Of a stretch of 64,000 nt of DNA, positions 1 to 64,000 are shown in pieces. The stretch spans positions 62,001 through 126,000 of the forward strand of contig JAMOPO010000015.1 in the NCBI GenBank assembly GCA_027064425.1. The letters run 5' to 3'. Numbering within the stretch: the stretch's first letter is position 1; the number at the start of each line of letters is the position of its first letter. The notes beneath the pieces are model-generated. The model did no database searches and had not been told where the DNA came from. It worked only from the letters and a program-made list of their open reading frames with translations. The position numbers and the translations under genes were made by a program. Origin of the DNA: Methanobacteriota archaeon (lineage in GTDB: Archaea; JAADCQ01; Methanopyri; Methanopyrales; Methanopyraceae).

Positions 1-142
1 AGGACATGTCCGAGCGGTCGCCGCCGATGATGACCAGCGTGCCGTCTTCCCACCGGACGTCAACCACCTTCGGTTCGGTCCGGCTCTTCGCACCCGCCTC
101 CCTCCTTAGCCTCTCCACCTCCTTCATCAGGCGCTTCTCCAC
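1..142 (-). CDS. Partial unidentified gene running off the left edge
   Basis: An open frame reads leftwards from a GTG at 142 (next start ATG at 127) and is still open at base 1. It encodes about 47 residues beginning MEKRLMKEVERLRREAG and later VDVRWEDGTLVIIGGDRSD. The mix of charged helix and beta-rich segment looks like real protein, unlike the low-complexity tail of the overlapping gene in the other frame. A weak SD (AAGGG) precedes the GTG. It overlaps the 3' end of the DUF192 gene by 83 bases, or the two are one gene broken by a frameshift. I do not recognise the family from this fragment. Confidence 0.5.
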   Translation of the reverse strand, partial: MEKRLMKEVERLRREAGAKSRTEPKVVDVRWEDGTLVIIGGDRSDMS

Positions 143-887
143 GGCCCTTACCCCATCGAACGGCTTTCGGTTCCTGGCGGTAGACTAGGCCCGCCTCCTC
201 CTCAGGGGCCCACTCGCGCACGATCTCGGCGACCTTCTCCGCGTCCTTAACGACCACGACCAGGGAGTGGTCGTCCGAGAGCATCTTGGACCGGCCCTCA
301 ATGACCTCGATGGCGTCGCCGAACACGTCCTTGATGGTGTCCACGACGATGTACTTGTCCTCGCCCGAGACGTGGATGCACCCGGTCTCTTTGTTGTAAT
401 ACACCTCACCGCTGAGACCGGACTTAGCAATGGCCTTCATGACGACCTCAGCCAGCCTCCTCGTGACCTGCTTGCGGCTCAAAATTTTAACCGCCAGCTC
501 CGCCTCCAGGTCCCCGGAGACGACGCGAACCTCGTCTCCGACTTCCGTTCCGCTCCGTGAAACCGTCCCCGCGGGCAGCTCTACAACCTCCTCCGCCTCT
601 TCCCGCGGCACGTACACGCGCCATGGGCGGAGTTCTTCGACCGCGTCGACCACCTCGCCGTCGTCCAGGAAGAGGACGTCGATTGGGAACCTCATGAAGA
701 ACGTGTGGATCGCGCAGGTTCGCCGTCCGCGCCTCGGCGGGCGGAGGACCAGACCCTCTCCGTACTCGAGGCGCTTCTTGAACATCAGCCCGCGGAGCCG
801 GCGGAGGAAGGTGTCCGCGACTTCGGCCCGGTGGGCCAGGACCACGCCCTTGCTCTCGTTGATCACGGCGGCCCGCAACCCGACCAA
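60..887 (-). CDS. DUF192-domain protein with unidentified C-terminal domain
   Basis: The 275-residue product starts at a TTG. Residues about 8-125 match the DUF192 pattern, including RLRGLMFKK, HTFFMRFPIDVLFLD and a closing VELPAGTVSRSGTEVGDEV. DUF192 proteins are small beta-barrels of unknown function, often exported in bacteria, but no signal peptide is visible here. Residues 130-235 form a second mixed alpha/beta domain (SRKQVTRRLAEVVMKAI; DKYIVVDTIKDVFGD) that I cannot name. The last 30 residues are Gly/Glu-rich low complexity and lie where another frame looks more protein-like, so the true end may be earlier. The gene is divergent from the diadenylate cyclase gene. Confidence 0.75.
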   Translation of the reverse strand: MVGLRAAVINESKGVVLAHRAEVADTFLRRLRGLMFKKRLEYGEGLVLRPPRRGRRTCAIHTFFMRFPIDVLFLDDGEVVDAVEELRPWRVYVPREEAEEVVELPAGTVSRSGTEVGDEVRVVSGDLEAELAVKILSRKQVTRRLAEVVMKAIAKSGLSGEVYYNKETGCIHVSGEDKYIVVDTIKDVFGDAIEVIEGRSKMLSDDHSLVVVVKDAEKVAEIVREWAPEEEAGLVYRQEPKAVRWGKGRGEAPDEGGGEAKEGGGCEEPDRTEGG

Positions 888-911
888 ACACCCCGTAGGG
901 GGTCGATTCCG

Positions 912-1718
912 GTGTCGTCGATCGAGGGAGCGGTCAGGCGGATGGTCTCCTGCCTCGAGGTTAAGGCGGTGGTCGCGGATTTCGACGCGGACGTGGACGT
1001 TCCGACGGTCAAGGTTCCGGCCGATCTCCTGGACTCCGTCGGCCCCGTCGAGGCCTGCGCCAAGACGGGGGTGAAGGCGGGGGACTTCATTCTGCTGGCC
1101 TCAAAGGAGGCCGGAACCGTGACCTACCGGCCCGTCCGGCCCGAGGAGGAGCGCCTCGCCGGGCTGGAATCGTACAACGTCGTTAGCCGGCTGCTCTCGC
1201 TCCTCTCCGAGCTTGCGCTCGAGGGTGTTGAGGGGGAGCGGGTCGGTACGCTCTGCGTGGTCTCGGATGAGGCGGAGGGGATGTACCGAACGACGCTACC
1301 CATCCGTGTGGAAGGCGTGAACGTGATGACGGAGGAGGGGGGTCGCGTGCTCAAGGCCCTCTCCCGGCTGGACGGTGCGATCGTGATCAACTCGGACGGC
1401 AGCGTCGAGGCCGTCGGTGCCATTTTCGACGTTAACTCCGACAGCGTGCGTCCCGGACTCGGCGCGCGGCACACCACGGCCCTGCACGTGTCCCGGGAGC
1501 TGGCGTGTCCCGTAATAGTATTATCAGAATCGGGCCGGGTGCGCCTCTACTACCGAGGAAAGGAGGTTCTGGAGGTGCCGGCACGGGGAGCGCCGCGGGG
1601 GCCGAGTGCGGATGACGAAGAACATCGTGGTGAGCACGCTGCGGGAGAGTCCGTTCACGGGCGGGGACGTGGAGATAGTCGAGCGCAAGGGCGTGGGTCA
1701 TCCAGACAGCCTCGCTGA
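912..1718 (+). CDS. dacZ: Diadenylate cyclase (DacZ-like)
   Basis: Probably makes cyclic di-AMP from two ATP. The C-terminal half carries DisA_N/DAC motifs: [11 protein letters not shown] (the DGA motif) and [14 protein letters not shown] (the RHxxA motif), then [17 protein letters not shown]. The N-terminal half (about 120 residues) is the kind of accessory domain that precedes the cyclase in archaeal DacZ. GTG 912 was chosen because GGGGGT lies 8 bases upstream; ATG 942 is the alternative. The last 40 residues are low complexity and run 113 bases into metK in a different frame, so a shorter real end or a frameshift is possible. c-di-AMP often controls potassium and osmolyte balance in other organisms, and an RCK-domain channel gene lies at 42.9 kb. 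Confidence 0.8.
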
Positions 1719-2805
1719 CGGAATCGCGGAGAGCGTGTCTCGGGCGCTCTGCCGGGAGTACCTGAAGCGGTTCGACCGGATCCTCCATCACAACACGGAC
1801 GAGGTGCAGCTGGTCGCGGGCGAGGCCAAGCCCGAGTTCGGCGGCGGCGAGGTCATCCGGCCCATTTACATCCTGATCACCGGCCGGGCGACCGCTTACG
1901 TGGGTGACGAGGAGGTCCCGGTCGGGACGATCGCCCTGGAGGCCGCCCGCGAGTACCTGGACGAGACGCTGAGGTACCTCGACGTGGACCGACACGTCGT
2001 CCTGGAGCCCAAGATCGGGCACGGGTCAGCGGACCTAAGGGACGTGTTCGAGCGCGGTGAGGAGGTCCCCCTGGCGAACGACACCTCGTTCGGCGTGGGC
2101 TTTGCCCCGCTCACGACGACGGAGAAGCTGGTCTACGAGACGGAGCGGTTCATCAACTCGGACCGGCTCAAGAAGGACCTGCCCGAGGTCGGCGAGGACG
2201 TGAAGGTGATGGGCCTCCGCGAGGGGGACAGGATCGAGCTCACCATCGCCGCGGCGATGATTTCGCGGCTGATCGACGACCTCGACCACTACATCTCCGT
2301 GGTTGAGGAGCTGCAGGACAGGGTGAAGGACCTCGTCGCCGAGATCGCCCCGGACGCGGACGTCGCGGTGCACATCAACACGGCGGACGACTACGAGCGG
2401 GAGTCGGTGTACCTGACGGTCACCGGCACGTCCGCCGAGCAGGGAGACGACGGGTCCGTGGGCCGGGGCAACCGGGTGAACGGGCTGATCACCCCGTGCC
2501 GGCCCATGAGCATGGAGGCGGCGGCCGGGAAGAACCCGGTCAACCATGTCGGGAAGCTGTACAACGTGCTGGCGCGCCGGATGGCCAAGCGGATCTACGA
2601 GGAGACCTCCGCGGACGAGGTGTACGTGCGCCTGCTGAGCCAGATCGGGCACCCGATCAACGACCCGAAGGCCGTAGACATCCAGCTGGTCGGCGACGTA
2701 GGGCGCGAGGACGTGGATCGAGCGGAGAAGATCGCGGACGAGATGCTCGAGGGCATCACCGAGCTCACCGAGGAGTTCGTGCGCGGTGAGATCGAGGTGT
2801 TCTAA
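1612..2805 (+). CDS. metK: Archaeal S-adenosylmethionine synthetase
   Basis: Makes S-adenosylmethionine from methionine and ATP. It belongs to the archaeal MAT family (COG1812), distinct in sequence from the bacterial and eukaryotic enzyme, and has the usual length of about 400 residues. Recognisable segments are [17 protein letters not shown] near the N-terminus, [22 protein letters not shown] and [25 protein letters not shown] split around residue 285. ATG 1612 lies 10 bases after a GGGGG SD at 1597-1601; GTG 1606 is an in-frame alternative. The stop overlaps that of convergent gatD by 4 bases. Confidence 0.95.
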
Positions 2806-4166
2806 AGCCGGTGGTGCGGCCCGTCCGCCGGCTCGAACCCGCCGATCGTCCGCCCCCGCTCAATCTCCCCAACCAGGTTGGTCCGCATCATCCGCTCCAC
2901 TTCCTCCAGGTCGTCCGTCTCGTTGAGCACGTACATCAGCTTAACGTAGGCCACCTCCGGCAGCATGTCCTCACCCGGAATCACGCCCGCCGCCCGGAGC
3001 AGCCGCCCCGTCCGGTACACGTTCATGTTGACGCGGCCGTACAGGCACTGCGAGGTCATCACCACCGCTACGCCCTCGTCCACCGCCCGCTCGATGGAGT
3101 CCAGCCACCGCTCCGACACGTGACCCAGCCCCGTACCCTCCAGCACGATCCCTCGGTATCCCTTGTCCACGTAGAAGTCCAGGACCTCGGGATCCATGCC
3201 CGGGGCGAACTTCACCAGCGCGACCCGCTCCTCGAACCCTCCCGACAGCTCCGGTTCACCGTCCTCCGGCTCCCGGTAATCCTCACGCAGGTACTCGACG
3301 CTCGGGTTGCGGAGGTCCCGCACGTCCACCTTAGCGATCGGCAGCGACTCGATCGAGCGGAACGCGTCCCGGCGCGAGGTGTGCATCTTGCGCACCCGGA
3401 CGCCGCGGTGCACCAGACAGACCTCGTCCGCCGTCCACCCGTGCATGCAGACGGTGACCTCGCCCACCTTGCCCTCGCCCGCGAACTTGCACGCGGCGAT
3501 CAGGTTCGACGCCGCGTCCGAGGAGGGCCGGTCCGAGCTCCGCTGCGCCCCCACCAGAACCACCGGCCCGGGCAGCCCGTCCAGGAGGAACGACAGCGCC
3601 GCCGCGGTGAACGCCATCGTGTCCGTACCGTGCGCGACCACGACCCCGTCCACGTCCGGGTCCGAGAGCGCGTCCGCCACCTCCTCCGCGATCTTGACCC
3701 AGTGCTTCGGCTCCATGTTCTCGCTCAGCAGGTCCATGACGGCCCGCACGTCCGCGATGTTAACCACGTCCGGCAGCTCCGGCACCGCGCTCACCAGCTC
3801 CTCCGCCGTGAACGCCGGCTTCACGGCTCCCGTCTCGTAGTCCACGCGGCACGCGATCGTACCGCCCGTCGACATCACGGCCACGTTGGGCAGGGACGGG
3901 TCCTCCGGAATCTCCCCCTCCAGCGGGCGGAACTCCGGCTCTCGCCGCTCCCCGACCGGCTCCAGCCGCTCGATGCGGTCCACTCGCACGCCCACGTTGT
4001 ACCCGTTGTCCATCTTGATGACCAGGTGGCGGTCGTCGCCCAGCTCGGATCTCGGCATGATGATACCCTCGATTTCCACCCCGTCGTCACGCACTATCCT
4101 GACCCTGTCCCCCACCTCCACGCCGTGCTCCTCCAGGAACCTCCGAGCCTCGCCCTTGTACTCCAT
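2802..4166 (-). CDS. gatD: Glutamyl-tRNA(Gln) amidotransferase subunit D
   Basis: Subunit of the archaeal GatDE enzyme, which converts Glu-tRNA(Gln) to Gln-tRNA(Gln). GatD is the asparaginase-like subunit that frees ammonia from glutamine. The 454 residues begin with a small beta-barrel domain (about 1-80). The L-asparaginase fold follows, with the nucleophile motif VMSTGGTIA, then [17 protein letters not shown] and [18 protein letters not shown]. Length and domain order fit archaeal GatD. No gatE lies in the window. The ATG at 4166 is preceded by GGGGGGG, part of a palindrome shared with divergent hisH 26 bases away. Confidence 0.95.
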
Positions 4167-4173
4167 TCCCGAG

Positions 4174-4186
4174 CCCCCCCGGGGGG
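4174..4186. promoter_or_regulatory. Palindromic back-to-back SD between gatD and hisH
   Basis: A run of seven C followed by six G fills half of the 26-base gap between the two start codons. Read on either strand it gives a GGGGGG SD 6-8 bases before the respective start. The gap has no room for promoters, so each transcript must begin inside the opposite gene. Confidence 0.6.
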
Positions 4187-4192
4187 TCGACG

Positions 4193-4798
4193 TTGAGGGT
4201 GGCGGTCGTGGAGTACGGGGTTGGGAACCTCAACAGCGTCTGCCGGGCCGTCCAGGAGGTGGGGGGCGACCCCGAGCTGACCCGGGATCCCCGGGATATA
4301 AGGGAAGTTGACGCCGTGATCCTGCCCGGGGTCGGGCACTTCGGCGCGGCCGCCAGGGAGCTGGAAGAGACCGGCCTCAAGGACGAGCTCCTGGACGTGG
4401 TCGGCTCCATCCCCGTGCTGGGCATCTGCCTCGGGATGCAGCTGCTCATGGAGTCCAGCGAGGAGGACCCGTCCGTCGAGGGGCTAGGTGTCTTCCGGGG
4501 CACGTGCGTGGAGCTGCCGGAGGGCGTCAAGCGGCCTCACATGGGGTGGAACGAGGTCAGGTTCCGCGCGGAGGAGTTCTCAGAGTTCGACGGTTCCATG
4601 TTCTACTTCGCCCACTCCTACCGGGTCGCCCCGGAGGACGACCGGGTGGTTCTCGCGGTGACCGAGTACGGGGAGGAGTTTCCCAGCATGATCGGGGACG
4701 TTGGCAAGCTGGTGTACGGGGTCCAGTTTCATCCTGAAAAGAGCGGGCCAATAGGGTTAAAGCTGCTGGAGCGGGTGCTATGGGGGGCAGATCGATGA
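4193..4798 (+). CDS. hisH: Imidazole glycerol phosphate synthase glutaminase subunit HisH
   Basis: Glutaminase that feeds ammonia to HisF in histidine biosynthesis. It is a class I glutamine amidotransferase of 201 residues, with oxyanion segment LPGVGHFGAA, nucleophile elbow LGICLGMQLL (the Cys of GICLG) and the His-Glu pair in VYGVQFHPEKS. The start is TTG 4193, six bases after GGGGGG. HisF is not in the window; hisI and hisS lie at 32.6-34.3 kb. Its TGA overlaps the ATG of the next gene, suggesting co-translation. Confidence 0.95.
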   Translation: MRVAVVEYGVGNLNSVCRAVQEVGGDPELTRDPRDIREVDAVILPGVGHFGAAARELEETGLKDELLDVVGSIPVLGICLGMQLLMESSEEDPSVEGLGVFRGTCVELPEGVKRPHMGWNEVRFRAEEFSEFDGSMFYFAHSYRVAPEDDRVVLAVTEYGEEFPSMIGDVGKLVYGVQFHPEKSGPIGLKLLERVLWGADR

Positions 4799-5295
4799 GG
4801 CTGGTTAGGGAGGAAATTTTCGGTAGAGTGGAGGAGTCGCTGAAGAACCTTGATGAGGCCCGAGCCACGCTGGGAGACGAGATCAAACTGTCCGCCGTTC
4901 GGTACATGCTCGCATCAATGGTGCTAACGCTGGGCCGTGGCGCCGGATCAACGTTTTATCGGGCCGGCTTCGATATCGGCGTCTACAAGGCTGAAGGTGA
5001 GGGTGTGGAAGGGCTGGAAGAAGCGCTCGAGTACATCAAGGAGAAGTTCATGGATACCAAGTTAGGAGTAATCGAGAAGGCTGAGGCTAAGGACGATGAC
5101 AGTGTCGAGATCGTAATGAAAGAGTCCGCCACCGCGGCCGGCTACTCCGTGGACGAGAAGCTCTGCTACTTCCAGGCCGGCTTCATGGCGGGTGTGCTAA
5201 GGGCGGCGACCGGAGACCGGTGGGAGGTGAGGGAGGTCGAGTGCGTGGCCGAAGGACACGACGCGTGCAGGTTCATCGCTCAGCGGAGGGGGTAA
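4795..5295 (+). CDS. V4R (4-vinyl reductase) domain protein
   Basis: A 166-residue protein of the V4R family, small ligand-binding domains seen in hydrocarbon sensors, in bacteriochlorophyll BchJ and in many methanogen proteins. Diagnostic features are the middle [16 protein letters not shown] segment, then [19 protein letters not shown] and the C-terminal [16 protein letters not shown], whose cysteines are typical. ATG 4795 overlaps the hisH stop and has GGGGGG 8 bases upstream, which favours it over ATG 4780. No second domain is present, so it may be a free-standing ligand-binding or regulatory subunit. The ligand is unknown. Confidence 0.8.
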
Positions 5296-5296
5296 C

Positions 5297-5923
5297 GTGG
5301 AGCGGGTCGTCGTGCACGGCACCCTGGTCGACGTCTTCGGGGTGGGCGTCTTACTGGTGGGGCCTCGGGGCGTCGGGAAGAGCGAAACGTCCCTCGAGCT
5401 GATACGGCGCGGCCACCGGCTGGTCTCCGACGACGCGGTGATCGTGGAGTACGACGAGCACCATGAGTACCCGATCGGGAGGCCGCCCAAGAACCTGGCA
5501 GGCAAGGTCGAGATCCGTCTGGCGCTGGCGGAGCTGTACTGCCCGGAGTGCGGGCGGGTTTACTCCTTCTCCGCGGTCCGGATGAAGAAAGGGTGCGAGT
5601 GCGGCGGTGAGGTCAAGCTCCGGCCGATTCAGGACAAGATCGACGTGGACGTGGCGGAGCTGTACGGTGTCCGGGCGCTGCGCAGCCGAAAGGGGATCGG
5701 CGTCGTGATCAAGATGATTCCCGGGCCGCATCACCCGCACCACGATCCGTCGATGAAGCCGGACGACGCCGTGTCCTCGACGCCGGAGGAGGAGCGGAAA
5801 GTAATCGAGTGGGTGAAGGAGCGGGGAGGCAAGGTCTTCCACCTGGACGTCGTCCCGGGCCGGGATTTGGCAACCCTCATAGAAACGATCGCACTTCAGG
5901 AGAGCCTGCGGCGGAGGAGGTGA
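5297..5923 (+). CDS. HPr-kinase-like P-loop protein with zinc ribbon
   Basis: The 208-residue protein starts at GTG 5297. Its first 60 residues closely follow the catalytic domain of bacterial HPr kinase/phosphorylase: [20 protein letters not shown] (Walker A) and [17 protein letters not shown]. An insertion with four cysteines, CPECGRVYS then CECGGE (residues about 77-103), looks like a zinc ribbon. A His-rich segment, [10 protein letters not shown], follows. There is no N-terminal HprK domain and no HPr/PTS gene nearby, so it probably phosphorylates something else. It sits two bases after the V4R gene in the same run of genes. Confidence 0.65.
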
Positions 5924-5927
5924 ACCG

Positions 5928-6287
5928 TTGGCGGTCACGATCCCGGACTGGCTGGGCGCGGCCCTCCTGTTGTCGTTCAGCGACGAGCTGCACACCCGGC
6001 TCGTCTGGGGCCCGCTCCGGAACCACTACCTACTCCTCGGCGCTTACCTCCGGGTCCGCCATTCGCCACTGTTCGTCTGGTTCGTTCACGAGTCCCTCGA
6101 GCTGATCTTCCACGCGATCATCCTGTCGCTGGTCCTTCCCGTCACCATGGCTTTGACGGCCGCCCTACTCCACTTCTCGCTCGACCTGGTGCACGAGGCC
6201 CTCCTCGGAACGCTCAGGAACCCTTACCTCCACAGGGCCTTCCATCTCGGAACGGAATCGGCCGTGCTCTACTGCGTGTGGGGGTAG
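5928..6287 (+). CDS. Small membrane protein of unknown function
   Basis: A 119-residue, strongly hydrophobic protein begun by TTG, four bases after the previous gene. Two or three membrane helices are likely: around residues 5-20, 50-80 (LIFHAIILSLVLPVTMALTA) and the C-terminus. Histidines recur (DELHTR, RNHY, RHSP, VHESLELIFH, LHFSLDLVHE, LHRAFHLG), which could bind metal or haem. The repeated Leu-Arg-Asn-x-Tyr-Leu spacing hints at an internal duplication. I do not recognise the family. Confidence 0.6.
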   Translation: MAVTIPDWLGAALLLSFSDELHTRLVWGPLRNHYLLLGAYLRVRHSPLFVWFVHESLELIFHAIILSLVLPVTMALTAALLHFSLDLVHEALLGTLRNPYLHRAFHLGTESAVLYCVWG

Positions 6288-6293
6288 CCCGGA

Positions 6294-6572
6294 TTGCGCG
6301 TGCTCCGCGACCTCATCGGCAAGCCCGTGATCGACTCCTCCGCCCGGAACATTGGGGACGTCGTGGACGTGGAGATCGACGAGGAGTCGGGCCAGGTCAG
6401 CGCGATCCTGGTGGGCCACTCCAAGCGCCCCGGCGTGTTGCGCAGGGTCAAGTGGCTCGGAGGCAGGGAGAAGCTGATCAGGATCCCGTACTCCCGCATC
6501 ATTGCCATTGAGGACGCGGTGCTGGTTGAAGGGGAGTGGGATCGGGAGAAGAGCGCGGAGGAGGAGTCATGA
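6294..6572 (+). CDS. PRC-barrel domain protein
   Basis: A 92-residue single PRC-barrel domain of the archaeal type: LIGKPVIDSSARNIGDVVDVEIDEESG, then RIPYSRIIAIEDAVLVEG (both quoted in part). Such proteins are common and poorly understood in methanogens; related barrels occur in RimM and photosynthetic reaction centres. The TTG start follows the previous stop by six bases, and its TGA overlaps the ATG of the regulator gene, so the two are probably co-translated. Confidence 0.8.
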   Translation: MRVLRDLIGKPVIDSSARNIGDVVDVEIDEESGQVSAILVGHSKRPGVLRRVKWLGGREKLIRIPYSRIIAIEDAVLVEGEWDREKSAEEES

Positions 6573-7213
6573 GGGTCAGGGAGGTCGACATCATCCAGGC
6601 GCTGCGGGATCGAGCCGAGGACCCGCTCGAGTTCCCAGTCGTGAGCGGGGTTCCGGTGGACCTCTACGACCGCGCGGAGAAGCACGCCTACCTGGCCGCC
6701 GTCCCGGAAACGTTGGAGCGGAAGCTCGGGAGAGCGGCGCTCCTCCTGGGCCGGGTCCCGAGGGTCTCGCTGGCCGTCCCCTCCCGAGAGGTGGACGAGG
6801 TGAGGTTGGCCGCGGAGGAGATGGGAATTGGGCTCCTCTCCTACCGGAACGGGGAGCTCGAGACCGTGGTGGAGCCGGAGGAGCGGGACGTTGACCCGGA
6901 GGTGGAGGCGCCGTGGGAGCGAGCCGAAGAGCTCGCAGAGCTGCTGAAGGCCGTGTCGGACGAGCGCCGACTCACGGCTCTGAGGCTGCTCGAGCACGGT
7001 GAGGAGTGCCTGTGTAAGATCGCCGAGGCGCTGGGGGAGAGCGAGCCTTCCACGGTGTACCACCTGAACCAGCTCCTCGAGGCCGGCCTCCTCGAGAAGC
7101 GGTCCGAGGGCGGGAAGACGTTCTACCGGCTCACGGAGCGCGGGCGCATCGTGGTTCAGGTCCTCAAAAGGCTTGAAGACCGGCTGAGACCAGGCTCGAG
7201 GCCAGGTGAGTGA
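6569..7213 (+). CDS. ArsR-type winged-helix transcription regulator
   Basis: A 214-residue product whose C-terminal 90 residues are an ArsR/HTH_20-like winged helix: LLKAVSDERRLTALRLLEHG, CLCKIAEALGESEPSTVYHLNQLLEAGLLEKR and a wing ending TFYRLTERG. The N-terminal 115 residues are alpha/beta without a recognised name and may sense a ligand. The ECLCKIAE segment contains the ELCVC-like metal-site pattern of ArsR/SmtB relatives, but only two cysteines are present. It overlaps the PRC-barrel stop (ATGA). Its 3' end overlaps convergent cbiB by 50 bases. Targets are unknown. Confidence 0.8.
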   Translation: MRVREVDIIQALRDRAEDPLEFPVVSGVPVDLYDRAEKHAYLAAVPETLERKLGRAALLLGRVPRVSLAVPSREVDEVRLAAEEMGIGLLSYRNGELETVVEPEERDVDPEVEAPWERAEELAELLKAVSDERRLTALRLLEHGEECLCKIAEALGESEPSTVYHLNQLLEAGLLEKRSEGGKTFYRLTERGRIVVQVLKRLEDRLRPGSRPGE

Positions 7214-8078
7214 TCACCGGCGCCAGGATCGCGACCACCCACACCGCGCCCGCCGCGTCCATGACCTCCTCCCACCCCGGTAACGAGCTCCCTCCCCGGA
7301 GCACGTACTCGCCCGGCTTCTCCAACCTCACCCGCAGCGCGCACGCGCCCACGTACATCGGCAGCCAGGAGCACGGGCTCTCCACCTCCCTCACCGCCGC
7401 CCGCACCCCGGAGATCGACGCGGACGCCACCCACCAGGGCAGCGCCACCGTCAGCACCAGGGCACAGCACGGCAGCGCGGCCAGGTTCATCGCGTCGTCC
7501 ATCCTCGCCGGCACCTTACCGAACGCCTCAAGCTTGCCCTCCCGATAGCCGAACATCGCGTCCGCGATGTTAACGGCTCGGTAGACCGGAACCGCCCACC
7601 ACCCGGCCACGTGGAACCACCAGAGCGGTCCGACCAGCGAGTCCAGGAGGTTCTCATAGCAGCTCTCCACCGCGGCCGACGCCACCCTACCCTCATCCAG
7701 CCGGCTAACGTCCCGGCTCACCAGGAGCCGGACTCGCTCCCGCGCCCCCTCGAGATCCCCTCGACGGAGCCGCTCGCCGACCTGAACAACGTGCTCCACG
7801 AGGCCCCTCGCTGAGAGACAGACCCAGAGCACCAGCGCGTCCCCGACCGCCGGGATCAGGTGCAGCAGCGCGCAGACGCCCGTCAGCACCGCGATCCCGG
7901 CCGCCAGCGTCACCCCACCGCCGAGGACCAGGCCGAGCCTGGACTCACCTCGCAACAGCCGCCCGGCGACGATCTCCATCACACGACCGGCCCAGGCGAC
8001 GGGGTGAAAGGGGTCGGGCGGATCCCCGACCAAGAGATCAAGAGCCACCGCCAGGTACGTCGTCAGCAGCGGATCCAT
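7164..8078 (-). CDS. cbiB: Adenosylcobinamide-phosphate synthase CbiB/CobD
   Basis: Integral membrane enzyme that joins the aminopropanol arm to adenosylcobyric acid in corrinoid biosynthesis. Family hallmarks are LALDLLVGDPPDPFHPVAWAGR at the N-terminus (seen here as VALDLLVGDPPDPFHPV), LVSRDVSRLDEGRVASAAVES, the ENLLDSLVGPLWWF segment and RAVNIADAMFGYR. The 304 residues fit the family. ATG 8078 was chosen because it starts exactly at the conserved N-terminus. It overlaps upstream dph2 by 41 bases, and a cbiG C-terminal-domain gene lies nearby. Confidence 0.93.
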   Translation of the reverse strand: MDPLLTTYLAVALDLLVGDPPDPFHPVAWAGRVMEIVAGRLLRGESRLGLVLGGGVTLAAGIAVLTGVCALLHLIPAVGDALVLWVCLSARGLVEHVVQVGERLRRGDLEGARERVRLLVSRDVSRLDEGRVASAAVESCYENLLDSLVGPLWWFHVAGWWAVPVYRAVNIADAMFGYREGKLEAFGKVPARMDDAMNLAALPCCALVLTVALPWWVASASISGVRAAVREVESPCSWLPMYVGACALRVRLEKPGEYVLRGGSSLPGWEEVMDAAGAVWVVAILAPVITHLASSLVSAGLQAF

Positions 8079-9114
8079 TACGCAGCCCCCGCAGGGCCCG
8101 AAGCACCCCCCTGTCCGCCGGGATCTCGTCCAGCCGGTACCCCTGAGCCCCCTGAAGCGCCGCCGCCACCTCCGCCGGGTTGAGCACCACCCACCGCTTG
8201 AACCGGGCCGCCTCGTCGACGGGGACCCTCGGACACCCACAGTAGATGCACTGATCGCACCGGAGCGACCGCAGGACGTCCTCGGTAAGGTATCGAACCT
8301 CCCACCGGGCCCCGCCCAGCGCCTTGAGAACGTCCTCCCGGCGCTGACCGATGCAGGTGCTTCCCACCACCTCGACGTCCTCCTCAGGGTCGAACTCCCG
8401 GATCTTGGAGAGCCGGACGGCGAGGACGCGTCTCACGGACTCCTCCAGCGACTCGGGGTCGATGACGCCCCGAGTCGGATCGATCTGCACCACGGGCTGA
8501 CCCGTTCTCAGCCTCGCTCCCAGCGGGTGGAACCGGCCGCTGCACACGATCACCACGGGCCGGTTCTCCAGGCAGGAGAAGTTGCAGCCCAGGACCAGCC
8601 CGGGCTCCGGGACACGCCCCGGGTCCCCGCGACCGACGTGGGCGCGGATCCCTTCCCGCTCGAGCAGCCTCGCCACCCGGTCCAGCTCGTGCACGTGCTG
8701 TGCCGTGGCGCAGAGGTCGACCTCCTCCACCCCGGCAGACCTCAGGATCTCCGCCGCCTCCTCGACCATCCACTCCTCGACCGCCTTCCTCCCACGGGTG
8801 GGTAAGAAGATAGGCCGAACGCCGAGCCTGCGGAGCTCCTCCTCCACCTCTGGGATCGGGTAGTGACCTAGGTGGAGGAGGTAATCCGCCCCGGCGGCCA
8901 TGCCCGGCGTGACGTCGCAGGCTCCGAACACCCGACCCGCGTCCAGGACGACCTCGCACCCTTTTCCCTCGAGGATGTCGGCGACCTCCCGGGCGATCCC
9001 CTTCAGACCGTCGGGGGCCTGCACCAGGACGCGGCCTGACACCTCGAGATCCTCAACCACCCTCGGCACGTCCTCCTCGTCATACGGGCCGTCAGCGGAG
9101 GTGCATCTCCTCAT
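8038..9114 (-). CDS. dph2: Diphthamide biosynthesis enzyme Dph2
   Basis: Archaeal Dph2 is a non-canonical radical-SAM enzyme that transfers the 3-amino-3-carboxypropyl group of SAM to a histidine of elongation factor 2. The sequence has VLVQAPDGLKGIAREVADIL, GACDVTPGMAAG (first cluster cysteine), VLGCNFSC in the middle and CDQCIYCGCPRVPVDEA near the end. The third motif carries more cysteines than the single one needed. ATG 9114 has GGTGATC just upstream; GTG 9129 would add five residues. It uses the product of metK at 1.6 kb. Confidence 0.9.
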   Translation of the reverse strand: MRRCTSADGPYDEEDVPRVVEDLEVSGRVLVQAPDGLKGIAREVADILEGKGCEVVLDAGRVFGACDVTPGMAAGADYLLHLGHYPIPEVEEELRRLGVRPIFLPTRGRKAVEEWMVEEAAEILRSAGVEEVDLCATAQHVHELDRVARLLEREGIRAHVGRGDPGRVPEPGLVLGCNFSCLENRPVVIVCSGRFHPLGARLRTGQPVVQIDPTRGVIDPESLEESVRRVLAVRLSKIREFDPEEDVEVVGSTCIGQRREDVLKALGGARWEVRYLTEDVLRSLRCDQCIYCGCPRVPVDEAARFKRWVVLNPAEVAAALQGAQGYRLDEIPADRGVLRALRGLRNGSAADDVPGGGS

Positions 9115-9152
9115 CGGGATCACCTGCACGGGAGTGCGGAGGTGGGCGCTAA

Positions 9153-9524
9153 ATGCCTGACACTTACGCCCTCGGGCTCGGGATGAGGAGGCGGGTCGAC
9201 CCGGGCGACCTAGAGGCGGCCATCGAGTGGGGGCTGGACCGGTCGGGCGGGAGGCTCCGTGAGGTGATCACGCTGCGGCGGAAGGCCGAGCAGCCTTCGG
9301 GTCGAGAGCTCGTGAGGCTGGCCCGCGAGCGGGGTCTCAAGCCGGTCTTCGTCCGCGATCGGGAGCTGTCCGCCACCCCCAGCCGCTCGAGGGCGGAGGA
9401 TCTCCTGGGACTTCCCGGGTCCGTCTGCGAGGGCGTGCTGCTGGCCCGCGGCTACGAGCTGGTCGAGAGGAAGCGGCGCTTCGGACGGACCGTCACCGCC
9501 GCGCTGGGCAGACTCCGGGGGTGA
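9153..9524 (+). CDS. CbiG C-terminal-domain (CobE-like) protein
   Basis: A 123-residue protein made only of the CbiG_C/CobE domain. It opens with ALGLGMRRRVDPGDLEAAIEWGL (seen as YALGLGMRRRVD), continues with ITLRRKAEQPSGRELVRLARERGL and ends with GSVCEGVLLARG. In the anaerobic corrin pathway CbiG opens the delta-lactone of cobalt-precorrin-5A; the C-domain also occurs alone. The N-terminal CbiG half is not adjacent. Together with cbiB, this makes 7-10 kb partly a corrinoid neighbourhood. Confidence 0.75.
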   Translation: MPDTYALGLGMRRRVDPGDLEAAIEWGLDRSGGRLREVITLRRKAEQPSGRELVRLARERGLKPVFVRDRELSATPSRSRAEDLLGLPGSVCEGVLLARGYELVERKRRFGRTVTAALGRLRG

Positions 9525-10048
9525 GCGCTGTGACCAAGGTGATCGCCGTGGTCGGCGGTCGCGGGGACGGGTTCACCCGGCTGGCCCGCGTCCTAACCCG
9601 GGCCCTGGAGCTCTCAGGCAAGCGGGTTGAGACTCTAATGATGCCCCAATCGACCGGTGGGGTTGGTCGCAAGTGGTTAACGGCGTACCGGTGGGGTGAC
9701 GCGGACGTGGTCGTCGCCACCACGGACCGGTGCTCCCAGGTGGACGCCGCGCTGACCGTCAGCCGTTACGGGGCCGCCGTCAACGCTCCCCGCGCGGTTT
9801 ACGACGCCTCCCACCCCTCCTTCGCGGGCTTTAAGCCCCCGGACGGGTGGATCGGGCTGGACTGCCGCCGCATCGTCAGGGAACGCAGGGTTCCGGCCAT
9901 GCACGGGCTCATACTGCTGGGGGCCCTGTGCCGGGTGGAGAACCTGTGCCCGCTCGACGTGTTGAGGGAGGCGCTGGTGAAAGAGGAGGGAAGGCTGGGG
10001 ACGCTCGCCTTCCAGGCCGTGCGGGCGGGCTGGGAGGAGGCCGACTAG
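9521..10048 (+). CDS. 2-oxoacid:ferredoxin oxidoreductase gamma-like protein
   Basis: A 175-residue protein begun by GTG 9521, overlapping the previous stop. The start IAVVGGRGDGFTRLARVLTRAL and MMPQSTGGVGRKW resemble the POR_gamma fold (GGQG and SxRGG segments), but the glycine motifs are altered. A C-terminal MHGLILLGALCRVENLCPLD segment matches the typical NxxxLGAL region of gamma subunits. No alpha, beta or delta subunit genes are adjacent, so this may be an orphan subunit or a divergent paralog with another job. Its stop overlaps the convergent methyltransferase gene by 4 bases. Confidence 0.55.
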   Translation: MSAVTKVIAVVGGRGDGFTRLARVLTRALELSGKRVETLMMPQSTGGVGRKWLTAYRWGDADVVVATTDRCSQVDAALTVSRYGAAVNAPRAVYDASHPSFAGFKPPDGWIGLDCRRIVRERRVPAMHGLILLGALCRVENLCPLDVLREALVKEEGRLGTLAFQAVRAGWEEAD

Positions 10049-10989
10049 AGTCGCTCCTTCACCTCCTCCGCGATGACCCTCGACAGCGCGGGTGGGACGG
10101 ACTCGCCCACCTGGTCGTACTGGGCCTCGTACCCACCCTCGAACACGTGATCGTCCGGGTAGCTCATCAGCCGGGCCTGCTCGCGCACGGTCAGCAGTCG
10201 GTCCTCGAACGGGTGGATGAACCTCGAGCCGCCCATCACGGTGGGCGCGGGCTTCCACGGGTGCAACCGCAGCCAGTTCTTGAACTCACCCTTCGCCCCC
10301 TTGATGACGTTCAGCGCCTGACCCCACCGCAGCCTCCTGATCCTACGCAGCTTCCGACGTGAGAGCGGCCGGCGCTCGTGGTTCGGGATGTCCGAACCGT
10401 CGGGCTCCGGGAGGTCACCGATCGCGTCCCAGACGGTCTTGGGCCGGTCCACCGTGGGCTCCGGCTCGATCTTCACGTTGGAGATGAAGACGCGCCGTCG
10501 GTAGGATGGGACCCCGTAGTCGACGGCCTGAAGGACGTTGAAGTACACCTCGTCGTACCCGACCCGCCTGAACTCCTTCCGCAGCGCCTTCTCCAGCGGC
10601 CCCTCGAGAATCGCCGGCACGTTCTCCATCACGAACACCTCGGGCTGCAGGTCCCCCACCAGCCGGATGAAGTGCAGGACCAGGCGGCCCGTGGGGTCGT
10701 CGTAGAGCCGGTCCAGCGGGTTGGGCCTGCGCTCCGCGTTGGCGGCCGTGAACGGCTCGCACGGCGGCCCCCCGATCACCACGTCCGGGTCTCCCAGCTC
10801 GCTCAGGATGTCCTCCGCGTCCACCCGCTTGATGTCCTCCTCCAGCACCTTCACCCCGAAGTTGTTCCGGTACGTGGCCGCGGGAGCCGGGTGGTTGTCC
10901 ACGCCGCCCAGGATCTTGAAGCCGGCCTCGCGGAAGCCCAGCGAGAACCCGCCGGCCCCGCAGAACAGGTCCACCACCTTCGGCTTCAT
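10045..10989 (-). CDS. DNA (cytosine-5) methyltransferase, solitary
   Basis: A 314-residue C5-cytosine methyltransferase. The motifs are in the usual order: I, VVDLFCGAGGFSLGF; IV, VIGGPPCEPFTAAN with the catalytic Pro-Cys; VI, VFVMENVPAI; VIII, SYRRRVFI; then a target-recognition segment and IX/X (LTVREQARLMSYPDDHVF). Motif IV reads PPCEPF rather than the common PPCQGF. No restriction endonuclease or very-short-patch repair gene is adjacent, so it looks like an orphan methylase. The region upstream (10990-11114) holds the modA promoter. Confidence 0.92.
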   Translation of the reverse strand: MKPKVVDLFCGAGGFSLGFREAGFKILGGVDNHPAPAATYRNNFGVKVLEEDIKRVDAEDILSELGDPDVVIGGPPCEPFTAANAERRPNPLDRLYDDPTGRLVLHFIRLVGDLQPEVFVMENVPAILEGPLEKALRKEFRRVGYDEVYFNVLQAVDYGVPSYRRRVFISNVKIEPEPTVDRPKTVWDAIGDLPEPDGSDIPNHERRPLSRRKLRRIRRLRWGQALNVIKGAKGEFKNWLRLHPWKPAPTVMGGSRFIHPFEDRLLTVREQARLMSYPDDHVFEGGYEAQYDQVGESVPPALSRVIAEEVKERL

Positions 10990-11038
10990 GGCCCGGCCCC
11001 CGTGGAGTTCACTTCAACACCCTCGGCGGGATTCCCGG

Positions 11039-11048
11039 GCTTTTAATC
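11039..11048 (+). promoter_or_regulatory. Candidate TATA box for modABC-moeA
   Basis: GCTTTTAATC is the only A/T-rich stretch in the 125-base gap between the methyltransferase gene and modA. It lies about 70 bases before the modA start, on the right strand for the operon. Confidence 0.4.
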
Positions 11049-11114
11049 GGGTCGCAGGGGGCGAGCGGTACGGCGATACGAATCGCACGATCATGGTGTT
11101 CAGGGGATCCGGGG

Positions 11115-11873
11115 TTGGACGCCCGGGCCGGCCTCGCCGTGGGCCTCATAGCGGCCCTGATCGTCGGCGCGGCGGTCGGGCACTATTACACCTCATCCCA
11201 GCAGCTGACCGTTTTCGCGGCCGCGAGCCTGAAGAAGCCGCTGACCGAGCTGGCCAGGCGGTACGAGAAGGAGAGGGGAGTCAAGGTCGCGCTCAACTTC
11301 GGCCCGTCCGGCGGTCTCACGGCACAGATAATGCAGGGGCAGAGGTGCGACCTGTTCTTCTCCGCGGACTGGAGGTACATCGTCAAGCTGCGGAAGGCCG
11401 GCAAGGCCGCGAGGACGAGGAAGTTCCTGAGGGATTACCTTGTGCTGGTCGTCTCCGAGACGGGCCGACGGAAGCGCATCGAGGACGTCAGGGACCTCAC
11501 AAGGCCGGGCGTGACGGTCGCCGTCGCCGACCCGAAGGCGCCAGTCGGCGAGTACGCTCAGCGCGCGCTGCAGCGGCTCGGGATCTGGGACACGATCGTC
11601 AAGAACGGGAACCTGAAGGCTCGGCCGGGTACCGTCAATCAGGTGGCCACGATGGTGAAGAAGGACCAGGTGGACGCCGGATTCGTCTATCGGAGCGTGG
11701 CCGTCGGATTCGGGCTGCCGATCGTGCAGACGCTCCCGCACTCGCTGACGGGCCCGATCGTCTGGGGAGCGGCGGTGATCAGGGGAGGCAACGAGCGGCT
11801 GGCCGAGGACTTCCTGAGCTACTGCCTGCAGCACATCGACGAGTTCGAAAAGTACGGGTGGGAACCGGCTTGA
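11115..11873 (+). CDS. modA: Molybdate/tungstate-binding protein ModA
   Basis: Extracytoplasmic oxyanion-binding component of an ABC importer. The N-terminus (about residues 1-25, GLAVGLIAALIVGAAVGHYY) is an uncleaved or lipidless signal anchor. The mature part opens with the ModA signature LTVFAAASLKKPLTELARRY, then NFGPSGGLTAQI and DLFFSADWRY. Length is 252 residues. The sequence cannot tell molybdate from tungstate; given the tungsten chemistry of hyperthermophilic methanogens, tungstate is plausible. The modB start overlaps its stop. Confidence 0.9.
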   Translation: MDARAGLAVGLIAALIVGAAVGHYYTSSQQLTVFAAASLKKPLTELARRYEKERGVKVALNFGPSGGLTAQIMQGQRCDLFFSADWRYIVKLRKAGKAARTRKFLRDYLVLVVSETGRRKRIEDVRDLTRPGVTVAVADPKAPVGEYAQRALQRLGIWDTIVKNGNLKARPGTVNQVATMVKKDQVDAGFVYRSVAVGFGLPIVQTLPHSLTGPIVWGAAVIRGGNERLAEDFLSYCLQHIDEFEKYGWEPA

Positions 11874-12661
11874 TCGGCAGGTACGAGCTCCTCGGCGCCC
11901 TGTTCCCACCCTTGTTCTTCCTGTTCATCGTGTTCCCGCTGGTGGTCCTGGCGCTGAACTTGACCCCGCAGGGGCTCGCGCAGGCGCTCGGTGACCCGTA
12001 CTTTTGGTCCGCCACGTTCAACACCATCCTGTGCGCCGTCGCGGCCGCGGTAATGGGCGTGGTGATCGCGGTGGGCTTCGGTTACTACCACCTGTTTAAG
12101 CGGGACTCGGTGATTTACCGGGTCGCCGACTTCCTCAACGACTTGCCCATCGCGCTGCCGCACACCGTTGCGGGACTCGCGCTGCTGCTCGCGTTCGGTC
12201 GACGGTACTTCTGGTGGCTGGGCGAGAACGGACTCGCGTTCACGCTCGTCGCCGTCACGCTCGCGATGCTCTTCGTGTCGTACCCGCTGGCCGCCCGAGC
12301 GGTGCAGGCGGGCCTTGAGGAGGTGGGGAGAGATCTCGTAGAGGTCGCCAGGACCCTGGGGGACTCCCCGGCGCAGGCCTACGCCAGGGTCGTCATCCCG
12401 GCGCTCCGGGAGGCCTTACTGGGCGGGTTCCTCCTCGGGTTCTCACGGTCGCTCAGCGAGTTCGCCGCCGTGATCATGTTCGGTGGAAACCTGCCCGGAA
12501 GGACCCAGGTGCTGGCCTCCTACGTGTTCACCCGGGTCGAGGCGGGCGACCTGGAGGCGGCCGTCGCGGCCAGCGTCTTCTGCATGGTACTCTCGCTGGT
12601 CATGGTGGCGCTGACACGCTCGCTGACCGGGGCCGGGGGACTCCGACGTGCTCAAGGTTGA
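11870..12661 (+). CDS. modB: Molybdate/tungstate ABC transporter permease ModB
   Basis: Inner-membrane channel of the ModABC importer, with about six helices. The EAA loop that docks with the ATPase is clear: EEVGRDLVEVARTLGDSPAQAYARVVIPALREALLGG (seen around residues 145-180). The TTG start at 11870 overlaps the modA TGA and has GGGTGGG upstream. GFSRSLSEFAAVIMFGGNLPG is the usual ModB C-terminal signature, here within a 263-residue protein. It overlaps modC by 14 bases. Confidence 0.93.
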   Translation: MIGRYELLGALFPPLFFLFIVFPLVVLALNLTPQGLAQALGDPYFWSATFNTILCAVAAAVMGVVIAVGFGYYHLFKRDSVIYRVADFLNDLPIALPHTVAGLALLLAFGRRYFWWLGENGLAFTLVAVTLAMLFVSYPLAARAVQAGLEEVGRDLVEVARTLGDSPAQAYARVVIPALREALLGGFLLGFSRSLSEFAAVIMFGGNLPGRTQVLASYVFTRVEAGDLEAAVAASVFCMVLSLVMVALTRSLTGAGGLRRAQG

Positions 12662-13337
12662 GAACGTGCACTTCTCCTACGGCGACAGACCCGTCCTGCG
12701 CGGCGTGAGCCTGAGCGTTGAACCGGGCGAGGTGCGCGTGATCTTCGGTCCTAACGGCAGCGGCAAGTCCACGCTGCTGAGGGTCGTGGCCGGGATACTG
12801 CGGCCCGACCGGGGCCGGATCGTCATCGACGGGGAGGACGTCACCGACCGGCCACCCGAGGACCGTCGGGTCGGCTACGTCCCGCAGCGCCCGACACTGT
12901 TCCCGCACCTCACGGTGCGGGGTAACATCACCTACTCTTTAAGGAACGGTCGGGGGGACCCGGATCGACTGGACGAGCTCGTCAAGCTGCTGGGACTCGA
13001 GGAACACCTCGACCGGCGCCCGGACGAGCTCAGCGGTGGCTATCAGAGCCGCGTGGCGCTGGCCCGAGCGCTCTTCTCCGACCCCCGGGTGCTGCTTCTG
13101 GACGAGCCGCTCAGCGACGTCGATCCCGCCGCGAAGCGGGACCTGGTGAGGCGGTTTCGAGAGGTCCTTGACCGGGCGGGCGTGCCCACGCTCTACGTGA
13201 CGCACGACCCGTGGGAGGCGGAGTGCGTCGGTGACTCTTATACGGTGTTGCTGGGCGGCAGGGCGGTCGACGTCGACACCGTTGACGAGGCGATCGAACG
13301 GCTCAAGCGGGGCGCAGGCCTTGGGGAAGGGGCGTAA
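12648..13337 (+). CDS. modC: Molybdate/tungstate ABC transporter ATPase ModC
   Basis: ATPase of the importer. Walker A is GPNGSGKST, the signature is LSGGYQSR and Walker B is VLLLDEPLSD; the Q-loop is YVPQRPTLFPHL and the switch His is in YVTHDPWEA. The 229 residues cover only the nucleotide-binding domain. The C-terminal Mop/TOBE domain of bacterial ModC is missing, as in short tungstate-type ATPases. It overlaps modB upstream and moeA downstream, so all four genes form one operon. Confidence 0.93.
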   Translation: MLKVENVHFSYGDRPVLRGVSLSVEPGEVRVIFGPNGSGKSTLLRVVAGILRPDRGRIVIDGEDVTDRPPEDRRVGYVPQRPTLFPHLTVRGNITYSLRNGRGDPDRLDELVKLLGLEEHLDRRPDELSGGYQSRVALARALFSDPRVLLLDEPLSDVDPAAKRDLVRRFREVLDRAGVPTLYVTHDPWEAECVGDSYTVLLGGRAVDVDTVDEAIERLKRGAGLGEGA

Positions 13338-14580
13338 GTACCGCGGGTTCGTCTACACCGACGACCTCACCCACCCGGCGAAGTTCCTCGAGTTCCTCCG
13401 CGAGCGCGTCGAGCCGCCGGAAGTCGAGGAGCTGGAAGTGGGGCCCGAGGTCGCCGGGCGCGTCCTGGCAGAGGACGTCCGGGCCGAGCGTCCCTCCCCG
13501 CCGTTCACTCGGTCCGCCATGGACGGGTACGCCGTCCGGGCCGAGGACGCGGAGCCCGGGGCCCGGCTGAAGGTGGTGGGGGAGTCCCGGATCGGCGAGG
13601 AGAGCGGGGTCAAGGTCGGGCCCGGGGAGGCGGCGTACGTGGACACCGGCGCCCGCGTTCCCGAGGGCGCCGACGCGGTCGTGCCGGTGGAGTTCGTGGA
13701 GCGTGACGGGGACGAGATCGTCATCAAGGAGGGGGTGGAACCGGGCGACAACCTGGATCGGCGGGGCTGCTACGTCGAGGAGGGTGAGATCCTGTACCCG
13801 GCCGGCCACGTGGTGGAGCCCGTGGACGTGGGCGTCATGCTGGAGCACGGGGTTGAGGAGGTCCGGGTCCGTCGCCCGCTGCGCGTCTCGGTGATCATCA
13901 CCGGGAGCGAGCTCGTGGAGCGGCCCTCGGAGCTCGAGTCTGAGACCCAGGTGGTTGAGTCGATCGGGCCCGTACTCGAGGCGGAGCTGGCCAGGCTGGG
14001 CTTCACCAAGCTCCTGGACCGGAGGCTCGTGGAGGACGACCCGGGGGAGATCGAGCGCGCGATCGTCGACGCCGCGGCCGAGTCCGACGTGCTGATCGTC
14101 ACCGGCGGGTCCTCCGTGGGCGAGCGGGACTACGTCAAGGAGATCCTCGAGGACGTGTTCGAGGACTTCATTCACGGGATCCGGGCCCGGCCCGGCCGTC
14201 CGTTCGGCGTGGCGCTCCGCGAGGACGCCGTGGCGTTCACCCTTCCGGGCTGGCCCACGTCGGCCTACACGACCTTCCGCGTGTGGGTGACCCCGTGCCT
14301 GCTCGCCCTGGCGGGCGCGGATCCGGAGGTTCTCGGCCTTGAGCTGCCGTGCGAGGAGGTCAGGGGTAAGAGGGCCCTGGGCGTGATCGCCCGGGTCAAG
14401 CTGGAGGATGGTCGGGCACGCGGGCTCCCGAGGGACCGCTCCAGCCATTACGCCCTCTTCCGTGAGACCGACGCCCTGGCCGTGCTCCCGCCGGGCGAGG
14501 AGGAGCGCGCGCTGATTCTGCCGCTGAGGCGCCGCGTGAACCCCTTCGAGTGGGTGGAGCGACGCTCAGGCGGCGACTGA
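13321..14580 (+). CDS. moeA: Molybdopterin molybdenumtransferase MoeA
   Basis: Inserts molybdenum or tungsten into molybdopterin. The first domain has SPPFTRSAMDGYAV, then PEGADAVVPVEF and the GDNLDRRGCYVEEGE segment. The MoCF-like domain shows IITGSELVE, VLIVTGGSSVGERDYVKEIL and RARPGRPFGVAL, followed by FTLPGWPTSAY. The C-terminal beta domain completes 419 residues. TTG 13321 overlaps the end of modC. Its place between the oxyanion importer and the Mo/W enzyme genes fits supply of cofactor to formylmethanofuran dehydrogenase. moaA lies at 35.6 kb. Confidence 0.95.
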   Translation: MGKGRKYRGFVYTDDLTHPAKFLEFLRERVEPPEVEELEVGPEVAGRVLAEDVRAERPSPPFTRSAMDGYAVRAEDAEPGARLKVVGESRIGEESGVKVGPGEAAYVDTGARVPEGADAVVPVEFVERDGDEIVIKEGVEPGDNLDRRGCYVEEGEILYPAGHVVEPVDVGVMLEHGVEEVRVRRPLRVSVIITGSELVERPSELESETQVVESIGPVLEAELARLGFTKLLDRRLVEDDPGEIERAIVDAAAESDVLIVTGGSSVGERDYVKEILEDVFEDFIHGIRARPGRPFGVALREDAVAFTLPGWPTSAYTTFRVWVTPCLLALAGADPEVLGLELPCEEVRGKRALGVIARVKLEDGRARGLPRDRSSHYALFRETDALAVLPPGEEERALILPLRRRVNPFEWVERRSGGD

Positions 14581-14619
14581 GTGTCCACTGCGCATCAACG
14601 GCCCCCGGCCGCCCTCGCC

Positions 14620-14627
14620 TTTTTATC
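14620..14627 (+). promoter_or_regulatory. Candidate TATA box of the fwu operon
   Basis: TTTTTATC stands alone in the GC-rich 82-base gap between moeA and fwuG, 43 bases before the start codon. It probably allows the dehydrogenase genes to be transcribed separately from modABC-moeA. Confidence 0.55.
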
Positions 14628-14662
14628 GAGCATCCCGCGGGGCTCCGTAGGGAGCGGCGGGA

Positions 14663-14899
14663 TTGGTCGAGATCAAGGTCCACGAGGACCGATGCCACGG
14701 GTGCGGTAACTGCGTCGTCGCCTGCCCCGTCAACGCCAGGAACTCGCCGAACGCGTGGGGAGGGAAGGGGCCGGAGGAGGACGACGTCGTCATCAAGGTG
14801 GTGAACGGGGTGGTGAAGGTCGTAAACGAGGACCTGTGCGAGGCCTGCCTCACCTGCGAGCTCGCCTGTCCCGTCGACGCCATCGAGGTCCGGCCCTGA
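14663..14899 (+). CDS. fwuG: Formylmethanofuran dehydrogenase ferredoxin subunit FwuG
   Basis: A 78-residue ferredoxin with two [4Fe-4S] motifs: CHGCGNCVVACP near residue 11 and CEACLTCELACP near residue 58. It passes electrons to the tungsten/molybdenum subunit during reduction of CO2 to formylmethanofuran. It is the first gene of the dehydrogenase block, TTG start after GGGAGCGGCGG. The gene order G-D-B and the selenocysteine codons in B identify this as the selenium-type (Fwu) enzyme. Confidence 0.92.
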   Translation: MVEIKVHEDRCHGCGNCVVACPVNARNSPNAWGGKGPEEDDVVIKVVNGVVKVVNEDLCEACLTCELACPVDAIEVRP

Positions 14900-14913
14900 C
14901 GGGGGTGCCCGGG

Positions 14914-15312
14914 TTGGCCGAGTTCACTCTCATCACCGGCCGAACCATCTGGCAGGGGGAGGCTATCGAGACGGGCAAGGACGAGGAGATTTACCCCGAG
15001 GCCGTCGCGGTCTGCTACTTCAACCCGGCCGACATGGAGGAGCTCGGCATCCGGGATGGCGACCCCGTCAGGGTCAGGTCCGAGCACGGAGAGGTCGTCG
15101 TGAGGGCTCGCGCGGCCGAGACCGACGTCCCGCCCCGCGGGGTCGTGTTCATCCCGATGGGCCCGTGGGCGAACCGGGTGGTGGACCCGGACACCGCCAG
15201 CACCGGAATGCCGGGGTTCAAGGGCGTCAAGGTCGAGGTGGAACCCACGGATGAGGAGCCTGTCGAGGACATGTCCGAGCTGATGCGCAAGGAGTACCTG
15301 AAGGAAGAGTAG
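14914..15312 (+). CDS. fwuD: Formylmethanofuran dehydrogenase subunit D
   Basis: The 132-residue molybdopterin-dinucleotide-binding subunit. Its family normally forms the C-terminal part of molybdopterin oxidoreductases but is a separate polypeptide here. Recognisable parts are FTLITGRTIWQGEAIETGK, YFNPADMEELGIRDGDPVRV and VFIPMGPWANRVV followed by DTASTGMPGFK. TTG 14914 was chosen because it lies at the conserved N-terminus, just after GGGGGTGCCCGGG. It works with FwuB in the cytoplasm. Confidence 0.93.
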   Translation: MAEFTLITGRTIWQGEAIETGKDEEIYPEAVAVCYFNPADMEELGIRDGDPVRVRSEHGEVVVRARAAETDVPPRGVVFIPMGPWANRVVDPDTASTGMPGFKGVKVEVEPTDEEPVEDMSELMRKEYLKEE

Positions 15313-15374
15313 CCCTCACGCTCACCCTCTGGCGCTCGAGCTCGCCCTCTACAGCGGGAAGGGGGTGAGAACGA

Positions 15375-16679
15375 GTGGGGGACAGGGAGGTAGTCAAGGA
15401 CGTGGTGTGCCCGTTCTGAGGGACGCTGTGCGACGACCTAGAGGTGGTCGTGGAGGACGGTAAGATCGTCGAGGTGCGGCACGCGTGCAGGATCGGTGCG
15501 GCGAAGTTCCTCAGCGCGCAGGAGGAGGACCGGCCGACGGAGCCGATGATCCGGGAGAACGGTGAGTGGAAGAAGGTCGACTACGAGGACGCCGCCGAGG
15601 AGACCGCTCGGATCCTCGTCGAGGCCAAGCTGCCGATCCTGTACGGCTGGTCCGCCACGCTGGTTGAGGCGCACGAGAAGGGTATCGAGCTAGCGGAGCT
15701 CGTCGGTGGCGTCATCGACAACACCGCCTCGGTGTGACACGGCCCGTCGGTGCTGGCGCTCCAGGACGTGGGCGTGCCCAGCTGCACGCTGGGCGAGGTG
15801 AAGAACAGGGCGGACACGATCATCTACTGGGGCAGCAACCCGATGCACGCTCACCCGCGGCACATGAGCCGGTACACCACGTTCGCGCGCGGGTACTTCC
15901 GGCCGAAGGGTCGCCAGGACCGCACGATCATCGTCGTGGACCCGCGGAAGACCGCGACCGCCCGGCTAGCGGACGTGTACATCCAGGTGCGGCCGCACGA
16001 GGACTACGAGCTGATCAGCGCGCTCCGCGCGGCGGTGCACGGGGTCGAGATCGAGCGGGAGGAGGTCGCCGGCGTCCCGGTAGAGAAGATCTACGAGGTC
16101 GCGGACCTGCTCAAGGAGGCGAGCTTCGGCACGCTGTTCTGGGCCATGGGCCTGACGATGTCCCGCGGTAGGCACCGGAACATCGACAACGCGATCTGCC
16201 TGGTCCGGGACCTAAACGAGCACACCAAGTGGGTCCTAATCATGATGCGCGGGCACTACAACGTGACAGGGTTCAACGAGGTGCTCGCGTGGACCACGGG
16301 CTACCCGTACGCCGTGGACTTCACCCGCGGGTACCCGCGGTACAACCCGGGCGAGACCAGCACCGTGGACCTGCTGACCCGCGGCGAGGCGGACGCGATG
16401 ATGGTGGTCGCCAGCGACCCGGGCGCGCACTTCCCGCAGAAGGCGGTGGAGCGGATGGCCGAGATCCCGCTGGTGTGCGTGGACCCGCACTGGACGCCGA
16501 CGGCCGAGCTCGCGGACGTGTACGTGCCCACGGCGATCGCCGGCATCGAGTGGGAGGGCACCGCCTACCGCATGGATGCGGTACCCATCCGCATGCGCAA
16601 GGTCGTCGACCCGCCCGAGGGCCTGCTCAACGACGTCGAGTTCCTCGAGATGGTCATCGAGAAGGTCGAGGAGATGTAA
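15375..16679 (+). CDS. fwuB: Formylmethanofuran dehydrogenase subunit B with two selenocysteines
   Basis: Catalytic Mo/W subunit reducing CO2 to formate for methanofuran. The frame from GTG 15375 (SD GGGGGTGA) to TAA 16679 is open except for two TGA codons. TGA 15417-15419 is residue 15, in CPF-U-GTLCDD, replacing the second Cys of the [4Fe-4S] motif. TGA 15735-15737 is residue 121, in ASV-U-HGPS, replacing the Cys that binds the metal in cysteine-type FwdB. The protein matches the family across both codons, so selenocysteine is far likelier than termination. A SECIS hairpin follows in the 3' UTR. Length is 434 residues. Automated gene callers would split this gene at the TGA codons. Confidence 0.93.
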
Positions 16680-16711
16680 CGCCAAACCCCGGCACTCGGG
16701 GTCCCCGGGCC

Positions 16712-16753
16712 GCCCCGCGGGGCGAACCCCGCACCCGGGGAGCCCCGCGGGGT
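16712..16753 (+). ncRNA. Archaeal SECIS element in the fwuB 3' UTR
   Basis: The hairpin begins 33 bases after the fwuB stop. A 12-pair GC stem (16712-16723 with 16742-16753) is interrupted by an internal loop of GAA (16724-16726) facing a single A (16741). A 5-pair CCCCG/CGGGG stem (16727-16731 with 16736-16740) and a CACC loop cap it. The GAA/A asymmetric bulge below a short GC stem is the hallmark of archaeal SECIS elements, which act from the 3' UTR. It can direct both TGA codons of fwuB. Confidence 0.85.
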
Positions 16754-16756
16754 TAA

Positions 16757-16775
16757 GCGGGGGTAAGCCCCCCGC
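16757..16775 (+). terminator. GC-rich hairpin after the SECIS
   Basis: GCGGGGG and CCCCCGC pair across a 5-base loop just past the SECIS. Another small hairpin (CCCCG/CGGGG, 16687-16701) lies just before it. They could end or stabilise the fwuGDB transcript, though no T-run follows. Confidence 0.35.
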
Positions 16776-16818
16776 GGCCCGGGGCCCTCACCCCCTCCTC
16801 CCCTCAGGGGGTCCTCCG

Positions 16819-17145
16819 TTGGGGCGCGATCCCGAGCCCCGCTGCCCGTACTGCGGGTCCCCGTCCTGCGTCAACGAGTCCGCCCTGTCGCTGTTCCTCC
16901 GCGCCTCCGAGCGCATCGCGAGATACGTCGTGAAGGAGCGAGACAAGGTGGACGATGACGACCCCCTGTTCCGCCCCTCCTTCGGCGAGGTTGGCGTCTG
17001 CCGAGAGACCTCGCGCCGGATTTGGGCGTGCCCGTACTGCCGCTCCCTGATCCCCGAGCCGGAACCCGACGGGATGACCGCCCGGTGCCCCGAGTGCGGT
17101 CGCGAGGCCAACGTTGCCCCCTCACGCCGCAAGATCGTGTGCTGA
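16819..17145 (+). CDS. Small zinc-ribbon protein of unknown function
   Basis: A 108-residue protein with three Cys pairs: CPYCGSPSC at the N-terminus, CPYC near residue 73 and CPEC near residue 92. The last two pairs probably form one treble-clef or rubredoxin-like zinc site. The middle is helical and charged. TTG 16819 was chosen because AGGGGGT lies 6 bases upstream. It sits between fwuB/SECIS and fwdA, so it may help assemble or regulate the dehydrogenase; this is inferred from position only. Confidence 0.6.
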   Translation: MGRDPEPRCPYCGSPSCVNESALSLFLRASERIARYVVKERDKVDDDDPLFRPSFGEVGVCRETSRRIWACPYCRSLIPEPEPDGMTARCPECGREANVAPSRRKIVC

Positions 17146-17160
17146 CGCGGGGGGATGCCC

Positions 17161-18903
17161 TTGGCCAAAGAGCTCCTGATCAAGAACGCGTGCGTGTACG
17201 ACCCGCTCAACGGTATTGAGGGCGAGGTGATGGACCTGGGCGTGAAGGATGGCAAGATCGTGGACCCGTCCGAGGTGGACGAGTCGAAGGCGAAGGTCAT
17301 CGACGCGGAAGGACGCCTGACCATGGCCGGTGGGGTCGACATTCACGCGCACGTGGCCGGGCCCAAGGTGAACGTCGGCCGCATCTTCCGCCCGGAGGAC
17401 AGCCGCCGGCTGCAGGTGGCGCTCAAGAAGCTCGGTCCCCGGTCCGGCTCCGGCTTCTCCGTCCCGTCCACGACGCTGACGGGCTACATGTACGCGCAGA
17501 TGGGCTACACGACCGTGATGGAGGCCGCGACCCCGCCCCTAATGACGCGGCACACGCACGAGGAGATCCGGGACACGCCCATCCTGGACCAGAGCGCCTA
17601 CACTCTGATGGGTAACAACTGGATCCTGTACGAGTACATCCGGGAGGGAGAGCTGGAGAAGGCGGCCGCGTTCGCGGCCTGGCTGCTGCGGGCGACGAAG
17701 GGCTTCGTGATCAAGATGGTCAACCCCGGCGGCACGGAGGCGTGGGGCTGGGGTAAGAACGTCCACAGCCTGGACGACGAGGTCCCGTACTTCGGCCTGA
17801 CGCCGGCGGAGATCTACCAGAACTACGTCAAGATCAACGAGCTGCTGGGCCTACCGCACTCCATCCACATCCACCCGAACCTGCTGGGCGAGCCCGGCAA
17901 CTACGAGATCACCCTGGGCACGTGGGACGCGGTCCGTGACGCGGGCGTCGATCCCGACCCGCAGCTGGGCGAGCGGGAGCAGATCGTGCACAGCACTCAC
18001 GTGCAGTTCCACGCGTACGGTGGTGACTCCTGGGCGACCTTCGAGTCCCGGGCGGAGGACATCGCGAAGTACCTGAACAAGCACGAGGAGGTCACGATCG
18101 ACCTGGGCGCCGTGACCCTCGACGAGACCACGACCATGACCGCGGACGGCCCGCTGGAGTGGGAGCTGCACGAGCTGACCGGCTTCAAGTGGGCGAACTG
18201 CGACGTCGAGGTCGAGACCGGCTCCGGCGTCGTCCCGTTCATTTACAGCCCGAAGAACCCCGTGCACTCCGTCCAGTGGGCCATCGGCCTCGAGATCGCC
18301 CTGCTGACCGAGAACCCGTGGCAGGTGGTCATCTCGACGGACCACCCCAACGCCGGCCCGTTCCACCGGTACCCGCGGGTCATCGCCTGGCTGATGAGCG
18401 AGCCGTACCGGGAGGAGTGGCTGGAGAGAGTGCACGACTGGGTCGGCCAGCGCGCGGTTCTGGGCACCATCGACCGAGAGTACACCTGGACGGAGGTGGC
18501 CATCACCACCCGGGCCGCGCCCGCCAAGATGCTGGGACTGTCCGATCGGATCGGGCACCTGGGCGAGGGCGCCTACGCGCACATCGCGATCTACGACATC
18601 AAGCCGGACGAGGTGGACCCGTCCCGGGACTACGCTGAGGTCGAGCGAGCCCTGGAGCAGGCTTGGCTGGTCGTGAAGGACGGCGAGATCGTCGTGCAGG
18701 ACGGCGTGGTGGTCAACGAGGTTACCGGTCGGACCTACTGGGTGGACGTGAAGGTGCCCGAGGACATCCTGGAGGAGGTGAAGAAGGACCTGGAGACCAA
18801 GTTCCGGCGCTACTACTCCGTGAACCTGGGCAACTACCAGGTGCAGGACGTGTACCTCCCGCGAGAGGAGCGGATCGTGATCGACGCCCGAGACCGCTTC
18901 TAG
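17161..18903 (+). CDS. fwdA: Formylmethanofuran dehydrogenase subunit A (amidohydrolase)
   Basis: Amidohydrolase-type subunit that condenses formate with methanofuran at a dinuclear metal site. It has the metal ligands in AGGVDIHAHVAG (HxH), the carboxylated Lys region GFVIKMVNPGG, HIHPN, and the late Asp in STDHPNAGPFHRYPR. The 581-residue length is normal for the family. TTG 17161 lies six bases after GGGGGG (17149-17154); the upstream ATG 17155 would touch the SD directly. It is the large partner of FwuB, and only 15 bases separate it from fwdC. Confidence 0.95.
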   Translation: MAKELLIKNACVYDPLNGIEGEVMDLGVKDGKIVDPSEVDESKAKVIDAEGRLTMAGGVDIHAHVAGPKVNVGRIFRPEDSRRLQVALKKLGPRSGSGFSVPSTTLTGYMYAQMGYTTVMEAATPPLMTRHTHEEIRDTPILDQSAYTLMGNNWILYEYIREGELEKAAAFAAWLLRATKGFVIKMVNPGGTEAWGWGKNVHSLDDEVPYFGLTPAEIYQNYVKINELLGLPHSIHIHPNLLGEPGNYEITLGTWDAVRDAGVDPDPQLGEREQIVHSTHVQFHAYGGDSWATFESRAEDIAKYLNKHEEVTIDLGAVTLDETTTMTADGPLEWELHELTGFKWANCDVEVETGSGVVPFIYSPKNPVHSVQWAIGLEIALLTENPWQVVISTDHPNAGPFHRYPRVIAWLMSEPYREEWLERVHDWVGQRAVLGTIDREYTWTEVAITTRAAPAKMLGLSDRIGHLGEGAYAHIAIYDIKPDEVDPSRDYAEVERALEQAWLVVKDGEIVVQDGVVVNEVTGRTYWVDVKVPEDILEEVKKDLETKFRRYYSVNLGNYQVQDVYLPREERIVIDARDRF

Positions 18904-18918
18904 CGGGGGAGCGACCCC

Positions 18919-19722
18919 GTGAGGGAGGTCATCCTGACGCCGAAGGAGCGGCCCGACGTACCGCTGGAGGCGGAGGTGATCACGCCGGACGAGTTCGCCG
19001 GCAGGGACCCCGAGGAGATCCTCGAACTCACCGTGTACGAGGGCAACCGAGAGCGCGAGCTGGGCGACTTCTTCGACCTAGAGGGCCGGCCCGGCGACTC
19101 GGCCGACGAGACCCGCATCGTCATCGACGGTGACGTCGACCACGTGAAGCTCATCGGCCACGAGATGAGCGGCGGAGAGATCATCGTCGAGGGCGACGTC
19201 GGCCGCCACGCCGGCGCCCAGATGGAGGGCGGCAGGCTCGTGGTCAAAGGTGACGCCGACGACTGGGTCGGGCGCGAGATGAAGGGCGGCGAGATCATCG
19301 TCAAGGGTGATGCGGGCAACTACGTCGGCGCGACCTACCGGGGCGAGTGGCGCGGTATGAGCGGTGGCCGGATCGTCGTCAAGGGCGACGCCGGCGACGA
19401 GATCGGCGAGTGGATGTCAGACGGCGAGATCGTCATCGAGGGCGACGCCGGCATCATGATCGGCATTCACATGCAGGGTGGTCAGATCATCGTCCGGGGC
19501 AGTTGCGGCGTCCGTCCGGGCGCGGAGATGGAGGCGGGTACTATCGTCGTGCAGGGTCGCGTCGAGGACATCCTCCCGACCTTCAAGTACCAGGGCACGG
19601 AGCGTGACCCGGTCGATGGAGTGTCCGGGGAGTTCCACCTGTTCAAGGGTGACTACTCCAACGGTCCCGACGTGAAGGGCAAGCTCTACGTGGACGCCGC
19701 GCTCAACGACGTCCCCGAGTAG
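18919..19722 (+). CDS. fwdC: Formylmethanofuran dehydrogenase subunit C
   Basis: A 267-residue beta-helix subunit homologous to the C-terminal domain of glutamate synthase. About seven copies of a repeat of the form GGEIIVEGDVGRHAG, GGRLVVKGDADDWVG and GGRIVVKGDAGDEIG are visible, each contributing one coil. FwdC fastens subunits A and B and brackets the formate tunnel. It ends the dehydrogenase block. No second fwdB gene (cysteine type) is in the window. Confidence 0.95.
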   Translation: MREVILTPKERPDVPLEAEVITPDEFAGRDPEEILELTVYEGNRERELGDFFDLEGRPGDSADETRIVIDGDVDHVKLIGHEMSGGEIIVEGDVGRHAGAQMEGGRLVVKGDADDWVGREMKGGEIIVKGDAGNYVGATYRGEWRGMSGGRIVVKGDAGDEIGEWMSDGEIVIEGDAGIMIGIHMQGGQIIVRGSCGVRPGAEMEAGTIVVQGRVEDILPTFKYQGTERDPVDGVSGEFHLFKGDYSNGPDVKGKLYVDAALNDVPE

Positions 19723-19779
19723 GAACGCGGGTAGGGAACGCTTTTTCCTCCCCTCCAGGCGCTCCCCCCGGGGTCGCCC

Positions 19780-20079
19780 TTGAAGGAGCTCGAGATGTCC
19801 CCCGACGAGCTCTACCGCTACTTCCTCGAGCGCGTCGAGCAGGGCGACTACGTCGAGCTCAACTACGCCTTCGTGCACATTCCGGGCGAGGTCGTGCAGG
19901 TTACCGAGCGTCACCTGCACCTGTACGTCAAGTCCGACCTGGCCCCCGGCATCCGCCGGTACGACCTGCGCGAGATCTGCGAGATGATGCTGGAGATGGT
20001 TCACCGGCCCCGCGAGGGCCGACCGGTCAAGATCGTCGTGAAGGGTGGGTCCAAGTCCCCGCGCCTCGAGCTGCTCTAG
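19780..20079 (+). CDS. Small methanogen protein, possibly DUF2097-like
   Basis: A 99-residue protein from TTG 19780, with an acidic helical start (SPDELYRYFLERVEQGDYVELNY split) and a beta-rich middle (HIPGEVVQVTERHLHLYVKS). The pattern recalls small DUF2097 proteins of methanogens, but I cannot confirm this. A TATA-like CGCTTTTTCC near 19740 suggests its own promoter. Function unknown. Confidence 0.6.
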   Translation: MKELEMSPDELYRYFLERVEQGDYVELNYAFVHIPGEVVQVTERHLHLYVKSDLAPGIRRYDLREICEMMLEMVHRPREGRPVKIVVKGGSKSPRLELL

Positions 20080-20083
20080 TTCC

Positions 20084-20100
20084 GTTGAGGATAACTCAAC
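20084..20100 (+). terminator. Hairpin after the 19.8-kb gene
   Basis: GTTGAG and CTCAAC pair perfectly around a GATAA loop, four bases after the stop codon. It may end or protect the transcript. Confidence 0.35.
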
Positions 20101-20120
20101 GCCGCCCGGCGACCCGCGGC

Positions 20121-20130
20121 CTATTTTTAG
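20121..20130 (+). promoter_or_regulatory. Candidate TATA box for the 20.2-kb surface protein
   Basis: CTATTTTTAG lies 37 bases before the TTG start in an otherwise GC-rich gap. It fits an archaeal promoter. Confidence 0.5.
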
Positions 20131-20166
20131 CGTGCTAAACTGGTTTTGTGGTGGGGTTAACCGGAG

Positions 20167-22059
20167 TTGAGCTGGTGGAGGGCGGCGGTACCCCTCCTCG
20201 CCGCGGTGCTGCTGTGCCTCGGGTCGGGCCAGGCGCTGCAGGTTCAGTGGCAGGTGACGCTGGACCAGGCCATGCAGTGGAACGAGCAGGAGAAGAAGTG
20301 GACCGACCAGTCCGTCGCCTCCCGCGACGGGTACTACTACCAGATCCGCGGCCCGGCCGTGGCCACGGACGGTGACGTGGTCCTCGTCGCCTGGGAGGAG
20401 TGGTCCGAGGGCGGAACCACGGTCGGCAGGATCGGGCTGAAGGCCGTGGATACCGGTGGTCAGGTGGTGGGGGAGGCCACCGTCAACCCCGATGAGAACT
20501 GCGTGATGTTCGGGCCGGCGCTGGCCAGCTACGGTCGGGGCGAGTTCCTGCTGGCGGTCGCCGAGGTGCCGTCGGACAAGCTTCAGACCCAGGATTACGG
20601 GACGCTGAAGGTGTACAAGGTGACCGTGGCGAACGGCCAGGTGACCTGCAACCCGGTGAACGTCACCGCGAGCAACGGCGCCTACCCGTACCTGGTCCAC
20701 CTGGGCCGGGACGCGTCCGGTAACGAGTACGTAGCGCTCCTGTACGAGTCCTGGTCGCCCGACTCCGGCGCGGGCGACGTCGTCCTGCAGGTGCTGAAGA
20801 TCGACACGTCGGGCAACGTGACCGCCCTGTGGTCGACCCCGCTGACGGTCGCTAAGGGCGTGTGCAAGGACTACGTGAAGGACAACGTCCACTACTTCGG
20901 TCACGCGCGGCCGGTGGCCTCGGTGTACCGCGACGGCGGTAGCGAGTACCTGATCGTGGCGCTGACCGACTACTCGAGCGCGACGCCGAACATCTCGAGC
21001 TGGGGCTTCTTCGGCGAGTGGCGGGGCTGCAAGGTCCGCGCGTTCGTGATCCAGCTGCCAGGTGACCTGTCCGAGCTGGAGCGGAGTCAGCCGAGCGTGA
21101 TCGAGGTCCAGGGCAGCCTCACGCTGATCAACGACACGAACGAGCTGCCGTGGGTCGCGGACAACGTGATCGTGTACCGGGCCGGCCCGCTCTGGGGCAG
21201 CATGAGCGCCTCGGACACGACGCCGGACATCTACGCGGCCGTCATCGAGAATGAGGGCGGTCAGTGGGTCTTCAAGTGCGACCGGCCCGTGTACCGGCGG
21301 ATCTACACGCAGACGGCCCCGTGCGTGGTCCATGTGTACAATGACACCAGCGGCGGTCGCTATTACCTGGTGGTGTTCTCGGACAACAGCGGCGGGTTCG
21401 GTAAGGAGCGAATCGCCGGGGTCCTGCTGAGGTACAAGAGCGGCCGGCTGCAGGTGCTGGCCCAGTACGACCTGACGGGGTACGGGAACGGCGTGTACTT
21501 CTACTGCCCGACGGCGGCCGCGGTGGCGACGGAGTACGGTAACGCCGAGGTGGCGGTGACGTTCTACAAGGGCGACTCAGGGTACGGTGGGCACAAGATC
21601 GGCGACGTGGTCGTCGACCTGGCGGTGATCGGCGAGCCGGTCGAGGAGATGGCTTCCTGGGTGGAGCAGCTCGTCTCGGAGCTGGAGCGGACGCGCGTGG
21701 ACCTGCAGCAGGGTCTGAAGAACGTGCAGCGCGACCTGAAGAGCACCAAGAAGGAGCTGGACAGCGTCAAGCAGGACGTCGACAAGGTGAAGCAGGATCT
21801 CCAGGGTGTGCGGAGCAAGGTGAGCGATCTCGAGAAGAAGGTGAAGGACGTCGAGAGCCGGATCAGCGGCGTGGAAAGTGAGATCCAGGGCGTCAAGAGC
21901 GAGGTGAAGAGCGTGAAGGAGGAGGTGAGCGGCGTGAAGGGCAAGGTGGAGAGACTGGAGGGGCGAGTGAGCAAGCTGGAGCGGCGCAAGATTCCGGTGG
22001 CCGGTGCGGTGGCGCTGCTGTCACTGATCGCCGCGCTGGCGGCGCGCCGGCGGCACTAG
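20167..22059 (+). CDS. Secreted coiled-coil surface protein
   Basis: A 630-residue exported protein. Residues 1-24 are a signal peptide (WWRAAVPLLAAVLLCLGSGQA). Residues 25-490 are beta-rich, with many Trp/Tyr and repeats of the form V-Y-x-D or V-A-x-T-D-G-D, which suggests a beta-propeller-like sensor or binding domain. Residues about 496-612 are an uninterrupted heptad coiled coil (VKQDVDKVKQDLQGVRSKV and so on). It ends in IPVAGAVALLSLIAALAARRRH, a membrane anchor with an IPV start and basic tail. The coil could hold the head domain through the cell envelope. No family recognised. Its 3' end overlaps the convergent toroid gene by 39 bases. Confidence 0.75.
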   Translation: MSWWRAAVPLLAAVLLCLGSGQALQVQWQVTLDQAMQWNEQEKKWTDQSVASRDGYYYQIRGPAVATDGDVVLVAWEEWSEGGTTVGRIGLKAVDTGGQVVGEATVNPDENCVMFGPALASYGRGEFLLAVAEVPSDKLQTQDYGTLKVYKVTVANGQVTCNPVNVTASNGAYPYLVHLGRDASGNEYVALLYESWSPDSGAGDVVLQVLKIDTSGNVTALWSTPLTVAKGVCKDYVKDNVHYFGHARPVASVYRDGGSEYLIVALTDYSSATPNISSWGFFGEWRGCKVRAFVIQLPGDLSELERSQPSVIEVQGSLTLINDTNELPWVADNVIVYRAGPLWGSMSASDTTPDIYAAVIENEGGQWVFKCDRPVYRRIYTQTAPCVVHVYNDTSGGRYYLVVFSDNSGGFGKERIAGVLLRYKSGRLQVLAQYDLTGYGNGVYFYCPTAAAVATEYGNAEVAVTFYKGDSGYGGHKIGDVVVDLAVIGEPVEEMASWVEQLVSELERTRVDLQQGLKNVQRDLKSTKKELDSVKQDVDKVKQDLQGVRSKVSDLEKKVKDVESRISGVESEIQGVKSEVKSVKEEVSGVKGKVERLEGRVSKLERRKIPVAGAVALLSLIAALAARRRH

Positions 22060-23616
22060 CGGTGCGACGGGGATCACCTTGGGCTTCCGCGGTTTCTTCT
22101 CCCCTCCCGCCGGTGCCGTCCTCTTCTTGTGGCTCACCTCGGTCCTCTGGGCCGTCTTGCTAACCTTCCCGCTCACCTTCTTCTCGGACCCGGACTCCAC
22201 GGCCTCAGCTCCCTCGGCGGCTCCGGTTTCTACGCGGCTCGGCTGATTAGTGCCGTAGTACAGGTCCGGTCGCAGGTACGCCTCGAGCGCCCTCATGGCG
22301 TACGATGTCGCCCAGATCGAGGCGGGCTCGTAGGAGGCCCCCTCGGCGGTGCTCGTGACGTTCCTCGCCGGCCAGGGCCACCCGCCGTACCACTCCGGGT
22401 GTCCCAGCCTCAGGGCGTCCTCGCGCCACTGCTGGGAGACTAGCCACGCGATCGTGGCGTGCACGTTGTACTCCGGGTCCGTGATCAGGTCCGCCAGCCT
22501 GCGCTCGCCTCCGGGGGTCTTGACCGGCACGTCCGCGCCCACGTTGAACCAGATCGCCTTGAGGACGGCCAACCGGAGCACGTTGGCCGTGACGGTGGTC
22601 TCCGGTGATCCCTGGGCCTCGAGGTAGGCCGCTGAGTACGCCCAGGCCGGGCCCCTGCCGAGCTCCGTCTGGACCCACGTGACGCCCGCCTTGTCCGAGT
22701 TGAACAGCCACTGCAGGCCCAGCTTGATGGCCTTCAGTATCCGATCCTCGCTCACGTTCAGGCCGAGCCGATCGGCCAGCCGGTAGACGTCGATCAGCGT
22801 TGAGAGCACGTAGGCCTGGGTGTCGGCCGAGTACTCCTGGCACATCAGGCCGGAGTACCAGGAACCGTCCTCGTTCTGGTTCCTCAGCAGCCACTCGACG
22901 CCGCGCTCGACGGCCCTCTTGACGCGCTCGACGAGGTCCGAGGGAAGTCCCAGCTCGCTCCGGCGCTGCAGGACCTCGAGCAGGGCGGAGACGGCCGCCG
23001 CCGTGTGCCACGCGGAGCCCTCCTTGGACTCCTCCTTCTTCCTGCTCCATCCGCCGTCCTCCAGCTGCTCGTCCAGGAGCCAAACCACCGCCCGCTTGAC
23101 CGCGTTGAGGACCTCGGGAGAGTCACCACCGATCCTGAGGAGCAGCCGGATCCCGGCGGCGGTGTCGGACGTTTGGCTGCCGGAGTGCACGATCCCGCGG
23201 TAGGCCCAGCCGACCCCCCAACCGCCGTCCTCGTTCTGGTTCTCAACCGCCCACCTGACGGCCGCCCGCAGGGCCTCCCGCCACTCCCGCTGGGGCGGCT
23301 CGGCCGGGACTCCGTCCGGCGCGCGGTCCGGTAGCAGGCCCATTTCATCCGCCAGGTGCAGCGCCGGGCACGCCAGGCAGATGGACTTCAGCTCGTAGTT
23401 GAACGTCGGCTTCCACAGGTGCTCACTGGGCAGGTACCAGCCGCCCTTGTCCGCCGGCACGAACCACCAGACGGCTCCCGCCTCGATGGCCCCCCTGCAG
23501 GACCCGGACAGCCGCTGGTAGGCGCCGGTTTTCGTCCAGTCCAGAGCCAGGCCGGGGGTAAGCTGGGCGAGCAGGGCCGCGAGCAGGATCGCGACGGGGC
23601 GGCTCAGCGCGGTCAC
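22021..23616 (-). CDS. Secreted alpha/alpha-toroid (terpenoid-cyclase-fold) protein
   Basis: A 531-residue protein with a signal peptide (VAILLAALLAQLTPGLA). It contains repeated QNEDGGWGVGW / EQLEDGGWSRK / NQNEDGSWYSG motifs, the QW-like repeats of prenyltransferase/squalene-cyclase alpha-alpha barrels. There is no DxDD or other cyclase acid motif that I can see, so it is probably a binding protein. The same fold forms the corrinoid-binding half of transcobalamin and intrinsic factor. It ends with a Lys/Pro-rich linker and IPVAPLVPPARR. It is divergent from the giant CobN-like gene, 53 bases away, suggesting joint regulation. Confidence 0.75.
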   Translation of the reverse strand: MTALSRPVAILLAALLAQLTPGLALDWTKTGAYQRLSGSCRGAIEAGAVWWFVPADKGGWYLPSEHLWKPTFNYELKSICLACPALHLADEMGLLPDRAPDGVPAEPPQREWREALRAAVRWAVENQNEDGGWGVGWAYRGIVHSGSQTSDTAAGIRLLLRIGGDSPEVLNAVKRAVVWLLDEQLEDGGWSRKKEESKEGSAWHTAAAVSALLEVLQRRSELGLPSDLVERVKRAVERGVEWLLRNQNEDGSWYSGLMCQEYSADTQAYVLSTLIDVYRLADRLGLNVSEDRILKAIKLGLQWLFNSDKAGVTWVQTELGRGPAWAYSAAYLEAQGSPETTVTANVLRLAVLKAIWFNVGADVPVKTPGGERRLADLITDPEYNVHATIAWLVSQQWREDALRLGHPEWYGGWPWPARNVTSTAEGASYEPASIWATSYAMRALEAYLRPDLYYGTNQPSRVETGAAEGAEAVESGSEKKVSGKVSKTAQRTEVSHKKRTAPAGGEKKPRKPKVIPVAPLVPPARRQRGDQ

Positions 23617-23669
23617 CCCCGAAACCTTAATTTCAGCGGCGTTTCCGGCCGGTCACCCGGGGTTAAGTT

Positions 23670-26600
23670 GTGATACAAGTAGTTTCAGCTTTGCTTTTGG
23701 CGCTTTTAGTGGTCCAGTCCCCCGTTTCCGCCGCTCCCGTCGGACCCGTGGAAATCACGATCTTCGGGAACGCGGCTAAGGGGTCGCCCGAGGAGGTCAA
23801 GCTGGTGGAGGAGACCGTCTACTCCGACCTCGGGATTCGGGTCAAACTGCACGTTCACAACGTGCTGGTGAGCTGGGGCGACCAGAGCGCGCCGGTGGAC
23901 TTCGACGCGCTGGCACGGGACATCGAACGGTCGCAGATCGTCGTGCTCGACAACATGGGCCCGCTACCGGGACCGTTCGTGGAGGAGCTCTCCTCTCGGG
24001 TGCTCGGCCACCCGGTGACCGACGTCTCGAGCTTCTTCCGCGAGCTGGCGCGGCGGAAGCGGCTCGTCGCCTGCGTGACGGGTGACCAGCACGACTTCAT
24101 CCTCCTCGGCCCCGGGTGCCGCAGAATCTGCGACAACACGGCCGCGGTCGCCAACTTGGGCTTCCTGTTCCGGTTCTCGGACTCGCTGGTGCCGGTGGTG
24201 GAGTACCTGCTGTGGCTCGCGTACCCGGACGTGCCCGCGGAGCGGCTTCGCCTCTCCTCCATCCGCGTCTCCTTCGTGGCCGCCTATGTGCCCGGTCGGG
24301 GATGGGTGTTCCCGGAGGTTTCCGGCGCCGAGCTGGAGCGGGCGTACCACGAGTGGCTCCGCAGGCTGGAGTCGGGCCGCGGTGGGGGGCTGTGGTTCGA
24401 GGTTAGGATGGCGATCCTGCCGTCCTGGGTCAGGGGGTTGCGCGAGCGCTGCCTGGGCTTCCTCAAGGGATTGAATCTGCCGACACGCCGGCTGGTGGTC
24501 GTGCTGGACTACGTCGACGCGCTGTACAAGGGTGAAGCGGACCTGGTGGTCCGGATCGTGGAGGCCGTTCGGAGCGAGCTGGAGCGGGCCGGCCTGAAGG
24601 ACGTGGGCGTCATCGCCCTGCTCTGCGACGGGAACGTGGTCTCCCCGGTGGACTACCAGGGGACCGGGCTCCTGCAGGAGCTCAGGCGCCTGGGCTACGA
24701 GGTGGCCGCGGTGGTCTCCCTGTGGGCGTTCACGATGAACTACCCGGACTCGGCCGCGTGGGCGCTCATGGAGCTCGACGCGCCCGTGATCAAGGTCGTG
24801 TATCCGTTCTGGGCCGACTGGCTCTGCGAGCCGTGGCGCTACCTGAACATGGAGCGGGGCTCGCCCGACACTGGGCTCACCGGGGCCGTGTTCGAGTGGA
24901 GCTACCAGGTGGTCGGCGGGCCCGAGCTGGAGGGCGCGTTCTGGTTCAAGCTGTGCGCGCTGAAGCGGACCGGGGAGATGCGGCTCCTGCCACTGCGGGA
25001 CGTGATCGAGGATCTCGCTCGGTTAGTCACCGGGTTCGTGCGGCTCCGTTACCTGCCGGAGTCGAGGAAGCGGGTCGCGTTCATCCTCTACTGCTACCCG
25101 CCGGGCCGGGACGCGATCGGCGCCTCGTACCTGGACGTTTTCCGGTCGCTGATCAACGTCCTAACGGCCATGGTCGAGCGGGGGTACGACCTGGGTCCGG
25201 CGACCCCGTTGTTCCGCACGTTGGCGGAGCTGCGGCGCCGGGATCCCGGGGCGGCTGAGGAGTTCGAGGAGCGGCTGGCTCACGCCCTGATGGAGGCCGC
25301 GGACCTGGTGCTCAAGAACGTGGGGCCGTGGGCGAAGGGTGAGCTCGCGGAGATGGTCCGGCTGTACCGGGGTGGGCGCGCCGAGCGCGTGATCCGCTGG
25401 AGGTCGGGCGAGATGAGGGTCACCGTAGAGGGCGGGCGAGTGGTCTGGGTGGACGTGGACGGGCGCTCCTACGTGCTCGGCACGGTCGGGCCGGACCAGC
25501 TGGTGCCCGTGGAGGAGCTCGAGCGGTGGTATCGGGAGGACGTCCTCCCCCGGTTCCGGTACTACCTGTCCCTGCTGCAGGGTGACGATGAGCGGGTGCG
25601 GCGGGCGCGGGAGTCGCTTGAGCGGTGGATGAGGGCGGTGGAGCGCTGCTTCGGGCCGCCGACGGACAACAGGGGGATCATGCGGTGGGGCCGGCACTAC
25701 GTCATCCCGGCGCTCAGGCTGGGCAACGTGGTGATCATGCTGCAGCCCGTCAGGGGGTGGTCGGGCTCCCCGGAGCTCGTGTACCACTCGCCGGACCTGC
25801 CGCCGCAGTGGCAGTACATCGCCGCGTACGAGTGGCTGCGCCGCGTGTTCCGGGCGGACGCGGTGGTGCACGTGGGCACGCACGGGACGCTGGAGTGGTT
25901 GCCGGGACACCAGGTGGGGCTGCTGGGCGTGGACTGGTCGCACCTGCTCCTACCCGACGTCCCGCACTTCTACATTTACATCGTCAGTAACCCGGGCGAG
26001 GCCATGGTCGCCAAGTACCGATCCGGCCCCGTCCTCCTCACGCACCTCCCACCAGCCTGGAGCTACTTCCGCGACTTCAAGAGGTACGGCAGGCTGTGGC
26101 GCGAGATCACGCACTACCTGCAGCTGCGGATGATCGGTGGAGACCCGAGGGTGATGGGGGAGATCCGCAGGCGGATCGTGGAGGAGGCGGAGCGCCTGGG
26201 ACTGCTGCGGACCGTGGTCGACGCGATCCTGTCGGAGCAGGGTGGTGGTACGGCTCAGGACCCGAGGCGGTGGGCGCTTGAGCACTTCGACGAGTTCGTG
26301 GACAAGCTGCACGACTTCCTGCTGGAGCTGGCGCTGAGCAACGTGGCGTACGGGCTCCACGTGTACGGTCGGGATCCGGACCCGGAGGTCGCGCTGGAGG
26401 AGGCGAGCGCGCTAGCCTCCTCGATGATCAAGGTCAACGCCGTCTTCGCTTACTACGCGGGGCTGATCGGGTACCCGGACCCGGGCGAGCTGGAGCGGTT
26501 CCGGGCGGAGCGTCCCGACGAGTTCGTGACGTTCAAGACTCGACTCCGGGAGTGCCTCCGGCGGATCCTTTCCGAGGTCATCCGAGACCCCGTCCTAGTC

Positions 26601-29192
26601 CAGGCCCTCGACGAGTACGTCCGCTGGAAGGACCTGCAGGACTACTACGGCTGGAGGCCCGCCGTTAGCAACCCTGCGACCAAGGTGTTTTGGAAGGTCG
26701 CGTCCAGGCTGGTGGAGATCGCCGAGCGCGCGGTCCGTGCCACGTTCGGGGCGGTCCGGGAGGACGACAGTCACGCGCACCTGCTCGCGGAGGCCGTGGC
26801 CACGCTTTACCGGATCTACGTCCACTACCTGCGCTCAGGGAGCGAGGAGCTCGAGAACCTGCTGCGGGGCCTGGACGGCCGCTTCGTCCCGCCCGGCCTG
26901 CTGGGCGAGCCGATGTGGAACCCGGCCGTGCTGCCCACGGGTCGCGACGGGTACCCGATTGACCCCAGCATGCTGCCGACGCCGACGGCCTGGGAGGTGG
27001 CCAAGCGGCTCGTGGACGAGTTCCTGGCGCGGTACTACAGGGAGCATCGCTCCTGGCCGGAGGCCGTCGGTGTGGTGATCTGGGGCGTGCACGAGCTCTG
27101 CACGGGCGGCCTGAACATCGCGATGGTCCTGTACCTGCTCGGCGTCCGTCCGGTTTGGGACCCGGACACGGGCCGGGTGATCGGCGTCGAGCTGATCCCG
27201 CTGAAGGATCTCACGGTGAACGTGGACGGGGTGCCGGTGCGCCGGCCGCGGATCGACGTGGTCGTGTGGGCCGCCCTGCACATGGAGGCGCCTCTGAAGC
27301 TACTCGCCGACGCGTTCTACCTGGTCTCGCACGTGGATGAGCCCCCGGCGTGGAACTACCGCCGGAAGCACTACCTGGAGCTGAAGCCGGTGGTCGTGGA
27401 GGAGCTCAGGAGGAAGGGTCACCCGGCCGAAGAGGCCGAGGAGCTGGCGGACGTGATCGCCTCCAGCGGGTACTTCGCGCAGCCGCCCGGGGTCTTCACG
27501 GGCGCGGGCGCCTCGGACGTCGTGGAGCACGCGTGGACGGACGTGTCCGGCACGGTCGGAGTGCTGGAGAGCGCGAGCGAGGCCCTGCGGGAGTTCCAGC
27601 GGAGGTTCTGGGAGAGGTTCCGGGTGGCCTGTGAGGCGCGGATGGCCTACGTCTACGGAGCGCGGGCGCGAATCGTGATCGTTCGGCAGGGTGAGCGGGT
27701 CCGCGTGATGGTCCTTCGAACCAGCACGGACGAGGTCTACCACGCGATCCCAGCGGTCACCGCGTTCCGCTACCTGATGTCCAAGGTCCAGGCGGTGCTG
27801 CACAGCGTGGTGAACACCTGGGGCCTGATCGACACCGACGACTTCTACGACTGGGTGGGCGGGATGGCCCTGTACGCCACCTTCGCCTCCGGGCGCGCCC
27901 CGGAGGTGTACATCGCCAACGCCATCGACCCGACCGCGGCCAGGACCCTGTCCGCCTTCGAGCAGCTGGCCGGGGAGGTGTACACGAAGCTCCTGAGCCC
28001 GTCCTGGTGGGGGGCGATGCTCGAGCACGGCGACTACGGCTGGTCCCGGATCGCGCGGCGAATCGAGTACCTGGCCGGCTGGGGCGTTACCGTCCCGTCG
28101 ATGAGGCCCTACCTCAACGGGCTGTACACTCGGGTCGCGGGGAAGCTCCTGGAGGAGATCGCGAGACACCCGCCCAGGACGGAGTACGGGTGGGCCGCGG
28201 TCGTGTCCTCGCTGGCCTGGTTCGTGGAGCTGGCGAGAGTGGGCGTCTGGCAGCCGAAGGATAGGACCGTGCTCGCGAAGGTGGCCCGCGCGCTGCTCGA
28301 GGTGATGGCCCGCCACGGGCCGGCCACCTGCCACCACACGAGTCCGAACCCGGCCCTGATCGCGTACAGCGTCCGGACCCTGTTGGAGGCGGGGTACTCG
28401 TACTCCGAGGTGTCCGGGCTGGTGAGTCGGGTGCTGCAGTGGTACCAGCGGCTGGACAACCCGACCATCGTGCAGCAGATCCGGGCCCTGCTACGGGAGG
28501 TTCTACAGCGGTTCGGGGCCGGCACCACCTCCCGGACGTCGGGCCGCTCCACGGTCGCTCGCGCCGGTCGGGCGACCGCGATCAACGCCAGCGGGGTCAG
28601 CGCCCGGGCCCCGGGCGCCTCCGGCCGGGTCGTGAGCGGTGGGCGGGGGGCGCAGGCCCCCGGAGCGGCGCCGAGCTCGGCGGCGTCTGGGGTGGTTTCA
28701 CGGGCCTTAAGGGCCGTGAGGAGCGTCGCTGAGGCAGTCCGGGCGGTGGTCTCATCGCGGAGCTCCGCGGTGCCGTCCGCCGCCGAAGCCGCCACCAGGG
28801 TGATGGCGCGGGTGGTTGGAGGCGGAGCGGCCGGCCCCGCGGGCCGGACGGGCTCGGGTCTGGGTGGTAAGGGCAGGGTGACCGTGGTGGGCGTTCGTGG
28901 CTCCCCGCTCTCGGGCCGGCCGAGCTCTGGGCGGTCGGGGGCGGGCTCAGCCGGGTCCCGGGCGGCCTCGGCCGCCGCGTCGGTCGCGGCCAGGGTGGCC
29001 GCTCGGGCCTCCGCCGAGTCGGCGCGGGCGGTCGCGTCGACGGCGGCGAGGGTGATGTCGAGGGCCGCGTCGCCGGCCTCGGCGTCGTCGAGGAGGATCT
29101 GGGAGTGGGTGCTGGCGCTGCTGCTCACCGCGCTGGTCGTCTGCGGGTGCGTGGCGGCCCGTCGGGTGGGCCCGGTGGGTGCGCGCTGGTGA
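23670..29192 (+). CDS. Exported CobN/magnesium-chelatase-H-like protein, cell-surface anchored
   Basis: An 1840-residue protein. Residues 1-22 form a signal peptide (VVSALLLALLVVQSPVSA). Residues about 25-1590 follow the CobN/ChlH large-chelatase family, including the conserved VHVGTHGTLEWLPGHQVGLL near residue 733, LYNPREAM-like SNPGEAMVAKY, and GLNIAMVLYLLGVRPVWD near 1150. Residues about 1610-1810 are Ala/Ser/Arg/Gly-rich low complexity, like a cell-wall-spanning stalk. A C-terminal helix (WVLALLLTALVVCGCVAA) with RR follows. Ordinary CobN is cytoplasmic and works with an ATPase pair; none is here. An extracytoplasmic tetrapyrrole-metal role is inferred. GTG start after GGGGTTAAG. Confidence 0.85.
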   Translation: MIQVVSALLLALLVVQSPVSAAPVGPVEITIFGNAAKGSPEEVKLVEETVYSDLGIRVKLHVHNVLVSWGDQSAPVDFDALARDIERSQIVVLDNMGPLPGPFVEELSSRVLGHPVTDVSSFFRELARRKRLVACVTGDQHDFILLGPGCRRICDNTAAVANLGFLFRFSDSLVPVVEYLLWLAYPDVPAERLRLSSIRVSFVAAYVPGRGWVFPEVSGAELERAYHEWLRRLESGRGGGLWFEVRMAILPSWVRGLRERCLGFLKGLNLPTRRLVVVLDYVDALYKGEADLVVRIVEAVRSELERAGLKDVGVIALLCDGNVVSPVDYQGTGLLQELRRLGYEVAAVVSLWAFTMNYPDSAAWALMELDAPVIKVVYPFWADWLCEPWRYLNMERGSPDTGLTGAVFEWSYQVVGGPELEGAFWFKLCALKRTGEMRLLPLRDVIEDLARLVTGFVRLRYLPESRKRVAFILYCYPPGRDAIGASYLDVFRSLINVLTAMVERGYDLGPATPLFRTLAELRRRDPGAAEEFEERLAHALMEAADLVLKNVGPWAKGELAEMVRLYRGGRAERVIRWRSGEMRVTVEGGRVVWVDVDGRSYVLGTVGPDQLVPVEELERWYREDVLPRFRYYLSLLQGDDERVRRARESLERWMRAVERCFGPPTDNRGIMRWGRHYVIPALRLGNVVIMLQPVRGWSGSPELVYHSPDLPPQWQYIAAYEWLRRVFRADAVVHVGTHGTLEWLPGHQVGLLGVDWSHLLLPDVPHFYIYIVSNPGEAMVAKYRSGPVLLTHLPPAWSYFRDFKRYGRLWREITHYLQLRMIGGDPRVMGEIRRRIVEEAERLGLLRTVVDAILSEQGGGTAQDPRRWALEHFDEFVDKLHDFLLELALSNVAYGLHVYGRDPDPEVALEEASALASSMIKVNAVFAYYAGLIGYPDPGELERFRAERPDEFVTFKTRLRECLRRILSEVIRDPVLVQALDEYVRWKDLQDYYGWRPAVSNPATKVFWKVASRLVEIAERAVRATFGAVREDDSHAHLLAEAVATLYRIYVHYLRSGSEELENLLRGLDGRFVPPGLLGEPMWNPAVLPTGRDGYPIDPSMLPTPTAWEVAKRLVDEFLARYYREHRSWPEAVGVVIWGVHELCTGGLNIAMVLYLLGVRPVWDPDTGRVIGVELIPLKDLTVNVDGVPVRRPRIDVVVWAALHMEAPLKLLADAFYLVSHVDEPPAWNYRRKHYLELKPVVVEELRRKGHPAEEAEELADVIASSGYFAQPPGVFTGAGASDVVEHAWTDVSGTVGVLESASEALREFQRRFWERFRVACEARMAYVYGARARIVIVRQGERVRVMVLRTSTDEVYHAIPAVTAFRYLMSKVQAVLHSVVNTWGLIDTDDFYDWVGGMALYATFASGRAPEVYIANAIDPTAARTLSAFEQLAGEVYTKLLSPSWWGAMLEHGDYGWSRIARRIEYLAGWGVTVPSMRPYLNGLYTRVAGKLLEEIARHPPRTEYGWAAVVSSLAWFVELARVGVWQPKDRTVLAKVARALLEVMARHGPATCHHTSPNPALIAYSVRTLLEAGYSYSEVSGLVSRVLQWYQRLDNPTIVQQIRALLREVLQRFGAGTTSRTSGRSTVARAGRATAINASGVSARAPGASGRVVSGGRGAQAPGAAPSSAASGVVSRALRAVRSVAEAVRAVVSSRSSAVPSAAEAATRVMARVVGGGAAGPAGRTGSGLGGKGRVTVVGVRGSPLSGRPSSGRSGAGSAGSRAASAAASVAARVAARASAESARAVASTAARVMSRAASPASASSRRIWEWVLALLLTALVVCGCVAARRVGPVGARW

Positions 29193-29196
29193 TGGG

Positions 29197-30486
29197 TCAG
29201 TCGAGGAGGTGCTCGGCCAGGGTCCTGGCGGCCTCTCGGGTGTGCTCCCGCGGGACCACGACGCTGACGGCGACGGCCCCGTAGGCGCTGCCCAGCAGGT
29301 CGAACCCGTCGCAGGATGATAGGAACGTGGACACATCCCTGGGCGACATTCCCTCGCCGACGACCGTCACGAGGCCGACCTCCTCCCGGACCTCCCAGTC
29401 GTAGTCGAGCTCGCGTAGGGCCTCTCGGGCCTCGTCCACGCTCCGCTCCTCGATCAGGATGTTGATGCACGGCTCGGAGGCGGTGGTGAGGAGGGCCAGG
29501 ATGTTCACCCCGTGGTCACCCAGGCGGGTGGTCACGGTCCCGATCACGCCGGGCTCGTCCATCATTCGGGCGCCCGTCACCTGGATGAGGGCGACGTCCT
29601 CGCGCGAGGCGACGACCTTGGGGCCGGGCTCGGTCTCCTCGGAGATCACGGTGCCCACGTTGGCCGTGCGGGAGTTGCCGATCAGGACCTTGACCCCGAG
29701 GTTCTTCGCGGCCTCTACGGCCTTGGGGTGGATGACCTCGGCCCCGGAGGCGCCGGCCATCATGGCCTCCTCGTAGGAGAGCCGCTCGACGACGCGGGCC
29801 TCGGCGAGGTCCGGGTCCGTGGTCATGATGCCGTCCACGTCGGTCCAGATGAGGGCGCGGACCCCGAGGATGCCGGCGAGCACGGTGGCGGTGTAGTCCG
29901 AGCCGCCGCGGCCGAGGGTCGTGATGTGACCGCGCTCGGACCGGCCTATGAAGCCGGTCACGATGGGGACGCGGCCGGCGCGGAGGTCGCTCATGAGCTT
30001 GGATCGGGTGCCCTCCCAGCGGATGATGTCGGCGTTGCCCGGGCGGTCGGTGGTGACGAGGCCGATCTCCCAGGAATCGTACGCGACGGCCCGGATCCCG
30101 CGCTCGCGGAGGTAGGCGGCGATTAACCGGGCGGAGGCGCGCTCGCCGAGGGCTAGGACCAGGTCCTTGAGCCGGTCCTCGGGCCGCTCGAGCTGCTCGA
30201 GAACCGTGGCGACGCCTTCGAGCAGCGTCTCCATCTTGCGGAGGAACTCGCGGACCTCTCGGTGCTCCTCCTCCAGGTGTTCGGCGATGAAGCGCTCGTG
30301 CTCCTCGATGATGGGATCGGGGTCCGCGGCGCCCCTGCAGGCGTCTTGGATGAACTGCTCGAGCGCGTCGGTGACCCCGGCGAGGGCGGAGACGACCACG
30401 ACGTTGCCCGAGGTGGCGGAGGCTTCCAGGGTCTGGAGGCCTTCCTCGGACGACACCGAGGTGCCTCCGAACTTGTGTACCTCCAT
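29197..30486 (-). CDS. lysC: Aspartate kinase
   Basis: First enzyme of the aspartate pathway to lysine, threonine and methionine. The N-terminus has the kinase motif VHKFGGTSVSS, and GRGGSDYTATVLAG and DVDGIMTTDP are visible in the middle. The C-terminal third contains two ACT-type regulatory segments (GARMMDEPGVIGTVTTRLGD split; VTVVGEGMSPRD), typical of feedback-controlled enzymes. 429 residues. ATG 30486 starts at the conserved N-terminus. The tRNA-Ser gene ends 45 bases upstream on the same strand. Homoserine dehydrogenase is at 46.8 kb. Confidence 0.95.
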   Translation of the reverse strand: MEVHKFGGTSVSSEEGLQTLEASATSGNVVVVSALAGVTDALEQFIQDACRGAADPDPIIEEHERFIAEHLEEEHREVREFLRKMETLLEGVATVLEQLERPEDRLKDLVLALGERASARLIAAYLRERGIRAVAYDSWEIGLVTTDRPGNADIIRWEGTRSKLMSDLRAGRVPIVTGFIGRSERGHITTLGRGGSDYTATVLAGILGVRALIWTDVDGIMTTDPDLAEARVVERLSYEEAMMAGASGAEVIHPKAVEAAKNLGVKVLIGNSRTANVGTVISEETEPGPKVVASREDVALIQVTGARMMDEPGVIGTVTTRLGDHGVNILALLTTASEPCINILIEERSVDEAREALRELDYDWEVREEVGLVTVVGEGMSPRDVSTFLSSCDGFDLLGSAYGAVAVSVVVPREHTREAARTLAEHLLD

Positions 30487-30501
30487 CACGGCTCCCGCCG
30501 C

Positions 30502-30524
30502 ATCGTTATGATTTTCGTAACGAT
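30502..30524. repeat. 23-nt palindrome copy 1 (3' of tRNA-Ser)
   Basis: The arms ATCGTTATGA and TTTCGTAACGAT-type sequence pair over 10 positions with one G-T and a TTT loop. The element lies 7 bases beyond the encoded CCA of tRNA-Ser and 16 bases before the aspartokinase start. Two related copies are at 37938-37960 and 49757-49779. Confidence 0.6.
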
Positions 30525-30533
30525 TCCGGCTGG

Positions 30534-30621
30534 CGCCGGGGCCGGGATTTGAACCCGGGCGGCCCATACGGGCCACGGGATCTCCAATCCCGCGCCTTGG
30601 ACCGGGCTCGGCCGCCCCGGC
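30534..30621 (-). tRNA. tRNA-Ser (GGA), C8 type, CCA encoded
   Basis: An 88-base class II tRNA on the minus strand. The acceptor stem GCCGGGG pairs with CCCCGGC, the discriminator is G, and CCA is encoded at 30533-30531. The anticodon stem CGGGA/TCCCG encloses TTGGAGA, giving anticodon GGA. A long variable arm (GGCCCGTATGGGCC) and T-loop TTCAAAT are present. Position 8 is C instead of T, which in Methanopyrus is edited to U by the tRNA deaminase CDAT8. A TATA-like GTTTTAA (30657-30651) lies about 30 bases upstream. Confidence 0.95.
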
Positions 30622-30650
30622 GCCTCCGTGCCCGCTCCCCGCCGGCTGGA

Positions 30651-30657
30651 TTAAAAC
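30651..30657 (-). promoter_or_regulatory. TATA box of tRNA-Ser
   Basis: GTTTTAA on the minus strand is about 30 bases before the mature 5' end, the normal archaeal distance. It lies just outside the 3' end of the PIN-ATPase gene. Confidence 0.55.
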
Positions 30658-30659
30658 GG

Positions 30660-32564
30660 TTACGGTACCGTCTGGACCCTGATCTCCCGCCCCTGGTGCA
30701 GGGCGCGCTCGAGCCGCTCGCCCACCGAGGTCTCCTTGCTCACCCGGACCTCTCCCTTCGACCCGACGGTGGCCGTGAACACGTACTCGTCCTCCACGAA
30801 CACCTTCACCGGCCGGCCCGCGAACCGCTCGCCGACGTGGAGCCGGATGTACTCACCGTCGTCCACGACCTCTAGGGGGAACTCCTCGCCCGACTCCACC
30901 TCGATCACCCTTCCCTCCGACTGTTGAGGTCCCTGAGGTCCCGGGGACTCCTGCCCTCCCCCCTCCCGCTCCTCGAGCGGCTTGACCACGATCTTCAGGC
31001 CGGTGCGGCGCTCGATCTGCTCGACGTTGCGGCCCCGCTTCCCGATGACCATGGGGACGACGTTCTCGGGTACGTAGACGGTGGCCTGGGAGCCCTTCAC
31101 CTCGACCTCCACCGGCACGCGCCCGCCCACGAACTTGCGCACCTCCCGCTCGATGACCTCCGCCGCGAGGCGCTCGGAGGGGGTTTCCTTCTCCTCGGCC
31201 TCCTTGACCGGGACGACGAAGACCTCCTCGCCGTACGTGTAGATCTCGTACTCCAGCTCGCCGGTCTCGAAGTCGCGCACCTCGACCACCGGTCGCGCGA
31301 GGTCCTCCTCCGTCATCCCCGTCGGGACCTTGACCGTCATGGAGACGTCGTACACCTTCTTGATCTCGCCGTCCTCGATGAAGATCACCGTGTCGACGAC
31401 CTGCGGGATGAGGCCCAGCTCGACCCGGCCGATGAGGCGCTGGATCGCGTCGATGGGCCGGGTCGCGTGCACGACGCCGATCATGCCCACGCCGGCGAGC
31501 CGCATGTCGGCGAAGACCTCGAAGTCCTTGGTCTTGCGCACCTCGTCGTAGATCGTGTAGTCCGGGCGGACGAGTAGCAGGATGTCCGCGGTCTTCTCCA
31601 TGTCCCCGTCCAGCGGGGCGTACTGAGTGATCTCGTCGCCCACCTGCAGGTCGCGCGGGCTCTCCATCGTCTTCACGATCTTGCCCTGCTTGGCGTAGAA
31701 CTCGGCCAGCGCCGCGCAGAACGTGGACTTACCGGAGCCGGGCGGTCCGGCGACCAGGATACCCTCCGCCTGCTCCTTCAGCCGCTTCTTCAGCTTGTCC
31801 GAGAGGTCATAGTCGTCCAGGGTGACCTTGACCACGGGCCGGACCGCGGTGATCTCCCAACCCTCGGAGAACGGTGGCCGGGCGATGGAGACTCGGAGGT
31901 CGCGCAGCTGGACGACGGTGGCGCCGCCCCGGTCGATCTCCACGAAGCTGTCCTCGTCGGAGTGGGCCTTCTCGATGATCTCCTGCGCCCAGCGCTCGAG
32001 CTCCTCCCGCGTGCACGGCTCGGGCCGCAGCTCGACGAGCTTCCAGTCTCCGGGCCGTCCGACCTTGGCCATCGGGGGCACGTTCTCCTTGAGGTGCAGG
32101 GACATCGCGTTCTCCGGCATCATCCGCTCGATCTCGGTCTCACCGGTCTTCGTGATCGGTTCGAAGTAGACGACCTCAATACCCTCGGCCTTGGCCACCT
32201 CGGCCTGCACCTTGTCGCTGGTGATCAGCGTCGCGTCGTACTCCTTCGCCACCTCCCGGATCATCGCGTCGATCTCACCGCTCCGGGCCAGCCGGATCTC
32301 CTCGAGCCCGGGCCGCTCGCCCGCGAACTTGACCTCGATGATGCCCTCGTCGGCCAGCTTCTGCAGCTCCTGGAGCTCCCGGAGCCCCGTGAACCCCGTC
32401 TCGCGCCCGCGGTTGGCCTGGTACTCCAGCTCGGAGACCACCGCCTTGGGGACGACGATGACCTTGCCCTCCAGGTACCCTTCCTCAACCAGCCTGGAGA
32501 TGCGGCCGTCCACGATGACGCTCGTGTCGGGTACCACGTGCTTGGTCTTCACCTCGATCTCCAT
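30660..32564 (-). CDS. PIN domain-ATPase-KH protein (COG1855 type)
   Basis: A 634-residue archaeal protein with three parts. Residues 8-130 are a PIN nuclease domain (VPDTSVIVDGRIS, with acidic residues in SGEIDAMIREVAKEYDATLITSD). Residues 200-430 are a type II/IV-secretion-like ATPase (VAGPPGSGKSTFCAAL Walker A; DMRLAGVGMIGVVHATRPIDA). Residues about 490-540 are a KH RNA-binding domain (VPMVIGKRGRNVEQIERRTG). A beta-rich tail follows. The set suggests RNA cutting or remodelling driven by ATP, and the family is widespread in archaea. Substrate unknown. Confidence 0.88.
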   Translation of the reverse strand: MEIEVKTKHVVPDTSVIVDGRISRLVEEGYLEGKVIVVPKAVVSELEYQANRGRETGFTGLRELQELQKLADEGIIEVKFAGERPGLEEIRLARSGEIDAMIREVAKEYDATLITSDKVQAEVAKAEGIEVVYFEPITKTGETEIERMMPENAMSLHLKENVPPMAKVGRPGDWKLVELRPEPCTREELERWAQEIIEKAHSDEDSFVEIDRGGATVVQLRDLRVSIARPPFSEGWEITAVRPVVKVTLDDYDLSDKLKKRLKEQAEGILVAGPPGSGKSTFCAALAEFYAKQGKIVKTMESPRDLQVGDEITQYAPLDGDMEKTADILLLVRPDYTIYDEVRKTKDFEVFADMRLAGVGMIGVVHATRPIDAIQRLIGRVELGLIPQVVDTVIFIEDGEIKKVYDVSMTVKVPTGMTEEDLARPVVEVRDFETGELEYEIYTYGEEVFVVPVKEAEEKETPSERLAAEVIEREVRKFVGGRVPVEVEVKGSQATVYVPENVVPMVIGKRGRNVEQIERRTGLKIVVKPLEEREGGGQESPGPQGPQQSEGRVIEVESGEEFPLEVVDDGEYIRLHVGERFAGRPVKVFVEDEYVFTATVGSKGEVRVSKETSVGERLERALHQGREIRVQTVP

Positions 32565-32593
32565 GGAGTAAGCACCATCCCTTTCGCCTCTTC

Positions 32594-33028
32594 TTATCGC
32601 CCGTAGACCTCATCAGGGTCGAAGACTCGCTCCTCGACGGTCGACAGACGGCCGTCTCGGGTGACGCGCCGGTAGAAGCACGTCTCGTAGCCCCTGTGAC
32701 AGGCTCCCCCCTCCTGCTCGACCAGGTAGAGCAGCGCGTCCTCGTCGCAGTCCACCCGGACCTCCCGAACCTTCTGGACGTGCCCCGACTCCTCCCCCTT
32801 TTTCCAGATTTCTCCCCGTGAAGTACTCCAGTAGTGCGCCAGCCCGGTCACCAGCGTGCGGAACACGGCCTCCTCGTTGGCGAACGCGGTCATGAGCACC
32901 TTGCCCGAGTCCACGTCCTGCGTGACCACCACGACGAGCGGCTCGCCGTTGATCTCGAACCGGTAGTTGAGCCGGGAGGCCAGGCGCTTCGCGGCCTCCT
33001 CATCCAGGGGGAGCTCGACGCCACTCAT
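32594..33028 (-). CDS. hisI: Phosphoribosyl-AMP cyclohydrolase
   Basis: Third step of histidine biosynthesis, opening the purine ring of phosphoribosyl-AMP. The 144 residues have the usual motifs: [37 protein letters not shown] split around residue 75, [14 protein letters not shown] and [14 protein letters not shown]. The cysteines and the VDCDxD acids bind zinc and magnesium. It is monofunctional, without the HisE domain. The ATG overlaps the hisS stop by 4 bases, so the two are translationally coupled. Confidence 0.95.
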
Positions 33029-34278
33029 ACCTCAGCCGCCCGCTCGATCTCGTCCAGCGGAACCTCCTCCTGATCGCCCGTCTCCAGGTTCTTCACGGAG
33101 ATGTATCCGCCTTCAAGCTCTCGCTCCCCGATGATCACCGCGTAGTCATACCCCTTCGCGTCCGCCATGGAGAGGGCCTTCCGGATGTTCTTGCCCGAGA
33201 CCTCCACGTCCACGACCCAACCCAGCTCCCGGAGCTCCCGGGCCACCTCCCAGACCTTGCCGGACTTGACCAGCGGGATGAGCAGGGCCCGGGTCTCCTC
33301 GAACGCGTCCTCCGGGATCCGGTCGTAAACCTTGAGCGCCATCAGCAGCCGGTCGAATCCGATCGCCATGCCGACGGCGGGCACGTCGGGCCCGCCCAGG
33401 TCCCGGACCAGCGTGTCGTATCGGCCGCCACCGGCGCACTGGGACCCGCCGCCCAGCTCCGGAACGTGGATCTCGAAGACCATGCCCGTGTAGTAATCGA
33501 GGCCCCGGGCGACGGAGAAGTCGAGCTCGTGGTCGACGCCGGCCTCCTTCAGCTGGTCGGAGATCGTGAGGAGGTTCTCGAGCGCCTCCTCGGCCGGCTC
33601 GGCTCCGGAGATGGCCTCCTCCACCTCGTCCACGGACTCCGCGGTGACGATCTGCAGCACGCGCTCGGCCGCGTCCTCGGGCAAGACCTCCCGAACCTCA
33701 TCCAGCTCGCCCTTGTCGACCAGGTGCGCGACCTTGTTCTGCTTCTCCTCGCCGATTCCGTGCTCCTCCAGCAGCCCTCGAAGGATGCCGAGGTGGCCGA
33801 CCCGGGTCTCGAAGGCGTCACTCGGGAGCAGGTCGTCGAAGATCCCGTGGGTGAGCTCGATCACCTCGACGTCCGCCTCGGGCTCGGACGATCCGATGAC
33901 CTCGACACCAGCCTGCCAGAACTCGCGCCATCGACCGCGCTGTGGCTGCTCGTACCGGAAGCAGTTCACGAAGTAGCACAGCTTGAGCGGGTGCGGCCGG
34001 GTCTTCAGCGAGTCGTTGTACATTCTGACCACGGGCGCCGTCATCTCGGGTCGGAGGGCCAGCCGGCGGCCCTTCTTGTCCTCGAACACGTACATCTCCT
34101 CGAGGATCTCCTCGCCGGACTTTTCCTCGAAGAGTCGGGCGTGCTCGAAGGTGGGGGTGAGGACCTCCTCGTACCCGTACGACTGGAACCGCTCCCGTAG
34201 GAACTCCTCCAGCCACCGCCGGGCTCGCATCTCCTCGGGCTCGAAGTCCCGGGTGCCCTTAGGCCTCGCTATCCGCAC
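33025..34278 (-). CDS. hisS: Histidyl-tRNA synthetase
   Basis: Class II synthetase of 417 residues. It opens with [16 protein letters not shown], followed by motif 2 ([17 protein letters not shown]), the histidine motifs [16 protein letters not shown] and GGGRYDTL, and motif 3 ([15 protein letters not shown]). A C-terminal anticodon-binding domain follows. GTG 34278 fits the conserved N-terminus, with GGGGTGAGG upstream; GTG 34287 would add three residues. It overlaps the upstream methyltransferase gene. Confidence 0.95.
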
Positions 34279-35638
34279 GGGCCTCACCCCACCCCTTCCG
34301 GCCCATCATCGCGATGAAGAACCCGCACGTGTCGTGCCGGTGGGGGAAGAGTCGGCAGGCCTCCGGCATGTCGAAGCCCGGGTCGCCGACCTGCACGTCG
34401 ATGAGCTCGAAGTCCGGGTTGCGCTCCAGGAACTTTCGAACCACTTCCTCGTTCTCCTCCGGGAACATCGAGCACGTCGAGTAGACGATCCTGCCGCCGG
34501 GCTTGACGAGCCTTGCTCCCGCCTCCAGCAGCTCCAGCTGGAACTTGGGCAGCCGCTCCACCTCATCCTTCGTGATCCTCCACCGCCGCTCCGGATTCTT
34601 CCGGATCGTTCCGTCGGCGGAGCACGGCGGGTCCACGAGCACGGCGTCGGCGAAGCCCTCACCGAGCTCCTCCGGCGCCTCCCGGCCGTCCATCAGGTGC
34701 GTCTCGATGCAGTCCAGAACGCCCAGCTTGCCCGCGATCTCGACCAGCCGGTCCATCCTCGTCTCGTCGATGTCGATGGCGATGATCTTGCCCTCGCAGC
34801 CCATGAGCTGCGCCATGTGCGTGGTCTTGCCGCCGGGAGCCGCGCACAGGTCGACCACGACCTCGCCCGGCTTCGGGTTCAGGACGGCTGAGGCCAGCGC
34901 GGCCGCCTCGTCCTGGACCACGAACAGGCCCTCGTCCCACTCGTCCATCACCGCGATCGGAAGGCCCTCCGGGATGCGTAGGATCTCCTCCAGGAACCGG
35001 CCGGGCTTGACCGTGACCTCGTACTTCCTCTCAAGGTGCTCCGCCAGCTCCTTCGGCTCGATCTTCAGGGTGTTCACGCGGATGCACAGGGGCGGCTCGG
35101 TGTTGTTGGCCTCGAGCAGCTGCAGGACCTCCTCCTCGTCCCCGAGCATCTCGAACCAGCGCTCGATGAGCCACCGCGGGTGGTAGTACTTCCACTTCAG
35201 CTCGTCCAGCTCGTCCTCCGGCTCCGGGAGCTCGTAATCCTCGAGGTCCAGGGTGAACGCCTTCACGATGGCCGCGGCGCCCGGATTGTCCAGCTCCCGG
35301 ACGAGATCGTGCAGGACCTCCGCGACCTCCTCCGGGTCCTTACCCTCGAACACGACCTCGTTGGCCGCGATTCGGCAGGCGTTGCGCACCCACCGATCCA
35401 GGTCCGCCACGTCGTCCGCCAGCTCCAACACGTCAGTAACGATCTCGTCCAACAGGCCGCGCTTTTGCATGATCGTGTACAGCATGCCCGCGGAGATGGA
35501 CCGGGCCTCGCGGGAGGGCTTGACCTCCTTCAGCACCAGCCGGCGGGCGTACTGCGTCGGCTTGATCTTCTCCGCTTTAACCATCGTTCTTAGGACGATT
35601 TCCACCGCTTCCTTGTAGGTCGCGTCGACCTCCGACAC
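34259..35638 (-). CDS. RNA (cytosine-5) methyltransferase, NOL1/NOP2/Sun family with NusB-like domain
   Basis: A 459-residue SAM-dependent RNA m5C methyltransferase. Residues 1-150 are a helical NusB-like RNA-binding domain. The catalytic part has the SAM motif [19 protein letters not shown], motif [18 protein letters not shown] and motif [17 protein letters not shown], giving the two catalytic cysteines (PPC and TCS). [15 protein letters not shown] closes the fold. The NusB-plus-Sun order resembles bacterial RsmB, but the target here (rRNA or tRNA) is not certain. It overlaps moaA by 62 bases and hisS by 20. Confidence 0.9.
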
Positions 35639-36548
35639 GTCCCACTGCTACCCCCTGCCACCGAAGGTTCTTCCCAAGCGTATCGTCTCTCTCCCGTATG
35701 TACCTCCGGAGCGTATTAAGAAGATGGTGGTAGTTGTCCAGGGGCAGCTCCCTGGGTGATCCCAGGATGCACCCCTTGAACATCCCATTGTGGGTTATTC
35801 TGATCCTGGAGCACGCCCTACACATCACCCCATCCTCGGGCTTTACGGTCTCGAGCATCACCCCGTTCTCGAGCTCGTAAACCCTCCTGTTTTGAAATCT
35901 CCTAACCCTCGTCAGCCTCGGCCCGAGGTCCGACAGGGCCTCCAGCGCCTCCTCCACGGTCGCGGGCCGCAGCTCGGCGCCCGCGCTCGGAGCCGCCATC
36001 GGCTCGATCAGCTGCAGCCGCACGTCCTCACCGGCCACCTCCTCCACGAGCTCACGGAGGCCGGCGAGCGTCTCCCGAAACAGCACCACGTTGACCTTCA
36101 CCGGGGTCAACCCAGCGGAGACCGCCGCCTCGATCCCTCGCACCACGCCGCGCGGGGAGAACCCGGATCGGGTAATCCGGCGGTACAGGCGGGGATCGAG
36201 CGTGTCCAGGCTGACGTTGACCCGGTCCAAGCCGGCCTCCCGCAGCTCCTCCGCCCGACAGCGCAGCAGTGACCCGTTCGTCACCAGGGACACGTCCCGG
36301 AAGTGGTCACGGACGCCCTCGATGATCCAGGGAAGGTCCTCGCGCAGCGTGGGCTCGCCGCCCGTGAGCTTGACCCGGCGGATCCCCAGGTCGGCGCAGG
36401 CCCGGAGGACGCGCACCCACTCCCGCCACGAGAGCTCTCGACCCGCGGGTTCCTCCCCCTCCCGGTGGCAGTAGACGCAGTCCATGTTACACCGAAGGGT
36501 CACCGTGGCGCGAACGCTGTCGACGCGCCGGCCGAGGGCGTCCCTCAC
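35577..36548 (-). CDS. moaA: GTP 3',8-cyclase MoaA
   Basis: Radical-SAM enzyme that begins molybdopterin synthesis from GTP. The N-terminal cluster motif is TLRCNMDCVYCHREG (CxxxCxxC), followed by VKLTGGEPTLREDLPWII and SLVTNGSLL. The C-terminal cluster motif is MCRACSRIRITHNGMFKGCIL. The 323 residues end with a 30-residue tail lying within the next gene, which may not be functional. It connects to moeA and the Mo/W enzyme genes at 11-20 kb. moaC and moaE-like genes are absent here. Confidence 0.92.
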   Translation of the reverse strand: MRDALGRRVDSVRATVTLRCNMDCVYCHREGEEPAGRELSWREWVRVLRACADLGIRRVKLTGGEPTLREDLPWIIEGVRDHFRDVSLVTNGSLLRCRAEELREAGLDRVNVSLDTLDPRLYRRITRSGFSPRGVVRGIEAAVSAGLTPVKVNVVLFRETLAGLRELVEEVAGEDVRLQLIEPMAAPSAGAELRPATVEEALEALSDLGPRLTRVRRFQNRRVYELENGVMLETVKPEDGVMCRACSRIRITHNGMFKGCILGSPRELPLDNYHHLLNTLRRYIRERDDTLGKNLRWQGVAVGRVGGRRDLQGSGGNRPKNDG

Positions 36549-36566
36549 CGAGGGTCCCCCGGGTGG

Positions 36567-37784
36567 TTAGGCGGGGAGGAGGGCGTAAATCCGGCAGTAG
36601 ATGACGCCGCCGATCTCCGGCTTACCCTTGAACCCCATCTCGATCAGTATCGGGTACGGCTTGTTGTTGTAAACGACGACGTCCTCCGTCGGGTGGAACC
36701 CGTACTCCATCGGGTGCTCCCCTCCACTGATCCCACGGGGCCACGGCAGCCCGGCCGCCAGACAGGCGTCCCTCAGCGCCCGCGCCGGCGGGCAGCAGCC
36801 GTGCGCCCCCTTCTCGTACCCCGGCACGGAGAACACGTCGAAGTACCGGCGCTTACCGTGCGTCCACGAGTGCGGCGGGACGATCACACCGTTCCAGCCC
36901 TGGCACATCCTGACGGCGTTCCGGAGCCGCATGTCGTCGTGCGACCCGACGCCCTCCATGGTCGTCTCAGCCTCGCCGATGAGCTTCTTGCGGTACTTGC
37001 CGATCCACACCACGACCGCGGAGTAGTCGGCCATCTCCACCATGCGGCGGTAGGCCCGCTCTCCGAAGACCTTCTTGACCTCCTGCTCCGTCATCGGTCG
37101 GCGACCGTCGTAGAACCTCAGCTCGGAGACCAGCACCGCGCGCTGACCGACGTCGGCCTCCCTCAGGTACTTCACCTTGTCCTCGCCGTACCTGCGCGCG
37201 ACCTCGTCGAGCGTCATCCTCTTGCCGTTGACCTCCACCTCGTTCGGCCCGACCTTGACCGCCACCACCTTCGGGACCTTTCGCCCCCACACCACCAGAC
37301 CCGGTCGCTTGACGTGCAGGTGACCGTCCTTGATCAGCACGACCCCGGGCCCGGTGTACTTGGCCACGATCCAGCCCTCGCTGATGCGATAGTCCCCGTG
37401 CACCCACCGCTCCGCGGGCGACGGGACGATGCCCAGGAACACCGCCGACAGGGCCGCCGGCGCCCCGTACTCACTGATGGCCCGGCCGGCGTAGCCCGGG
37501 TGCGCCCAGACGCTGTACCACGGGAGGGAGTACACGCTGGCGATCCGCTGCCCGCCCCAGACGGTCTCGCCGCTGCGGACTCGGTAGTGGGGCTTCCCTG
37601 ACGAGACCGCCAGGGCAACGTGTCCGGCGGCCTGGCCGAGCCCGATGACGATGGCCAGCAGGACCGGGATGGCCCGGGCGTACCCAACCTCCTTTACCCA
37701 GCCCGGTAGGTTCCTGATGCGGTCCCACGCCCACTGAAGGGGGTTGGGCTTCCTCCCTGGTCCACCACTCCTGCCGCTCTTCAC
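36567..37784 (-). CDS. Membrane-anchored VanW-like protein
   Basis: A 405-residue protein. A single N-terminal helix (AIPVLLAIVIGLGQAAGHVALAV) anchors it, with the rest probably outside the cell. The middle has beta-rich G5/YoaR-like text. The C-terminus has the VanW pattern: NGVIVPPHSW, CCPPARALRDACLAAGLPW (compare VanW GVCQVSTTLYNAALLAGL) and VVYNNKPYPILIEM. VanW domains are linked to bacterial envelope functions, so one in a methanogen is unusual. GTG 37784 has a 6-base spacing to GGGGGGG; ATG 37790 touches that SD. Lineage or function beyond the domain is unknown. Confidence 0.5.
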   Translation of the reverse strand: MKSGRSGGPGRKPNPLQWAWDRIRNLPGWVKEVGYARAIPVLLAIVIGLGQAAGHVALAVSSGKPHYRVRSGETVWGGQRIASVYSLPWYSVWAHPGYAGRAISEYGAPAALSAVFLGIVPSPAERWVHGDYRISEGWIVAKYTGPGVVLIKDGHLHVKRPGLVVWGRKVPKVVAVKVGPNEVEVNGKRMTLDEVARRYGEDKVKYLREADVGQRAVLVSELRFYDGRRPMTEQEVKKVFGERAYRRMVEMADYSAVVVWIGKYRKKLIGEAETTMEGVGSHDDMRLRNAVRMCQGWNGVIVPPHSWTHGKRRYFDVFSVPGYEKGAHGCCPPARALRDACLAAGLPWPRGISGGEHPMEYGFHPTEDVVVYNNKPYPILIEMGFKGKPEIGGVIYCRIYALLPA

Positions 37785-37816
37785 GATCATCCCCCCCGGC
37801 GCCCCCCTCCGATACA

Positions 37817-37827
37817 TTTTTATATAA
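37817..37827 (+). promoter_or_regulatory. TATA box of tRNA-Tyr
   Basis: TTTTTATATAA lies 27 bases before the mature 5' end of tRNA-Tyr. It is the strongest archaeal TATA-like element in the window. Confidence 0.75.
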
Positions 37828-37853
37828 CTGCCGTGGTGCGGCGCCCGGGAGGC

Positions 37854-37928
37854 CCGGCCGCAGCTCAGTCTGGCTAGAGCGCGGGACTGTAGATCCCGTG
37901 GTCCCGGGTTCAAATCCCGGCGGCCGGA
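37854..37928 (+). tRNA. tRNA-Tyr (GTA), C8 type, CCA encoded
   Basis: A 75-base tRNA. The acceptor CCGGCCG pairs with CGGCCGG, the discriminator is A, and CCA is encoded (37929-37931). The anticodon stem CGGGA/TCCCG encloses CTGTAGA, giving anticodon GTA. The T-stem CCGGG/CCCGG encloses TTCAAAT. Position 8 is C, not T, as in tRNA-Ser of this window. No intron is present. C1-G72 is the archaeal identity pair for tyrosine. Confidence 0.96.
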
Positions 37929-37937
37929 CCACCGGAA

Positions 37938-37960
37938 ATCGTTACGAGGGTCGTAACGTT
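37938..37960. repeat. 23-nt palindrome copy 2 (3' of tRNA-Tyr)
   Basis: The perfect 8-base arms CGTTACGA and TCGTAACG flank GGG, starting 8 bases past the CCA of tRNA-Tyr. It matches the copy beside tRNA-Ser, including a shared CCGGAA just before it when read 3' from the tRNA. Confidence 0.6.
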
Positions 37961-37983
37961 AACCGGGTTCCCGGTTCGGTGAA

Positions 37984-37990
37984 CTTTTAT
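37984..37990 (+). promoter_or_regulatory. Candidate TATA box for the UPF0173 gene
   Basis: CTTTTAT, 37 bases before the ATG at 38027, is the only A/T-rich stretch in this gap besides the palindrome. Confidence 0.45.
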
Positions 37991-38026
37991 TCCCGGGTCG
38001 TGAGGTCAACCACCGGGGCCGCCGAC

Positions 38027-38719
38027 ATGAAGGTGACCTGGCTGGGCCACGCCGCCTTCGAGATCGAGCTGGACGGCGTCAACGTGCTGATCGACCCGTT
38101 CCTGAGCGGGAACCCGAAGGCGGCGAAGTCGCCCGAGGAGGTGGAGCCCGACCTGGTTCTGGTCACGCACGGGCACTCGGACCACCTCGGCGACGCCATC
38201 GACATCTGCAAGCGGACTGGGGCGACCCTGGTCGGGATCTACGAGGTGGCGGTCTACGCTCAGAATCAGGGCGTGGAGAACGTCGAGGAGATGAACATTG
38301 GCGGCACCATCGAGGTGGAGGGGCTCAAGATCACGCAGGTGCCCGCCTGGCACTCCTCCGAGATCGTGGAGGAGGACGAGATCGTGGCCGGCGGCACCCC
38401 GGTGGGGTACGTGGTCTCGGGTGACGAGGGCACCGTGTACCACGCGGGCGACACGGGCCTGTCCATGGACATGAAGCTGATCGGCGAGCTCTACGAGCCG
38501 GACGTGGCGCTGCTGCCCATCGGCAGCCGGTTCACGATGGGTCCGAAGGAGGCCGCGAAGGCCGTGGAGCTGATCGAGCCGGACGTGGCGATCCCGATGC
38601 ACTACGGCACGTTCCCGCCGATCGAGCAGGACCCGGAGGAGTTCAAGCGGGAGGTTGAGCGGCTGGACGTGGACACGGAGGTGGTGATACTGGAGCCCGG
38701 AGAGTCCTACGAGCTGTAA
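38027..38719 (+). CDS. UPF0173-type metallo-beta-lactamase-fold hydrolase
   Basis: A 230-residue MBL-fold protein. It begins KVTWLGHAAFEIELDGV and carries the metal motif VTHGHSDHLGDA (HxHxDH), VYHAGDTGLSMDM and MHYGTFPPI. The UPF0173 family is widespread in archaea and bacteria and its substrate is unknown. ATG 38027 begins at the conserved N-terminus and follows its own TATA box. The gene is followed by a C/D box sRNA. Confidence 0.88.
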   Translation: MKVTWLGHAAFEIELDGVNVLIDPFLSGNPKAAKSPEEVEPDLVLVTHGHSDHLGDAIDICKRTGATLVGIYEVAVYAQNQGVENVEEMNIGGTIEVEGLKITQVPAWHSSEIVEEDEIVAGGTPVGYVVSGDEGTVYHAGDTGLSMDMKLIGELYEPDVALLPIGSRFTMGPKEAAKAVELIEPDVAIPMHYGTFPPIEQDPEEFKREVERLDVDTEVVILEPGESYEL

Positions 38720-38741
38720 GCGACCCGGGGTGGTCAAGGCA

Positions 38742-38802
38742 GCGGTGTGATGAGCACCTTTCCGGCTGAAAGCAGATGAAGAGCGCCGTCGGGCCTGACC
38801 GC
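38742..38802 (+). ncRNA. C/D box sRNA (2'-O-methylation guide)
   Basis: A 61-base element fills the gap between two convergent genes. It has box C GTGATGA (38747-38753), box D' CTGA (38766-38769), a C'-like CAGATGA (38773-38779) and box D CTGA (38795-38798). Terminal GCGG (38742-38745) pairs with CCGC (38799-38802). Spacing is 12 bases from C to D', 3 from D' to C' and 15 from C' to D. The order, spacing and closing stem are those of archaeal C/D guide RNAs, which are abundant in Methanopyrus. By the N+5 rule, D' would direct methylation of the first A after CCGG in CCGGAAAGGTGC, and D the G in GCCCGACGGC. Confidence 0.8.
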
Positions 38803-39531
38803 TCAGGGCTCCCGCTCCTTCTTTTCCCGAGCCTTCACTAATTCCAGGTTCACGTGGTCCAGGAACCGGACGGCGGCCAGTCCCGTCGCGCACGCCACCA
38901 GGACCACCCCGAGCAGGCCGGCGCCCAGCCTCGACGCCACGAAGGCTCCTCCCAGCCCCGCGAAGGTCATCGCGGCCACCGTCACCGCGGTGAGGGCGGG
39001 GAGCCGACCCGGCTCCTTCAGGCACTCGCGTATGAGCTCGAAGGAGCCGGTCCTCCACGGGAGCAGGTACCCCGTTAGGACGGAGACGGCCGCGATCCCG
39101 GCGTAAACGGCCGGGCTCAGCGGCCACCAGGCGGCCTCCGCCAGCGCCAGGGCCACCGAGCCCGCGGTCCACGCCAGGCACCGGCGCTCGAGGCGCGACC
39201 TGACGACCTCGGGGCGCTCGAAGCCCCCGACCGGCGTGACGCGCAGGAAGGCCCGTCCGGCCCACAGCAGCCTCTTCTCGCCCCCGGCGAGCTCGGCCAG
39301 GGTGTCGACGAGTCGGTCCTCCAGCCTCCGGGCCGCCTCCTCGTCGCCCTTAACCAGCACCCAGAGCTGGTCCACCCGCCGGACGACGCCCACGGAGCGG
39401 CGGTAGCCGAGCGCCCGGATCTCCTCCACGCCCTCCGGGGCCGCGTCCCGGAGCACCTCCTCGAGGTCCAGCTCGGCCCCTGTGAGCCGCTTCCAGACCT
39501 CTCTCGCCCTCGCGGAGAGGTCCACGCGCAT
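38803..39531 (-). CDS. Membrane protein of unknown function downstream of hypE
   Basis: A 242-residue protein. The N-terminal 110 residues are soluble and charged, with GVVRRVDQLWVLVKGDEEAARRLEDRL. The C-terminal half has about four hydrophobic helices (AWTAGSVALALAEAAWWPLS; YAGIAAVSVLTGYLLPW; LPALTAVTVAAMTFAGLGGAF; LLGVVLVACATGLAAVRFL, each about one span). It ends in a Lys/Glu tail. ATG 39531 lies four bases after the hypE stop, so the two genes are probably co-transcribed. Family not recognised. Confidence 0.65.
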   Translation of the reverse strand: MRVDLSARAREVWKRLTGAELDLEEVLRDAAPEGVEEIRALGYRRSVGVVRRVDQLWVLVKGDEEAARRLEDRLVDTLAELAGGEKRLLWAGRAFLRVTPVGGFERPEVVRSRLERRCLAWTAGSVALALAEAAWWPLSPAVYAGIAAVSVLTGYLLPWRTGSFELIRECLKEPGRLPALTAVTVAAMTFAGLGGAFVASRLGAGLLGVVLVACATGLAAVRFLDHVNLELVKAREKKEREP

Positions 39532-39535
39532 CCCT

Positions 39536-40531
39536 TCAGCACACCCTCGGGACGGGGTCGCCCACCGGCTTCTCAACGATCCTGGTGCCACCGACCTCGG
39601 TCTCCATCTCGACCCGGGGCGGGCCCTCCTCCACCCGGCCGATGATCTCGGCGTCCTTCCCCACCCTCGTCGACCGGATGGCCTCGAGCACGTCCTCCGC
39701 GACCTCGCCCTTCACGCCGATCACGGCCTTGCCCTCGTTGGCCACGTGCAGCGGGTCCACCCCGAGCATCTCGGAGAGGACCTTCACCTCCTCCCGGATG
39801 GGCAGCCGCTCCTCCTCGATGACGATCCTGACCCCCGACTTCTCCGCCATCTCGTTCAGCGCGCCCGCCAGCCCGCCGCGGGTCGGGTCCTTCATCGCGG
39901 TGACGCCGCCCACCTCGAGCGCCGCCTCGACGGCCTCCCAGACCGGGGCCACGTCGGACTTCAGGTCCGTCTCCAGCCCCTGCTGGGCCGCGAGGATCGC
40001 CATACCGTGGTCGCCGATCGTGCCCGTGACCAGGATGGCGTCGCCGGGCTGCAGCCCGGAGTCGCGGACGAGTCGGACCACCTCGCCGACGCCGGTCATG
40101 GTCACGATGACGTCCACCTCGCCCGTGTTGCCCACCTTCGTGTCGCCCGTGATCAGGTGGGCGTCCACCTCCTCGAGCACCTCGTTGATCGACCGGTAGA
40201 TGCGCTTCAGGTCCTCGATCGGGAACCCCTCCTTCACGACGATGGAGCAGGCGAATGCGACGGGCCGCGCGCCCATCACGGCCAGGTCGTTGGCCGTGCC
40301 GGCCGCCGCGAGTCGGCCGATGTCCCCGCCGGGGAAGAACGGCGGGTCCACGATGTGCGCGTCGGTGGTGAGCACCATCTCGCCCTCGCTGGCCGGGAAC
40401 GTGGCCCCGTCGTCCAGGTCCTCCAGCGTGACCGAGCCCTCACCGGACCTGGAGATCAGCGGGAGGAGCTCCCCGAGCAGCTCCTCCATCATCTCGCCGC
40501 CCGCGCCGTGCTCGCGGCGCACCTCGGACAC
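39536..40531 (-). CDS. hypE: Hydrogenase maturation factor HypE
   Basis: Makes the cyanide ligands of [NiFe]-hydrogenase by dehydrating a carbamoyl group held on its C-terminal cysteine. The protein belongs to the PurM/AIRS ATP-binding family: [47 protein letters not shown] and ITGDTKV. The last residues are DPVPRVC, the expected PRxC-type tail with terminal Cys. 331 residues. The GTG start has GGGGGGAC six bases before it. hypA and hypB lie just beyond rps8e. Confidence 0.95.
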
Positions 40532-40550
40532 GCGCCGTCCCCCCGGCAGC

Positions 40551-40557
40551 TTTTTTA
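40551..40557 (+). promoter_or_regulatory. Candidate TATA box of rps8e
   Basis: TTTTTTA, 36 bases before the rps8e ATG, lies in the 61-base divergent gap shared with hypE. Confidence 0.5.
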
Positions 40558-40592
40558 CCCGAGCTCACCCGCGGGCCCGGGGGTGTGGAGCG

Positions 40593-41024
40593 ATGGGTGT
40601 GTGGCACGGTAGGTCGCTGAGGAAGCCGACGGGAGGCAGGATCCGACCGCACAGGAAGAAGCGGAAGTACGAGATGGGCAACCCACCGACCGAGACGCTG
40701 GTCGGTGACAAGATGAAGATCAAGGAGCGCCGCGGTATGGGAGGGAACATCAAGCAGGGCCTGAAGTTCGCGTCGCACGCCAACGTCGCGGACCCCGAAA
40801 CGGGCGAGGTCAAGAACGTTCGGATCCTGGAGGTGGTCAAGAACCCCGCCTCGCAGTACTACGAGCGGCACGGCGTGATCACCAAGGGGGCGATCATCCG
40901 GACGGAGATCGGGCTGGCGAAGGTGACCAACCGGCCCGGCCAGGAGCCGGTGGTGAACGCGGTCCTGATCAAGAAGGAGGAAGAGGAGGAGTCCGAGTCC
41001 GAGGAGGAGTCAGAGGGTGAGTAG
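40593..41024 (+). CDS. rps8e: Ribosomal protein eS8
   Basis: Archaeal small-subunit protein of 143 residues. It starts [28 protein letters not shown] (seen in pieces) and continues [20 protein letters not shown] and [21 protein letters not shown]. The tail is highly acidic ([17 protein letters not shown]), longer than usual and in line with the very acidic proteins of this lineage. ATG 40593 follows GGGGGTG. It overlaps convergent hypB by 15 bases. Confidence 0.95.
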
Positions 41025-41669
41025 GCGCCTCGACAGCTCGTCCATGCCCTCCCCCGTCTTCACGCTCGTCCGGTAAATCTCGATGTCCGGGTTGATCTCC
41101 CGCGCCGCCTCGACCATCTTCTCGACCGAGACTCCGCACGGCTCGGCCAGGTCGACCTTGTTGATGACCAGCACGTCACCCTCCCGGATGATCATCGGGT
41201 GCTTGCCGACCACGTCCTCACCCTCCGTGGCCGAGACGACGATGACCCGCTCGTGCGCCCCGACCGGGAAGTCCGCGGGGCAGACCAGGTTCCCCACGTT
41301 CTCGATGAACAGCACGTCGAGCTCGTCCAGATCGACCTCCTCCTCCAGGTGCTCCAGCCCGTGCTGCACCATGTGCGCGTCCAGGTGACACTCGCGTCCC
41401 GTGTTCAGCCCGACCACGGGCACGCCGAGGCGCTTGAACCGCCGCTCATCGTACTCGCTCACGACGTCCCCGGCGAGCACGGCGAAGGAGTACTCGTCCC
41501 CGTGCTCGCGGATGATCCACTCGATGATTGAGGTCTTCCCGGAGCCGATCGAGCCCAGGAGCTCGACGGCCCTAACCCCGTGATCCTCCAGGTGCTGCCT
41601 CACCTCCTTCGCCAGGTTCTCGTTAACCTTCAGCAGGTCCTCGGAAACGTCGACCTCCACTTTATGCAT
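41010..41669 (-). CDS. hypB: Hydrogenase nickel insertion GTPase HypB
   Basis: GTPase that drives nickel delivery to [NiFe]-hydrogenases. The 219 residues have P-loop [30 protein letters not shown] with the metal-site Cys-His, [16 protein letters not shown] (metal-binding Cys and switch II) and [13 protein letters not shown]. The N-terminal CxxCGC motif and poly-His tract of some bacterial forms are absent, as usual in archaea. It starts just after hypA. With hypA and hypE it serves the hydrogenases that supply electrons to methanogenesis. Confidence 0.95.
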
Positions 41670-41674
41670 GAGAA

Positions 41675-42094
41675 TCACCCAAGCTCCAGCCTGATCGAGC
41701 GGACTTCGCACGAGTCACCGTCCCGGATCTCTACCGACTTGGACCCGCACTTCGGGCACTTTAAGTCGAGGAGCGAGGGAAGCTCGTCCGAGCCGAACGC
41801 GGCGTGGAGCGCTGGATCCTGAAGATCCTTTAAAGATTCCTCTTCGTCCGTCCGCCACTCCGCTCCGCACTCCCGGCACCGCAACCGCCCGCGCTCCAGC
41901 TCGATCTCGAACTCGGCCCCCTCGGCCGGGGTCCCCTCCGCCAGCGCCTCCAGGCAGAACCGGAGCTGCTCCGGGTTCACAAGGGTGAACTCGCCGACCC
42001 GGATCTCGACCTTGAGAACTCGCTCCGCCCCGCGGTCCTCCGCGATCTCTAAAACCGTGTCCAGGATCGACTGGGCGAGGCTCAGCTCGTGCAA
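41675..42094 (-). CDS. hypA: Hydrogenase nickel incorporation protein HypA
   Basis: Nickel chaperone of 139 residues. TTG 42094 was chosen because the family must start Met-His-Glu, and the frame reads (TTG)-HELSLAQSILDTVLEIA with the nickel-binding His2. The zinc domain has CRECGAEW and CPKCGSKSV, separated by about 40 residues, longer than in bacterial HypA and typical of archaeal forms with an inserted loop. The conserved KVEIRVGEFTLVNPEQLRFCLEA (split) is also present. It is divergent from cobA. Confidence 0.93.
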   Translation of the reverse strand: MHELSLAQSILDTVLEIAEDRGAERVLKVEIRVGEFTLVNPEQLRFCLEALAEGTPAEGAEFEIELERGRLRCRECGAEWRTDEEESLKDLQDPALHAAFGSDELPSLLDLKCPKCGSKSVEIRDGDSCEVRSIRLELG

Positions 42095-42119
42095 ACCCGG
42101 CCCTAGGGGTCTCACGTCG

Positions 42120-42866
42120 TTGCCCGGTAAACTCGTTTTGGTCGGGGCCGGCCCGGGCGACCCCGAGCTGCTCACCGTCCGCGCCGCCCGAGCCCTCTCC
42201 GAGGCGGACGTGGTGCTCAAGGACCGGCTGGTTCCCGACGCCGTGGTGGAGCGGTACGTGCCCGAGGACGCCAAGGTGGTGGACGTGGGCAAGCGGCCCG
42301 GGGGTCGCGGGTGGACGCAGGAGGAGATCAACGAGCTGATCGTGCGCGAGGGGAAGCGCGGGAAGACCGTGGTCCGGCTGAAAAGCGGCGACCCGCTGAT
42401 CTTCGGTCGTGGGGCGGAGGAGCTCGAGGTGGCCCTTGAGCACGGCCTGGAGGTCGAGGTCGTTCCCGGCGTCACCTCCGCCACCGGCGTGCCCTCAGCC
42501 CTCGGTCTACCCCTCACCCACCGTCGCTACGCCTCCAGCTTCGTCGTGGCGACCGGGCACGAGGACCCGAGCAAGGAGGAGCCGCGGGTCGACTTCGAGG
42601 AGCTCGCCCGGGCGGCCGACACGCTCGTCGTCCTCATGGGCGCGCGGCGGCTCCGGGAGATCGCCCGGGACGTGCGGCGAGCGATCGGGGACGCGCCGAT
42701 GGCGATCATCGAGCGCGGGACGACGGAGGAGGAGCGGGTCAGGGTCTGCCGGCTGTCCGACGCCGAGGAGGGCCGGGTCCGGGCGGAGCCGCCCGCCGTC
42801 ATCGTGATCGGAGAGGTGGTGAAATGGTGGAGCGAGGTGGTGGGTAACGGGAAGGTTGAGGGCTAA
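42120..42866 (+). CDS. cobA: Uroporphyrinogen-III C-methyltransferase
   Basis: Adds two methyl groups to uroporphyrinogen III, giving precorrin-2 for corrinoid, F430 and sirohaem synthesis. The 248 residues have GKLVLVGAGPGDPELLTVRA, DRLVPDAVVERYVPEDA, VRLKSGDPLIFGRGAEEL and VVPGVTSATGVPSALGLPLTHR. It is a single-domain SUMT without CysG or HemD fusion. TTG 42120 is at the conserved N-terminus. The gene overlaps the ion-channel gene by 11 bases, and hemD lies just beyond. Confidence 0.95.
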   Translation: MPGKLVLVGAGPGDPELLTVRAARALSEADVVLKDRLVPDAVVERYVPEDAKVVDVGKRPGGRGWTQEEINELIVREGKRGKTVVRLKSGDPLIFGRGAEELEVALEHGLEVEVVPGVTSATGVPSALGLPLTHRRYASSFVVATGHEDPSKEEPRVDFEELARAADTLVVLMGARRLREIARDVRRAIGDAPMAIIERGTTEEERVRVCRLSDAEEGRVRAEPPAVIVIGEVVKWWSEVVGNGKVEG

Positions 42867-44001
42867 GGTCCGCGCCCTCCGGTACGTCTGGAGCTTCCTG
42901 AAGGAGGCCGCGGACGTCCCCACGGTCAAGTACGCGGTCCTGTACGTCGCCTCCCTTCTGATCCTCGGCACGCTGGGGTTCTGGTGGCTCGAGGATCGCC
43001 CGCCCGTCGACGCCTTCTACACGACCGTCCTGATCCTCACCGGGGTGGGCTGCGCGAGCCCGCCCCAGACCCCGGCCGGGAAGGTCTTCACGATCGGGCT
43101 CCTGGCGGTGGGCCTCGGCGCGCTTATCCACATCATCTCCCGCGTCTTCGGCGCCCTGATGCGGGGCGACGTGCTGTTGCGGATTAAGGAGAGCGACGCG
43201 ATGGCCCGGATCGAGCGGCTGCGAGACCACGTGATCGTCTGCGGGTTCGGGCACGAGGGGCGCGAGATCGCGGAGAACCTGCGGGAGCACGGGTTCGACG
43301 TGGTGGTCATCGACAAGGACCCGGAGAAGTGCGACGAGGCCTTCCGGAAGGGCTACCTGGCCGTGCAGGGCGACGTGACGTCGGAGAGGACGCTGAAGAA
43401 GGCCGGCGTGGAGCGCTCGCAGGCCGTCGCGCTCGTCACCGGGTCGGACGAAACGAACGTGTTCGCCTGCGTCCTGGTCCGGGACCTCAACCCGGACGTG
43501 TGGATCGTCGCCGCGGCCAAGTCCCGGACGGGCGTCCGGACGCTCAAGAGAGCGGGCGCGGACGAGGTGGTTAACATCTACGAGGCGGCCGGGACGACGA
43601 TCGCGGACCGGCTCATCGAGCCCCTCTCGTTCACCGTCACCGTGCGGCACTCGCTGGAGGAGACGCGGGAGGAGATGCTCCGGATCGTCCGCAACGGCGG
43701 CATCGTCGTCGACGTCCGGTACCACATCCCCTCACTACCGGAGCCCCTGAAGAAGGAGCTCTGGATCGAGAGCGAGGAGGACGTGGAGTCCCGGCACGAG
43801 CTGCACCGGGAGACGCGCACCCGCAGGGCCCTGGAGCGCCTCCACGAGATGTCCAAGGACGTGCACTCTCACAAGATCGTCGTCCGGCGCGAGGAGGACC
43901 GGGAGAAGATCATCGAGGCCCTGGAGAGCATGGGCTGCCTGATCGGCGTCGACATGACCCACGAGGAGGTGCTCAAGGAGGTCTTCGGGACCGAGATCTA
44001 G
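42856..44001 (+). CDS. RCK-domain ion channel with altered selectivity filter
   Basis: A 381-residue channel of the MthK/KtrA-linked type. Two membrane helices flank a pore loop (residues 29-48 and 72-100). A TrkA-N/RCK domain (VIVCGFGHEGREIAENLREHGF; VVIDKDPE; GDVTSERTLKKAGVERS) and a TrkA-C domain follow. The filter region reads LTGVGCASPPQTPAGK where potassium channels have TTVGYGDxxPxTxxGK. The Thr, Tyr, Gly and Asp of the filter are thus replaced by Gly, Cys, Ala and Ser. It may carry a different ion or be gated differently. The TTG start lies within cobA. Confidence 0.85.
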   Translation: MRAKVRALRYVWSFLKEAADVPTVKYAVLYVASLLILGTLGFWWLEDRPPVDAFYTTVLILTGVGCASPPQTPAGKVFTIGLLAVGLGALIHIISRVFGALMRGDVLLRIKESDAMARIERLRDHVIVCGFGHEGREIAENLREHGFDVVVIDKDPEKCDEAFRKGYLAVQGDVTSERTLKKAGVERSQAVALVTGSDETNVFACVLVRDLNPDVWIVAAAKSRTGVRTLKRAGADEVVNIYEAAGTTIADRLIEPLSFTVTVRHSLEETREEMLRIVRNGGIVVDVRYHIPSLPEPLKKELWIESEEDVESRHELHRETRTRRALERLHEMSKDVHSHKIVVRREEDREKIIEALESMGCLIGVDMTHEEVLKEVFGTEI

Positions 44002-44674
44002 CCACCCTGACCGCCGCCTCAACCACCCCGCGCAGCGAGGGCTCCGGCGCCTCGATCACCTCCAGACCCGCCCGCTCGAGCTCGCGCGAGGTCACCGGCC
44101 CGATGCTGACCACCGGCTCCGGTAGCTCGGTCCCCACGCGCTCGAGGAAGCACCGCGCGGTTACGGCACTAAAGAAGCAGACCACGTCGAACCTGGACGG
44201 GTCCACGCGCACCCGGCGCGGCTTCAGGTCGTAGACCTCGACCTCGTCCACCTCGACCCCCGCCCGCGCCAGCCTCGTCCTGAGCTCATCCGTGCGCCGC
44301 CGGGACCGCAGCGCGAGTACCCTGGAGTAGCCTCGCAGGGCCTCGGCCAGCGACCCCGTCGTGAACCGGTCCGGCAGCACGTCCACGGCCAGCCCGTGCT
44401 CCTCGAGCGCCCGCCGCGTCCGCGGGCCGACCGCGGCGATATCGAGGTCCGCCCTCCGGAGGTTCTCCAGCTCGTCCTCCGCCAGGAACTCGACCGTCCT
44501 GGGGCTGGTGAACGCGACGACGTCGTACCCTCGGAGCCGCTCGACGGTGAGCCGGGGTCGGGGGAGCGGGACCAGCCGGACGGGGTGGACGACCACCGCC
44601 TCCAGCCCGGCCCGGGCGAACGCGCGACGCGTCTCCCGGTCCAGTCCCGGGGCGCGAACGGCGAGGGCTCTCAA
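43973..44674 (-). CDS. hemD: Uroporphyrinogen-III synthase
   Basis: Cyclises hydroxymethylbilane to uroporphyrinogen III. The 233-residue protein is low in conserved motifs, as usual in this family, but has the pattern DVVAFTSPRTVEFL, IAAVGPRTRRALEEHGL and FDVVCFFSAVTARCFLE, then VVSIGPVTSRELERAGL. The TTG start overlaps the SRP19 stop by 4 bases. Convergent with the ion channel gene; cobA is next beyond that. Confidence 0.88.
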   Translation of the reverse strand: MRALAVRAPGLDRETRRAFARAGLEAVVVHPVRLVPLPRPRLTVERLRGYDVVAFTSPRTVEFLAEDELENLRRADLDIAAVGPRTRRALEEHGLAVDVLPDRFTTGSLAEALRGYSRVLALRSRRRTDELRTRLARAGVEVDEVEVYDLKPRRVRVDPSRFDVVCFFSAVTARCFLERVGTELPEPVVSIGPVTSRELERAGLEVIEAPEPSLRGVVEAAVRVARSRSRRPP

Positions 44675-44982
44675 CGCTCCCGCCGCTCCTTGAGCTTCTC
44701 GGCGATCATCAGCAGGGTCTTCCGCTTGGACTCCACCTTATCGACGATCAGCCGGCCGCGGTCCTTCCACCAGCTCTTGGGGTACTGCTTGTCCCGCTGC
44801 ACCTCCGGGTTCAGGCCCAGCTCCTCCGCGACCCGCTTGATCTCGCTGAGCCGCGGGTTCCTCACGGCCAGCTTCTTCGGCACCTTCCTACCCTCCGAGC
44901 GCGACCGCTCGGCGTCGAAGTAAACGGGCCAGATCACGACACGGTCCTTGCCCTTCAGCTTGATCGTGGGCGTCTCCGACAT
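44671..44982 (-). CDS. srp19: Signal recognition particle 19 kDa protein
   Basis: A 103-residue protein that binds the 7S RNA and helps load SRP54. VVIWPVYFDAERSRSEGRKVPKK, the region AVRNPRLSEIKRVAEELGL and KQYPKSWWKDRGRLIVD match the family. ATG 44982 follows GGGGAGGGGCGAG; the longer GTG 44997 start is unnecessary. Its beginning overlaps the C-terminal tail of the secreted cysteine-peptidase-like gene. Confidence 0.95.
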   Translation of the reverse strand: MSETPTIKLKGKDRVVIWPVYFDAERSRSEGRKVPKKLAVRNPRLSEIKRVAEELGLNPEVQRDKQYPKSWWKDRGRLIVDKVESKRKTLLMIAEKLKERRER

Positions 44983-46253
44983 CTCGCCCCTCCCCACGGG
45001 AGGGCGGGAATTACCGGGAACTTCTTCCGATTACGATGCCCGGAACCACTCCCGGGCGACCCGGTATTGCCACTCCCGCCCTCCTGACCGGTCTCCGTCC
45101 TTTTACCTCCTCCCTGAGTCCCATGACGATCACCCTGACCGCCCACCTCTCCCGGGCTCTCCCGCCCGGCCCGCTCGCCACCGCTACCGGTGCCCGCGGG
45201 GTTCCCGCCGCCGTGCCCGCCGTGCTTAACGTAGTTTATGGGCACGGAGAGGAGGCGGAGCACCCTCACGTTGACCAGCGGTATCTCGACGATCTGGCCC
45301 CGAAAGGCCAGCTCCGCGAAGGGCTTCCGAACGATGCACTCCACCGGGATCCCGCGCCGGAGGAGCCGTCGCGCGATCTCGAGCACGTCGGAGATCGTTG
45401 AGGCCAGGAAGACGTAGAAGTGTGCACTCAGCCCGCCGCTCAGGCTGACGACCCGGTCGCCGACGAAGAAGGGCAGCAGGTCCTCGGGGACGCCGCTCTC
45501 CGGCACCGGGAACAGCAGCACCGGGACCTCGGCACCGGACTCCTGCAGCGGGTTCGAGACGGCCTCCACGGCCTCCGCGATGTTCAGCTCGAGCGAGTAG
45601 GACGGGACGAGGTAGTAATCCTCCCGCCAGTCGTAGTCCCGGGTCTGGAGCGCGGAGCAGTCCTTCACGATGAAGTACCGCCCGTCGTCCGAGACTCCCG
45701 CGAGCAGGACCGCGTGCATGGCGGGTGGGACGACGACGAACCACTTGCTCACCGCGGCCAGCGGCGCGTAGAGGACGACCCCGAGCCCGTTTGGGCGGTC
45801 CCGGGCTGCGGCCAGCGCGACGAGGGTGGGGAACCATGGTGGCGAGGTGGAGGCCATGGGGCCATCGTAGTACTCGTCCTCGGTCGGGATGCCGGTGACC
45901 CTGGTGAACCAGACCTCACGCCGCTCGAGCGCGAGCGGGGTGACCTCGGATCCCGCGGTGGGCCTCCAGATCCCTTCGGCCACGGCGATGTTGTAGAGGG
46001 TGAGCGCCGCGACCTCGCCGCACCAGGTGTGGTCGGGCCGGCCGTCGCCGTCCACGTCGCGGCCGAACTCGACCTGACCGAAGTCGGGGTTCGCGACCAC
46101 GAACCGGACGTGCGCTGGGTGGAGCAGCCGGACGTCGACGGGGCCCTGAGCCGTCCTCAGCGTGACCGCCGTGATGGTCCAGTCGTACTGCAGGACCTGC
46201 GCGGACGCGGCCGGGCTGGGAAGAAGCAGAAAGGCGATGAGGAGGGTGAGCAC
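44955..46253 (-). CDS. Secreted protein with papain-like (C39-like) fold
   Basis: A 432-residue protein. The signal peptide is LTLLIAFLLLPSPAASA. A possible catalytic triad is Cys78 in WCGEVAALTLYN, His180 in MHAVLLAGVSDDGRYF and Asp198 in VKDCS; the spacing and the HAVLLAG/VKD segments fit C39-type papain-like domains. A DxDxDG loop (DVDGDGRPD, residues 66-74) may bind calcium. Residues about 343-410 are a Gly/Ser-rich linker, then KKFPVIPALPWGGARCRRR. The linker and C-terminal motif suggest surface attachment. Its GTG start shares a palindromic SD with the ACT gene. Confidence 0.65.
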   Translation of the reverse strand: MLTLLIAFLLLPSPAASAQVLQYDWTITAVTLRTAQGPVDVRLLHPAHVRFVVANPDFGQVEFGRDVDGDGRPDHTWCGEVAALTLYNIAVAEGIWRPTAGSEVTPLALERREVWFTRVTGIPTEDEYYDGPMASTSPPWFPTLVALAAARDRPNGLGVVLYAPLAAVSKWFVVVPPAMHAVLLAGVSDDGRYFIVKDCSALQTRDYDWREDYYLVPSYSLELNIAEAVEAVSNPLQESGAEVPVLLFPVPESGVPEDLLPFFVGDRVVSLSGGLSAHFYVFLASTISDVLEIARRLLRRGIPVECIVRKPFAELAFRGQIVEIPLVNVRVLRLLSVPINYVKHGGHGGGNPAGTGSGGERAGRESPGEVGGQGDRHGTQGGGKRTETGQEGGSGNTGSPGSGSGHRNRKKFPVIPALPWGGARCRRRPRSS

Positions 46254-46259
46254 GGGGCG

Positions 46260-46271
46260 CCCCCCAGGGGG
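46260..46271. promoter_or_regulatory. Palindromic back-to-back SD between two divergent genes
   Basis: CCCCCCAGGGGG lies in the 26-base gap between the starts at 46253 (minus) and 46280 (plus). It provides GGGGGG-like SDs in both directions, as at 4174-4186. Confidence 0.55.
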
Positions 46272-46279
46272 TGTGGAGC

Positions 46280-46780
46280 GTGAAGCGGTTCGAGCTGGAC
46301 GTGGTCCTGCCCGACAAGCCCGGGCAGCTGGTGAAGATCCTGGAGCCGCTGTCGGAGGTCGGTGGGAACGTTATTAGCATTTCACACTCGCGGGACGGCG
46401 ACCGCGCGCGCGTTCACGTCGTGTTCGAGGCGGACGAGGAGGCGGCGGAGGAGTACTCCAGGCGGATCAGCGAGCTGGAGGACGTCAAGATCCTGCGGTT
46501 CGGCCGCGGCCCCGGGCACGAGATGGAGGTCATCCTGATCGGGCACATCGTGGACACGGACATCAAGGACACGATCGACCGGGTCAACGCGGTCGAGGGC
46601 GTGCAGGTCGTGGACGTCGACCTGGAGATGCCGGACCCGGAGAAGCGCTCGTCCGCCGGCTTCACCGTGATCTACGAGGACGAGGAGGCGCTCAGGGAGG
46701 CCGTCAAGGTCATCGAGGAGATCGCCGAGGAGAAGGATCTCACGGTCATCTTCCCGATGGAGGTGGTACGGTGCGTGTAG
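46280..46780 (+). CDS. ACT-domain regulatory protein next to homoserine dehydrogenase
   Basis: A 166-residue protein of two ACT-like halves. The first reads KRFELDVVLPDKPGQLVKIL and GGNVISISHSRDGDRARVHVVF; the second is less clear (EMEVILIGHIVDTDIKDTIDRV). GTG 46280 lies nine bases after GGGGGTG, better than GTG 46271. It overlaps hom by 10 bases, suggesting that it senses threonine or another aspartate-family amino acid and controls Hom or its expression. That role is inferred from position. Confidence 0.8.
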   Translation: MKRFELDVVLPDKPGQLVKILEPLSEVGGNVISISHSRDGDRARVHVVFEADEEAAEEYSRRISELEDVKILRFGRGPGHEMEVILIGHIVDTDIKDTIDRVNAVEGVQVVDVDLEMPDPEKRSSAGFTVIYEDEEALREAVKVIEEIAEEKDLTVIFPMEVVRCV

Positions 46781-47793
46781 TCCGGCTGTTCGTGGTCGGG
46801 CTGGGCGCGGTCGGGCAGGGGCTGATGCGACTGCTCAAGAAGAAGCGCGAGCAGTACGCCCGGGAGCTGGGCCTCCGGGTCGAGCTGGTCGGGGTCGCGG
46901 ACTCGCGGGGCGTGTGGACGGGCGAGGACCTGGACCCCGAGGAGGTGCTCCGGGTTAAGTCCGAGCACGGGACGGTCGCCGAGGTGGGGGAGGAGGTCGA
47001 GGCCGTCCAGGCCATGGAGGACGTCGAGTTCGACGTCCTCGTCGAGCTGACGCCGACGGACATCGAGACCGGGGAGCCCGGCCTCTCGCACATCATGAAG
47101 GCGATCGAGCTGGGCCGGCACGTGGTCACGGCCAACAAGGGCCCGCTCGCGGTCGCCTACGGGGAGATCATGCGGGCGGCCGAGGAGAACGGGGTCATGA
47201 TCCGGTACGAGGCGACGGCCGGCGGCGCGATGCCCGTGTTCAACCTCGTCCGCGAGACGCTCAAGAGCGTGGACGTCCTCTCCATCGAGGGCGTCCTGAA
47301 CGGCACGGTCAACTACGTGCTCACGCGCATGGAGAGCGAGGGCATCTCCCTCGACGACGCCATCGCCGACGCCCAGTCCCGAGGGATCGCCGAGGCCGAC
47401 CCCAGCATGGACATCGAGGGCTGGGACACCGCCTGCAAGATCGTCATCCTCGCGAACTCCATCCTCGACGTCCCGTGCACCATCGACGACGTCGACGTGA
47501 CCGGGATCGAGGACATCACGCCCGAGGCCATCCGAATCGCCAACGAGCGCGGCTACCGGATCAAGCTCGTCGGCCGCGCCGACCGGGACGGCAACCTCGT
47601 CGTCAGGCCGTGCCTGGTCCCCAAGTCCGACCCCATCGCCCGCGTCCGCGGCGTCATGAACGTGGTCAGGCTGGAGACCGACGTGGCCGGGACCATCTAC
47701 GTCTCCGGCCGCGGCGCCGGCCCCCTGGAGACCGCCAGCGCCGTCATGAGCGACATCATCTCCATCGCCGAGCGCGCCTCACGGGAAGGGTAA
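46771..47793 (+). CDS. hom: Homoserine dehydrogenase
   Basis: Reduces aspartate semialdehyde to homoserine for threonine and methionine. The 340 residues have Rossmann VVRLFVVGLGAVGQGLMRLL, ELTPTDIETGEPG, HVVTANKGPLAV, YEATAGGAMPVFN, and the substrate loop LNGTVNYVLTRME followed by GIAEADPSMDIEGWDTACKI (split). There is no C-terminal ACT domain; that regulation may come from the adjacent ACT protein. Aspartokinase is at 29.2-30.5 kb. Confidence 0.95.
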   Translation: MRVVRLFVVGLGAVGQGLMRLLKKKREQYARELGLRVELVGVADSRGVWTGEDLDPEEVLRVKSEHGTVAEVGEEVEAVQAMEDVEFDVLVELTPTDIETGEPGLSHIMKAIELGRHVVTANKGPLAVAYGEIMRAAEENGVMIRYEATAGGAMPVFNLVRETLKSVDVLSIEGVLNGTVNYVLTRMESEGISLDDAIADAQSRGIAEADPSMDIEGWDTACKIVILANSILDVPCTIDDVDVTGIEDITPEAIRIANERGYRIKLVGRADRDGNLVVRPCLVPKSDPIARVRGVMNVVRLETDVAGTIYVSGRGAGPLETASAVMSDIISIAERASREG

Positions 47794-48306
47794 CCACCGG
47801 AGCAGGCTCTCCAACACCGAGGACACGTGCCACTCCGACCGATCCTCCCCCGACCTCTCCACCACCTTCAGCGCCTCCGCCACGGCCGGCGAGAGCCCCC
47901 GGGCGTCCCGCAGCGCCTCCAACACGTCCCGCGAGAACCGCCGCACGACCCACTCGTCGTGATCCAGCAGCGCGTTCACGTACCCGCGCAGCCGGTGGCC
48001 CAGGTTCTCCAGCGCCAAGGCGAACGCCCCATCCGGATCCTCCGTCGACCTCTTCACCGCCCTCGCCAGCCCGCGCACGTCGAACTCCACCTCCCGACGG
48101 TACGCCCTCACGTACTCCAACCCGCGCAGCGCCGGCAGCGCGACCTCTCGATCCACCGGCTCCCCCTCCATCTCGATCCCCGTCACGTACAACACCGCGC
48201 CCACCTCAATGACCCGAGACCCGAGAGCCCGCCAGTGCTCCCGGCTCGGCGCCAGCCGCCCGCCCACGTACAGGCACAGAGAGCCCGCGAGCGTGGGGCT
48301 CGACAC
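47779..48306 (-). CDS. Uncharacterised protein
   Basis: A 175-residue protein starting at GTG 48306, seven bases after GGGGGGTG. It has a beta-rich N-terminus (GSLCLYVGGRLAPSREHWRAL) and a helical C-terminal half (RLRGYVNALLDHDEWVVRRF; LSPAVAEALKVVERSGED). No membrane segments or signal peptide. It overlaps the end of hom by 15 bases and lies downstream of two other minus-strand genes in a likely operon. I do not recognise it. Confidence 0.6.
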   Translation of the reverse strand: MSSPTLAGSLCLYVGGRLAPSREHWRALGSRVIEVGAVLYVTGIEMEGEPVDREVALPALRGLEYVRAYRREVEFDVRGLARAVKRSTEDPDGAFALALENLGHRLRGYVNALLDHDEWVVRRFSRDVLEALRDARGLSPAVAEALKVVERSGEDRSEWHVSSVLESLLRWLPFP

Positions 48307-48322
48307 GCGGAACACCCCCCGG

Positions 48323-48772
48323 CTACTCCCAACCCCACCTCCTGCACACCTCCACGACCCGCCGAGCCGCCTCCACGTCACCCCGATCCACCTTCCCCTC
48401 CACACCCACCCGCTCCAGCGCCCGCGTCAGCAGCGCGCCCGCCCGGCTGGGCCGAGAGATATCGGCCTCCTGCCCACCACCGTGCCCCCGAAGCCACCCC
48501 AGCAGCAGCCAGAGCGTGCTCCTGATCCACGTGTAGGTGATGTGGCCCAGCGCCGCCAGGATCGCGAACGCCAGCCCCCACGTCGGCAACAGCTCCGAGA
48601 ACTGACCCCCGTTCAGCGCGACGTAGATCGCCGCCGCGCACACCAGCAGGTCCGCCACCGTGAACCAGGTGGTCGCCTCGATCCGACGCTCCAGCAGCAG
48701 CCCCGTCACCAGCGAGATCGCGGCCAGCACCATGCACACCATGGCCAGCACCGTCCACACCGTGACGTGCAC
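48323..48772 (-). CDS. Small membrane protein of unknown function
   Basis: A 149-residue protein with three membrane helices in the first 100 residues (VWTVLAMVCMVLAAISLVTGL; FTVADLLVCAAAIYVAL; PTWGLAFAILAALGHITYTW). A cytoplasmic tail rich in Arg/Glu with a predicted helix pair follows. GTG 48772 follows GGGGGGTCGG; an earlier GTG 48802 would overlap the upstream gene. It sits between the AIR-synthase-related gene and the 47.8-kb gene. Function unknown. Confidence 0.6.
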   Translation of the reverse strand: MHVTVWTVLAMVCMVLAAISLVTGLLLERRIEATTWFTVADLLVCAAAIYVALNGGQFSELLPTWGLAFAILAALGHITYTWIRSTLWLLLGWLRGHGGGQEADISRPSRAGALLTRALERVGVEGKVDRGDVEAARRVVEVCRRWGWE

Positions 48773-48788
48773 CCGACCACCCCCCAGC

Positions 48789-49667
48789 TCACTCTCCCGC
48801 ACTCAGCTCCTCCAACCTCTCCGCAATCTCATCCATCAAATCTTCACCCACCAGCTCCCGACCCGCGATCTCCAGCACCGGCTCCTCCACCACCCGACCG
48901 ACCACCGAGACCGGACACCCACACTCCGAGCACACCCGCAGCACCTCCTCCACGTCGTCCTCCTCCACCACCGCCAGCACGTTGTCCCAGTTCCTTGTAA
49001 TCGACGAGTACGGGACCGAGTCCAGCCGCATCCCCACCCCCGACTTCGCGCACACCAGCGCCGCCATCGCCACCAGACCACCCTTCGTCACGTCCTTCGC
49101 CGCCTTCACCAGCCCCCGCCGCGCCACCTCCGGGAACGCCCGAAACAGCCTCCTGGCCTTCTCCATCCGCTCCTCGAACCCACCGTGGATCGGCTCCCCC
49201 ACGAGCACCACCACGTCCCCCGGCTCCGCCCCCTCATCCGTGATCGGCTCCGGCGCCACCAGCTCCCCCATGATCGTCAACGACACCTTCGGCTCCTCCA
49301 CGTCATCCTCCACCATCGTGTTCCCACCCAGCACCTCCAACCCCAGCTCCCGCGCCTGCCGCCCGATACACTCCGCCGCCTCCAACGCCCCCTCCTCCGA
49401 CGGCGCGATGATCGTGTCCACCACGAACCGCGGCCGCCCACCCACCACCAGCACGTCCGTCGCCGCGTGCACCACCGCCGACCTCCGCACCAGCCGAAAC
49501 GCGTAGGGACCATCCGCGCTCACCACCAGCCCGTCCTCCACGCTCACCACCGCCGCATCATCGAAGTCCGCCAGCCCCACCCGCGCCTCCGACCTCCTCG
49601 GCAGCAACCGCTTCACCACCTTCACGTCATCCACCGCGTACCGCAGCACGTGCTTCCGCAGGTCCAC
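48789..49667 (-). CDS. AIR-synthase/selenophosphate-synthetase-related ATP-binding protein
   Basis: A 292-residue member of the PurM/SelD/HypE superfamily, closest in appearance to the archaeal SelD-related group (COG2144). Visible parts are GLADFDDAAVVSVEDGLVVSAD (split), HAATDVLVVGGRPRFVVDTI, LEVLGGNTMVEDDVEEPKVSL and KDVTKGGLVAMAAL. The N-terminal Cys/Sec of true SelD is missing, so it is probably not selenophosphate synthetase. GTG 49667 was chosen because GGGGGTGG lies just upstream and it fits the family N-terminus. Substrate unknown. Confidence 0.75.
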   Translation of the reverse strand: MDLRKHVLRYAVDDVKVVKRLLPRRSEARVGLADFDDAAVVSVEDGLVVSADGPYAFRLVRRSAVVHAATDVLVVGGRPRFVVDTIIAPSEEGALEAAECIGRQARELGLEVLGGNTMVEDDVEEPKVSLTIMGELVAPEPITDEGAEPGDVVVLVGEPIHGGFEERMEKARRLFRAFPEVARRGLVKAAKDVTKGGLVAMAALVCAKSGVGMRLDSVPYSSITRNWDNVLAVVEEDDVEEVLRVCSECGCPVSVVGRVVEEPVLEIAGRELVGEDLMDEIAERLEELSAGE

Positions 49668-49756
49668 CCCGACCACCCCCAGACAGTCCCCTGACCGGCA
49701 CGAAACTTGAGTCCTGCCCACGGGGTGGGGCCGGTTCACGGCGGCCGTCCTCGGGG

Positions 49757-49779
49757 ATCGTTATGCGACACGAAACGAT
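49757..49779. repeat. 23-nt palindrome copy 3
   Basis: ATCGTTATG-N5-CGAAACGAT-type sequence with 6-base outer arms ATCGTT/AACGAT. It shares 9 starting bases with copy 1 and the ACGATTC end. Unlike the other two copies it is not beside a tRNA gene. Confidence 0.5.
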
Positions 49780-49928
49780 TCGCCCCGCAGCCCCGCCGCG
49801 TCATCGCAAGTGCCACCTGTGGAAGGCCGGGCGAGCGCGCTGGTCCCGGTAAGCACGGCGTATCGGGGCACTCCATCGGCCCCTCACCGAGTCCTCAGCG
49901 GGCCTCAGGCATCGAGAGACGCCGACAC

Positions 49929-49962
49929 CTCTCCCCGCAGCGTTAACGGCGCGTCCACACTC
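49929..49962 (+). repeat. Upstream motif copy A
   Basis: CCTCTCCCCGCAGC then GTTAACGGCGCGT then CCACACTC. The core GTTAACGGCGCGT (49942-49954) and its flanks recur at 51568-51599. Both lie about 110-150 bases before genes for exported proteins. Confidence 0.55.
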
Positions 49963-50070
49963 AGGAAAACCCGCACCGCCCCCGTTCCCCAAGGAGAGTC
50001 TTCACATCGGAGTTGGGTCGGGAAGGGAAGTTAAGGAGATGTTGAGTTAAGCGGCGATCTGGGGGGCGCC

Positions 50071-51114
50071 GTGTTGCTGACTGCGCTGCTAGTCGTGTCG
50101 CTGGTCACGGTTACCAGCGTGACACAGCCCACCGAGGCGTTGACAGTCAATTCGGCGTCCAGGGACTGCCCGCCGTGGGTAGTGCCGGCGCTCTTCGTTC
50201 AGCTGCCTGGAGGAGGCGGTCTCGGATCCCCGAGCCTCACGGGCGACCGTTTCCTGCTCGTGGCACCGCTGTGGCGGGAAGGTGACCACCACCGGGTGAT
50301 CCTCGGCGCGTACGGGGTGGACGAGGTGGTCTTACCGCGGGGAGCGACCGTCCACCGTGTGTTAATTCCGAGCGGGGTGGAGTGGAAGTGGACTGAACTC
50401 TGCAGGCAGGCGGTTCCGCAGGGGCCGTGGCGTGAGGTCCGGTACTCTCTGCGAAAGTCGGACGGGCTGCTCCAGCTTAAGCCGTCGAAGGCCGTGGACA
50501 ACACGTTCGTAGTGGAGGCGAGCCTGCCCGCACGCGGCGAGTGGGTGCGGATCGCGCTGGCGCCGGGTGACTGGCTCGTGGCGCTGGGTTGGAGCATGGA
50601 CTTCAACGTGCTGACGCTGGACGGGAAGGTCCTGTTCCGGGGCCGGCACCCGTACGATGAGGTCGTGTACGACCTGCCGGACGGCGTGCACCTCGCGTTC
50701 TGGGTGCACTGGTACGGGCTGGACTTGAGTGGTGGAGAGAGGTGGACGAGAGTGCCACGCCTCGTAGCTAAGGGTGAAGTACCGAGCGAGTTCAATCCAA
50801 AATGGCAGTACGAGCACGGGCTGTTTTACGGGTACTGCACGGTGCTCGAGGTCCGGACGAGTAAGCCGCTAATCCTGGAGTTTAGAGCGCCGAGGCAAGG
50901 TGAGAAGTTAGAATCCCCCAACGAGCTCGTCGACCGGCGTGAGTTCGTCACGGAGGAGTTCGTGCGCAGCCACCAGTCACATTACGTGCCACCTATCCCT
51001 CCCTCGAAGTTGCTGTACGAAATCCTCAGGGCTCTGCCGGTGCTACCCCTGCTACCGCTCGTCGCTCCCACGGGAAGGCGTGAGGGGGGCCGGCGGAGAG
51101 AAAGGACCGACTGA
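50071..51114 (+). CDS. Secreted protein with C-terminal LPVLPLLP motif
   Basis: A 347-residue protein with signal peptide LLTALLVVSLVTVTSVTQPTEA. The rest is beta-rich with many Trp and charged turns (GDHHRVILGAYGVDEVVLPRG; HLAFWVHWYGLDLSGGERW). It has no membrane helix of normal length. The C-terminus is LRALPVLPLLPLVAPTGRR plus an Arg/Glu tail, resembling the ends of four other exported proteins in the window. No family recognised. It lies 628 bases before the PrsW-like gene and shares an upstream motif with it. Confidence 0.65.
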   Translation: MLLTALLVVSLVTVTSVTQPTEALTVNSASRDCPPWVVPALFVQLPGGGGLGSPSLTGDRFLLVAPLWREGDHHRVILGAYGVDEVVLPRGATVHRVLIPSGVEWKWTELCRQAVPQGPWREVRYSLRKSDGLLQLKPSKAVDNTFVVEASLPARGEWVRIALAPGDWLVALGWSMDFNVLTLDGKVLFRGRHPYDEVVYDLPDGVHLAFWVHWYGLDLSGGERWTRVPRLVAKGEVPSEFNPKWQYEHGLFYGYCTVLEVRTSKPLILEFRAPRQGEKLESPNELVDRREFVTEEFVRSHQSHYVPPIPPSKLLYEILRALPVLPLLPLVAPTGRREGGRRRERTD

Positions 51115-51416
51115 CTGCCGGCTCCGGCGAGCCTGGCGCGACCCCCTTTCCGCTTGCAGAGGCTTCCTGAGCGTCGGTACCAAAGCGGCCTGGGCGCCAG
51201 GCGGACGCACCACCGGGTTCTTCTTACTCCCGCACGGGTTCCTCCCGTCGCCGGCGCACTTGCGTTTGCGGATTGATGGAAGTGACGTGAAATCGCACCG
51301 CGTATGGCGAGGGAATAGCCGTTACCGGGTGGCCCTCGGCATGCGCGAGGGGAGGGAGTTGACCCTACCTCCAATCTGCGGGTTCGCGGACCGTTTCTAG
51401 TATCCGTTTTGCTTAC

Positions 51417-51497
51417 GAGGTTGAGAGCTCTCTCGACCCAGTACCTAAGACTGAACTAACTTTAGGTTGCGCGCTCTCAACGGTTCCTCAATGAGGC
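51417..51497 (+). ncRNA. Possible structured RNA
   Basis: TTGAGAGC (51421-51428) pairs with GCTCTCAA (51473-51480). Inside it CCTAAG (51444-51449) pairs with TTTAGG (51461-51466). Outside, GAGG can pair with CCTC at 51486-51489, and a small CCTCA/TGAGG hairpin follows. The nested pairs sit in a non-coding gap of otherwise unstructured sequence. No known RNA class was recognised. Confidence 0.3.
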
Positions 51498-51567
51498 AAC
51501 GTGCCACGGATCATTATTATCGATCCGTATTCGTGGGGCTTTGCGACGTACAGGGTCCCGTAGCGCT

Positions 51568-51599
51568 CCTCTCGTAGTGTTAACGGCGCGTTTACGCTC
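51568..51599 (+). repeat. Upstream motif copy B
   Basis: TCCTCTCGTAGT then GTTAACGGCGCGT (51579-51591) then TTACGCTC. It matches copy A over the 13-base core exactly and over most of the flanks. Confidence 0.55.
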
Positions 51600-51742
51600 C
51601 GGCGAATCCATGCGATCTTCATTTTTCGCGGAGAGTTGGTGCCGGGGACGAGGGGACGGAGGCCTTCCCAGTCCTCACCCTCGCAGCTCGGTTTTCCCTG
51701 TGTGAGGCGAGCGTGGGAAGGTGATGCTCGGGGGAGCAGACG

Positions 51743-53380
51743 ATGGCCCGAGCCCTGCTGGTTCTACTAACCCTGGCGGCGGTCGCGACCCCCGCTTCGG
51801 GTGCCACCATCCTCCTACCGGACCTCGTGGGCCAAGCCATCGCGTTGGAGAAGGAGGGGCTGAGGCACGCCACCCCGGTGGCCACGAGAGGGCTCGTCGA
51901 ACGCTTCAACACGCTCGAGAATCTGGCCGTCGACTACGAGTATATATCAACCCCAGACCACCATGATCTCATCATCTTCTGCGGCGAGGTTCGCGTGAGG
52001 ATTACACCCGAAGAGGTCCGCGTAGAGTACTCGACCCAGCGTGGACCGGTCCGGCGCTCGCTATCCCTCAACCCCGAGCACACTTACCTCGTCCTCTCCC
52101 CGCAGGGCCTCCGTACGATCCCAGTCACACCACAGCATAGAGGCAAAGAACTCCCCATCCTCATCATTCGCGGCGGCCGAGCTTACGAGCCCACCACGTA
52201 CCTCCCGTCCTTCATCCTCGGGGACTACGCCGAGAACGTCACCCCACTCGACCAGGCCGTCGGACTCATGGGTGACTGGGACCTCCTCGTCCGGCTGAAG
52301 ATCGAGGGTGAGACCGTCGCCTTCGACCTCGTGAGGTCGGACGGCTCGGGCGCCTACCGCGTCGTCTGCGACCTAAGAACGGGGAGCGCCTGGCGCGAGC
52401 CCCTGCCGCCCGGGGAGGCCCGGAGGCTCCTCGACCTCGCCCGCGAGGACCTCGCCAAGCTCCACAAGCTGAAATCCGGCGAGCTCGAGAGCGAGCCGGG
52501 GCTACGACTGATCGTCTACGACGCCACCGAGGGCAGGGTCCTCCTGGAGCTCGCGCGCCCCTCCCTAAGGTTCATCCGGGAGTGTAACCCGCGTCTCGCA
52601 GGACTCCTCGAGCTCCTTCAACAAATTAGGATGGAGAGGCTCATCAAGTGGGATCTCCTCCAGCTCTCCCTCCGGGCTCACGAGCTCCAGGACCTCCTCG
52701 AGAGCGCGGGGCTCGCGAGCACGAGGGCGATCCGGTGCCTCCTGCACCCGGAGCTCGTCCTGGGGTCATACCTCCTCACGGCCGGTCTTGGACTTGCGGC
52801 CTTCCTGCCCTGGATCGAGCTGCTGAAACGCTTCCCGCGGCTAGGCGAGGCGCCCGAGTTCAGGTGGGAACCTTCGACCCTCCTTGAGTACGCGGAGCGC
52901 CTAGTGTACGCGGGGACCCTCTGCGGCGTAGAAGCCGCTTATCGGGTGTGCTGTAAGGTCGCCGTCGAGGTCCTACTGCGTGCCTTGGGGCTCTGGGATT
53001 ACGCGATGAACGGTAAAGTCCTAGAGCTCACGGGCTGCATTGTCTGGGCTCCGCTGTTCGAGGAATCGACGAAGCGGTTGATGAGTGCGCTCACCGGACT
53101 GCCACGATGGCTTGTGGGGCTCTGGTACGGGCTGTTAGAGGCCGTAGAATGGCGTGAAATCTGGCCGGGCGAGCTGAAACCTGTGAGGGTAGTCTGGAGG
53201 GTCATCGATCACATCGCGTACTCGGTCCTTCCGCTGCCACTCGGTGCGCTCCTGCACTCGCTTTGGAACGTGATAAGCGACCTCGGAGGCGAGATCCTCG
53301 AGTACTGGCCCGGAGTGCTTGGCATGACGCTCGCCGCACTTGGAGCACTGGTGGAGAACGCGCTGACTGGGGTGTGGTGA
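51743..53380 (+). CDS. Exported-domain plus PrsW-like intramembrane protease fusion
   Basis: A 545-residue protein with signal peptide ARALLVLLTLAAVATPASGA, about 310 residues of soluble beta/alpha domain, then five or six membrane helices. The membrane part has the three PrsW/CPBP-type motifs in order: APLFEESTKRLM (EExxK), GLLEAVEW (Glu in a membrane helix) and HIAYSVLPLPLGALLHSLWN (two histidines and Asn). These would form a glutamate/histidine active site within the membrane. ATG 51743 lies six bases after GGGGGAG. Neighbours on both sides encode exported proteins with a shared C-terminal motif, so it may process or sort them; this is inference. Confidence 0.6.
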   Translation: MARALLVLLTLAAVATPASGATILLPDLVGQAIALEKEGLRHATPVATRGLVERFNTLENLAVDYEYISTPDHHDLIIFCGEVRVRITPEEVRVEYSTQRGPVRRSLSLNPEHTYLVLSPQGLRTIPVTPQHRGKELPILIIRGGRAYEPTTYLPSFILGDYAENVTPLDQAVGLMGDWDLLVRLKIEGETVAFDLVRSDGSGAYRVVCDLRTGSAWREPLPPGEARRLLDLAREDLAKLHKLKSGELESEPGLRLIVYDATEGRVLLELARPSLRFIRECNPRLAGLLELLQQIRMERLIKWDLLQLSLRAHELQDLLESAGLASTRAIRCLLHPELVLGSYLLTAGLGLAAFLPWIELLKRFPRLGEAPEFRWEPSTLLEYAERLVYAGTLCGVEAAYRVCCKVAVEVLLRALGLWDYAMNGKVLELTGCIVWAPLFEESTKRLMSALTGLPRWLVGLWYGLLEAVEWREIWPGELKPVRVVWRVIDHIAYSVLPLPLGALLHSLWNVISDLGGEILEYWPGVLGMTLAALGALVENALTGVW

Positions 53381-53385
53381 GGTAC

Positions 53386-54434
53386 ATGGGGGCCGGCGCT
53401 CCTCTTACCTCATCCTAGGGCTGTTCCTAGCGCTGGCCCCAGCTTCAGGGAAACCGCTGATCCTGGGGAGTCTCTCGGAGGACTTGAAGCTCCTGCAGGG
53501 GTACTTCCGAAATCAAGTCCTGCCCAAGTGGAGGGATGACCCGCGCGTGATCGTGGACGTCACGCAATACTCGGAGTCGCCAGCGAGGTGGGCGGTTTAC
53601 GTACCAAAGAAGGACCTTTTCGTGTACATGTTCGTGCCCTCGAGGATGCGGACGTCGGTTGAACCGGGGCGCGTTCAGGTGGTGCTTCCACCGGTGACGG
53701 GCGGGAGACCCGTCGTGGTAGAGGAGCGTTTGGAGAGCCCGGCGGTGGTTGTGAGCGTGGATCAATTCTGCCCACTGGCGAGCGCGTCCTTAGACGTCGT
53801 GGTGGGGGACCATGTGTGCAGCTTCCTCCGCATTGATGTTCCCGTGCTCGGAGGCCCTTGCTCGGTCGAGTACGTCCTCACCCTGAGGGTTGGGGACCGG
53901 ATGGTCGACGAGGAGGTTCTGAAATCGTTCGACCCGGTGGATGTGGAGTACGCGGTGTACCCGGACCGGGTGGTCATGAGGATATTCGGGATCCCGGAAG
54001 GGGTTGAGGACCGAGCGCTCGTCATCAACGCGACGTTCGACCTCCGGCGTGACAGGATCCTCGTTGAGCGCTGGGAGAGTGCGGACCCGAGGCTGATCTC
54101 CAGGCTGCGCGAGCTGAAGAGGAAGTGGGCCACGCCCCCTGAGGAAGGGATCGCGGAGTTCTTCGGTGGATTACTGCGCGAGCGCTCCGGCGTGAAGCCC
54201 CTCTTGGTGGGCTTCCAACTACCGCACGACGACCCGCTGGTGCGGTTCGTCGAGAAGGTAGTCAGGATGTACAACCAGGGCGCCGGTGAGGAGGAACTCC
54301 AGAAGGCCATGGAAGAGCACCCGAACGTCGAGTTCCTGTTCCCGAAAAAGGGTGCAAAGGAAGCTTCGAGGTTCCCAGTGTGGATGCCACCACTGCCACT
54401 AGTGCCGCAAGTGGGTCGCCGGAACAGCGCCTGA
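53386..54434 (+). CDS. Secreted protein with apparent poly-G frameshift in its signal peptide
   Basis: The main frame (open from about 53367 to 54434) has no ATG, GTG or TTG until 53484, yet it encodes a perfect signal peptide just before (SSYLILGLFLALAPASG, 53400-53450). The likely start, ATG 53386, is in another frame and meets a stop after ten codons. Adding one G to the run of five at 53388-53392 would join them, giving MGGRRSSYLILGLFLALAPASG. The mature part (about 325 residues) is beta-rich and ends SRFPVWMPPLPLVPQVGRR, like other exported proteins here. Either a sequencing error, a phase-variable switch or an early pseudogene. Confidence 0.6.
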
Positions 54435-55240
54435 CGCTGCCGACCCCATAGGAGGCGTGTTAAACCGGGATGCTAAGTGGAAGGTGGGGCGGCGGTCCTT
54501 CGGCTCTAGGTACTGCGCCGCTCCGCTCCTTCACCACCCGTAAAATACGCGTAAGTGCGGCAACGTCAGTCCCGTGGCAGTGCGACTTCGGTGTGGTGCG
54601 AAATCTACAGTCATGAGTCATGGAAGCTTCCGGAGCTTGCCAAGGAGACCCTTAACCTCGAGTCGCCCCATCGGGTTCCCCCACGCGCTTCTCGGCGCGC
54701 TCAGTCGTTCCTTGAGGCACTCCGCCCGGTCGTCGTCGGGCTCCTCCGGCCCGTCCCGAAGGCGCTGCATCTCCTCTTAAGCTCGGCGAGCTCGCGCCAG
54801 GCGCCTGAGTCGGGGAGGGCGAGGGTCTCGGCACGCTTCGCAACCTCAGCTGAGTCCTCCTCCAGCGCGCGTCATGCGACTCCGACGGAGTTGGCGGTGA
54901 GGTCAAGGAAGGTGAGGGACCGGTTCACGAGGCCCGGTTCTCGCCGAGTTGGTAATGGTGGTCGAGGCGGGGTGGGCGGCCTTATTCGACCGTGATCCGC
55001 CGGGCCTTGACCGCCTGCTAGTGCTCGTGTACGACCCCGCCACGCGCCGAGGATCCTCACCGAGCGCGAGGCGAGGCATCCCTGATCGCTGGCTCCCCAC
55101 CCCCGAAATAATGCCCTGAAGTGGGCGGTACTCGCGCCACGGAGCACCGTAACGGTTGCCGCCACCCTGAAGAAGTGCGGAGGAGTGAGGGCCTTACACC
55201 GGTGGATGGTGTGGCCCGGGCCTGGGCCGGGCTCACATCC
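54435..55240. other. 806-base region of decayed coding debris
   Basis: No intact gene. On the minus strand 54618-54770 encodes 50 residues with protein-like composition (MQRLRDGPEEPDDDRAECLK...), and the adjoining frame before it (about 54771-54865) reads SAEVAKRAETLALPDSGAWRELAELKR split by a frameshift. On the plus strand about 54922-55100 reads GPVLAELVMVVEAGWAALF and PPGLDRLLVLVYDPATRRG before a stop. The second piece faintly recalls PGLRLIVYDATEGRV of the 51.7-kb protein. These look like remnants of at least two genes. Confidence 0.4.
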
Positions 55241-55825
55241 CTACGCCCGAACTCCACCGCCCGAGCTAGGTTGAGCGTCCGACACTCGATGCCTCCCGTC
55301 CCGGGACCTGCGATACAGGAGCTTTTTGAGCACTCGCTCGGCGAACCAGGCCTCCCACGGACCGAGCACGACGCGCGCGAACTTGGGGACTTTCTTGAGC
55401 AGGTCACCAACGCGGGGCGTGTCCGCGGGGGCGAGGGACGGGAAGGCGGCCAGAAGACGCGCTATCATCCTGCGCGTATCCTTTACCCGCCGCGCCCTCA
55501 TAGCGATCAGCTTCAGGCTTGTTCGGAGGTGCCGCACGGCCAACCTCGCCAGCTCGAGCACTCGCTCCTCCGACTGCTCGGCCAACCACTCCACGAACTC
55601 GACACTCGGGTTCGACTTGCCCAGGTAGATCAGGCGCGGGTGCCGGTACCTCCGCGTCCGCTTGAAGTACGCCACGAAGTACGGCCCGTAGGTCTTCCCA
55701 CCGATCTTACGATAAGTCTCCTGCAGCTTGGGCTTAACCCGCCTCCGGTACGCCTCGCGCAGCACACGAAGGCATCGAATGCGTTCCACGGGGTCGGTCG
55801 GTAGGGGCACCCCGGTCCAGGTCAC
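55241..55825 (-). CDS. Uncharacterised basic protein
   Basis: A 194-residue protein rich in Arg/Lys, start GTG 55825. Residues about 35-75 read KIGGKTYGPYFVAYFKRTRRYRHP then LIYLGKSNPSVEFVEWLAEQ. The GPY...YLGK pattern resembles small DUF6788-type proteins often found in mobile or accessory regions. The rest is helical with many Arg. No neighbours suggest a function; it borders the decayed region. The long basic face could bind nucleic acid. Confidence 0.5.
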   Translation of the reverse strand: MTWTGVPLPTDPVERIRCLRVLREAYRRRVKPKLQETYRKIGGKTYGPYFVAYFKRTRRYRHPRLIYLGKSNPSVEFVEWLAEQSEERVLELARLAVRHLRTSLKLIAMRARRVKDTRRMIARLLAAFPSLAPADTPRVGDLLKKVPKFARVVLGPWEAWFAERVLKKLLYRRSRDGRHRVSDAQPSSGGGVRA

Positions 55826-56005
55826 GGCCCGCCACCCCAGCCTCAGGCCGGCCGTCCTTTTGTAATCAGGCGGGAGGATAAAAGGGTTGCGAGTGGACGG
55901 CCCGGCCTCCGAGCTCGGCTTCGAGGGGCGCTCGCTCGTAATTACAAAACTCCGGTCGGGGGGAGGGAGGTCGGCCGCGTGGTGCTCGGTGGTGAGAACC
56001 AGGAG

Positions 56006-56416
56006 CTACTCGCGCTCGACGATGACCTCCTTGTGGACGATGGCGTGGCCGAGGGTGCGGCTGATGATGCACCGGTCGGCGCCGCGTTCGGCGACCTTCT
56101 TGGCCTTCTCGGGGTCGGTGTCGTCGCGCAGCTTCACGCGGATCTTGACGTGGATGTCGGTGATGGCGCCGCGGTCGAAGTCGCGCTCTCCGGTGGCCTC
56201 TCCCGTGACCTCTGCGTCGATGCCTTCCTCTCGGAGGGCGGCGTCGGCGTTCATCAGGACGCAGGCGAGCAGGCCTGACAGGAACATGTGCACCGGGGTG
56301 ACCTCGTCCTCCTTCGCGACCTTGCTGCTGGTGAGTTTCTTCCGCTCGCCCACGAACTCGACCGCGCAGTGGCCCTTGTCCAGGACCTCGGCGGTGACCT
56401 TGGGCTCCTCGGTCAT
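56006..56416 (-). CDS. OsmC/Ohr-family protein
   Basis: A 136-residue protein of the OsmC family. It carries the pattern KKLTSSKVAKEDEVTPVHMFLSGLLACVLMNADAALRE (in pieces) with the active-site Cys of the helix (LLACV). The second peroxidatic Cys appears in RGADRCIISRTLGHA. OsmC proteins reduce organic peroxides. ATG 56416 is at the conserved start. It is divergent from the AEC permease gene, with a perfect palindrome in the gap. Confidence 0.85.
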   Translation of the reverse strand: MTEEPKVTAEVLDKGHCAVEFVGERKKLTSSKVAKEDEVTPVHMFLSGLLACVLMNADAALREEGIDAEVTGEATGERDFDRGAITDIHVKIRVKLRDDTDPEKAKKVAERGADRCIISRTLGHAIVHKEVIVERE

Positions 56417-56437
56417 GGCTCGGCCCTCTTCAGCAAG

Positions 56438-56454
56438 ATTTGAAATGTTCAAAT
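56438..56454. promoter_or_regulatory. Perfect palindrome, candidate operator between OsmC and AEC genes
   Basis: ATTTGAA, a 3-base ATG spacer and TTCAAAT form a perfect 7-base inverted repeat in the 58-base divergent gap. It is A/T-rich within a very GC-rich region and occupies the place where both TATA boxes should be. ArsR-type operators often look like this. Confidence 0.55.
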
Positions 56455-56474
56455 TTGTTTCGAGGGGGAGCGGG

Positions 56475-57356
56475 ATGGAGGGGCTGCGGGCGTTCCTGGA
56501 GCTGTTGGCGCTGGTCGGGCTGGGGTACGCGGCGCGTCGGGTGGGGGCGCTGGAGGAGGAGGCGCCGTCGCACCTGAACGCGTACGTGGTGTACCTGGCG
56601 ATGCCGGCGCTGGTGTTCGCGACGGTCGCGCGGCTGCCGCCGGGCAAGGTCGCCCGCTACGCGCTGCTGGTCCTGGTTTCGGTGGGCGTGGCGGCGGTCT
56701 GCTGTCTGGTGGGGTACTGGCTGGCTCGGTGGGTGGGTCTGGATCGTCGGGATGCGGTGGCGGTGGGGCTCGCGTCGGGGTTGGGGAACACGGGGTTCCT
56801 GGGGTACCCGATCTGCCTGTCCGTGCTGGGTCGGGGCGGGCTGGAGGCGGCTGTGTTCTACGACTTCGGGACGACCCTGTCGGTGATCGGGGCGTACCTG
56901 CTCCTGGCGCGGGGCGGGAACCCGGTGAGGATGAGCCTGCGGTTCCCGCCGGCGTACGCGGCGCTGGTGGGGATGGTGTGGTCGCTGCTGCGCCTGCCGC
57001 TGCCGGGGGTCGCGCGGCACGCGCTGGAGACGCTGGGGGCGTCCGCGGTGCCGGCGATCATGGTCTCGCTGGGCGCGTCGCTGCGGTGGGAGGTGGCGGT
57101 GGGTCGGGCGCTGCCGGTGGTGTGGGGGGTGAAGCTGGGGCTGTCGCCGGTGCTGGGGTGGCTGGTCGGGCCGTCGGGGCCGGAGGGCCGGGTGGTCGTG
57201 CTCGAGGCGGCGATGCCGCCGGCGCTGATGAACCTGGTGCTGGCGGAGCTGCTGGGGCTGCGGCCGCACGTGGTGGCGACGCTGGTCTTTACGAGCACGG
57301 TGCTCGCGCTGGGAACGGTACCGGTGACGGTGCTGGTGGTGGGTGGGTGGCGTTGA
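56475..57356 (+). CDS. AEC-family (auxin efflux carrier) permease
   Basis: A 293-residue membrane protein with about ten helices. The family pattern is visible in LLALVGLGYAARRVGAL, HLNAYVVYLAMPALVFATVA, VGLASGLGNTGFLGYPICLSV, and AAMPPALMNLVLAELLGL near the C-terminus. AEC carriers move organic acids and similar anions. ATG 56475 follows CGAGGGGGAGC. The gene ends 4 bases into the next. Confidence 0.9.
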   Translation: MEGLRAFLELLALVGLGYAARRVGALEEEAPSHLNAYVVYLAMPALVFATVARLPPGKVARYALLVLVSVGVAAVCCLVGYWLARWVGLDRRDAVAVGLASGLGNTGFLGYPICLSVLGRGGLEAAVFYDFGTTLSVIGAYLLLARGGNPVRMSLRFPPAYAALVGMVWSLLRLPLPGVARHALETLGASAVPAIMVSLGASLRWEVAVGRALPVVWGVKLGLSPVLGWLVGPSGPEGRVVVLEAAMPPALMNLVLAELLGLRPHVVATLVFTSTVLALGTVPVTVLVVGGWR

Positions 57357-57871
57357 GGGTGCCGACGGTGTGCTACGGTCGGGTGGAGGGGTGTGAGGTG
57401 AGCCGGTGGGACTCGTACGAGGACTACCTGGCGGACGTGATGCGCCGGCTGAGCGAGGAGCGGCCGTCGCGGCTGGAGTTCGAGCTGGGGGAGTGTGAGC
57501 GGTCGTGGCGGCACGTGTTGACGGCGTTCGACGTGCTCCTGCGGGCGTACGAGCGGAAGCTGCCGCTGGAGGAGGTGCGGGTGGGGGGCGAGGACGTGAG
57601 CGGCCTGCTGCGTCCGCTGTACGAGCAGGTGTTCACCAACTACGACGTGGAGCGGGCGCGGGTTGGGGTGCCGGAGGGGCACCGGCACGTGAGGACGGAG
57701 CTGGTGATCCGGGACGGGCGGCGGCTGGTCTTCCAGGAGGCGACGGTCTCGAACATCCTGCGGGCGTTCGTGACAGTGAAGACGCGGCCGGACGTGCGGT
57801 GCGTGCGGCTGAGGCGGAGACGGTTCGACGTCCCGGAGTACGCCGAGTGGCAGCTGATCGAGGAGGACTAG
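57353..57871 (+). CDS. Uncharacterised conserved-looking protein
   Basis: A 172-residue soluble protein from TTG 57353, overlapping the AEC stop. It is Arg/Glu-rich (YEDYLADVMRRLSEERPSRLEFELGE split; VLLRAYERKLPLEEVRVGGEDV) and ends in basic RLRRRRFDVPEYAEWQLIEED. The beta/alpha pattern could be a small nucleic-acid or nucleotide-binding fold, but no motif is decisive. Its stop overlaps convergent GMC gene by 4 bases. Confidence 0.6.
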   Translation: MRVPTVCYGRVEGCEVSRWDSYEDYLADVMRRLSEERPSRLEFELGECERSWRHVLTAFDVLLRAYERKLPLEEVRVGGEDVSGLLRPLYEQVFTNYDVERARVGVPEGHRHVRTELVIRDGRRLVFQEATVSNILRAFVTVKTRPDVRCVRLRRRRFDVPEYAEWQLIEED

Positions 57872-58959
57872 CCGGACCAGCGGTCGGCGAAGTCCTCGGC
57901 GAGGGCCAGGATCGCGCCGATCGTGGGGCGGCCGAGGGCCTCGTCTAGGGCGTTGACGTCCACGACGTGCAGGTTCTCGAACCCCTCCAGCCCGTACTCG
58001 CGGTCCAGGCGCTCGGCGAGCGCGCCGCCCGGGTGGGCGCCGGCGGGCCGGGTGACGGTCTCGACGCGGGCGCCCAGCTCGCGGAGGAGCTCCCCGGCCA
58101 GGGCGCATCCCTCGGCGATGCGGGTGGCGTCCGCCGCGGTCACCGGCTTCCGTCGCTCGGCGACGCTGCCCGCGAGCTCGTCGCGGATTTTGACCATGAG
58201 GGCGTACCGGTCGGGGTGCCGCGAGGTGCGGTGCGGGGAAATCATGAACTCGTCCTCGTGAACGATCACGGGCATCTGGAGCCCGGGCCGGGCCTCCAGA
58301 TCGGCGATGACGTGGACGTAGAGGTCGGCGAACAGGGGCGCGTCGATCTCGACGCCGCTCCGGCGGAGGAGGTCCGGGGTCCCGGGGCACCCGGCGCTGA
58401 GCACGACTGCGTCGTCCTCGCTGACCTCGAGCCGGCGCTCCTCGAGGACGAGCTCGGTCACGCGCCCGGAGGAGGCCCGGAGTTCTAGGCAGTGGTCCTC
58501 GATCACCTCGACGCCGTCTGGGACCTCGCGCATCGGGTTCCACTTGGCTCCCTCGGGGCACTTCAGGCAGCGTCCGCAGCCCGTGCAGCGTTCGAAGTCG
58601 ATGGCCTTCGGCGTCCGCTCGACCTCGAGGCCCAGGTCCCTCGCCGCGCGCTCGAGCTCGAGGTCCAGATCGTTGAGGACGTCGTCCGGGGCCCGCTCGA
58701 CGGGCACCGACAGGTCGGCGAGTGCGCGCCGAAAGCGGCGCTCGAGCCGCTTTGGGCCCCAGAAGCCGAGGTTGCCCATCGAGTAGCGGGCGGATCCTCC
58801 GGGACCTAGCCCGTAATATACGAGGCACTCGCCGAAACGCTCACGCGCGAGCTTCGGCCCGCGCCCGGTGATCAGGGTGACCTCGTGACCCGACTCGGTG
58901 AGGCGCCTCGCGACCCAGCACCCCGCGGGCCCGGCCCCGACCACGTAAACCCGGGTCAA
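57868..58959 (-). CDS. GMC-type flavoprotein oxidoreductase with ferredoxin-like Cys motif
   Basis: A 363-residue flavoprotein. The N-terminus is the FAD-binding motif VYVVGAGPAGCWVARRL. The C-terminus has the GMC signature: RPAGAHPGGALAERLD then NLHVVDVNALDEALGRPTIGAILALAEDFADRW in parts. In the middle (about residue 128) FERCTGCGRCLKCPEGAKW combines a CxxCxxCxxC cluster with the CxxGAK GMC element, suggesting a [4Fe-4S] centre. It is much shorter than alcohol oxidases of the family. Substrate unknown. Confidence 0.75.
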   Translation of the reverse strand: MTRVYVVGAGPAGCWVARRLTESGHEVTLITGRGPKLARERFGECLVYYGLGPGGSARYSMGNLGFWGPKRLERRFRRALADLSVPVERAPDDVLNDLDLELERAARDLGLEVERTPKAIDFERCTGCGRCLKCPEGAKWNPMREVPDGVEVIEDHCLELRASSGRVTELVLEERRLEVSEDDAVVLSAGCPGTPDLLRRSGVEIDAPLFADLYVHVIADLEARPGLQMPVIVHEDEFMISPHRTSRHPDRYALMVKIRDELAGSVAERRKPVTAADATRIAEGCALAGELLRELGARVETVTRPAGAHPGGALAERLDREYGLEGFENLHVVDVNALDEALGRPTIGAILALAEDFADRWSG

Positions 58960-58997
58960 GCTGGCGACACCCTGGAGCGGTGCTGGGGGCTCGCCGG

Positions 58998-61217
58998 GTG
59001 AAGAGGATCAACGTGGCGATCGCGGGTCACGTGGATCACGGCAAGTCGTCCCTGCTGAAGTGTATTACCGGTGAGTTCCCGGACTCGGAGGAGTTCGAGC
59101 TGGACCGCGGGATCACGGTCGTGATGAAGGTCATCCCGGCGGAGTGGAAGGGCGTGGAGATCCGGTTCATCGACACCCCGGGTCACTCGGACTTCCGGGA
59201 GGAGGTGGGCAAGGCGCTGCTGCTGGCGGACGGGCTGGTCCTGGTCGTGGCGGCGGACGAGGGGGTGCAGGCGCGGACGGAGGTGATCATCGAGGAGGCG
59301 AAGGAGCTGGGCCTCCCGGTCGTCCTGGCTGTTAACAAGATGGATAAGGAGGGGGCGGACTTCGATCGGGTGGTGAAGGAGGTCAGGGAGCGGGGGCTCG
59401 AGCCGGAGGCGGCGGTTCCCACCTCGGCGAAGACGGGGGAGGGGATCGAGGAGCTGCTGGACGCGATCGTCGAGCACATCGAGCCGTGCGGGTACGGGGA
59501 TCCGGACGACGAGACGGAGTTCCTGGTGGTGGACGTCCAGCGGATGAAGGGTGTGGGGACGGTCGCGCTGGGTGTGGTCCGGTCGGGCACGCTGGAGCCG
59601 GGCATGACGCTGAGGATGCGGGAGGAGGAGTACCGGGTGAAGGCCGTGTTCTCGCCCGAGCGGGAGCGGGTCGGGTCGGCGGGGCCGGGCGACATCGTCC
59701 TGGCGGCTCTGGACCGGGCGCCGGAGACGGGCTACCTGCTGACGGAGAGCGGCGGTTACCGGGTGGACAACCCGGAGGACGTCCGGCCGTGCGTCCGCTT
59801 CGTGATCGACGTCGACGATACCTCGCGCGCGGTGGAGGTGCTGCGGGACCTCTCCCGTCGGAACATGGGGCTGGAGTACGAGGTCCGGGACGACGGAACG
59901 CTGGTCGTCTCGTGCCTCGGTGACGTGCACTTCGATCGGGTGAGGTCGGAGCTGGAGGACGCGGGCGTGGAGGTGGAGGTCAGGTCCCGGGAGTTCGAGG
60001 GTGTCAAGACGGTCGGGAGGCGGGCCCGGGGCCGGTTTGGATCGGTGGAGGTGGAGGTCCTGCCGCGCGCGACGGAGGGCGTGCGGGTGTTCCGGCGGGG
60101 TAAGGACCGGGCGACGACGGACGAGATCACGACCGCGCACCTGGTCGCGGACGAGTTGGGGATCGACGGGCTGGTCGTGAACATCCTCAGCGAGGGTGAG
60201 GCCAAGCCGGAGGAGCTCGCGGAGGCGCTGGCGTCCGCCATCGAGGAGGCCGGGATCTTCGAGCTGTACCCGATGGAGAACGTGCTGATCGAGGTCGGGA
60301 ACGTCGGCAAGGCCGCCTCGCTGGTCTACAAGCACGAGGGTCACGTCATCGAGTCGGACGAGCGGAGCCTGAAGGCGGTCGTCCCGGCGCCCCGGCTCAA
60401 CGACCTCGTGGACGAGCTCATGCGCGAGACCTCCGGACGGGCCCGGGTCCGGCTGCTCTCGTCGTCCGGCGTCGAGGGCCCGATCCTGTCGATCGACCCG
60501 GGAGAGGTGAACTTCGGGCTCGCCTACATCCCGCGGCGCGGCCCGTGCGACGTGACCTCGGTCAAGCTCACCGGGCACTCGGAGGAGGACAAGGTCCGGG
60601 AGCTTCGGCGGACCCTTAGGATGTTCCTGGCGGACCGGGAGGAGCCCTCGCTGGTGTACGTGGGCAACGGGCCGGGTCACGAGATCGCGGTCGAGGCCGT
60701 GCGCGGGGTGCTGGAGGACGCCGAGGTGATCCTCGTGGACGAGCGGGAGACGACGAAGGAGGCGCTCTACCGGCTCTCCTCGGGCAAGCTGGAGAACGTG
60801 GAGTCCCGGGACCTCCGGGATCACGGCGTGGCCGCGCTCGCGATCGCCCGGCGCGGGCAGCTGGGCCGCCGGGTCAAGGAGCGCGTGGACCGGGATCGGA
60901 TCCGGCGCCGCGTCACCACGGCGTTCGGCGGTGGTTCCAGTCGGTTCGGGGACTACTCGCGGCTGCCGCTCAGCGACCCGGAGGAGCTCAAGGAGGGGAC
61001 GATGCTGCAGATCAAGGACCCGAGCCGCATCAGCACGGGCCTCTCCCGCGGCGACGTGGTCATCTTCCAGGGCTGGCGCGAGGACGGCGGCATGATCGCG
61101 TCCACCCTGACCGGAAACCGGGTGATCATCAAGCCCAAGGACGGTAAGTCGCTGAAGCATCCCAAGAGGTTCTTCGAGGTGTTCCGCCCCGTCAAGCCCA
61201 GGGACTCGTCCGGATGA
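58998..61217 (+). CDS. Translation-factor-like GTPase fused to RuvC/YqgF-type RNase H-fold domain
   Basis: A 739-residue protein. Residues 1-170 are a translational GTPase: VAIAGHVDHGKSSLLK (P-loop), ELDRGITV, FIDTPGHSDF (G3), VNKMDKEG (G4) and TSAKTGEG (G5). Residues about 180-270 are an EF-Tu domain-2-like barrel, then 280-480 EF-G III/V-like alpha-beta domains. Residues about 495-645 have LSIDPGEVNFGLAYI, VYVGNGPGHEIAVEAV and VDERETTKEALYRL, as in YqgF/RuvC-type RNase H folds. A small beta domain ends it. GTG 58998 follows GGGGGCTCG; GTG 58980 would add six residues. Role unknown. Confidence 0.75.
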   Translation: MKRINVAIAGHVDHGKSSLLKCITGEFPDSEEFELDRGITVVMKVIPAEWKGVEIRFIDTPGHSDFREEVGKALLLADGLVLVVAADEGVQARTEVIIEEAKELGLPVVLAVNKMDKEGADFDRVVKEVRERGLEPEAAVPTSAKTGEGIEELLDAIVEHIEPCGYGDPDDETEFLVVDVQRMKGVGTVALGVVRSGTLEPGMTLRMREEEYRVKAVFSPERERVGSAGPGDIVLAALDRAPETGYLLTESGGYRVDNPEDVRPCVRFVIDVDDTSRAVEVLRDLSRRNMGLEYEVRDDGTLVVSCLGDVHFDRVRSELEDAGVEVEVRSREFEGVKTVGRRARGRFGSVEVEVLPRATEGVRVFRRGKDRATTDEITTAHLVADELGIDGLVVNILSEGEAKPEELAEALASAIEEAGIFELYPMENVLIEVGNVGKAASLVYKHEGHVIESDERSLKAVVPAPRLNDLVDELMRETSGRARVRLLSSSGVEGPILSIDPGEVNFGLAYIPRRGPCDVTSVKLTGHSEEDKVRELRRTLRMFLADREEPSLVYVGNGPGHEIAVEAVRGVLEDAEVILVDERETTKEALYRLSSGKLENVESRDLRDHGVAALAIARRGQLGRRVKERVDRDRIRRRVTTAFGGGSSRFGDYSRLPLSDPEELKEGTMLQIKDPSRISTGLSRGDVVIFQGWREDGGMIASTLTGNRVIIKPKDGKSLKHPKRFFEVFRPVKPRDSSG

Positions 61218-61681
61218 TCCTGGGCGAGGAGCTGCTCCGCCGGGTCTTCCCGGGCCTCGAGGAGGACCAGTACCAGCCCGCCGGAATCGACCTGAAGCTC
61301 CGGCGCGTGTTCCGACTGCGTGGCGAGGCGGGTCTGCTCCGCGGGGACGAGAAGCGGCTGCCGGAGTACCGAGAGGTCGAGCCTGAGGGCGGGGAGTACC
61401 GTCTGGACCCCGGCGAGCCTTACGTGCTCGAGCTGGCCCCGAAGCTCGAGATCCCGGAGGACACCGTCGCCCTGTTCTTCCCCCGCTCCACGCTCATCCG
61501 GTCCGGCGTCGCCGTGCACACCGCGGTCGGGGACCCCGGGTTCCGGGGACACATCCGGGTGCTCGCCGTGAACCACCACCGCGAACCGTACCGGCTGGCC
61601 CGGGGCGAGCGCGTGGTCCAGGCAGTCTTCATCAAGGCCAAGGGGGCCGGCACTTACTCCGGAGACTACGGCGAGGGGTGA
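61214..61681 (+). CDS. dut: dUTP diphosphatase / dCTP deaminase family protein
   Basis: A 155-residue trimeric dUTPase-type protein. QYQPAGIDLKLRRVF, FFPRSTLIRSGVAVHTAVGDPGFRGHIR in pieces, and RLARGERVVQAVFI match the archaeal dCTP deaminase/dUTPase group. RSTLIRSG and DPGFRG hold the nucleotide. Which of the two activities it has cannot be settled by eye; the catalytic Glu needed for deamination is not clearly in place. ATG 61214 overlaps the stop of the GTPase gene. Confidence 0.9.
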   Translation: MILGEELLRRVFPGLEEDQYQPAGIDLKLRRVFRLRGEAGLLRGDEKRLPEYREVEPEGGEYRLDPGEPYVLELAPKLEIPEDTVALFFPRSTLIRSGVAVHTAVGDPGFRGHIRVLAVNHHREPYRLARGERVVQAVFIKAKGAGTYSGDYGEG

Positions 61682-61688
61682 GCGAGAA

Positions 61689-62243
61689 GTGCCCGTCGAG
61701 GTGGTCGTCGTCCGGCCCGGCTACCTGGAGCGGACCGCGAGCGGCGGCGTCCGGCGGGCCGACTCCGCCGTCGTGCTCCTGATCACGGACGAGATGAACC
61801 TGCTCGTCGACGTGGGCTGCGAGAAGCCGAGACAGCTGGTCCGGCGGCTGGAGCCGTACGGCGTCGACGCGGTGGTGTTCACCCACGGCCATCACGACCA
61901 CGTGGGCAACGCCGAGGAGATCCGGGAGGCCTTCGACCCGGACTTCTACGCCCACCCGGAGGAGGCGGGCTCCGTCCCGGTGGACGTGGACGACGTCGAC
62001 GAGCTCGATCCGCCCGAGGGCGTTGAGGTCGTGGAGACGCCGGGCCACACGCCGGGGCACGTATCGGTGGCCGTCGGCGACCACCTGATCGTGGCCGGCG
62101 ACGCGTGTCCGACGCCCGACAACGCGGTGGAGCGAACGCCGCCCGCCATCGCCTGGGACCGGGAGAGGGCGGAGAAGTCCCTGGAGGTGGTCCTGTCCTA
62201 CCCTACAGTCATCCCGGGGCACGGCGTCCACGTGCGCCCCTAG
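61689..62243 (+). CDS. Metallo-beta-lactamase-fold hydrolase
   Basis: A 184-residue MBL-fold protein with metal motif VVFTHGHHDHVGNA (HxHxDH), VETPGHTPGHVSVAVGD and the final VIPGHGVHV. GxAGD-like VAGDACP carries the bridging Asp. The short length suggests a single domain with no added substrate region. GTG 61689, seven bases after dut. Specificity unknown. It overlaps the next, convergent gene by 4 bases. Confidence 0.88.
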   Translation: MPVEVVVVRPGYLERTASGGVRRADSAVVLLITDEMNLLVDVGCEKPRQLVRRLEPYGVDAVVFTHGHHDHVGNAEEIREAFDPDFYAHPEEAGSVPVDVDDVDELDPPEGVEVVETPGHTPGHVSVAVGDHLIVAGDACPTPDNAVERTPPAIAWDRERAEKSLEVVLSYPTVIPGHGVHVRP

Positions 62244-62551
62244 CCGAGTGGGCTCAGCGAGGGATGCACCCCGGGCCGGTGCCGCTCGCACCACTCGCCG
62301 ATCAGTAGTGCCCGCACGGAGTCCCGGGACAGCTCCACCGCCGGCTCCCCGTCCCCCAGTCTCTCGAGCCTCTCGGAGAGCACGTCGGCCAGGACCTCGA
62401 CGTCCTCCGGCGTCAGTCCCTTGACGTACACCGCGTAGCCCCGGCACCCGCACCTCCTGGCGAAGGCCTCCACCACGGGAACGACGATCCTCTTACCCAG
62501 CAGGCTGGACAGCTCCTCCTCCAGCCGCCGCGCGAACCGATCCGGCTCCAA
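62240..62551 (-). CDS. Uncharacterised small protein
   Basis: A 103-residue soluble protein from TTG 62551, preceded by GGGGGGTGATC. It has a helical N-terminus, RRCGCRGYAVYVKGLTPEDV, and a second helix (LADVLSERLERLGD), ending near CERHRPGVHP. The Cys-x-Cys and late Cys/His could bind metal. Divergent from the MFS gene, sharing a C/G palindrome. Not recognised. Confidence 0.55.
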   Translation of the reverse strand: MEPDRFARRLEEELSSLLGKRIVVPVVEAFARRCGCRGYAVYVKGLTPEDVEVLADVLSERLERLGDGEPAVELSRDSVRALLIGEWCERHRPGVHPSLSPLG

Positions 62552-62560
62552 GCGAGATCA

Positions 62561-62571
62561 CCCCCCGGGGG
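62561..62571. promoter_or_regulatory. Palindromic back-to-back SD before the MFS gene
   Basis: CCCCCCGGGGG in the gap between two divergent genes. It serves the minus gene at 62551. On the plus side the SD points to about 62580, where the codon is TCG instead of a start. Confidence 0.5.
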
Positions 62572-62612
62572 AGTCCAACTCGCGGGAGACCGCCGCCAGG
62601 CTCGGACTGTAC

Positions 62613-63623
62613 GTGAACTCCGCCGTAATCTCGGCCGCGGCGGCCCTGATCCTGCCCAACGTACCCGCGTACGTGTACGGGAGAGGCGGCAGCGAGCTCA
62701 CGGCGGGCATCGTGCTCTCCGTGTTCTCCGTGACCATGGCCGCGGTCTCCCTACCCGTCACCCGCGTCCTGGAGGGTCTCCCCGCCGGCCTCCCCATCAT
62801 GCTGGGATGCCTGGGTTACGGCCTGACGCTGACTCCGTTCATCCTCGCCCCCTCCATCGCGACCTTGGGAATCGCGCGCGCCCTCCAGGGCGTCTGCTCC
62901 GCGTTCTCCTTCACGGCGAACGTGGCGGCCGCCGTGCAGATGGGGCGGCGCGTCGTCTCGGTCAACAACTTCGTCTCCAACCTCGGGTTCATCGCGGGCT
63001 ACGCGGCCTCCTCCTACCTCCCGAACCCATTCGAGACCTGCCTGCTCCTGAGCGCGGTCTCCTCGGTGTTCGGACTCCCGCTCCTGTTCATCAGGATCCG
63101 GCCCCAGGAGGCCGTCACAAGGGAGCACGAGTACCCGCGCTCCTTCCCCGCCGCGCTCCTCCTGACCCTCGCCTCCACCCTGCCCAACTCCGCCGTCACC
63201 CTGATCGCCCCGAAGGTGGAGCCCAACTACGGGCCCATCATCGCCGCGATGACGGCCGCCGGCGGGCTGGCGCAGCTGCTGGGGCCCACGCTCGGGGAGG
63301 ACCTGTCCGCCGCGCTGGCGGCCCTCCTCGCGGGCCTGTCCGGTCTCATGGGCTACTCGGTCGCGAGCGTGCTCCTCGCCGGCGTGGCCACGGGGCTGAT
63401 GTACTACGCGGCCAACATATACAGCGGTGGCGGGCGCGGCGTCCGGGCGATCTCGCTGGCCATCGGGGTTGGGTACGCGGTCAATCAGCCCCTGATCGGA
63501 GCGATCATGATGTGCGGCTGGGACGGCTGGGGCCTCCCGACCGCGGTGTCCGGCGCCATGACCCTGGCCGCCCTGCTGGGGACCGCGTCAGGTTGGATGC
63601 GCAGGAGAGATTCGACCGGATAG
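62613..63623 (+). CDS. MFS-type transporter, start codon unclear
   Basis: A membrane transporter with about ten to eleven helices, MFS-like (LILPNVPAYVYGRGGSELTAG; RALQGVCSAFSFTANVAAAV; LGFIAGYAASSYL). GTG 62613 is the first canonical start, giving 336 residues, but the frame continues upstream with protein-like sequence (SRETAARLGLY) to the SD at 62567-62573. Codon 62580-62582 is TCG, where TTG would be expected, so the true start may have been lost or misread. Substrate unknown. Confidence 0.75.
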   Translation: MNSAVISAAAALILPNVPAYVYGRGGSELTAGIVLSVFSVTMAAVSLPVTRVLEGLPAGLPIMLGCLGYGLTLTPFILAPSIATLGIARALQGVCSAFSFTANVAAAVQMGRRVVSVNNFVSNLGFIAGYAASSYLPNPFETCLLLSAVSSVFGLPLLFIRIRPQEAVTREHEYPRSFPAALLLTLASTLPNSAVTLIAPKVEPNYGPIIAAMTAAGGLAQLLGPTLGEDLSAALAALLAGLSGLMGYSVASVLLAGVATGLMYYAANIYSGGGRGVRAISLAIGVGYAVNQPLIGAIMMCGWDGWGLPTAVSGAMTLAALLGTASGWMRRRDSTG

Positions 63624-64000
63624 AGACGGGAGCGGCGGTGGGAGTGGCCGGCAACGTCGGGCTGGCCGCCGCCAAGGTCGCGGTCGGACTCCTAGCGAAC
63701 AGCTGGGCCCTGGTGGCGGACGGCCTCCACTCCGCCAGCGACGTCGTCGCCTCCGCGCTGGTCTACCTAGGCTCCCGGCTCGCGCGGAAGCCCCCCGACG
63801 AGCGCCACATGTACGGGCACTACAAGGCCGAGGTGCTCGCCGGCCTGCTCGTCTCCGCCATCGTGGCCGGTACCGGGATATCCATCGGGTGGGAGTCGAT
63901 CACCAGCCTCCCGCGCCCCAAACCGGTGACCTCCACCCTCCCCCTGATCATCGCCCTCGCCTCCGCCGCGGTGAAGGAGGGGATGTACCGGTACACCATG
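63593..64000 (+). CDS. Partial cation diffusion facilitator (CDF) transporter
   Basis: Runs off the right edge; 136 codons are visible from TTG 63593. The sequence shows AGNVGLAAAKVAVGLLANSWALVADGLHSASDVVASALVYLG in parts, the CDF helices with the metal-site HSASD motif (ADGLHSASDVV), then HMYGHYKAEVLAGLL. CDF proteins export Zn, Fe, Mn or similar divalent metals. It overlaps the MFS gene end by 31 bases. Confidence 0.9.
   Translation, partial: MDAQERFDRIETGAAVGVAGNVGLAAAKVAVGLLANSWALVADGLHSASDVVASALVYLGSRLARKPPDERHMYGHYKAEVLAGLLVSAIVAGTGISIGWESITSLPRPKPVTSTLPLIIALASAAVKEGMYRYTM

Follow-up and report, generated by a model that had tools for sequence, protein, structure and literature searches.

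A second predicted selenocysteine codon, at a putative iron–sulfur ligand position, in the fwuB gene of a Methanopyrus genome

Introduction

FwdB, subunit B of formylmethanofuran dehydrogenase, is required for the reduction of CO2 to methane. FwuB, a selenocysteine (Sec)-containing form of this subunit, was reportedly described in Methanopyrus kandleri by Vorholt et al. in 1997. The Cys residues at positions 12, 15, 19 and 38 of the family presumably bind a [4Fe-4S] cluster that neighbours the metal site, an assignment that we take over from the homologous formate dehydrogenases. In synthetic [4Fe-4S] clusters, selenolate can replace thiolate.

A 2026 review credits FwdB and HdrA with a single Sec each and VhuD with two, and predicts Fe–S contacts for several selenoprotein families on the basis of their Cys homologues (PMC13188914). 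Peiter and Rother found that a 3′ SECIS in M. maripaludis recodes a reporter UGA at three positions, with no strict rule of distance or context (PMC9622424). The reported distances between UGA and SECIS range from 70 to 1500 nt, and in genes with two Sec codons a single SECIS is thought to serve both (PMC9499178). Here we analyse a Methanopyrus fwuB gene in which a second TGA codon occupies one of the four conserved Cys positions of the cluster motif.

Methods

The genome under study (G000) is a Methanopyrus draft of 1.54 Mb in 57 contigs, 99.2% complete and represented by a single assembly. The stretch of DNA analysed, referred to below as the window, is 64 kb long and corresponds to positions 62001–126000 of contig C15 (430 kb). 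Four other Methanopyrus genomes (G001–G004) were compared, one of which, G002, we take to be M. kandleri AV19, and 36 Methanococcales genomes made up the wider comparison set for FwdB and HdrA. In a control scan, codons of the draft genome were aligned against AV19, yielding ~90,000 well-aligned codons, including 1,146 for Cys; start sites and antisense frames were judged by eye. SECIS elements were sought with a motif search built from published SECIS features. An Rfam search of the window returned two tRNAs and no other matches.

Results

The fwuB gene and its operon

With TGA read through, the fwuB frame extends from a GTG start to a TAA stop, encodes 434 residues and contains exactly two TGA codons, at positions 15 and 121 (table 1). 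The initial annotation, which had placed two in-frame TGA codons at conserved Cys positions of a single gene, was thus correct on this point. The product scores 683.6 bits against the NCBIfam family TIGR03129 (cut-off 327.8) and is 63% identical to the solved FwdB of M. wolfei, to which its AlphaFold model (mean pLDDT 74) aligns with a TM score of 0.82. Gene order around fwuB is that of AV19; the zinc-ribbon-like ORF in this operon lies, as far as known, outside the Sec mechanism. Family score, Sec at the tungsten site, SECIS and operon all agree in classing the gene as FwuB, and we treat the exchange of Cys for Sec as variation within the family.

Pairwise comparison of fwuB gave a dS of 0.44 and a dN of 0.07 against G003, and a dS of 0.72 and a dN of 0.06 against G002. 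The dN/dS ratio is ~0.1–0.16 across the whole gene, beyond codon 15 as well as before it, and purifying selection is acting on the frame on both sides of this codon.

Table 1. Features of the fwuB locus, with the Sec-type hdrA gene of the same genome. Positions are those of the window except where a contig is named.
Feature	Position	Strand	Evidence or remark
Ferredoxin gene, small, two [4Fe-4S], FwdG/H-like	14663..14899	+	upstream in operon
fwdD-like gene, molybdopterin dinucleotide binding domain	14914..15312	+	PF01568
Ribosome-binding leader of fwuB, AAGGGGGTGAGAACGAGTG	15359..15377	+	nearly identical to the hdrA leader of this genome
fwuB, formylmethanofuran dehydrogenase subunit B	15375..16679	+	two TGA; TIGR03129 above cut-off; orthologues
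TGA codon 15, predicted Sec	15417..15419	+	second Cys of CPF(C/U)GTLC
TGA codon 121, known tungsten-binding Sec	15735..15737	+	UHGP
Archaeal SECIS in the fwuB 3′ UTR	16712..16753	+	12-bp lower stem, GAA/A internal loop, 5-bp upper stem
Zinc-ribbon-like ORF between fwuB and fwdA	16820..17145	+	86% identity to AV19; conserved
fwdA, amidohydrolase subunit	17155..18903	+	TIGR03121 above cut-off
fwdC	18919..19722	+	TIGR03122 above cut-off
Sec-type hdrA with extra TGA at residue 16	C27, about 218168-219142	-	CHCG -> CHUG

The two TGA codons in the context of the FwdB family

Residue 121 aligns with a non-standard residue of the solved chain 9sfi_Q and with the Cys that serves as ligand in FwdB of M. 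wolfei, which supports its prior assignment as the metal-binding Sec of Fwu enzymes. The corresponding TGA is present in the other Methanopyrus genomes and in most Sec-type FwdB genes of the Methanococcales.

Residue 15 is the second Cys position of the motif CxxCxxxC-x18-C, of which FwuB of the draft genome retains the other three as Cys. In an alignment of 16 sequences (with U written as C) the residue-15 column is invariant, as are those of Cys12, Cys19 and Cys38. The initial annotation, which had identified residue 15 as the second Cys of CPFCGTLC within a [4Fe-4S] motif, therefore holds, and by homology this residue would ligate the [4Fe-4S] cluster in the FwdB family. All FwdB N-termini checked, from Methanopyrus, Methanococcales (26 more of which were added) and other archaea, have Cys at position 15; the four other Methanopyrus genomes all use TGT for it, and no Sec-type FwdB with more than one TGA was found in the 36 Methanococcales genomes. 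TGA15 is accordingly specific to this lineage. A comparison of fwuB among Methanopyrus genomes had been proposed at the outset; its result, Cys in four of four other genomes, speaks against conservation of the Sec site, while a read error is made unlikely by evidence from hdrA and from the control scan given below. As a side observation, one Methanococcales FwdB copy (G077:C1:630105-631397) carries an in-frame TAA and is either a pseudogene or an error.

A SECIS and genes for Sec decoding

The predicted folding energy of the fwuB SECIS is −38.5 kcal/mol, compared with a mean of −23 for shuffled sequences (z = −5.2). It is kept in G001–G004, with one compensated A-U/G-C pair, and a search of both strands of the 64-kb window brought up no second one; the motif search detected none for the Cys-type fwcB gene of AV19. 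The genome also encodes tRNA-Sec (69.5 bits), SepSecS (562.6 bits) and SelD, the last with a Sec codon of its own.

The SECIS lies 1292 nt from UGA15 and 974 nt from UGA121. Both distances are within the reported 70–1500 nt and the 3′ SECIS of M. maripaludis acts flexibly; a change from Cys to TGA in this gene should therefore be read, at least partly, as Sec rather than as a stop. Like multi-Sec archaeal selenoproteins of the VhuD type, the gene has two in-frame UGA codons and one SECIS in the window, which would serve both; the further hallmark of a multi-Sec gene, conservation of both UGAs in relatives, is absent, since codon 15 is Cys in them. Two UGAs in one mRNA should also reduce the yield of protein, which counts against the Sec15 reading.

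A second case in hdrA, and the probability of error

The fwuB gene is GC-rich, and 15 of its codons are one step from TGA, eight for Trp and seven for Cys. We considered the fall of the TGA on a Cys codon as strong evidence in itself and rejected this argument: the chance is 7/15, or ~0.2–0.3 if transitions are favoured. On fwuB alone, the reality of TGA15 would be open. The stronger evidence comes from the SECIS, from a parallel case in hdrA and from clean controls.

In Sec-type hdrA of the draft genome, residue 16, a conserved Cys near the N-terminus, is also encoded by TGA, in addition to the known Sec codon near residue 200. The hdrA genes of AV19, G001, G003 and G004 have a single TGA each, and none of the Sec-HdrA genes found in the 36 Methanococcales genomes has a second. 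Cys16 may have a role in Fe–S binding, to judge from its place in the N-terminal iron–sulfur domain (PMC12054007). The 3′ SECIS of hdrA is intact, at a distance of 1992 nt from UGA16, beyond the reported 70–1500 nt. Because of this distance UGA16 is less secure than UGA15 as a site of decoding, yet it is useful as evidence against error. The remaining Sec genes sampled showed no extra early TGA. The leader GGGAAGGGGGTGAGAACGAGTG is common to fwuB and hdrA here; similar leaders occur in other Methanopyrus genomes and are rare in the other DNA sampled.

The control scan yielded no other credible change from Cys to TGA among ~90,000 codons. Further apparent stops were discarded, as they lay upstream of real starts, at the edges of contigs or genes, or in antisense frames. 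Under a random model, the chance of two hits in the ~57 Cys codons (a rough count) of the sampled selenoprotein genes with none elsewhere is ~0.002; if fwuB is taken as given and hdrA alone is counted, it is ~0.05. These figures bear on the possibility that codon 15 is truly TGC or TGT and that the consensus is wrong at one base, as a single-base difference from all relatives in a draft of 57 contigs might lead one to suspect. Such an explanation needs another selenoprotein gene, hdrA, to have been misread independently, again at a Cys codon. No other credible gene with a change from Cys to TGA appears among the well-aligned codons, and of some 70 genes compared on the 430-kb contig that holds the window none is broken. 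With the parallel hdrA case and the clean control codons, we regard a read error, or for that matter a simple pseudogene, as unlikely.

Apparent loss of the selenium-free isozymes

FwuB is the only full-length FwdB found in the assembly. Relatives carry a second FwdB gene, which in the draft genome is represented only by fragments on contigs C49 and C57. On C49 (G000:C49:1-1010), the start of a Cys-type hdrA (~180 codons) runs into codons ~268–430 of fwcB, with 4 bp shared at the junction. Relative to AV19, this is a deletion of ~5.65 kb that cuts both Cys isozymes, fwcB and Cys-hdrA. The second fragment (C57, about 8173-8369, minus strand) is a weak remnant of the 3′ end of fwdB, away from any fwd operon.

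Given that FwdB is needed and that FwuB is the only full-length copy found, it is difficult to see how the cell could live if fwuB could not be translated. TGA15 could still be a true nonsense codon in a decaying or polymorphic gene if the cell relied on a Cys isozyme missing from the assembly, and such a copy is conceivable as relatives have a second FwdB where this genome shows fragments. Against this reading, the constraint on fwuB continues after codon 15, its SECIS and operon are intact, and the C49 fragment is a deletion junction, so that the isozyme itself looks lost. We consider a nonsense allele very unlikely.

Three observations on fwdB copies in the other Methanopyrus genomes are recorded here. 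In G003, a short remnant of the fwdB 3′ end (G003:C31:28108-28239) also lies apart from any fwd operon. G001 has two fwdB copies whose coding sequences do not differ between nt 9 and nt 1292. Both have TGA121, and no SECIS lies near the one at the fwc locus; gene conversion could have left this Sec codon lacking its SECIS, or the assembly may have confused two nearly identical copies. In the AV19-like genome, fwuB and fwcB share several long identical tracts, including most of the first ~220 nt and of the last ~270 nt of the coding sequence, which suggests repeated gene conversion.

Discussion

Taken together, we think it fairly probable that fwuB works as a selenoprotein gene and acquired its second Sec codon through the exchange of a single base, that this codon is decoded with the help of the SECIS and that Sec15 sits on the iron–sulfur cluster. 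The change would have been TGC or TGT to TGA (C-to-A or T-to-A) at codon 15, and the SECIS acquired for Sec121 would make the whole frame permissive for reading UGA as Sec. In the predicted product, Sec121 would bind tungsten and Sec15 would be one of four ligands (three Cys and one Sec) of the adjacent [4Fe-4S] cluster. As selenolate substitutes in synthetic clusters, a cluster with three Cys and one Sec would probably form in FwuB. The same kind of event may have converted Cys16 of hdrA to UGA, and extra Sec sites might be tolerated, or even favoured, in a lineage without FwcB and Cys-HdrA.

Sec15 could be neutral, it could tune electron transfer, or its codon could act as an early checkpoint for selenium. 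A change of cluster potential, as the initial annotation suggested, or of efficiency may accompany it. In the case of a checkpoint, a shortage of selenium would stop translation of fwuB and hdrA after ~15 residues instead of 120–200, so that no long useless fragment is made, and Sec would reach the cluster as a by-product. The extra UGAs fall at codons 15 and 16, each a second Cys codon, a placement with a post hoc probability of ~2/8 × 2/32 = 0.016; the two genes have nearly identical leaders, and the Cys isozymes have been cut by the deletion. The pattern was recognized after the fact and rests on two cases, however, and the other Sec genes sampled lack an early extra codon. We find a checkpoint improbable as the explanation of TGA15. 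More broadly, one may speculate, and we do so with considerable doubt, that a lineage without selenium-free isozymes has extended the use of selenium into Fe–S ligation, with three-Cys, one-Sec clusters in both the CO2-reducing FwuB and the electron-bifurcating HdrA and possibly a checkpoint at the early UGAs.

If codon 15 is read as Sec, this would be a native [4Fe-4S] cluster with a selenolate ligand at the entry step of methanogenesis, and a native protein would be at hand in which to study what selenium does to cluster potential and to the reduction of CO2. The case also outlines a route by which new Sec sites could originate, as a gene that already has an archaeal SECIS needs a single base change to go from Cys to Sec. 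That this genome has apparently also lost its Cys isozymes turns commitment to selenium into a testable story.

How unusual such a ligand would be can be judged from the literature. For a selenolate at an Fe–S cluster, which the initial annotation took to be very unusual, we found no experimental precedent in a native enzyme of the FwdB family in the open-access literature. The site is less isolated than that view implied, given the two Sec of VhuD and the Fe–S contacts predicted for other selenoprotein families (PMC13188914). In the open-access literature we likewise found neither FwdB nor HdrA described with a second Sec, and since the 2026 review gives one Sec for each, the second sites in both look undescribed.

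Among the described systems, VhuD/FrhD of methanogens resembles fwuB of the draft genome in having two UGAs in one gene, in a number that varies between species. VhuD, whose two Sec stand in CxxU and GUKKxEC contexts, has two TGA codons in G000, G001 and G002 and one in G004, with GCKK in place of GUKK; Sec sites therefore come and go within Methanopyrus. VhuD/FrhD differs from FwuB in that it is a [2Fe-2S] protein of another family, and its two-Sec state, which reviews already list, is common to different species. Known HdrA (CxxU) is, like FwuB, a SECIS-bearing selenoprotein of the same pathway; it has Sec near position 200 only and Cys in CHCG, whereas HdrA of the draft genome has the extra N-terminal Sec codon. 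Formate dehydrogenase H and related Mo/W enzymes share with FwuB a metal-bound Sec close to a [4Fe-4S] cluster in CxxCxxxC, with Cys as all four cluster ligands, unlike the ligation predicted for FwuB of the draft genome. The closest match is FwuB of M. kandleri and the Methanococcales, which agrees in family, operon, Sec121 as the tungsten ligand and 3′ SECIS; these known proteins have one Sec and Cys15, where the gene described here has its second TGA.
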